From the IMG/VR virus record IMGVR_UViG_3300008050_000301, positions 1 through 24,594 of that record: a DNA stretch of 24,594 nucleotides. The stretch is one strand, 5' to 3'. The notes beneath the pieces are model-generated. The model was not told the origin of the DNA. It did not search any database and saw nothing but the letters and a program-made list of their open reading frames with translations. Shown here piece by piece: positions 1-24,594 of the stretch; position 1 is the stretch's first letter, and every line of letters starts with the position of its first letter. This stretch comes from a virus. A program made the position numbers and the translations under genes.

Positions 1-858
1 CCGGTCGATCCAGATCCAGTTGATCCAGATCCAGTTGATCCAGATCCAGTTGATCCAGATCCAGTTGATCCAGATCCGGTCGATCCAGATCCAGTTGATC
101 CAGATCCGGTTTTACCTCCACCACCACCCAAACCCCCAGCGGACAACGTAACACGTCTTGGCTTGGCGCGTCTAGATGATGATGGTGTAAAGATTTATAT
201 TGGTACTCGTAAAAAAGAAGATGCTAGAAAATTAGAAAAAGATTTAATGCAGGCGGCAGAAGATGAAGCTATTGTAGGCGGCAATACCAGCCCTTCTACT
301 GATAAGCTTGATAAAGAATTTAAAAAGACACGCCGCGCCCCAGATCCTATTCTTTCAGACTATGATACAATTGTTAAAAGAATAAAAGGTGGTAGCAAAA
401 GAGAACCAGAACCTCACTTTACAGTGGATAAGTCTGTTATGCGTGATATACGTAAGCGCTTAGGAAGTGAAAAAAGAAGTGGTATTCCCAACAGCGCGAT
501 TGATGCTTTAGTTACAAACACATTAAAAGCTTATCTTGCTAAAAAAGGCAAAATAACTTCTAGGGATGTTACTCAAAGTCGCGATATAATGAAATCAGCG
601 CTTAAAGGTATTAAAGTGAGCGAAGATCAAAAAGATATTCTTATAAACGCATTAGTTAGTTATGGTCTAGTTCGCCCAACTAAAGCCCGAGGCGGATTAA
701 AAGCTCGCTCTCAACAGAGACGCAATAAGGCTGCGAGACAAAAGCGTAAGGAAAAGAAAGGAGCAGAAAAAACAGCTGCACCGCCTGAAGCCTTACAAGA
801 AGTCAAAAACAAACAAACTTTAGATAGATGGCATCTTCTTGCCGGAATTAAAAAATAA
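1..858 (+). CDS. Unknown phage protein with VDPDP repeats, 5' end cut by window
   Basis: The reading frame is open from base 1, so the gene begins upstream and the TTG at 163 is probably not its start. The visible part starts with seven VDPDP pentapeptides, then a proline stretch (PPPPPKPP), then about 230 residues of charged, mostly helical-looking sequence. Near the C-terminus is a very basic segment (KARSQQRRNKAARQKRKEKK), and the protein ends in LDRWHLLAGIKK. That ending resembles the tail of the scaffold protein two genes on (SERMKRLAGLK). An LQE triplet just before it would fit the (L/I)xE consensus of T4 gp21-type prohead proteases. Position directly upstream of scaffold and capsid genes suggests a prohead core or virion protein. 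I do not recognise a family. The repeat is probably a flexible acidic linker. Confidence 0.6.
   Translation, partial: PVDPDPVDPDPVDPDPVDPDPVDPDPVDPDPVDPDPVLPPPPPKPPADNVTRLGLARLDDDGVKIYIGTRKKEDARKLEKDLMQAAEDEAIVGGNTSPSTDKLDKEFKKTRRAPDPILSDYDTIVKRIKGGSKREPEPHFTVDKSVMRDIRKRLGSEKRSGIPNSAIDALVTNTLKAYLAKKGKITSRDVTQSRDIMKSALKGIKVSEDQKDILINALVSYGLVRPTKARGGLKARSQQRRNKAARQKRKEKKGAEKTAAPPEALQEVKNKQTLDRWHLLAGIKK
4..108 (+). repeat. Seven in-frame 15-bp tandem repeats encoding VDPDP
   Basis: The unit is GTTGATCCAGATCCA, with variants GTC for GTT and CCG for CCA. Seven copies run without a break, and more may lie upstream of the window. The CCGGTC variant recurs exactly five units apart (1-6 and 76-81), which suggests growth by duplication of blocks as well as single units. 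All copies keep frame, so this is a coding minisatellite and not a CRISPR or intergenic repeat. Confidence 0.95.
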
Positions 859-866
859 GAGGCAAA

Positions 867-1310
867 ATGAAAAAATCACAGCTAAAAGCAGTTATTAAAC
901 CTATTGTAAAAGAATGTATTAATGAGGTTCTTTTAGAACAGGGCTTGCTTTCCAATATTATTGCAGAGGTTATCAAAGGGGTTCAGCCTATCCACGCGCG
1001 CGCTCCCATGCCTACTCCAAATAAACAATTAATATTCCAAAAGCAACAAGTTGAAGAGCAACGCCAAGAGTTGGAATATCAAAAACAACAGCAATTAAAA
1101 GAACAGAAAAGAAAGCTTTTAGATGCAGCTGGATTTGGAACTGATATTTTTGCTGGCTCTGAGCCAATTACCGGAGGTATCACAACTGAAAGCAAAGACC
1201 CATCCGGAGGTCAAGCTGGTGCCTTATCTGGTGTAGCCCCAAGTGACCCTGGTGTAGATATATCTGGCATTATGGCTGTTGGTGGAAGAAATTGGAGCAA
1301 AATGATATAG
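867..1310 (+). CDS. Small Gln-rich head-region protein with capsid-targeting-like N-terminus
   Basis: 147 aa, ATG with AGAGG 5-10 bases upstream; it follows the previous stop by 8 bases, so the two are co-transcribed. The N-terminus (MKKSQLKAVIKPIVKE) is a basic amphipathic helix followed by LLE and IAE triplets, which fit the (L/I)xE cleavage rule of T4 gp21-type proteases. The middle (about residues 53-84) is a Gln/Lys/Glu-rich coiled-coil-like helix. The C-terminal third is Gly/Ser-rich and ends in a short hydrophobic stretch (GVDISGIMAVGG) and RNWSKMI. Its place between the partial upstream gene and bS21/scaffold suggests an internal prohead protein comparable in position to T4 gp67/gp68. 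No specific family is recognised and the function is inferred from context only. Confidence 0.7.
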   Translation: MKKSQLKAVIKPIVKECINEVLLEQGLLSNIIAEVIKGVQPIHARAPMPTPNKQLIFQKQQVEEQRQELEYQKQQQLKEQKRKLLDAAGFGTDIFAGSEPITGGITTESKDPSGGQAGALSGVAPSDPGVDISGIMAVGGRNWSKMI

Positions 1311-1318
1311 GAGTCTCA

Positions 1319-1552
1319 ATGTCAAGCAAAAAACCAATTAGAGCAGAAGTACGAGCTAAATATTCTGATGAACCGATTGAAAGAATGCTTAAGCGTTTCA
1401 ACAAAAAGGTGAAAAAAGAAAGAATTATTGAAATATTTTTAGAACAAAAAAGATACGAAAAGCCGTCAGATCGCAAACGAAAGCTCCAAAAGAGAAGAAA
1501 AAAGGTTTTAGAAAAGCTTCATCGCGCTCAACAGAAGAATGCCAGTAGATAG
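1319..1552 (+). CDS. rpsU: Phage-encoded 30S ribosomal protein bS21
   Basis: 77 aa from the ATG at 1319, which has ATAGGAG five bases upstream; an in-frame TTG at 1292 lies inside the preceding gene and is less likely. The family pattern is clear: EP at residues 18-19, LKRF at 24-27, YEKP at 46-49, then (S/T)DRKRK and a long basic helix to the end. Escherichia coli bS21 (71 aa) has EP, LRRF, YEKP and ERKRAK in the same order and spacing, so this copy is full length. bS21 sits on the 30S platform near the 3' end of 16S rRNA and the mRNA Shine-Dalgarno duplex, so a phage copy could replace the host protein and change which mRNAs initiate. Virus-encoded bS21 is known from other phage genomes. 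Its place inside the head-assembly operon implies late expression. Confidence 0.88.
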   Translation: MSSKKPIRAEVRAKYSDEPIERMLKRFNKKVKKERIIEIFLEQKRYEKPSDRKRKLQKRRKKVLEKLHRAQQKNASR

Positions 1553-1579
1553 ACTATATGGTATTTCTTTCATTTACAT

Positions 1580-1587
1580 ACTAATTA
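1580..1587 (+). promoter_or_regulatory. CTAWTTA motif upstream of scaffold gene
   Basis: ACTAATTA in the 60-base gap between bS21 and the scaffold gene, 25 bases before the ATG. It is one of eight intergenic copies of CTAWTTA in this window. A late promoter is one possibility; it does not match the T4 late consensus TATAAATA. Confidence 0.3.
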
Positions 1588-1612
1588 ATCATAGATTAAA
1601 AGGAGTGTTTTT

Positions 1613-2743
1613 ATGTCTGCTATGTTAGAACAAGCCATTATTGACGCAGAGCAATTAAAAGAGGCTGCAAAAAAAACTGCTGAAGAAGCGGTGGTAGAGA
1701 AATATCAAGATGAAATTAAAGAAGCAGTTGAAAAGATTCTTGAACAAGAGGATGACCTAGGAGGTATGGAAATGGCGCCTACTCCAGAAGGTAATTTAGA
1801 GTTTGTAGAGGATCTCCCGTCTGCCCAAACAACTCCTGATAGCGAAATAGTAGAAATTAATTTGGACAAATTAGAAGAAATGATGGCAGCAGAAATAGAA
1901 GAAGGCGGTCTAGACGCGTCTGAGATGGTTTCTCGTGAAGAAATTGCAGAAGAGCTAACGGAAGACGAGGAAGTTGAAATAGACGAAGAAGCGCTTTTAG
2001 AATTAGTTGACGAAACACAAGAAATCGAACTAAATGAAACAGATCTCGCTGCAGCAATCATGGAAATGCTCAGTGAAGAAGAAGAAGATACCCTAGGGAT
2101 GCCCTCTGACGCAGAAAAGGAAGAGGCTAGCCAAGAAGGGTCCGAAGCAGCTAGCGCTGCAGCAACAGGAAAAGGAACTACTGCTGTTGAAGAGCTTGAA
2201 GAAGATAAAGCTGAAGAGGAAGCGCAAAAGGGTAAAACGCGTGACAAAGAGGGTCCAGGCGCCGGTGGAGGATATCGTCGCCACCCGAAGACGACCTTGC
2301 AAGAAAACCTAGATAAAGTAGATAAAGAAAAGAAATCCCTTCTAAAAGAACAAAAGAGATCAGAACGAAAAGTCCAACTATTGAAAGAAAAAGTAGATAA
2401 GTATGGCACAGTCATTACAAAGCTTAAAACTAAGCTTAATGAAAGCAACTTAACAAACGCTAAGTTGTTATATCAAAACCGCATTTTAAATAGCGTCTCC
2501 TTGAATGAGCGACAAAAAGATAAAATTGTCGAGGCTATCTCTAATGCAACTACAGTTGAAGAAGCAAAAATAATTTTTGAAACTCTTCAAAGTGCAGTGG
2601 GCAGCTTTATAAAGAATAAGGCTCCACAGTCGCTGCGCGAAGTTGTATCACGTAGTTCTTCAGCGTTTATTCCTCGTAAAGAGGTAAAACCCCAAACGGA
2701 TGCTTTTTCTGAAAGGATGAAGCGTCTAGCAGGATTGAAATAG
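1613..2743 (+). CDS. gp22: Prohead core / scaffolding protein (gp22-like)
   Basis: 376 aa with AAAAGGAG upstream, directly before the capsid gene as in T4-like phages. Residues 1-50 are helical (LEQAIIDAEQLKEAAKKTAEE), residues 50-215 are extremely Glu/Asp-rich, and residues 225-290 form a Lys/Glu/Leu coiled coil. The C-terminus is a basic tail ending SERMKRLAGLK. Abundant acid, heptad patterning and many (L/I)xE triplets (for example LKE near residue 18 and LQE near 228) suit a scaffold that is digested by the prohead protease during maturation. T4 gp22 has the same general character but is shorter (about 270 aa). The assignment rests on composition, architecture and position, because scaffold sequences diverge quickly. 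Confidence 0.75.
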   Translation: MSAMLEQAIIDAEQLKEAAKKTAEEAVVEKYQDEIKEAVEKILEQEDDLGGMEMAPTPEGNLEFVEDLPSAQTTPDSEIVEINLDKLEEMMAAEIEEGGLDASEMVSREEIAEELTEDEEVEIDEEALLELVDETQEIELNETDLAAAIMEMLSEEEEDTLGMPSDAEKEEASQEGSEAASAAATGKGTTAVEELEEDKAEEEAQKGKTRDKEGPGAGGGYRRHPKTTLQENLDKVDKEKKSLLKEQKRSERKVQLLKEKVDKYGTVITKLKTKLNESNLTNAKLLYQNRILNSVSLNERQKDKIVEAISNATTVEEAKIIFETLQSAVGSFIKNKAPQSLREVVSRSSSAFIPRKEVKPQTDAFSERMKRLAGLK

Positions 2744-2768
2744 AATAAACAAAAAGGAGAAAAAACAA

Positions 2769-4574
2769 ATGTCTATTTTACAAAAACTTACAGAGGGTGT
2801 CGTTAGTCGCGACATGCGTAAGGAAGGTGCTGCTCTTCTCAATAAGTGGGAAAAGACAGGTCTTCTTGAAGGTCTCAATACTGATAGTGCCAAAAATGGT
2901 ATGGCTCGTCTACTTGAGAACCAAGCGAAGCAGCTTCTAAAAGAGGCGGCTTCAACAATGGGTGGTGGAGATGTTGAAGGTTTCGCAGCCGTCGCATTCC
3001 CCATCGTCCGTCGTGTATTCGGCGGATTGATCGCTAACGATCTCGTCAGCGTTCAACCTATGAGCCTACCTAGTGGTCTCATTTTCTTCCTAGACTTTAC
3101 TTTCGGTGGGACAGATGTTCATGCTAACCGTCTAGGTTTCGATAACGGCTCTTCACTTTATGGTGGTGGTGTTGTTGGTGCGCAACTTACTGGTGGTGTC
3201 AATCTCGCTGGAGAAGATGGTACCAAAGCCGGTCAGTTTTATAATTTAACTAATGGGTATTCTTCACCAACGGGCACCGTCGCCGCGAACGACAGCGACA
3301 TTGCTGTTGTACTTACTGGTACTTTAGGTGATGGTGGCACGATCGATTTAACCACAGGATTTTCGGGTAATCCATTGGGTACATTGACGGAAACAGAAGT
3401 TAACAAGATCTTGCGATTTGATCCAGATTTGACTTCTGGTTCTGCTTTCGGAATTGTTGAGCTTGATCTGGGCCCCAACGGCGCGGATACCCAATTCAAT
3501 TACGATGATTTAGCAGCAATGTCTTTCGACTTCCCCGGCGACCCGCTGGGGGATGTTGTTCTTATTCGCCGTTTATCTCAATTAAGTAAAAGTGCTGATG
3601 GTGACACCACTAGTCAAACTACACTTAGATCAGTCTTTGTTGCGCAAACTGGAACTATGGCTATCGTCGGGACAACAATGGTTCAGGCAACTGCAGAATA
3701 TAGTTTCCCCATCAATGACAATTTCGAGAATGCCGGTGGGCAGATTGGCGCTGTTGTGGGTGATGAGCACTGGGGTCTTGAGAATAATGCAGAAATTCCC
3801 GAGATCAACCTCTCTGTTGATTCAGTGTCCGTCACGGCGATGACCAAGAAGCTCAAAGCTAAGTGGACTCCGGAACTTGGTCAGGATCTCAATGCTTATC
3901 ACAACTTGGACGCCGAGGTGGAGCTTACTTCACTTCTCTCCGAGCAGATTGCTCTTGAGATTGACCGTGAGATTCTTGAGGATCTCGTAAAGGGTGCTAC
4001 TGCTGGAACTTATTACTGGTCACGCAGTCCCGGTCTATTCGTAAACAGGAAGACCGGTGTTGAAGTTGGAGCTGGCGCTAACGCTCCCGACTTCACCGGT
4101 ACCGTTTCTGAGTGGTATGAGACCCTTGGTGAAACTATTAATGATGTATCGGCACAGATCCACAGAAAGACACTTCGTGGCGGCGCCAACTTCATCGTTA
4201 CTTCGCCAGAGGTTGCTAATATTCTTGAGTTCACCGCTGGTTTCCGCGCAAACGTCACTGTTGACGACGCAAAGGGAACTGCTGGAACTCAGCAGGTTGG
4301 CACACTTAGCAAGCGTTACGATGTGCTTGTTGATCCTTACTTCCCACGCAACCTCGTGTTGATTGGACGCAAGGGCAGCAGCTTCCTAGAGAGCGGTTAT
4401 GTATACGCTCCTTATGTTCCACTACAGGTCACGCCTACCATCTTTGGTACGGAAGACTTCGTGCCACGTAAGGGTGTCATGACTCGTTATGCGAAGAAGA
4501 TGGTTAGACCTGATATGTATGGTCTTGTCATCGTTCGTGGACTTCTAGGCGAGACTGGCGCCTCGGGCGACTAA
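2769..4574 (+). CDS. gp23: Major capsid protein precursor (gp23-like)
   Basis: 601 aa with AAGGAG nine bases before the ATG. Residues 1-59 form a helical propeptide ending in LLKE, followed by AASTMGGG; this fits cleavage after (L/I)xE, as in T4 gp23, between E59 and A60. Landmarks shared with T4 gp23 (521 aa) include VRR near the domain start, SVQPMSLPSG, a central helix with LKAKWTPELGQDLNAYHNLD and EIDREILEDL, then GGANFIVTSPEVANIL, the KRYDVLVDPYF strand, YVYAPYVPLQ, and a TRYAKKMVRP C-terminus. The extra length lies in a Gly/Thr-rich stretch (about residues 115-290), likely a surface insertion. C-ending codons are enriched relative to neighbouring genes, as expected for the most highly expressed phage gene. 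A strong terminator follows. Confidence 0.95.
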   Translation: MSILQKLTEGVVSRDMRKEGAALLNKWEKTGLLEGLNTDSAKNGMARLLENQAKQLLKEAASTMGGGDVEGFAAVAFPIVRRVFGGLIANDLVSVQPMSLPSGLIFFLDFTFGGTDVHANRLGFDNGSSLYGGGVVGAQLTGGVNLAGEDGTKAGQFYNLTNGYSSPTGTVAANDSDIAVVLTGTLGDGGTIDLTTGFSGNPLGTLTETEVNKILRFDPDLTSGSAFGIVELDLGPNGADTQFNYDDLAAMSFDFPGDPLGDVVLIRRLSQLSKSADGDTTSQTTLRSVFVAQTGTMAIVGTTMVQATAEYSFPINDNFENAGGQIGAVVGDEHWGLENNAEIPEINLSVDSVSVTAMTKKLKAKWTPELGQDLNAYHNLDAEVELTSLLSEQIALEIDREILEDLVKGATAGTYYWSRSPGLFVNRKTGVEVGAGANAPDFTGTVSEWYETLGETINDVSAQIHRKTLRGGANFIVTSPEVANILEFTAGFRANVTVDDAKGTAGTQQVGTLSKRYDVLVDPYFPRNLVLIGRKGSSFLESGYVYAPYVPLQVTPTIFGTEDFVPRKGVMTRYAKKMVRPDMYGLVIVRGLLGETGASGD

Positions 4575-4601
4575 ACCAATCTAATTTAGATTAGTTATAT
4601 T

Positions 4602-4638
4602 AAACCCCGTGCTTCTTTTGAGGTGCGGGGTTTTTTAT
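4602..4638 (+). terminator. Intrinsic terminator after the capsid gene
   Basis: AAACCCCG (4602-4609) pairs with CGGGGTTT (4626-4633). The stem continues inward through G-U and Watson-Crick pairs to a TTTT loop and is followed by a T run (4631-4636). It lies 27 bases after the capsid stop codon. It would end or reduce transcription after the most abundant structural mRNA. Confidence 0.88.
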
Positions 4639-4647
4639 ATCCAAATA

Positions 4648-4655
4648 ACTATTTA
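4648..4655 (+). promoter_or_regulatory. CTAWTTA motif after the terminator
   Basis: ACTATTTA, then TTATA, lies just after the capsid terminator and 23 bases before the next ATG. A new initiation point is expected after a strong terminator, so this copy is the best-placed promoter candidate of the set. Function is inferred. Confidence 0.35.
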
Positions 4656-4677
4656 TTATACACAAGGAGGATTCTAG

Positions 4678-4848
4678 ATGAACCCACGAATAAAAAAGTA
4701 CTTAAGACTAAAAGCCAAAGCCGAAAAAGCTGCAGCAGCTGTTGAAGCTGTTGAAGCCGTAGTAGAGGTAGAAGAAGCTGCAGTTGTTGAGGAAGTTAAA
4801 GTTGTAAAAAAGAAGAAACCGCTGTGGTCTAGAAAGAAGAAAGACTAA
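4678..4848 (+). CDS. 56-aa Lys/Ala/Glu-rich protein, function unknown
   Basis: A short frame with a near-perfect Shine-Dalgarno (AAGGAGG, 4664-4670) seven bases before its ATG. The N-terminus is basic (MNPRIKKYLRLKAKAEKA), the middle alternates Ala, Val and Glu (roughly residues 18-41) and would form an acidic helix, and the C-terminus is strongly basic (KKKKPLWSRKKKD). There is no signal peptide or membrane segment. The strong ribosome site, isolation by a terminator on the left, and place between capsid and neck genes suggest a well-translated structural or DNA-associated protein. I do not recognise a family; it shows no resemblance to T4 Soc or Hoc that I can see. Confidence 0.75.
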   Translation: MNPRIKKYLRLKAKAEKAAAAVEAVEAVVEVEEAAVVEEVKVVKKKKPLWSRKKKD

Positions 4849-4870
4849 TCTGCCATTTAACACTCCTTTA

Positions 4871-4878
4871 ACTATTTA
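4871..4878 (+). promoter_or_regulatory. CTAWTTA motif upstream of neck gene
   Basis: ACTATTTA followed by CTATGAGGAGGA, 19 bases before the ATG at 4898. The order motif, short spacer, Shine-Dalgarno, ATG is the same as at 4648 and 23397. Confidence 0.32.
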
Positions 4879-4897
4879 CTATGAGGAGGACTATTAA

Positions 4898-6169
4898 ATG
4901 GCAGCGCCTACTTTAACACCTTCAGCTACTACTAGTGCAATTACATTAACTTCTGGTAGCACTTTCACAATTGCCGAAACAGCTGCAACGCTAGGTCAAT
5001 TTCCCTTCAGTGTATATACCGATGATGATTATTTTTTATCTGGAGCATCAGATCAAGTTGCCTATGTTTATAAAAAACTAGGCGGTGATGTATTAGACAT
5101 TGAATTATCAAGTTCGCAAGTATTTGCTGCCTATCAAGAATCTGTTTTAGAATATTCTTATCTTCTCAATATCCATCAAGCAAAGAACTCTATTGGCGAT
5201 CTTTTAGGCGCAAAAACCGGTTCTTTTGATGAAGAAGGTCAATTGCAGGATGATACTGATTTAGAAGATGTAGCTTTAAAATTTCCCAAATTTAAGTTTG
5301 AATATGCCCGCCGCGTGGCTCATGGTTATGCCACGGAAGCAGGGTTCGGTGGAACTACTCCAATTTATTCTGCAAGTTTTACTACAACTCCGGAAAAACA
5401 AGATTATGATTTACAGCAAATCATATCTTCATCAGCAGATGATGGAGACTTCGGCACCCCTAATCCTGTAGGTGCATCGCGTGTTAATATTACTAAGGTA
5501 TATTATAAAACTCCGCAAGCTATGTGGAGGTTTTATGGCTATTATGGTGGTTTAAACACTGTTGGTGATTTAGCGAGTTATGGTCAGTATGCCGATGACA
5601 GTCAATTCCAATTGGTACCAACATGGCAAAATAAAGCTCAAGCCATGGCTTTTGAAGATGCTATATATACGAGAAATAGCCAGTATAGCTATGAAATTAA
5701 AGATGATAAATTAAGAATATTCCCTAATAGTGTGACAACTGGTCCTAAAACGATGTGGGTTGAGTTTTTTGTAGATAGCAATACTCCATGGAAAGAAAGT
5801 ACCGATGTGGATTATGGGGTTAATGGTATTAATAATATCAATACATTGCCTTTTGAAAACACACCGTATCAAAATATTAATTCAATCGGCAAACAATGGA
5901 TAAGAAGATTCGCATTAGCTGTATGCAAGGAAATGTTAGGTAATATTCGTTCTAAATTCACCACTATTCCTATACCTGGCGACAGTGTAACATTGGACGG
6001 TCCAGCGCTCCTTAGTCAAGGACAAGCAGAGCAAGAAAAACTGCGCGAAGAATTAAAAACCATATTTGACGAACTTACATATGTTAAAGTAGCACAAGGA
6101 GACGTTGAATTATCAGATGCCATAAACAGTGTCGAATCGAAGATACCAATGCTAATATTTACAGGATAA
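4898..6169 (+). CDS. Neck / head-tail connector protein (gp13-like)
   Basis: 423 aa with GAGGAGGA seven bases before the ATG. The N-terminus is Thr/Ser-rich and probably exposed. The body contains many aromatic strands (KVYYKTPQAMWRFYGYYGG), typical of phage connector proteins. The C-terminal section (about residues 329-420) is helical: IGKQWIRRFALAVCKEMLG, then IRSKFTTIPIPGDSVTLDG, then a Glu/Lys helix (QAEQEKLREELKTIFDEL). That C-terminal pattern matches what I remember of marine T4-like neck proteins. Order fits: capsid, neck (13, 14), then 15 and sheath 18. T4 gp13 is shorter (309 aa), so assignment to gp13 is by position and general pattern rather than firm homology. Confidence 0.62.
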   Translation: MAAPTLTPSATTSAITLTSGSTFTIAETAATLGQFPFSVYTDDDYFLSGASDQVAYVYKKLGGDVLDIELSSSQVFAAYQESVLEYSYLLNIHQAKNSIGDLLGAKTGSFDEEGQLQDDTDLEDVALKFPKFKFEYARRVAHGYATEAGFGGTTPIYSASFTTTPEKQDYDLQQIISSSADDGDFGTPNPVGASRVNITKVYYKTPQAMWRFYGYYGGLNTVGDLASYGQYADDSQFQLVPTWQNKAQAMAFEDAIYTRNSQYSYEIKDDKLRIFPNSVTTGPKTMWVEFFVDSNTPWKESTDVDYGVNGINNINTLPFENTPYQNINSIGKQWIRRFALAVCKEMLGNIRSKFTTIPIPGDSVTLDGPALLSQGQAEQEKLREELKTIFDELTYVKVAQGDVELSDAINSVESKIPMLIFTG

Positions 6170-6177
6170 ACAAGTAA

Positions 6178-6669
6178 ATGCCTAAACCAAATGAATGGTC
6201 ACAACCAGCAGAAGCCCCGCCTCCTTTATTTTTAGGTAAAAAAGAGCGGGACCTCGTAAAACAAGTCAATGATGAGCTTATTGAGCGTGTCATTGGACAA
6301 GGCGTTTTTTATTATCCAATTAGTATGGAATATACCAATTATCATTCATTGTATGGAGAGGCAATTGAAAAATCGTTTTTAGCACCCATAAGAGTTTATG
6401 CGTTAATTATGTGGGAAGGCTATACAACTGAGGTTACTAAAATGGGAATTGACAAAAGGCTTTCTATTATTGTTCATTTCCACAATAGAAGACTGACTGA
6501 AGACCAAAATTTATATGTTAGAGAGGGGGATTTTGTTAAATATGGTGATACTTTTTTTGAAATAGTATCATGGAACCAGCCTAAACAAATATTTGGTCAG
6601 GTAGAGCATAAAATGGAAGTAGAAGCAAAGTGTATCAAAGCACGTTCAGGGTTATTTAATGCCAAGTAA
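6178..6669 (+). CDS. Neck / head-closure protein (gp14-like)
   Basis: 163 aa. It starts 8 bases after the previous stop with only a weak ribosome site (AGGA), so it probably depends on upstream translation. After a Pro-rich start, the segment LVKQVNDELIERVIGQGVFY followed by YPISM resembles the opening of T4-type gp14 and other head-closure proteins, which have a helix, an invariant-looking G, then a YYLP-like strand. The rest is beta-rich (IRVYALIMWEGYTTEV, LSIIVHFHNRRL, YGDTFFEIVSW), as in a small barrel. T4 gp14 is 256 aa, so this is a reduced form. Its 3' end overlaps the next gene by 11 bases, which implies translational coupling. Confidence 0.55.
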   Translation: MPKPNEWSQPAEAPPPLFLGKKERDLVKQVNDELIERVIGQGVFYYPISMEYTNYHSLYGEAIEKSFLAPIRVYALIMWEGYTTEVTKMGIDKRLSIIVHFHNRRLTEDQNLYVREGDFVKYGDTFFEIVSWNQPKQIFGQVEHKMEVEAKCIKARSGLFNAK

Positions 6670-7531
6670 AAAATACTATTATGAAATAGAGCTTTCCACA
6701 CTGGAAACCATTGATTATGCTTTTTATGATTTTGTTAATGATAAAATGAATAATTTTTCTAATACCAATGAAGGCTGGAAAAAAGTGCCTATATTATGGG
6801 TCAGCGCAGAAAGAGCATTTTTAGCTAAAAACAACAAAGAACTTATGGATGCAGACGGCACATTAAAACTGCCACTTATTACCATTGAAAGAACTTCTGT
6901 TTCTAAAGATTTAAATAAAAAAGGCGTTTTTTGGGGCAATCCTGTATTTCATACAGACCCAGCAAGAGGGGGTAGAATTGTTGTAGGTCGCAGAATTGTT
7001 AATGATAAGACTACTAATTTTGCAGCTGCGGATAATATTAAAAAACTACCTACTGATGGCACCACAGTTAATCGTACCCCTGGAAATCAAGCTTATTACC
7101 CCAGTGTTAATAAAAAAGTGGTCTATGAGACCATTACTCTTCCCGTGCCTGTTTATTTAACTATGAATTATGAACTTACAGTGCGATGCGAATATATGCA
7201 ACAGATGAATACATTAACTTCACCTTTTGCCACTTTAGGAGGTCACATTAATTCATTCATGATTAATAGAGATGGGCATAAATATGAAACGTTTTTGCAG
7301 TCTAATTTTTCTTACAATAATAATGTCTCCAACATGGGAGAAAGCGAAAGAACATTTGAGACTACTTTTACATTTGAAGTTTTAGGTTATATCATGGGAG
7401 AGTCTCCTAATGGCGATAGACCTAAAGCTATAAAAACTCAAAATGCTGTAGAAGTAAAAATACCAAGAGAACGCGTTATTTTGGGAGATATACCAGAGTA
7501 TGGCGATGGTAAAGGATTTTACCGAGAATAA
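6659..7531 (+). CDS. gp15: Tail completion / sheath-stabiliser protein (gp15-like)
   Basis: 290 aa. The ATG lies inside the last codons of the preceding gene. The layout follows T4 gp15 (272 aa): a VPILWVSAERAF strand near residue 43 (T4 has RVPITYASKEHF), LPLITIER, a KKVVYETITLPVPVYLTMNY strand (T4 has a MIYELSIFTRY strand here), then EYMQQMNTLTSPFATLGG, an NNNVSNMGESERTFETTFTF segment, and FEVLGYIMGE (T4 has FEVNGWMYPP). gp15 caps the tail tube and sheath and joins the tail to the neck. Immediate position before the sheath gene supports this. The N-terminus and the Gly/Asn-rich loop around residues 95-140 differ from T4. Confidence 0.68.
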   Translation: MPSKKYYYEIELSTLETIDYAFYDFVNDKMNNFSNTNEGWKKVPILWVSAERAFLAKNNKELMDADGTLKLPLITIERTSVSKDLNKKGVFWGNPVFHTDPARGGRIVVGRRIVNDKTTNFAAADNIKKLPTDGTTVNRTPGNQAYYPSVNKKVVYETITLPVPVYLTMNYELTVRCEYMQQMNTLTSPFATLGGHINSFMINRDGHKYETFLQSNFSYNNNVSNMGESERTFETTFTFEVLGYIMGESPNGDRPKAIKTQNAVEVKIPRERVILGDIPEYGDGKGFYRE

Positions 7532-7533
7532 TA

Positions 7534-7541
7534 ACTAATTA
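7534..7541 (+). promoter_or_regulatory. CTAWTTA motif upstream of tail sheath gene
   Basis: ACTAATTA begins three bases after the gp15-like stop and lies 55 bases before the sheath ATG. This is the largest distance in the set. The rest of the 65-base gap holds only a weak AT-rich inverted repeat (TTTTC/GAAAA) and the Shine-Dalgarno. Confidence 0.28.
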
Positions 7542-7596
7542 ATAAAGAAACTTTGCGTTATTTTCTTAAAGAAAAAGTTAAAAGGAGAATTAACTA

Positions 7597-10500
7597 ATGT
7601 CAGTTGATAAATTTAAATTCATTTCACCAGGAATCTTTGTAAACGAGATTGATAATACTGGTAGAACGGCGACACCGGAGGATGTAGGACCCGCATTGAT
7701 TGGTAGATCTGAAAAAGGTCCCATCTTACAGCCTATTCGTGTTAATTCATATTTTGAATTTGTAAAAGTTTTTGGTCAGCCAATTCCAGGTGGTAAAGGT
7801 GGCGATGTATTTCGTGATGGCAATTACACCTCTCCTACATATGCGCCATACGCTGCGCAAGCATGGTTTCGAAACAATTCTCCTATAACCTTCGTAAGAC
7901 TCGGAGGTAGAGCTAGGTCTAATGCAACAGGCATTGGCTTAGCTGGCTGGAAGACAGAAGATACCGAGCCCAGTGATGCAATTGCTACTAATGGTGGCGC
8001 TTATGGTCTTTTTGTTTGTGATGCGCCTACTAGATCTGACTATCTTTCAGCTAGTATCACGGTAGATAAAGACACTGTGCCTGCTGGGCAAACAATTGTT
8101 TTTGGTGATGGCAGGGGAACAACCAGAACGATTATTTCTGGTACAGTCACCAATAGCACTACATTCGATGCTAGCAGTGGAGTTAAAAATACAATAGCTT
8201 CAGAAATTAAAGATGCAATTAATGCTGGCACTAGTGAGTTTTTTGCAGCCACGGTTGACACAAATGTTGTCACCTTAGAAGTCAATACCACAGTTTCACC
8301 TCTGAATGATGTTCCAGCACTTTACCAGGGTCCTTCTATTAAAGAAAGTGGCGGCGATGCAATTGCGGCAACGGCAGAAATCGCCGGGGTCACGCCCGGA
8401 ACATTGGTTGCTGGTCAATCATTTACATTAACAAATGCCGCTGGAACAACAACAACATACACTATCAATGGAGGCGGCGCATTCGGCACTCAACCCGGAG
8501 GCGCAGCAGGGACAACGTTCGATCTTTTTATAGGCGGCGCTAGCTCTATAGCTGATATTTGTGAAGCTATTAAAAAATCAATCAATGCCACCACCTCCGC
8601 AGATTATACCGCTACTGATGACGGCGCCACTGTAACTGTTACACAAACCACAGCCGGGGACGCAGGAAATAAAACAAATGCAGATACCGGTACTGGTCTT
8701 GGTGTTGATAGCGATCCGTTCACAGGCGGTCTAGACGGTCCTAGTGCTCTTGTTTTATCAATAGAACCACTCGTTGATATAGCCAATCGTGAGACGGGCA
8801 TATGTTCTGCTTCTTACGCTAGCGTAACCGGCACTCTTGCAGCAACTTGGTATATTGATAAGGAAGCAGTCATTGGTCTTTCTGGAAGTAAGTCTATTGA
8901 TGGAGAAAACGGCGTTGGAACTAGTATATACTTCGATTCAGTAGGCACAAAAGAATATAAAGTACAAATTTCCTCTAGTCTTAAAGGAATTGAAGTTGAT
9001 TCAGCTTTTAATTTTAACCGTACTAGCGATAAATACCTTAGAAAAGTATTCAATACCAACCCAATTTTAACTAATAACGCAGCTGTGGAGGAATCCAGTA
9101 ATTCATTTAGCCGTTATTGGCTTGGTGAATCATATGAAGGTTCTGTAAACGATACTATAACAGGCACCGGCGCAGGCGGAAGTGTCGCTGTGATATTGCC
9201 TTTGCTTTTTGGCACAATTCAAGGTGGTGATTTCACTAGTGATGGTAATCGTTTGGGCTTCCAAGACGCTCAGACTGGATATTTCTTTTCTCAAGATTTA
9301 GGAATTGGCACTAGCGCCACAGGCAGCTACAATCCTGCAAATATGCAAAAATTATTCAGATTAGTAGCACGAAACAGTGGTGATTGGGTATCACGAAACG
9401 TAAAAGTATCAATTGATAATTTACGAGCTTCGCCTAATGAAGCTGCTAATCCTTATGGAACATTTAGCGTAATACTACGCGCTTTGGATGACACTGACAA
9501 TAGAGTTAAAGCAATAGAGCGACATGATAATTGCAGTCTTAATCCTAATTCTAAAAACTTTATTTTACGTAAAATTGGAGATAGACGCTATGAATGGGAT
9601 CCAGATGATAGAAGATATCGCTCTTTGGGGTCCTATACTAATAATTCAGCTTATATTTGGGTAGACATGCCTGAAGCTGTATTAAAAGGTGACACAGATG
9701 CTACATTCCTGCCCTTTGGTGTAGATGGACCTCTACGTTTTGTTTCTTTTGTAGATGATGAGGATCCGGAACAAGCACAAACGCTAGTTAGTGGTAACTT
9801 GGACGATTATGGTAGCACTGTTACCACCTTTATTTCTGGAGCAACTGATGGTGACATTAAGTTTGAATTCCCAGAATTGAGACTGCGTGGGTCAGGTTCT
9901 GAAGGTGACCCTGTTGATCCTTTAAATTCTTTTTATGGTGTCGACACAACCTTTAATTCTACTCGCTTAGACCCCAGTGTGCGAGATTATTTAAGAATTA
10001 AGCCCGCTGGCGTTAGTGATTTTAACACTAGTGATATTACTGAGCATTCCTTTAGATTTACCTTGGATGACATGTGTATGGCTGGTGAGGCATCGGCTAA
10101 GGTCTTTTGTTATAAATCAGGATCTAGACAAGCAAACGCGGATGACGATACACTCTCTCGACGCGGAGGCTTAACTTATATGCGTGGCACCGGTTCTTAC
10201 AAAGAGGTGTTGAGCGCTGGCGTGGATCGCTTTACAACGGTTTTCTTTGGAGGAACAGACGGTTTAAACATTAAAGAGTCTGAGCCATTACGTTTGGTTA
10301 ATAATGTTGGTTTTGATGATAGTGCTCTTACTAATTATATGTTTAATTCAGTACAAGGCGCAATTGATTCAATTCGCGATCCCGAAGTTGTAGAATACAA
10401 TCTTGCTTCAATACCCGGTGTTACAAACAACACACTTAATTTGTCCTTAATTGACATGTGTGAAAGTCGCGGCGATGCTTTGGCAGTTGTTGATTTAGCA

Positions 10501-11250
10501 GGAGGTTATACTCCACAATATCAAAGCACAGATAGCGAAGCAGAGCGGCGCGGATCAGTCACCACAACTGTAAATACAATAACCAATGAATTAATAACTA
10601 ATTCAAGTTATGGTGCTGCATATTATCCTTGGGTGCAGGTTAGAGACCTTAACAATGGACAAATTGTTTGGGTTCCGCCTTCTGTAGTAGCCATCGGAGC
10701 GATGTCTTACAGCCAAAAGGCTAGCGAACTTTGGTTTGCTCCAGCTGGGTTTACTAGAGGTGGCTTGTCACTAGGTAAAGCTGGCTTGCCGGTTGTTGGA
10801 GTGCGTGACAGGCTGACTTCGCGCGACCGTGACAAGCTTTATGAAAATAAAATTAATCCAATAGCTCAGTTCCCTGCAGAAGGAATTGTAATATTTGGAC
10901 AAAAAACATTGCAATCATCGGCATCTGCATTAGATAGAATTAATGTTAGACGATTGATGATTTTCTTGAAACGTCAAATTTCAAGATATGCTGCCACAAT
11001 TTTGTTTGACCAAAACGTTCAGACAACGTGGAATCGATTTAAGGGTCAAGTGGAGCCATTCCTGAGAGGAGTTCAGGCTGGATTGGGCATCACCCAGTTT
11101 AAGTTAGTTTTAGATGACACTACAACTACTCCTGATTTGGTAGATAGAAACATTGTTTATGCAAAAATCTATCTTAAGCCGGCGCGTTCAATTGAATATA
11201 TTGCTATCGATTTTATTTTGACTGATAGTGGCGCAGCGTTTGAAGATTAA
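7597..11250 (+). CDS. gp18: Tail sheath protein (gp18-like), very long
   Basis: 1217 aa with AAGGAG nine bases before the ATG. The N-terminus is the standard sheath start: SPGIFVNEID, GPALIGRSEKGP, then FGQPIPGG and AAQAWFRNNSPITFVRLGG. The C-terminal quarter is the conserved sheath core: GAAYYPWVQVRDLN, WVPPSVVAIGAMS, FAPAGFTRGGL, an LDRINVRRLMIFLKRQISRY helix and a closing beta strand (YAKIYLKPARSIEYIAIDFI). T4 gp18 is 659 aa, so this protein is nearly twice the usual size. Extra material includes two adjacent copies of a beta domain (about residues 148-245 and 255-375) and further insertions up to about residue 900. Sheath insertions normally face outward, so these probably decorate the tail surface. 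Confidence 0.93.
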   Translation: MSVDKFKFISPGIFVNEIDNTGRTATPEDVGPALIGRSEKGPILQPIRVNSYFEFVKVFGQPIPGGKGGDVFRDGNYTSPTYAPYAAQAWFRNNSPITFVRLGGRARSNATGIGLAGWKTEDTEPSDAIATNGGAYGLFVCDAPTRSDYLSASITVDKDTVPAGQTIVFGDGRGTTRTIISGTVTNSTTFDASSGVKNTIASEIKDAINAGTSEFFAATVDTNVVTLEVNTTVSPLNDVPALYQGPSIKESGGDAIAATAEIAGVTPGTLVAGQSFTLTNAAGTTTTYTINGGGAFGTQPGGAAGTTFDLFIGGASSIADICEAIKKSINATTSADYTATDDGATVTVTQTTAGDAGNKTNADTGTGLGVDSDPFTGGLDGPSALVLSIEPLVDIANRETGICSASYASVTGTLAATWYIDKEAVIGLSGSKSIDGENGVGTSIYFDSVGTKEYKVQISSSLKGIEVDSAFNFNRTSDKYLRKVFNTNPILTNNAAVEESSNSFSRYWLGESYEGSVNDTITGTGAGGSVAVILPLLFGTIQGGDFTSDGNRLGFQDAQTGYFFSQDLGIGTSATGSYNPANMQKLFRLVARNSGDWVSRNVKVSIDNLRASPNEAANPYGTFSVILRALDDTDNRVKAIERHDNCSLNPNSKNFILRKIGDRRYEWDPDDRRYRSLGSYTNNSAYIWVDMPEAVLKGDTDATFLPFGVDGPLRFVSFVDDEDPEQAQTLVSGNLDDYGSTVTTFISGATDGDIKFEFPELRLRGSGSEGDPVDPLNSFYGVDTTFNSTRLDPSVRDYLRIKPAGVSDFNTSDITEHSFRFTLDDMCMAGEASAKVFCYKSGSRQANADDDTLSRRGGLTYMRGTGSYKEVLSAGVDRFTTVFFGGTDGLNIKESEPLRLVNNVGFDDSALTNYMFNSVQGAIDSIRDPEVVEYNLASIPGVTNNTLNLSLIDMCESRGDALAVVDLAGGYTPQYQSTDSEAERRGSVTTTVNTITNELITNSSYGAAYYPWVQVRDLNNGQIVWVPPSVVAIGAMSYSQKASELWFAPAGFTRGGLSLGKAGLPVVGVRDRLTSRDRDKLYENKINPIAQFPAEGIVIFGQKTLQSSASALDRINVRRLMIFLKRQISRYAATILFDQNVQTTWNRFKGQVEPFLRGVQAGLGITQFKLVLDDTTTTPDLVDRNIVYAKIYLKPARSIEYIAIDFILTDSGAAFED

Positions 11251-11292
11251 ATCAAAAAAGAGACTACTTATTAGTAAGGGAGAAAATAATAA

Positions 11293-11844
11293 ATGACTGA
11301 GAGATTTTGGAGCGACCCCACTGTGGAGCCAAAACGAAGTTTTCGTTGGTATTTTACTTTAACAGGTCCGGAGTACAAGTTAGAAACTTATGCTATCAAA
11401 TCGGTAAAAAAACCTTCTTTTACGGTTAGTGAAGTGCCACATCAATATGTTGCTCATACTTTTTATTATCCCGGTAGAATAACTTGGAACACGGTAGACG
11501 TTACTTTTATCGATCCAGTTAGACCAGATCAATCAGCTATTATTAGTAATATGGTGGTCGCTGCGGGCTATACTCCTCCTCGTGATGAAATACAGTCTAG
11601 AACATCATTTAGCAAGGACAAATTCGTTAAGAGTGTGGGACAACCAGTAATTAGTCAAATTAATGCTGATGGAAAACAGATAGAAAGATGGACTTTAAAC
11701 AATGCATTCTTCACAAACGTTGATTATGGTCAATTGGATTACGGCACAGAAGAATTAGTTATTAATTCTGTGACTATACGTTATGACTTTGCCACATTGG
11801 AAACACTTCCTCCAGCTGAGCCCACATCCACATTAACGCCATAA
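11293..11844 (+). CDS. gp19: Tail tube protein (gp19-like), first copy
   Basis: 183 aa with AAGGGAGA upstream. Typical T4-like tube features: FWSDPTVEPKRSFRWYFTL at the start, a KSVKKPSFTVSE strand, YYPGRITWNTVDVTFID, and a C-terminal INADGKQIERWTLNNAFFTN / YGTEELVINSVTIRYDFA. Length is close to T4 gp19 (163 aa). Stacked hexamers of this protein form the inner tail tube through which DNA passes. It directly follows the sheath gene, which is the standard order. The C-terminus has a short Pro/Thr extension absent from the neighbouring copy. Confidence 0.92.
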   Translation: MTERFWSDPTVEPKRSFRWYFTLTGPEYKLETYAIKSVKKPSFTVSEVPHQYVAHTFYYPGRITWNTVDVTFIDPVRPDQSAIISNMVVAAGYTPPRDEIQSRTSFSKDKFVKSVGQPVISQINADGKQIERWTLNNAFFTNVDYGQLDYGTEELVINSVTIRYDFATLETLPPAEPTSTLTP

Positions 11845-11856
11845 GAGGAACTTACA

Positions 11857-12381
11857 ATGCCCTTTTGGAGTGACCCGTCTGTAGAGCCTAAATTATCTTT
11901 TCGATGGTATGCTTCATTTGGGTTTGGCACAACAAATGTAATAAGTAGTTATACTTTACGTTCGTTTCAGAAGCCTTCTTTTGAAATAGCTGCATCTGAA
12001 TACCTTTGGCTTAATGATGTTGCCTATAGACCGGGTATATTAACATGGAACCCTATAGAAATTACCATAACTGATGTAGAAGATATTTTTGAAAATAATA
12101 CTAGAAAACTATATAGTATATTACAGCGCGCCGGCTATCAAACAGCTGATCCGGTTAACAAGCCGAAGTCTGCGATCGAAAAAAAAGCAGCTTCTGAGGC
12201 ACTTGGTAACGATTTAAGATTAATTCAGATTAATAGTTCCGGCGGCGCTATTGAGGAATGGGTGCTGAAAAATCCATTTATCACAACAGTAAATTTTGGA
12301 CAAGCTAATTATGGCGCAGAAGAAATCATGACTATATCTTTAGGATTAAGATATGATTGGGCTGAGCATAATATAAAGTAA
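11857..12381 (+). CDS. Second tail-tube-like protein, paralogue of the first
   Basis: 174 aa with AAGAGGA eight bases before the ATG, 12 bases after the first tube gene. It aligns along its full length with the preceding protein: FWSDPSVEPKLSFRWYASF, QKPSFEIAASEY, YRPGILTWNPIEITITDVED, INSSGGAIEEWVLKNPFITT, and YGAEEIMTISLGLRYDWA. The two clearly arose by duplication but have diverged widely. Possible roles are a distinct ring at the baseplate or neck end of the tube, a gp54/gp48-like initiator, or a minor tube subunit. The sequence alone does not decide between these. Confidence 0.85.
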   Translation: MPFWSDPSVEPKLSFRWYASFGFGTTNVISSYTLRSFQKPSFEIAASEYLWLNDVAYRPGILTWNPIEITITDVEDIFENNTRKLYSILQRAGYQTADPVNKPKSAIEKKAASEALGNDLRLIQINSSGGAIEEWVLKNPFITTVNFGQANYGAEEIMTISLGLRYDWAEHNIK

Positions 12382-12405
12382 ATTTAATTAAAAAAAGAGG
12401 TAAAT

Positions 12406-13254
12406 ATGTCAAGAAATCAGAATAGAGCATTTGGGAATAATCCCGAAGTGCAGCAACCACCGGTGCAACCTAATCCCCCTCCAGTCCCTGCAGTTTCTCC
12501 AGAAGCTCCACCAAGTCCATTTAATTTCATTGTACCAACAGAAATGGTAGATTTGCCCAGTAAGGGGGAATTTTATCCCGATATCCATCCTCTTCACAAT
12601 GTTGATGCTATTGAGATTAAGCATATGACTGCGAAAGAAGAGGATATATTGACTTCTGCTACGTTGCTCAAAAAAGGCTTGGCTATAGATAAAATGCTTC
12701 AAAGTATTATTGTTGATAAAAGAATTAAAGTTAAAGACCTTTTAATTGGAGATAAAAATGCATTGGTGATCGCTTCACGAATTTTTGGCTATGGTCCGGA
12801 TTATAAAGTTGAGATACAATGTGTTCATTGTGACAATTCTTATGAGGCGGTATATGATTTAAGTGCATTACAAAATAAAAGTTCTACTAATTTTGGAAAA
12901 GTAGATAAAACGGCTAATAACACTTTTACATTGGTATTGCCTAAAAGCCAGATGTTGGTTGAATTTAAACTTTTAACTTCACAAGATGAAGAAAAACTCA
13001 CTAAAGATAAGAAAGGCGGCTCAATGAAGCTTTTAAAACTCATAGTTGTTTCTATTAATGAACAAACAGATGGCTTTTATGTTGAAAGAGCGCTGCAGTC
13101 ATTACCTATTTTAGATGTTTCAACACTTAAAAAAACATATGCTATGGCAATGCCAGATGTTAACATGGTTCAGGACATAGAATGCACCGCGTGTGGAGAA
13201 ATTTCTACTTTGGGGGTGCCGCTTAATGCGGGCTTTTTTTGGCCTGACATCTGA
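12406..13254 (+). CDS. gp26: Baseplate/tail assembly protein (gp26-like) with Zn-ribbon
   Basis: 282 aa with AGAGG five bases before the ATG. A Pro-rich N-terminus (residues 12-40) leads into PTEMVDLPSKGEFYPDIHPL, then IEIKHMTAKEEDILTSATLL and IVDKRIKVKDLLIGDKNALV, a pattern I associate with the T4 gp26 baseplate-assembly family in marine T4-like phages. Four cysteines in two CxxC pairs (C139/C142 and C260/C263) would form a zinc ribbon that closes the domain. Position between the tube and tape-measure genes matches that of tail assembly chaperones in other phages. Its last codons contain a run of seven T, beyond which another frame stays open; see the separate entry on possible frameshifting. 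Confidence 0.72.
   Translation: MSRNQNRAFGNNPEVQQPPVQPNPPPVPAVSPEAPPSPFNFIVPTEMVDLPSKGEFYPDIHPLHNVDAIEIKHMTAKEEDILTSATLLKKGLAIDKMLQSIIVDKRIKVKDLLIGDKNALVIASRIFGYGPDYKVEIQCVHCDNSYEAVYDLSALQNKSSTNFGKVDKTANNTFTLVLPKSQMLVEFKLLTSQDEEKLTKDKKGGSMKLLKLIVVSINEQTDGFYVERALQSLPILDVSTLKKTYAMAMPDVNMVQDIECTACGEISTLGVPLNAGFFWPDI
13234..13240 (+). promoter_or_regulatory. T7 run, candidate translational slippage site
   Basis: The run reads GGC TTT TTT TGG in the gp26-like frame, five codons before its stop. A +1 or -2 slip on TTT re-pairs perfectly and enters the frame that continues GLTSDYIKNIYEQ and runs through the 50-aa downstream gene to 13441. Tail assembly chaperone genes between tube and tape measure use programmed frameshifts in many phages. 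No downstream pseudoknot was looked for by computation. Confidence 0.35.
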
Positions 13255-13288
13255 TTATATTAAAAATATTTATGAGCAATTGTTTTTT

Positions 13289-13441
13289 ATGAATTATATT
13301 GGCAATTGGTCTATAACAGAATTGTATAATTTGCCTATAGGTCTTCGTGGCTGGTTTATCGAAAGAACAATCAAACAAAAAGAAGACGAAAAAAAGCGCG
13401 TAGAAGATGCACAACATAAAACCACCCACTCTTTAAGATAA
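13289..13441 (+). CDS. Small tail-assembly protein downstream of gp26 (gp51-like position)
   Basis: As an independent gene it would start at the ATG at 13289 and encode 50 aa: MNYIGNWSITELYNLPIGLR, then GWFIERTIKQKEDEKKRVED and a short tail. The frame is open upstream to 13193 and passes the T7 run at 13234 inside the gp26-like gene, so it may instead be made as a C-terminal extension of that protein. The ribosome site before 13289 is poor (GAG only), which favours coupling or frameshifting. The sequence SITELYNLPIGLRGWFIERT followed by a Lys/Glu helix looks like a real, conserved-type peptide rather than a shadow frame. In T4 the small hub-assembly protein gp51 is a functional comparison by position, not by shown homology. 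Confidence 0.65.
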   Translation: MNYIGNWSITELYNLPIGLRGWFIERTIKQKEDEKKRVEDAQHKTTHSLR

Positions 13442-13458
13442 TACTTTCTCTTGTTTAA

Positions 13459-13468
13459 ACTAATTATA
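13459..13468 (+). promoter_or_regulatory. CTAATTATA motif upstream of 123-aa gene
   Basis: ACTAATTATA followed by CCTATAGGAG; the motif ends 19 bases before the ATG at 13488. It shares the nonamer CTAATTATA with sites at 16156 and 20793. Confidence 0.32.
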
Positions 13469-13487
13469 CCTATAGGAGCATGCAATC

Positions 13488-13859
13488 ATGTTAATGAAAG
13501 TTAAAATTGATTTCGAAAAACTTAAGTCAAATAGTTTAAATGAAACTTATTTGGGCACATTTGCAGCTGATGTTGAATATTTGTTATCGCATTTGTTTGA
13601 TAGAGGATTTAATCCACGTTTAACAGGACCCGGTCGTATATATGAAGACGACAAAGAAGCTCTTCCTCAAATTAGTATTAAAGGCAGTAAAGAAGACTTA
13701 ACGGCTTTTGCTAATGTTATAGAACATGAGAAAACATATGCCTTAAAATATCTTGATGTGGGACTTGGAAGTCCCGAACTAGCAGAAGAAAAAATAAAAT
13801 TAGAAAATTCGATTTATAATTTTGAAAAGATGACCGGATTGAAGTGGCCCTTAAGGTAA
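13488..13859 (+). CDS. Hypothetical protein between tail chaperone and tape measure
   Basis: 123 aa. TAGGAG lies ten bases before the ATG at 13488; an in-frame ATG at 13494 is an equally possible start. The protein is mixed alpha/beta with a regular hydrophobic pattern: VKIDFEKLK, then FAADVEYLLSHLFDRGFNPR, a Gly/Pro turn (TGPGRIY), ISIKGSKEDLTAFANVIEHE, and a C-terminal helix ending MTGLKWPLR. The FAADVEYLL...ISIKGSKEDL layout suggests a small ferredoxin-like fold (beta-alpha-beta), but this is inference. It has no membrane segment or catalytic motif I recognise. Its location suggests a tail assembly helper or minor tail component. Confidence 0.75.
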   Translation: MLMKVKIDFEKLKSNSLNETYLGTFAADVEYLLSHLFDRGFNPRLTGPGRIYEDDKEALPQISIKGSKEDLTAFANVIEHEKTYALKYLDVGLGSPELAEEKIKLENSIYNFEKMTGLKWPLR

Positions 13860-13866
13860 TTTATAT

Positions 13867-16152
13867 ATGACTGATGATACCAAAACTCCAACTAATCCAC
13901 CTTCCAATAAAGTCACTGCTAGGGATCTAGATGTACTAAAAGAATTAAAACTGACAGAAGAAGAATTCCTTGAAAATAAACTTCGTTTAAATCAACGTCT
14001 TACTGAAGAAGAAAAAGCACAATTAAGTGCGAAAGAGCAAGCAATTGTCATAACAAAGGATCTTTTAGCATCTCGAAAACAACAATTAAGCGCGCTTGAA
14101 AAATACACTGAAGGAGAATTAGCTGCCCTAGGACTTCAAGAAAATATAGTAGATAAGGTTAAAGAATGGATAGAAGAACTTGAAAAAGCTGCCCCAGCAG
14201 CCCAAAAATTCAACGAGCGGTTGGCTGCATCTAACGAGGCTGCAGATCAGATAACAAAAAGACTCTTTGGCATTACCGGTGCTTCAAAACAAATGGGTGC
14301 TGCCTTAGAAAACCCTGTTGAGAGCCTGTCTAAAATGGGGACGCGTTTAAAGCAAAATCTAACAGCGACAAATCTATTAGGCTCAGCAGCGCTTAAAGTG
14401 GCAGAAGGATTCACTAAAGCAGCCACAGCTGTCACTGATTATATGCAAAAAACATATGGCATGGAAGCAGCGCACGCCAAGGCTGTCGAAAACTACAATG
14501 ATTACCGAACGTCGGCGCGTGACCTCAACATGCTTAGCCAACAAGAGCTTGCTGGTTATATATCAGACACAGAAAAACTGGCAGATGCATCGGCTTGGCA
14601 GCGAAAACAAATAATGGATACACGCGTTGAAATGCGTAAATCTTCAGCCGCTTTCCGTCAGAGTGCTACAGAAGATCAGGTTGCCGCCACCGATTTAGCT
14701 TTATTACTAGAAAGAAGACTAAACGTTACTGTTGGGAATACAGCTGGACAGATGGAAAAATTACAGCTGGTTCAAGGAAAAAGCTCGGAAGAGGCAAGAA
14801 AGATGACAGCCGACTTCGCGGTGCAGGCAAAAACTTTAGGCTTAGATGTTAACAAAGCACAAGGTGAGTATATTTCACAATCAAACAATTTATCCAAATT
14901 TGGACTGCCAGATATGCGAAGGGAATTCTTTAAGCTAGCAAACATTCAAGAGCAAACCGGTATTTCTATGGACAGTGTAATTTCGGGTATGGAAAAATTT
15001 AGTACATTCCAAGGCGCTTTAGAGGCAGCAGGTAAATTAAATGCGACATTTGGTACAATGATTGATGGGATGGAAATGGCAGCTAAATTCGAACACGAAG
15101 GACCAGTCGGCGTAATGCTTCTTTTAAAAGAGCGCGCGGAAGAAGCCGGCTTAGAACTGGATAAAGTCACATCGCCTTCTGCGATGAAACAACTTACGAC
15201 TCTAACTGGACTTCAGGCGGAAGAAGTTAAAATGCTAGGTAGAGTATCAATGGCGCAACTTCAAAAGATTGCGGATCCCGCTTTGTCAGCGACAGATGCA
15301 TATGCGGAATTACAAAAAGAACTAGGCGAATACACGACCGGCGTTGAAAGCAGCGGGAAAGCCACCGATACTGTATCAAAGGAGTATAAAACATTAGTTG
15401 AGAAACAAATGGAATACCAAAAGGATTTGGATGAAACCATTAGCAAGCTTGGAATACTAGGTTCGATGCTAGCTACTGGAGGCGCGATAATTGTTGGATT
15501 GGGTCTCCTCGCCGGCGCCTGGGCGCTGCTTAAGCGTACAACAGCTGGGGGGTGGTTGATGTCAGCTATTGGTGGTCTTAAAAGTATGGGTCCAGCAGCT
15601 GCTAGTTCTGCGCCAGGTGTTGCCAAGCTTGCCAGCGGTGCCGGCGCCGCCAAAGCTGCAGCTGCTGCGCCAGGTGCCAAAGCTGCAGCTGCTGGCGCCT
15701 CGGGATTCGGCGCAATGGGCGCAGCTGCTCTTACAGCAGCTGCAGCTGGGGGCGCGTTTCTTGGATGGGGAATTAATAAACTCGGACTCAATCCCTTCAT
15801 GGAGGGAGAAGAAGATTTAACTTTATCTGATTATAATCCTTTTGGATCAAATATTTTTGCTCCGGGTCAAAATTATGTTAGCCAGCCCACGCCAGCTATC
15901 ATTGGAGATTCGCTAGGCTCTGAAACCGTAACTAAACGAACTCAAGCAGCTCTCGGCGCGGGAGATAAAGTCGCGACCAACGCACCAGCTGCAGCTGCTG
16001 GACCCACAGAGTTAAGACTAACTGTTAATTTAGTAACCAAAGAGGGCAAAACGTTGGGTACTCAAGATATAACACAACAAATACGCCCCGATGGCTTGCG
16101 CGCAGCAGTATCAGCTATTCTAGATGAAAAACTAAACTTAATTTATGGATAG
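13867..16152 (+). CDS. Tail tape-measure protein
   Basis: 761 aa, starting 7 bases after the preceding stop. Residues about 17-115 form a Glu/Lys/Leu coiled coil (LKELKLTEEEFLENKLRLNQ). Residues 120-520 are mostly helical and Ala/Gln-rich. A hydrophobic segment (about 532-556, SMLATGGAIIVGLGLLAGAW) looks like a membrane helix and is followed by Ala/Gly-rich sequence with a second hydrophobic stretch (about 611-635). The C-terminal 60 residues are a compact beta domain (ELRLTVNLVTKEGKTLGTQD). This combination of long helical rod, internal membrane-active segments and position after tube and chaperone genes is typical of tape measures, which set tail length and enter the host membrane during ejection. 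T4 gp29 is 590 aa, which suggests a longer tail here. Confidence 0.82.
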   Translation: MTDDTKTPTNPPSNKVTARDLDVLKELKLTEEEFLENKLRLNQRLTEEEKAQLSAKEQAIVITKDLLASRKQQLSALEKYTEGELAALGLQENIVDKVKEWIEELEKAAPAAQKFNERLAASNEAADQITKRLFGITGASKQMGAALENPVESLSKMGTRLKQNLTATNLLGSAALKVAEGFTKAATAVTDYMQKTYGMEAAHAKAVENYNDYRTSARDLNMLSQQELAGYISDTEKLADASAWQRKQIMDTRVEMRKSSAAFRQSATEDQVAATDLALLLERRLNVTVGNTAGQMEKLQLVQGKSSEEARKMTADFAVQAKTLGLDVNKAQGEYISQSNNLSKFGLPDMRREFFKLANIQEQTGISMDSVISGMEKFSTFQGALEAAGKLNATFGTMIDGMEMAAKFEHEGPVGVMLLLKERAEEAGLELDKVTSPSAMKQLTTLTGLQAEEVKMLGRVSMAQLQKIADPALSATDAYAELQKELGEYTTGVESSGKATDTVSKEYKTLVEKQMEYQKDLDETISKLGILGSMLATGGAIIVGLGLLAGAWALLKRTTAGGWLMSAIGGLKSMGPAAASSAPGVAKLASGAGAAKAAAAAPGAKAAAAGASGFGAMGAAALTAAAAGGAFLGWGINKLGLNPFMEGEEDLTLSDYNPFGSNIFAPGQNYVSQPTPAIIGDSLGSETVTKRTQAALGAGDKVATNAPAAAAGPTELRLTVNLVTKEGKTLGTQDITQQIRPDGLRAAVSAILDEKLNLIYG
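15649..15694 (+). repeat. Short direct repeat in tape-measure gene (AKAAAA)
   Basis: GCCAAAGCTGCAGCTGCTG occurs at 15649-15667 and again at 15676-15694, 27 bases apart, so the reading frame is kept. It lies in the Ala/Gly-rich linker after the first hydrophobic segment and probably arose by local duplication. Confidence 0.85.
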
Positions 16153-16155
16153 GCT

Positions 16156-16164
16156 CTAATTATA
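16156..16164 (+). promoter_or_regulatory. CTAATTATA immediately before an ATG lacking a clear Shine-Dalgarno
   Basis: The nonamer ends two bases before the ATG at 16167. The gap after the tape-measure stop is only 14 bases, and the nearest purine-rich run (GGATAGG) is 13 bases from the ATG, further than usual. The same nonamer sits at the identical distance before the gene at 20804. Confidence 0.35.
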
Positions 16165-16166
16165 CT

Positions 16167-17156
16167 ATGCCCGTAGCAAAACCACATGAAAAAGAATTTA
16201 AAAGATTAGCAATTACGCCTTTGCATATTAAACCAAGAAGACCAGCTGGTGATACAGACCCAGTTCAAAATCTAAACACTCTGTATTTTTCTAGTATTAT
16301 AACAGAATTCACAGACTCATGGACTCCCAGATGGTCACCTACTAATGTTTATGGACGTATGGATCCGCTTTCATTTTATAGTGGCACAGGGAGAGAGTTA
16401 ACTTTGGGATTTCGTGTAATTTCTGATTCCATAGATGAAGCTAATGATAATACGCACAAAATACAACGTTTGATACAATATCAATATCCCACATATCAAT
16501 CATATGGTGGAGTTCAATTGCTGACAGCGCCTCCATATTTTTCAATTCAGTTTATGAATATTATTGGAGGAGGAGTCGGTAAAACCGTGCATGGATATAT
16601 TAATGGCGCCATACAAATAAATCCTGGTTTTCAATCAAAAGATCAAGCGCAATATTTCACGCGTGATGATAAAAATATATACTTTTCTGATGTTAATGTA
16701 GTTTTACGTATGACGGTATTACATCAGAAGTCTCCTGGTTTTAATGTGACCAATGGCGCGTTTCGTGGAGATCCAGTAAATTATCCATACGGCGCGCCAG
16801 GATCTGGCGAAGCTGCAGCAGCGTCGAGTAGTCCAGGAGCGGGGGGAGGAGGGGTTAGCGCAATTAGGGGTCCTGGCGCCGCGGGCATGGCAGTTGATAA
16901 CATCGCCGGTCAGGCAGTTGCCACCACCGTAGCCGCCGCCGCCGCCGCCACCGCCGCCGCCGCCGACGTCGCAGCCGACGTCGCAGCCGACGTCGCAGCC
17001 AGCGCAGCTGCTTCGTCACCCGTCGCCGCTAAAACTCAAAAGCGAGATGTGAATTTATCTCAGCATCTCGGGACTGGCAAAAGCGGTAAAATGCGGTTTA
17101 AAGGCTCGTCCGGCGCACGGCTGAAGCGCGATCACCTCAAACACATAGCTTGGTGA
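16167..17156 (+). CDS. Putative baseplate / tail-tube-associated protein with Ala-rich tail
   Basis: 329 aa. Residues 1-210 form an ordered domain: NTLYFSSIITEFTDSWTPRW, then SPTNVYGRMDPLSFYSGTGR, LTLGFRVISDS, a KIQRLIQYQYPTYQ helix, LTAPPYFSIQFMNIIGG and DVNVVLRMTVLHQKSPGF. Proteins with this Y/F-rich (P)xNVYGRMDP...GF layout are found in phage baseplates near the tube end. I cannot match it to a particular T4 gene, though gp48/gp54-type tube caps are candidates. Residues 211-329 are quite different: Gly/Ala/Ser-rich, coded by GC-rich simple repeats, and ending in a basic segment (KSGKMRFKGSSGARLKRDH). There is no standard Shine-Dalgarno; the motif CTAATTATA precedes the ATG. An open frame of similar composition follows the stop. 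Confidence 0.65.
   Translation: MPVAKPHEKEFKRLAITPLHIKPRRPAGDTDPVQNLNTLYFSSIITEFTDSWTPRWSPTNVYGRMDPLSFYSGTGRELTLGFRVISDSIDEANDNTHKIQRLIQYQYPTYQSYGGVQLLTAPPYFSIQFMNIIGGGVGKTVHGYINGAIQINPGFQSKDQAQYFTRDDKNIYFSDVNVVLRMTVLHQKSPGFNVTNGAFRGDPVNYPYGAPGSGEAAAASSSPGAGGGGVSAIRGPGAAGMAVDNIAGQAVATTVAAAAAATAAAADVAADVAADVAASAAASSPVAAKTQKRDVNLSQHLGTGKSGKMRFKGSSGARLKRDHLKHIAW
16932..17000 (+). repeat. GCC microsatellite and three 12-bp tandem repeats
   Basis: Six GCC, one ACC and four GCC codons (16932-16964) encode Ala6-Thr-Ala4. Three exact copies of GACGTCGCAGCC follow (16965-17000), encoding DVAA three times. The run is in frame with the 329-aa gene and contrasts sharply with the AT-rich surroundings. 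Slippage at such tracts can change length. Confidence 0.95.
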
Positions 17157-17166
17157 AGGCGATAGT

Positions 17167-17310
17167 GTGTTGACGCAGCAAGGTAAGCAATTGGGAGCTG
17201 CAGCTGCGGCGAGAGCAGCTGCCCGATCGGCGTATGAGCAGACACGGACAAAGGCACTTGGTGCTCAAAAGGCAGCATGCGAGGTGGATCCGAAGTGCAA
17301 CGCCAATTAA
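17167..17310 (+). CDS. Possible 47-aa Ala-rich ORF or detached tail of the preceding gene
   Basis: An open frame starts at a GTG (17167), with GAAGG seven bases upstream, and ends at 17310. It encodes LTQQGKQLGAAAAARAAARS, AYEQTRTKALGAQKAACEVD and PKCNAN. The frame is open back to 17149. Base composition (GC-rich, Ala-rich) matches the tail of the preceding 329-aa protein and not the next gene. It may be a real small gene, or a stretch formerly fused to the upstream gene and separated by a frameshift, since both frames meet stops between 17146 and 17156. The two cysteines near its end are unusual in this window. Evidence for translation is weak. Confidence 0.35.
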   Translation: MLTQQGKQLGAAAAARAAARSAYEQTRTKALGAQKAACEVDPKCNAN

Positions 17311-17325
17311 TAAAAGGATAATATT

Positions 17326-17676
17326 ATGACAATTTCACGCTACGATAATAGAATGATATTAACAAACGTTTCTAATGATTATAGATTTTCTAAGATTTTA
17401 AAAGCTAGAGGATTAGACCGGATTAAACAATATCTTACTCCTGAATTGACATACCCTTCAGGTGAAGACTTAGCTGAAATCCAACAGGTTACGCGCGTAT
17501 GGACAGTAGGAACTAAATATTTTAATTTATCATATGAATTTTATGGCGATCCACAATATTGGTGGGTTATTGCTTGGTTCAATTTGCAACCACTAGAAGC
17601 AAATTTTAGACCCGGCGACGTAGTTATAATACCTACCCCATTAGAAACCGTTTTAAGCGGTTTCGGGTTAATGTAG
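17326..17676 (+). CDS. Small LysM-like baseplate protein (gp53/gpX-like)
   Basis: 116 aa with AAAGGA upstream. The C-terminal half reads VGTKYFNLSYEFYGDPQYWW, then VIAWFNLQPLEANFRPGDVV and IIPTPLE. This is the LysM-like pattern of phage baseplate proteins: a 'GT..xxLayxfYGdpxxwwvIa..N' helix-turn-helix followed by 'PGDVIxIP'. T4 gp53 contains a comparable run (YGNPQLYWVLL), and P2 gpX is a similar short LysM-type tail protein. Such proteins bind neighbouring baseplate subunits or cell-wall sugar. The N-terminus (ISRYDNRMILTN) is a short beta segment. The hub gene starts 9 bases after its stop, so the two are probably made together. Confidence 0.7.
   Translation: MTISRYDNRMILTNVSNDYRFSKILKARGLDRIKQYLTPELTYPSGEDLAEIQQVTRVWTVGTKYFNLSYEFYGDPQYWWVIAWFNLQPLEANFRPGDVVIIPTPLETVLSGFGLM
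17644..17664. repeat. Perfect 7-bp inverted repeat at the end of the LysM-like gene
   Basis: GAAACCG (17644-17650) and CGGTTTC (17658-17664) flank a 7-base loop. It lies inside the last codons of the gene, 22 bases before the hub ATG. No T run follows, so it is not a standard terminator. It might shape translation coupling or mRNA processing, or be chance. Confidence 0.45.
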
Positions 17677-17685
17677 GAGAAAAAG

Positions 17686-20600
17686 ATGCCCACAGCTGCA
17701 CCACCAACCCCTACTCCACCGGCGCCTGGTACTACACCTACGGGACTACCCCCCGGCGCGACTCCCTCCATTCCAATAAGCAATATTGCATTAATGCCTT
17801 CATTCAATGATCAATGTTTTTTAATTGAAAAAGCAATGGCCATATACAATGTTAAGAAAAACGAGTCTTTGAGTAAAATTAGCCCAACTAGTCCTGTTCG
17901 TCAAATAAAAACTAATGCTCCTTTGGCTTCGTTTAAAACAAATTTGAAGTATATTAATCATATTACTTCAATGGTTGACGTTAAGAATTTTTTCGAAATA
18001 AGTTCAGAAAAAGCAGCGCAGCTAGCACATTATACAACTATATCAGTTGTACATAGAAACCCAACAGCTAATTTTGAACGAAAAAAGCCTATTTTTACTT
18101 CATCCGGTCATAGAGATTTTAATGCTGCAAATTTAGATGTCTTTCAAAGTTCCGGTGCGAGATCGGGAGCGGGAATTCAAAACATTAATGTTACATATGA
18201 GGGTATAGACTCAGCTACTAAAAAAGTAGTACGGGTTGCTACGACATATCTTTTTCAAGATATAAGAACTATGTTAAATTCTAAATATATTGAGCTATTA
18301 AAAGTGCTCATGAGTGAGGAAATAGAGGGCGTTAAAGCGTCACGAACTATTGATTTTGAAATAGGCTGGTCGACGCGCAAACATAGCTTGAAAAATGAAG
18401 CGTCTTCGTTAACTGAACAATTAGGCTTGAAATATCTAAAATTAAAACTTCGCACTAATATAGTTAAATACACATTTGATCTTAAACAGGACGGCTCTAT
18501 AATAGTTAATGCGGAGTATGTTGGTCACATTGTAGATGTATTTGGAGGACCATCTTCAAATGTATTATCTATGGCTAAAGATGCATATGCAGAAGTCAAA
18601 AACAACCTGGAACAAATACAAAATAGAGCCACACAGACAGCTGCCCGAGCGGCTCAGAGTGCAAATCAAATGAGAACAAGCGGATTAGCGCACCTGGCAT
18701 TTACACGTATTTTGGATTACGGTAGTTCCACCGCATTTCGACCGCGCGCCGGCGGGCCCGCGCCGCAATACGATGAGGGCATAAAGACCTTGGCTGGAGC
18801 CACCGGGGTGGGTAATAGCAATCCAGCCAACAACGGGGTTCTCGACAGCTGGTTGAATGCAATACAAACCGAGGTAAATGATTTTGCCCCCAGCATCCAG
18901 ACCGCTGGGTCGGGGAACTTCACTGCCGCGGAGACGAGCGCTTTAGATGTTGAGATGAAAACCGTCATGAATCGTTTTAAAAATGAGCTAAAAGAGGCTT
19001 GGACAAATCCTCATGGTGTATCGGCGACAAGAGTACATAGAGTCCAAGCTGTTCTAGCAAAATTTAAAAGTATGGCAGCTCACACACATCGGGCTGGGCA
19101 AGCTGCAATTGCCACTACCGCACAACAGCAGGCATATAAGAATGCCATGGAAGAGCAATTAACTCGTGCTCAAATGGCAAGATTTTTAGCATTGCAAGAA
19201 GTAGCCAAAACATTATTAGATAAAAGTTTAATTAATTATGCTTATATAAAACGAAAACCTACTATTGAAGAATTTGTAAAAGCTGCAGCGCAGGGTCCTC
19301 AAGGTACCCCAACAGTTAAAACCTTAATGCAGGGTCTTGGCGCGGCAAGCTTTTTAGCAGACCGGGGGGATCCTAACAATCCGATATCAGAAGAAGAACT
19401 AGATACAGAAAGTATTCAAGTTATTCCTTTTGTTTTTTTGGGGAAATTTATAGAAAACGTTTTAAATTTACCAGCTAGCTCTATTAAAGCATCCACTGCA
19501 GGTTCTTCGACCTCTGCGGCTATAAAAACGGTATACCAATCTATGATAGAAAATTCTGGTCAAGAATTTACTGTAGATTTTGGATTAGTTTCTTATAAAT
19601 CGCCTTATACCGGTACCGAAATTAATAACCTGCCTTTGTATTATTTACCTTTATCGTTAAAAAAAATAAATGATTTTTTTGCTAGAGAAGTAGTTGCCAA
19701 AGAAAAGTCATTTTTTGCGTTTGATGATCTTGTTTTATCTATTTTAAGGAAATTTCTTACAAATGTTTTTGGCATATGTATGCAAGAGGCGCACACTACT
19801 GGGTTTGTGGCGCCTAAAATACAGGCGTTGGGAGGACAACGTGGGAAAATGCTGCATTATTTTATATATGGATTTAAAAATGTAAGAAACGATATTAAAG
19901 ATGGAAATATAACTTTTGGCAGTTATAATCAAAATTTTAGAAATCATATATATCATTTTTACTTAGGAGGTCAAATTAAAGGCGCCGTAAAACATGTTAA
20001 AGTAATCGACGTTGCCGACACAAACACCAAAATGGCTGTTTTCTGGCGTAATCAAGCTTCTGCGCGGGTTGGTATGACAGAGCCGAATGCCACCGATATC
20101 GGCGCTTTACCTCCTGTGGTCTTTCAAGCTGAAGTGGAAACAATGGGCTTTCCTCTTTTTAACATAGGGCAATTAATATATGTTGATTTAAGACCATATA
20201 TTACTTCTGAGTATGGGCGCCAATTTAAAGCTAATGGGTATTATGGCATAACAAAAGTTACTCATAGTTTTACTCCTGAAAATTTTTCTTCTACAGTTAG
20301 TGCCATTATACAGTATTCTTTAGCAGATTATGATGCAAACAAAGGCGCAACATCTGCCTCAACCGGCACACCTGTCACTCCACCAGCCACAACAATACCT
20401 GCACCAACCCGTGCGCAATTGGCTGCAATTGCTGCTGAGCAAGCAAAAGCAAAAGCAAAAGAAAAATGGATTAAAAGTTTTATAGACACTTATGACGTGA
20501 CCACCCAAGCTTTTGGTACAGCCACTCTAAAACCATTCCCAGGTGTCGATCCAGCCCAAACGTTAAAGCAAGCCAAAATAGCAGCTGCGCATCAGCACTT

Positions 20601-20745
20601 TGGGGCTTGGATCAGGAGCCCGAGTGGATCGCGATCGGCGTGGGCGAATCCCCACTGCCAATGGATGAACGACGCCCCCGGTGCTAAGCTACACTACGCG
20701 GTGTTAAAACGCAATGGTGAAATTCCTGTAGGTAGTGGATGTTGA
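17686..20745 (+). CDS. Large baseplate hub-like protein
   Basis: 1019 aa with GTAGGAG upstream. A Pro/Thr-rich N-terminus (residues 1-35) is followed by a domain with INVTYEGIDSATKKVVRVAT, TYLFQDIRTMLN and RTIDFEIGWST (about 165-230), which resembles hub-type (gp27/gpD-like) beta domains in marine phage baseplates. Residues about 345-425 are a GC-rich, Gly/Asn/Ala-rich insertion, followed by a helical region to about 545. A second beta domain near residues 808-880 contains AEVETMGFPLFNIGQLIYVD, LRPYITSEYG, ANGYYGITKVTHSFTPENFS, which is the typical closing strand pattern of hub proteins. A Pro/Thr linker (about 887-910) leads to an Ala/Lys helix and a Trp/Cys/His-containing C-terminal tail of unknown role. 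No lysozyme motif was seen. Confidence 0.7.
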   Translation: MPTAAPPTPTPPAPGTTPTGLPPGATPSIPISNIALMPSFNDQCFLIEKAMAIYNVKKNESLSKISPTSPVRQIKTNAPLASFKTNLKYINHITSMVDVKNFFEISSEKAAQLAHYTTISVVHRNPTANFERKKPIFTSSGHRDFNAANLDVFQSSGARSGAGIQNINVTYEGIDSATKKVVRVATTYLFQDIRTMLNSKYIELLKVLMSEEIEGVKASRTIDFEIGWSTRKHSLKNEASSLTEQLGLKYLKLKLRTNIVKYTFDLKQDGSIIVNAEYVGHIVDVFGGPSSNVLSMAKDAYAEVKNNLEQIQNRATQTAARAAQSANQMRTSGLAHLAFTRILDYGSSTAFRPRAGGPAPQYDEGIKTLAGATGVGNSNPANNGVLDSWLNAIQTEVNDFAPSIQTAGSGNFTAAETSALDVEMKTVMNRFKNELKEAWTNPHGVSATRVHRVQAVLAKFKSMAAHTHRAGQAAIATTAQQQAYKNAMEEQLTRAQMARFLALQEVAKTLLDKSLINYAYIKRKPTIEEFVKAAAQGPQGTPTVKTLMQGLGAASFLADRGDPNNPISEEELDTESIQVIPFVFLGKFIENVLNLPASSIKASTAGSSTSAAIKTVYQSMIENSGQEFTVDFGLVSYKSPYTGTEINNLPLYYLPLSLKKINDFFAREVVAKEKSFFAFDDLVLSILRKFLTNVFGICMQEAHTTGFVAPKIQALGGQRGKMLHYFIYGFKNVRNDIKDGNITFGSYNQNFRNHIYHFYLGGQIKGAVKHVKVIDVADTNTKMAVFWRNQASARVGMTEPNATDIGALPPVVFQAEVETMGFPLFNIGQLIYVDLRPYITSEYGRQFKANGYYGITKVTHSFTPENFSSTVSAIIQYSLADYDANKGATSASTGTPVTPPATTIPAPTRAQLAAIAAEQAKAKAKEKWIKSFIDTYDVTTQAFGTATLKPFPGVDPAQTLKQAKIAAAHQHFGAWIRSPSGSRSAWANPHCQWMNDAPGAKLHYAVLKRNGEIPVGSGC

Positions 20746-20792
20746 TTTTCTTTGGGACACGCTTAATATATATTCAAAATCATGCTAAAACA

Positions 20793-20801
20793 CTAATTAT
20801 A
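20793..20801 (+). promoter_or_regulatory. CTAATTATA immediately before an ATG lacking a Shine-Dalgarno
   Basis: The nonamer ends two bases before the ATG at 20804, the same distance as at 16156. There is no purine-rich ribosome site in the 30 bases before the ATG; the nearest GGGA is at about 20754. The rest of the 58-base gap is AT-rich with no clear hairpin. Confidence 0.35.
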
Positions 20802-20803
20802 AC

Positions 20804-22213
20804 ATGCCCCAATATTTTCCAGATTTTATAGCAAAAACTACTCACCCTATCAAATCTTATAGTCTATATGAAAACAGACGTTGGTACAAAGAAAAAACTT
20901 CTCAAATTTTCAATAATTTTAATAATAATTATATTGATTTGTGGTATGGCACTCCTTATTACGGTAAAGTTAACGAGTCAGGAGTGCTAGTGATACCAAA
21001 TAAAGATTATTTGAAATATTCTGCAAAACACAACTTAGTCTCGTTTGATTTTGTAATTCAAGCCTTTGACGAATTTATCTATTTTTTACAAAGAGCGACT
21101 ACTCAGGGAAAGCTTTCCATGAGAAACGTTTTAGGAAATTTTAAAGTTAAAAGAAGTTTTGAAGATACAGAAAATAAATATCTTAATTTTGCGTGGAGTG
21201 TTGTAAAATCATTTAACGATTATATTGTCTCCAACAATAAAATGGTTTTAAATATGGAATCATACGTATGCGAGTTTTTAAAATATTTAGAACTTAATCC
21301 TTTGGGATTGTTTTCTTATTATTCTATTTTTGCGAGTTATAAAACCTCAGTGAGAGCTAGTGGGCTTGCAATTGAATTTTTAGCGGCAAATCATGATAGT
21401 GATGTTATAAAAAATCGATTTTTCAAAAATGCAGAATTTTATAAATACGTTCAAACTGCGGCTAATTTTGGTTTTAGAATTAATAAAAATGCGCCTTGGA
21501 TGGTTATCGCAGATTTAAATTCCAAGCCGATGCAAACTGGACATACAATTAAACGTATAAACACTACGCAAACTGTTGATGGCTACCTACCACAGAATAT
21601 GATTCCCAATACTCAAGCTTTGTTTGCGAGTCATTACAATCGATGCATTGCGGCCGCAGTGGTATATTTGCAAGAAATTATGATATATGGATATAAAGAA
21701 TATCAATCGAATATGTTATACTTAATAGATCATAATAACGTTAAATATGAGTCTTTGGCACGTTATCAAAAGTTCAATAGCGGCGGTGGAGTTACTAAAC
21801 GATGGGCGCGCCAGCTGACAATTAAATCTTATAAAACGCCTAGTAGTAAGTATCCAGCATCTTCGGTAGTTGAAATTAACGACTTACGTAAGCTATATGG
21901 AGAAAAATTTTGGTTAACGATGATGGAGAAAGTTCTTAAAAAGGAATATTCTGTGCCAAATGATAAAGCTTATAGAAGTTTTAAAAAAAAGTTTGAGTGG
22001 AATTTGAATAACGCTCCTTTACTGTTTGACGTATACACCCTTTTAGAATCTTTTTATAGCTCTACAAAGATATTTGGTAAATCTTCACGGTCCCCATTGT
22101 GGTCCGAGTCAAAAAAGTCCTTGAATCCTCAAAAAAATAATGTTATGGTACCAGCAGGAAAAGAAAAACCAACGATTAGTAAAATCGTTACTGAGTTCCA
22201 TACAGGATATTAA
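20804..22213 (+). CDS. Unknown 469-aa protein coupled to the polymerase-like gene
   Basis: 469 aa, ATG without an evident Shine-Dalgarno. The protein is aromatic- and Lys/Asn-rich (many Y, F, W) and predicted helical, with landmarks NRRWYKEKTSQIF, LVSFDFVIQAFDEFIYFLQR, VQTAANFGFRINKNAPWMVI followed by ADLNSKPM, and SSVVEINDLRKLYGEKFWLT. The APW(M)xIADLNSKPM stretch looks like the core of a conserved family, but I cannot assign a function. Its stop overlaps the start of the family-A polymerase-like gene (TAATG), so the two are translated together and may act together. Alternative readings are a virion structural protein placed after the hub gene, or a partner (priming, processivity or exonuclease-like) of the polymerase. 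I saw no DEDD exonuclease motif set, but did not test this exhaustively. Confidence 0.75.
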   Translation: MPQYFPDFIAKTTHPIKSYSLYENRRWYKEKTSQIFNNFNNNYIDLWYGTPYYGKVNESGVLVIPNKDYLKYSAKHNLVSFDFVIQAFDEFIYFLQRATTQGKLSMRNVLGNFKVKRSFEDTENKYLNFAWSVVKSFNDYIVSNNKMVLNMESYVCEFLKYLELNPLGLFSYYSIFASYKTSVRASGLAIEFLAANHDSDVIKNRFFKNAEFYKYVQTAANFGFRINKNAPWMVIADLNSKPMQTGHTIKRINTTQTVDGYLPQNMIPNTQALFASHYNRCIAAAVVYLQEIMIYGYKEYQSNMLYLIDHNNVKYESLARYQKFNSGGGVTKRWARQLTIKSYKTPSSKYPASSVVEINDLRKLYGEKFWLTMMEKVLKKEYSVPNDKAYRSFKKKFEWNLNNAPLLFDVYTLLESFYSSTKIFGKSSRSPLWSESKKSLNPQKNNVMVPAGKEKPTISKIVTEFHTGY

Positions 22214-23397
22214 TGATATTTCAGACTTTTGATGATAAGCAAGAGTGTTTTTTAATTTACAAAGAAGAAGGGTTCCATAAGAACTTAACTCCATCATGTA
22301 CTCAAACATGGTCATATGCCACATATATGAAAGACCGCGATGACATTGAATACGCTCAATTGTATGCTCTGGGCGCCGATTTGGATGACTTATGCCCAGC
22401 TTCTATAAAAGGCAAATGGCAGCGAATTCAAAAAAGAATAAAAGCTGTAATTAAGTCGGTTTATGAGGTAGGTCTAGATTTAGATAGTCACTGCATATAC
22501 GATATGATGCCTCGCTGCATTCTTAAAGACTGGGCAAACACAAAAACTGAAATATGTAAAGAAGTATTTATAAATTATAAAAAACCAGCCCATTATAATC
22601 AATTACTAAAGATTAATAAAGTTATTGCCGATATTAAACAGAGAAGATTGAACATTGATCCTTCTCAAATATCTAGACTTACACTTCAAGATAGAAATAC
22701 TTATAAACTTATTACACAAAATAAGCCTTTTATTGATTATGACATGGCTAAAACCGTAACAGGTCGCTTAAGCACCAAGAAAGGGTCTTTTCCAGTCATG
22801 ACCTTGGCAAAGAAATACAGAGGAGTACTGACTCCTACTAATCATTGGTTATATGAGCTAGATTTTAATGCATGTGAGCTAAGAGCTGCGCTAGCGTTGC
22901 TGGGAAATCAACAGCCACCAGAAGATCTTCATGAGTGGAACCTTTCCCATGTGTTTACTAGGGCAAAAGATCGTGATAATGCTAAAAAAAGAGTATTCTC
23001 TTGGCTTTATAACCCTCATAGCAAGGATGATAAGATTAATAAGATTTACGACCGAAATAAACTCAAAACTTTGTATTTTAAGGATAATAAAGTTATAACT
23101 CCTTTTGGTCGCGAAATAGAATGTGATGATGACCATGCTGTTAATTATTTAGTGCAGTCCACTGCGGCAGATATGGTCTTTGAGCAAATGTATAAGGTTT
23201 GGAAACTTCTAGAAGGTAAAAAAAGCTTTATTAAGTTTTGCAACCATGATTCTCTAATGATTGACTTACATATGGACGATCAGTTTGAGATTAATAAGAT
23301 TAAAAAACTATTTAGTGCGACACGATTTGGAGATTTTCGTGTTAATTGCCTAGGCGGCAAAAATTGGGCAGAAATGAAGCGCTTAATGATTAAATAA
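22213..23397 (+). CDS. Compact family-A DNA polymerase-like protein
   Basis: 394 aa. All polymerase motifs are readable: TGRLS at residues 183-187 (as TGRLSS in Pol I); motif A as DFNACELR at 217-224, keeping catalytic D217 and steric-gate E222; motif B (O-helix) as R254-x3-K258-x3-F262-x3-Y266, the exact spacing of R754/K758/F762/Y766 in E. coli Pol I; ITPFGREIE then LVQSTAADMVFEQ, matching the QGTAAD helix; motif C as HDS at 345-347, where Pol I and T7 DNA polymerase have HDE. Only about 175 residues precede the polymerase core and no exonuclease motifs are visible, so this is a much reduced enzyme (Pol I is 928 aa). It could fill gaps, repair packaged DNA or act with the upstream 469-aa partner. 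Location in a late structural operon is odd for a replicative enzyme. Confidence 0.85.
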   Translation: MIFQTFDDKQECFLIYKEEGFHKNLTPSCTQTWSYATYMKDRDDIEYAQLYALGADLDDLCPASIKGKWQRIQKRIKAVIKSVYEVGLDLDSHCIYDMMPRCILKDWANTKTEICKEVFINYKKPAHYNQLLKINKVIADIKQRRLNIDPSQISRLTLQDRNTYKLITQNKPFIDYDMAKTVTGRLSTKKGSFPVMTLAKKYRGVLTPTNHWLYELDFNACELRAALALLGNQQPPEDLHEWNLSHVFTRAKDRDNAKKRVFSWLYNPHSKDDKINKIYDRNKLKTLYFKDNKVITPFGREIECDDDHAVNYLVQSTAADMVFEQMYKVWKLLEGKKSFIKFCNHDSLMIDLHMDDQFEINKIKKLFSATRFGDFRVNCLGGKNWAEMKRLMIK

Positions 23398-23404
23398 CTA
23401 TTTA
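23397..23404 (+). promoter_or_regulatory. CTAWTTA motif overlapping the polymerase stop codon
   Basis: ACTATTTA starts at the last base of the TAA stop, and GAGAGAGGA follows before the ATG at 23422. The order and spacing match the copies at 4648 and 4871. The longer word CTATTTATA is the reverse complement of TATAAATAG, so a T4-type late promoter facing left is formally possible. Confidence 0.32.
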
Positions 23405-23421
23405 TAGAGAGAGGACCAATT

Positions 23422-23718
23422 ATGAAACTTACTAAAGCATATTTAAAGCAATTGATAAGAGAAGAAAGAGAGAAAATGACGTCGCACGAAAAAACCACCC
23501 CAGCTGCGACACAAGAAGAAAATCCCAATTTGCAGGATTTAAAACAGAAATTGCTTGATTTGACAAAAAATCTAGCTGGCATCCAAATGAACGAAATAGA
23601 TATGATTAATTTGTTTGTTGAATTAATTGATTTAGCAAAACGCGAAAATATTAATGTACAAGAATTACGTAGAAGGCTGGGGTTTGTTAAACAAGCGGCA
23701 CAGAAGATTGCGAAATGA
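23422..23718 (+). CDS. Small helical protein with capsid-targeting-like N-terminus
   Basis: 98 aa with a long purine-rich ribosome site (GAGAGAGGA). The N-terminus MKLTKAYLKQLIREEREK is a basic amphipathic helix followed by IRE (12-14), which fits an (L/I)xE prohead protease site and resembles the start of the 147-aa protein at 867. Residues 20-36 are Thr/Ala/Glu-rich and probably disordered. The remainder (LQDLKQKLLDLTKNLAGIQM to the end) is two or three helices, ending basic (RRRLGFVKQAAQKIAK). If the N-terminal reading is right, the protein is packaged inside the prohead and trimmed. Without it, the protein is simply an unknown helical protein. It overlaps the next gene by 4 bases (ATGA). 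Confidence 0.7.
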   Translation: MKLTKAYLKQLIREEREKMTSHEKTTPAATQEENPNLQDLKQKLLDLTKNLAGIQMNEIDMINLFVELIDLAKRENINVQELRRRLGFVKQAAQKIAK

Positions 23719-24419
23719 GTGAGATGAAACTAATAATGGAAGGTTGGCGAAATTATAATGCTGATCAAGAAGAAGCAAAAGAGGCTCAGCAATTAGTTGA
23801 AGAATTCTGGCGAGGAGATTATTGTTCAGGCGAGCTTATTTTAGAAAATGAAATTAAACTTTTAGAAGAGGGCGTAAGCCAATTTTTTAGAGACGCCTAC
23901 ACCTCAGTAAAATCTAAAATAGATCAATTTAAAAACTGGAGTGAGCAAAAACTCATGAGTTTTGTTGAGTCAGGGTTAGAAAAACTTAATTCTTTTTTAA
24001 CAAAAATGCGAAATATTGCAAAGGAAACAAAAAATCAAGTATTGTTAAAATTATTCCCTAAATATGGCACAAGAGAAAAACAAGATATTGTAAAAGTCTT
24101 AATGATGCCAAAGTATCTGAGGATAGGAGCCGCCATAATAACGACTTTTTTGCAAAAAGCAGCAAAATTTGGAATTAGTGCTTTATTGGATACACTCACC
24201 GCCGGCACCGGCACTGCAGCAAAAATAAGTACTTTTATCAAAGACAATATAGAAAAAATAAAGCTTTTTGTCGATGGTGTGATGAACGCGCTAGATCCAA
24301 ATGGGATTTTAGACATGATTGAACAATTTGATATTATGAAGGATGCTAAGGAATTAATCGATCAATTCAAAGCAGATCTCCAAGGACGTCGAAATCCACT
24401 CACATCAACAGAGGCATAA
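23715..24419 (+). CDS. Unknown 234-aa helical protein, possible internal head protein
   Basis: 234 aa from the ATGA overlap at 23715; an in-frame ATG at 23724 would give a start MKLIMEGWRNYNADQEE. I favour this second form biologically because MK(L/I)IMEGWR-type starts look like T4 capsid-targeting peptides with an IME cleavage site, but the upstream ATG is coupled to the preceding gene. The body is helical: an acidic N-terminal third with several LLE/ILE triplets, a Lys-rich middle, and a hydrophobic stretch (about residues 136-170, RIGAAIITTFLQKAAKFGIS and ALLDTLTAGTGTAA) that may insert in or lie on a membrane. The C-terminal helices are amphipathic. An ejected internal virion protein would fit, but this is inference. 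Confidence 0.7.
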   Translation: MSEMKLIMEGWRNYNADQEEAKEAQQLVEEFWRGDYCSGELILENEIKLLEEGVSQFFRDAYTSVKSKIDQFKNWSEQKLMSFVESGLEKLNSFLTKMRNIAKETKNQVLLKLFPKYGTREKQDIVKVLMMPKYLRIGAAIITTFLQKAAKFGISALLDTLTAGTGTAAKISTFIKDNIEKIKLFVDGVMNALDPNGILDMIEQFDIMKDAKELIDQFKADLQGRRNPLTSTEA

Positions 24420-24594
24420 ATGCACACCGTAATAGGATTAGGTCAAGCAGGCTGCAATATTGCTGACCAATTAAAACAATACCCACAATATAAAATAATA
24501 AAAATTGATACCGGTCTAAGAAAGACCAAGACTTCTTTTGGTCTGAAGCACCAGGCATCACCAGAACTGTATGAAGAAAAACTGCCGCGAGGTA
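24420..24594 (+). CDS. Tubulin/FtsZ-like protein, N-terminal part only
   Basis: 58 codons are visible before the window ends. The ATG lies one base after the preceding stop, and GAGG is five bases upstream. The protein begins with a hydrophobic strand and nucleotide-binding loop, HTVIGLGQAGCNIADQLKQY, followed by a second strand with Asp (YKIIKIDTG). FtsZ and TubZ-type proteins start the same way: a strand, GxGxxGxN(x)V/I, a helix, then a strand ending in D/N-T-D. The pattern could also be a different Rossmann-type nucleotide-binding protein, because only the first loop is visible; the tubulin signature (GGGTGS-like T4 loop) would lie beyond the window. Phage tubulins such as PhuZ build filaments that position DNA or the phage nucleus. 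Confidence 0.5.
   Translation, partial: MHTVIGLGQAGCNIADQLKQYPQYKIIKIDTGLRKTKTSFGLKHQASPELYEEKLPRG

What the first reader, a model, noticed from the sequence alone, without database searches (positions are those of the whole stretch)
22213..23397. Minimal family-A DNA polymerase in a structural gene cluster
Motif A (DFNACELR), the complete O-helix spacing R-K-F-Y, the QSTAAD helix and motif C (HDS) are all present in only 394 aa. There is no visible exonuclease, and Ser replaces the usual Glu of HDE. T4-like phages replicate with a family-B enzyme, so a late-expressed family-A enzyme would be an additional activity: gap filling, translesion synthesis, repair of packaged DNA, or even a virion-carried polymerase.
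Basis: partly seen in the sequence, partly recalled or inferred. Interest (0 to 1): 0.78.

Follow-up and report, generated by a model that had tools for sequence, protein, structure and literature searches.

The report
Extra exonuclease-less PolA in far-T4 phages
The gene is a real, compact DNA polymerase of the Pol I family without a proofreading part, which a widespread group of distant T4-like phages keeps next to their recombination and repair genes in addition to their main replication polymerase; the family was reported in 2024 as divPolA1, and its job is still untested.

Summary
ORF 22213-23397 (394 aa) is a family-A DNA polymerase: Pfam DNA_pol_A E=1.2e-10, above the curated cut-off. 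A confident AlphaFold2 model (pLDDT 92.9) matches Pol I Klenow/KlenTaq. Every listed motif is present, and the R, D, E, R, K, F, Y, Q, H, D signature is invariant in 77 sequences; motif C is HDS in 75 and HDA in 2. There is no exonuclease domain.

The gene closes the tail cluster and opens a replication/recombination cluster: tail genes, PolA, a weakly tubulin/FtsZ-like gene, gp32 SSB, RecA, a Pol I-type 5' nuclease, DnaB-type (gp41) helicase. Anchoring on SSB instead, 54 of 54 loci had PolA upstream. Relatives of this branch do not use family B: 12 of 14 large contigs encode DnaE, none of the 10 tested has PolB. A sister branch pairs the same gene with PolB, or in immuto with a full PolA.

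This matches divPolA1 (Yutin et al. 2024, PMC11348598), so it is a new member of a known kind. Best reading: an auxiliary, proofreading-free Pol I equivalent working in trans with the phage 5' nuclease and SSB in Okazaki maturation and gap repair. The biochemistry is inferred.

The parts
22213..23397 (+). small family-A DNA polymerase (divPolA1 type), 394 aa
22759..22773 (+). TGRLS motif (R185, by position the Klenow R668 site)
   Evidence: invariant R in 77 sequences
22861..22884 (+). motif A DFNACELR: catalytic D217; E222 at the steric-gate position
22972..23010 (+). O-helix R254-K258-F262-Y266
   Evidence: helix 254-266 in the model
23155..23172 (+). QSTAAD motif (Q315)
23245..23253 (+). 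motif C H345-D346-S347 (S in place of the usual E), in the turn between strands 339-343 and 347-352
20804..22213 (+). 469-aa protein of unknown function directly upstream; its stop overlaps the PolA start by one base
   Evidence: present upstream in 63 of 63 loci with room
17686..20745 (+). 1019-aa protein of the tail/baseplate region (no Pfam or PHROG match)
17326..17676 (+). 116-aa homologue of the roughly 102-116-aa proteins that precede the last tail genes in immuto and Mel-JY01
7597..11250 (+). tail sheath
   Evidence: phmmer to annotated sheaths of Mel-JY01 and immuto
11293..12381 (+). two tail-tube genes
2769..4574 (+). major capsid protein gp23, far-T4 type
23422..23718 (+). 98-aa gene between PolA and the tubulin-like gene, present in some relatives only
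23715..24419 (+). 234-aa gene, present in some relatives only
24420..24594 (+). start (cut by the window end) of a 282-aa tubulin/FtsZ-like protein, next to SSB in relatives

Best explanation
The gene encodes an active, template-directed DNA polymerase reduced to the Pol I polymerase core (palm, short fingers, helical thumb region), with no 3'-5' exonuclease. It is an auxiliary enzyme; bulk replication is done by a separate polymerase (DnaE in this branch). It most likely works as a Pol I in trans: the phage's separate Pol I-type 5' nuclease removes RNA primers and flaps, the phage gp32-type SSB holds the single strand, and this polymerase fills the gap on lagging-strand fragments and at recombination or repair intermediates made by the phage RecA. 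Shown here: polymerase family, fold, conserved catalytic residues, absence of exonuclease, purifying selection, conserved neighbourhood, presence of a second polymerase in relatives. Inferred: catalytic activity, partnership with the nuclease and SSB, and the role in fragment maturation and repair.
For: Fold and motifs. Catalytic set invariant in 77 sequences; median dN/dS 0.061. Synteny where enough sequence is held: gp32 SSB 57/58, RecA 40/41, 5' nuclease 25/25, gp41 helicase 20/21 (domains: gp32 2e-15, RecA 1.8e-36, 5_3_exonuc_N 4.6e-29, DnaB_C 6.9e-23). Anchored on SSB, 54/54 loci have the PolA upstream. Relatives carry a separate replicase: DnaE in 12 of the 14 IMG/VR contigs of this branch that were tested, PolB in 9 of 14 sister-branch contigs, PolB in Mel-JY01, full PolA with exonuclease in immuto. 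The position is kept while the replicase changes family. A DnaG-type primase-like ORF of about 310-330 aa lies elsewhere in 7 of 8 records tested (above cut-off in 2), so this enzyme is probably not the primase. E222 and F262 are kept, as in dNTP-selective Pol I enzymes (residue roles from general knowledge).
Against: No biochemical or genetic data. The usual Glu of motif C is Ser, which may lower activity. The 5' nuclease is near but not adjacent, and gene order alone does not show partnership. Recombination-dependent synthesis or lesion bypass would leave the same genomic picture. The window ends before SSB, so the neighbourhood is read from relatives; one of them (L002) encodes an identical PolA and continues through SSB.
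Confidence: 0.55

Rival explanations
1. A specialised repair or lesion-bypass / D-loop-extending polymerase that works with the phage RecA and SSB in recombination-dependent replication and not in Okazaki maturation.
For: Neighbours are SSB, RecA and helicase; no proofreading; shortened fingers (gaps against KlenTaq). The sister-branch model also matches Pol theta and Pol nu.
Against: Neighbourhood shared with a Pol I-type 5' nuclease in all 25 loci long enough to show it. Foldseek hits to Pol theta/nu are no better than to Klenow.
Confidence: 0.25
2. The small PolA is itself a fork polymerase (for example the lagging-strand enzyme), and the other polymerase has the lesser role. Yutin et al. 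note that the context of the 'regular' polymerases is less clearly replicative than that of divPolA1.
For: It opens the conserved replication cluster; Yutin et al. 2024 infer a role in replication.
Against: No proofreading, reduced core, and a complete DnaE, PolB or PolA coexists.
Confidence: 0.1
3. A catalytically weak or inert protein kept for a structural or regulatory role (clamp-like, DNA-binding, or virion-associated).
For: Coupled to a tail-region gene (overlap or a few bases in many loci). The sister branch has drifted further: motif A E to H, R of the O-helix lost, motif C YDS/YDA.
Against: All catalytic residues invariant in this branch; both catalytic Asp, K, F, Y and Q kept even in the sister branch; strong purifying selection.
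Confidence: 0.06
4. A polymerase packaged in the virion and delivered with the DNA.
For: Only its place directly after tail-region genes.
Against: No direct evidence; neighbours on the other side are intracellular replication proteins.
Confidence: 0.03

Closest known systems
divPolA1 (Yutin et al. 2024, Virol J 21:200, PMC11348598)
   Same: Divergent family-A polymerase encoded besides a regular DNAP of family A, B or C in 155-190-kb phages related to Flavobacterium phage immuto; conserved replication genes downstream; palm residues conserved; no working exonuclease.
   Different: The window copy is shorter and lacks the exonuclease domain altogether, whereas divPolA1 was described with an inactivated one. 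It keeps motif A Glu, O-helix Arg and motif C His that immuto, Mel-JY01 and LR756508 have lost. Their other representatives (MK892584, LR796625) are not held here, so whether this exact sub-branch was among their 14 phages is unknown.
Bacterial DNA polymerase I (Klenow fragment, KlenTaq)
   Same: Palm fold, motifs A, B and C, TGRLS and Q motif; the partner 5' nuclease family is encoded separately nearby.
   Different: 394 aa only, no exonuclease domain, shorter fingers, HDS in place of HDE, 5' nuclease on another gene.
T4 gp43 (family-B replicase)
   Same: Virion genes of the window are T4-related (gp23 Pfam E=2.6e-72).
   Different: Unrelated polymerase family; no PolB found in large contigs of this branch.
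divPolA2 (Yutin et al. 2024)
   Same: Also an additional, exonuclease-less family-A enzyme.
   Different: Described in barbaviruses with variable gene neighbourhood and no recognisable thumb.

Membership tests
DNA polymerase family A (Pfam PF00476) | profile score above the curated cut-off | tested here: met
   41.3 bits against 34.3, E=1.2e-10
DNA polymerase family A (Pfam PF00476) | palm/fingers fold with motif A and motif C carboxylates | tested here: met
   model pLDDT 92.9; Klenow-type best matches; D217 and D346 invariant
DNA polymerase family A (Pfam PF00476) | HDE at motif C (usual, not treated here as an absolute requirement) | tested here: not met
   HDS in 75 of 77, HDA in 2
DNA polymerase family A (Pfam PF00476) | polymerase activity | not testable with these tools
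   needs purified protein
divPolA1 | homology to the immuto divPolA1 | tested here: met
   window-branch profile finds immuto gp001 at E=1.6e-8; branch profiles align with E=3.5e-16 over 271 columns
divPolA1 | no functional 3'-5' exonuclease | tested here: met
   no exonuclease domain hit; best-hit query TM about 0.60 for this model, against about 0.8 for the sister-branch model that keeps an exonuclease-like N-terminal fold
divPolA1 | encoded together with a regular DNAP of family A, B or C | tested here: met
   DnaE in relatives, including some 64-69% identical to the window protein; not visible in the 24.6-kb window itself
divPolA1 | conserved replication genes downstream | tested here: met
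   read from relatives
divPolA1 | truncated thumb | tested here: inconclusive
   helices at 63-169 in the model, not superposed domain by domain
virion-carried polymerase | protein present in the virion | not testable with these tools
   needs mass spectrometry

The most novel reading that the evidence does not exclude
Far-T4 phages carry a Pol I that has been split into separate genes and kept at one fixed locus while the replicase was exchanged between families A, B and C, so the auxiliary polymerase, not the replicase, is the conserved core of their replication system. In the sister branch the steric-gate Glu has become His, so those enzymes might also use ribonucleotides.
Probability: 0.25. 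Interest if true: 0.65.

Novelty: new member of a known kind. Interest (0 to 1): 0.4.

Why it matters
A polymerase that stays in place while the main replicase is swapped shows which step of phage replication is hard to outsource. The family is far larger than the 14 phages in which it was reported: two IMG/VR scans confirmed 170 and at least 565 relatives. A small, exonuclease-less, strand-filling enzyme with a separate 5' nuclease also allows a direct test of whether phages rebuild Pol I in trans, and the two active-site subtypes give a natural comparison of nucleotide selection.

Tried and rejected
Family-B replicase as the default: rejected for this branch. Small PolA as the only DNA polymerase of the phage: considered after searches found no PolB and no other PolA, rejected when DnaE appeared. 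Small PolA as primase: unlikely, since a DnaG-type primase-like ORF lies elsewhere in 7 of 8 records (weak scores). Rhodothermus phage RM378 as a carrier: the profile finds nothing there. It has PolB, and its 'similar to DNA polymerase I' gene p012 matches the 5' nuclease; its 'DNA polymerase' gene p024 was not examined. Cellular origin: the only hit in genome contigs is a truncated phage segment in a WOR-3 MAG. Tubulin-like neighbour: a profile search of PDB sequences finds no tubulin or FtsZ. T4-type late promoter TATAAATA: one + strand match at 21440, inside a gene, so uninformative. Promoter and terminator scans were at chance level.

Full report
What is there. The ORF 22213-23397 (+) encodes 394 aa. 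It matches Pfam DNA_pol_A at E=1.2e-10, above the curated cut-off, and a PHROG DNA polymerase family at 6.9e-15. A single-sequence search of PDB sequences is not significant (best E 0.82), but a profile of 37 relatives finds KlenTaq at 9.6e-10 and Klenow at 5.8e-9. The AlphaFold2 model is confident (pLDDT 92.9, pTM 0.90), and Foldseek returns Pol I Klenow-type fragments first (E about 3e-12, query TM about 0.60). I did not measure the distance between D217 and D346; D217 lies in strand 212-218 and D346 in the turn between strands 339-343 and 347-352, the usual palm arrangement.

Residues. In 77 full-length sequences (the window plus 76 loci) R185, D217, E222, R254, K258, F262, Y266, Q315, H345 and D346 never change; residue 347 is Ser in 75 and Ala in 2. 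Median dN/dS over 136 closely related pairs is 0.061. The protein is conserved as an enzyme. The spacing between the O-helix and the Q motif, and between the TGRLS motif and the O-helix, is shorter than in KlenTaq. There is no exonuclease domain.

Relatives. A scan of IMG/VR with the profile gave 170 confirmed relatives (80 kept). A profile search also found more distant homologues in Flavobacterium phage immuto (E=1.6e-8), Microcystis phage Mel-JY01 (1.2e-5) and the 484-kb LR756508 (9.6e-16). The two branches are homologous by profile comparison (E=3.5e-16 over 271 columns). The sister branch has motif A D[YF]DAYH-R (His at the steric-gate position), mostly YDS at motif C, and no Arg at the start of the O-helix, but keeps both catalytic Asp and the K, F, Y and Q residues. 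Its model aligns with the whole Klenow fragment (query TM about 0.8), and its N-terminal fold looks like a degenerate exonuclease domain; that reading of the N-terminus is by eye from the sequence and the secondary structure. The window branch has lost it.

Neighbourhood. In branch 1 the order is tail genes, a 465-470-aa protein, PolA, a tubulin/FtsZ-like 282-aa protein, gp32-type SSB, RecA, Pol I-type 5' nuclease, gp41-type helicase, then ribonucleotide reductase in many (domains). Where enough sequence is held: upstream gene 63/63, SSB 57/58, RecA 40/41, 5' nuclease 25/25, helicase 20/21. These loci were found through PolA itself, so I also anchored on SSB: all 54 loci with at least 1.8 kb upstream have the PolA there; some of these contigs overlap the first set. 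The sister branch shows the same order without the tubulin-like gene. The window ends just after PolA; L002, which encodes an identical PolA, continues into SSB.

Replicase. Of the 14 IMG/VR contigs of branch 1 tested for DNA_pol3_alpha, 12 match; the 10 tested for PolB have none, and those 10 show no second PolA. Two contigs of 185-186 kb, one with an end repeat of about 50 bases, encode a 1141-1142-aa DnaE with PHP, polymerase and finger domains. In the sister branch PolB is present in 9 of 14 contigs; Mel-JY01 and LR756508 have PolB, and LR756508 also has a DNA_pol3_alpha match; immuto has a 777-aa PolA with exonuclease. Absence in fragments is not proof of absence.

Prior work. Yutin et al. 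2024 (PMC11348598) described divPolA1 in 14 phages related to immuto, encoded besides a regular DNAP of family A, B or C, with conserved replication genes downstream, conserved palm residues and an inactivated exonuclease. The window protein meets the features I could test. What I add: the size of the family, two active-site subtypes, loss of the exonuclease domain in this branch, the DnaE pairing of the window's branch, and constant linkage to a Pol I-type 5' nuclease.

Mechanism. The most economical reading is a Pol I split over separate genes: a polymerase core that fills gaps, with a 5' nuclease and SSB in trans, serving fragment maturation and repair while another polymerase replicates the genome. 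Activity and partnership are inferred. Expression time is open: the start codon overlaps the upstream stop by one base here, as in 14 of the loci, which suggests co-expression with the tail region, but the genes downstream are replication proteins.

Noticed in passing
window 24420-24594; full copy L002:3470-4318: A 282-aa protein with a tubulin/FtsZ-like N-terminus (VIGLGQAGCNIAD) sits between PolA and SSB in 73 of the 76 branch-1 loci examined. Pfam Tubulin only at E=0.038 and no PDB tubulin match by profile, so a remote or false resemblance; function unknown.
   Followed up: partly
L136:8704-14063: A candidate division WOR-3 MAG chromosome (CP070664.1) holds a piece of this phage cluster (upstream gene, PolA, tubulin-like, SSB, shortened RecA) between bacterial genes; an assembly chimera is likely.
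   Followed up: partly
window 1292-1552: 86-aa ORF in the head-gene region similar to the Mel-JY01 gene annotated as ribosomal protein S21 (RpsU).
   Followed up: no
window 11293-12381: Two adjacent tail-tube-like genes; in Mel-JY01 both match the one annotated tail-tube gene.
   Followed up: no
L129:4676-5419 (contig G008): 247-aa protein with a sub-threshold match to the S-adenosylmethionine lyase family; the related 186-kb contig G009 also carries DnaK- and GroEL-like genes.
   Followed up: no
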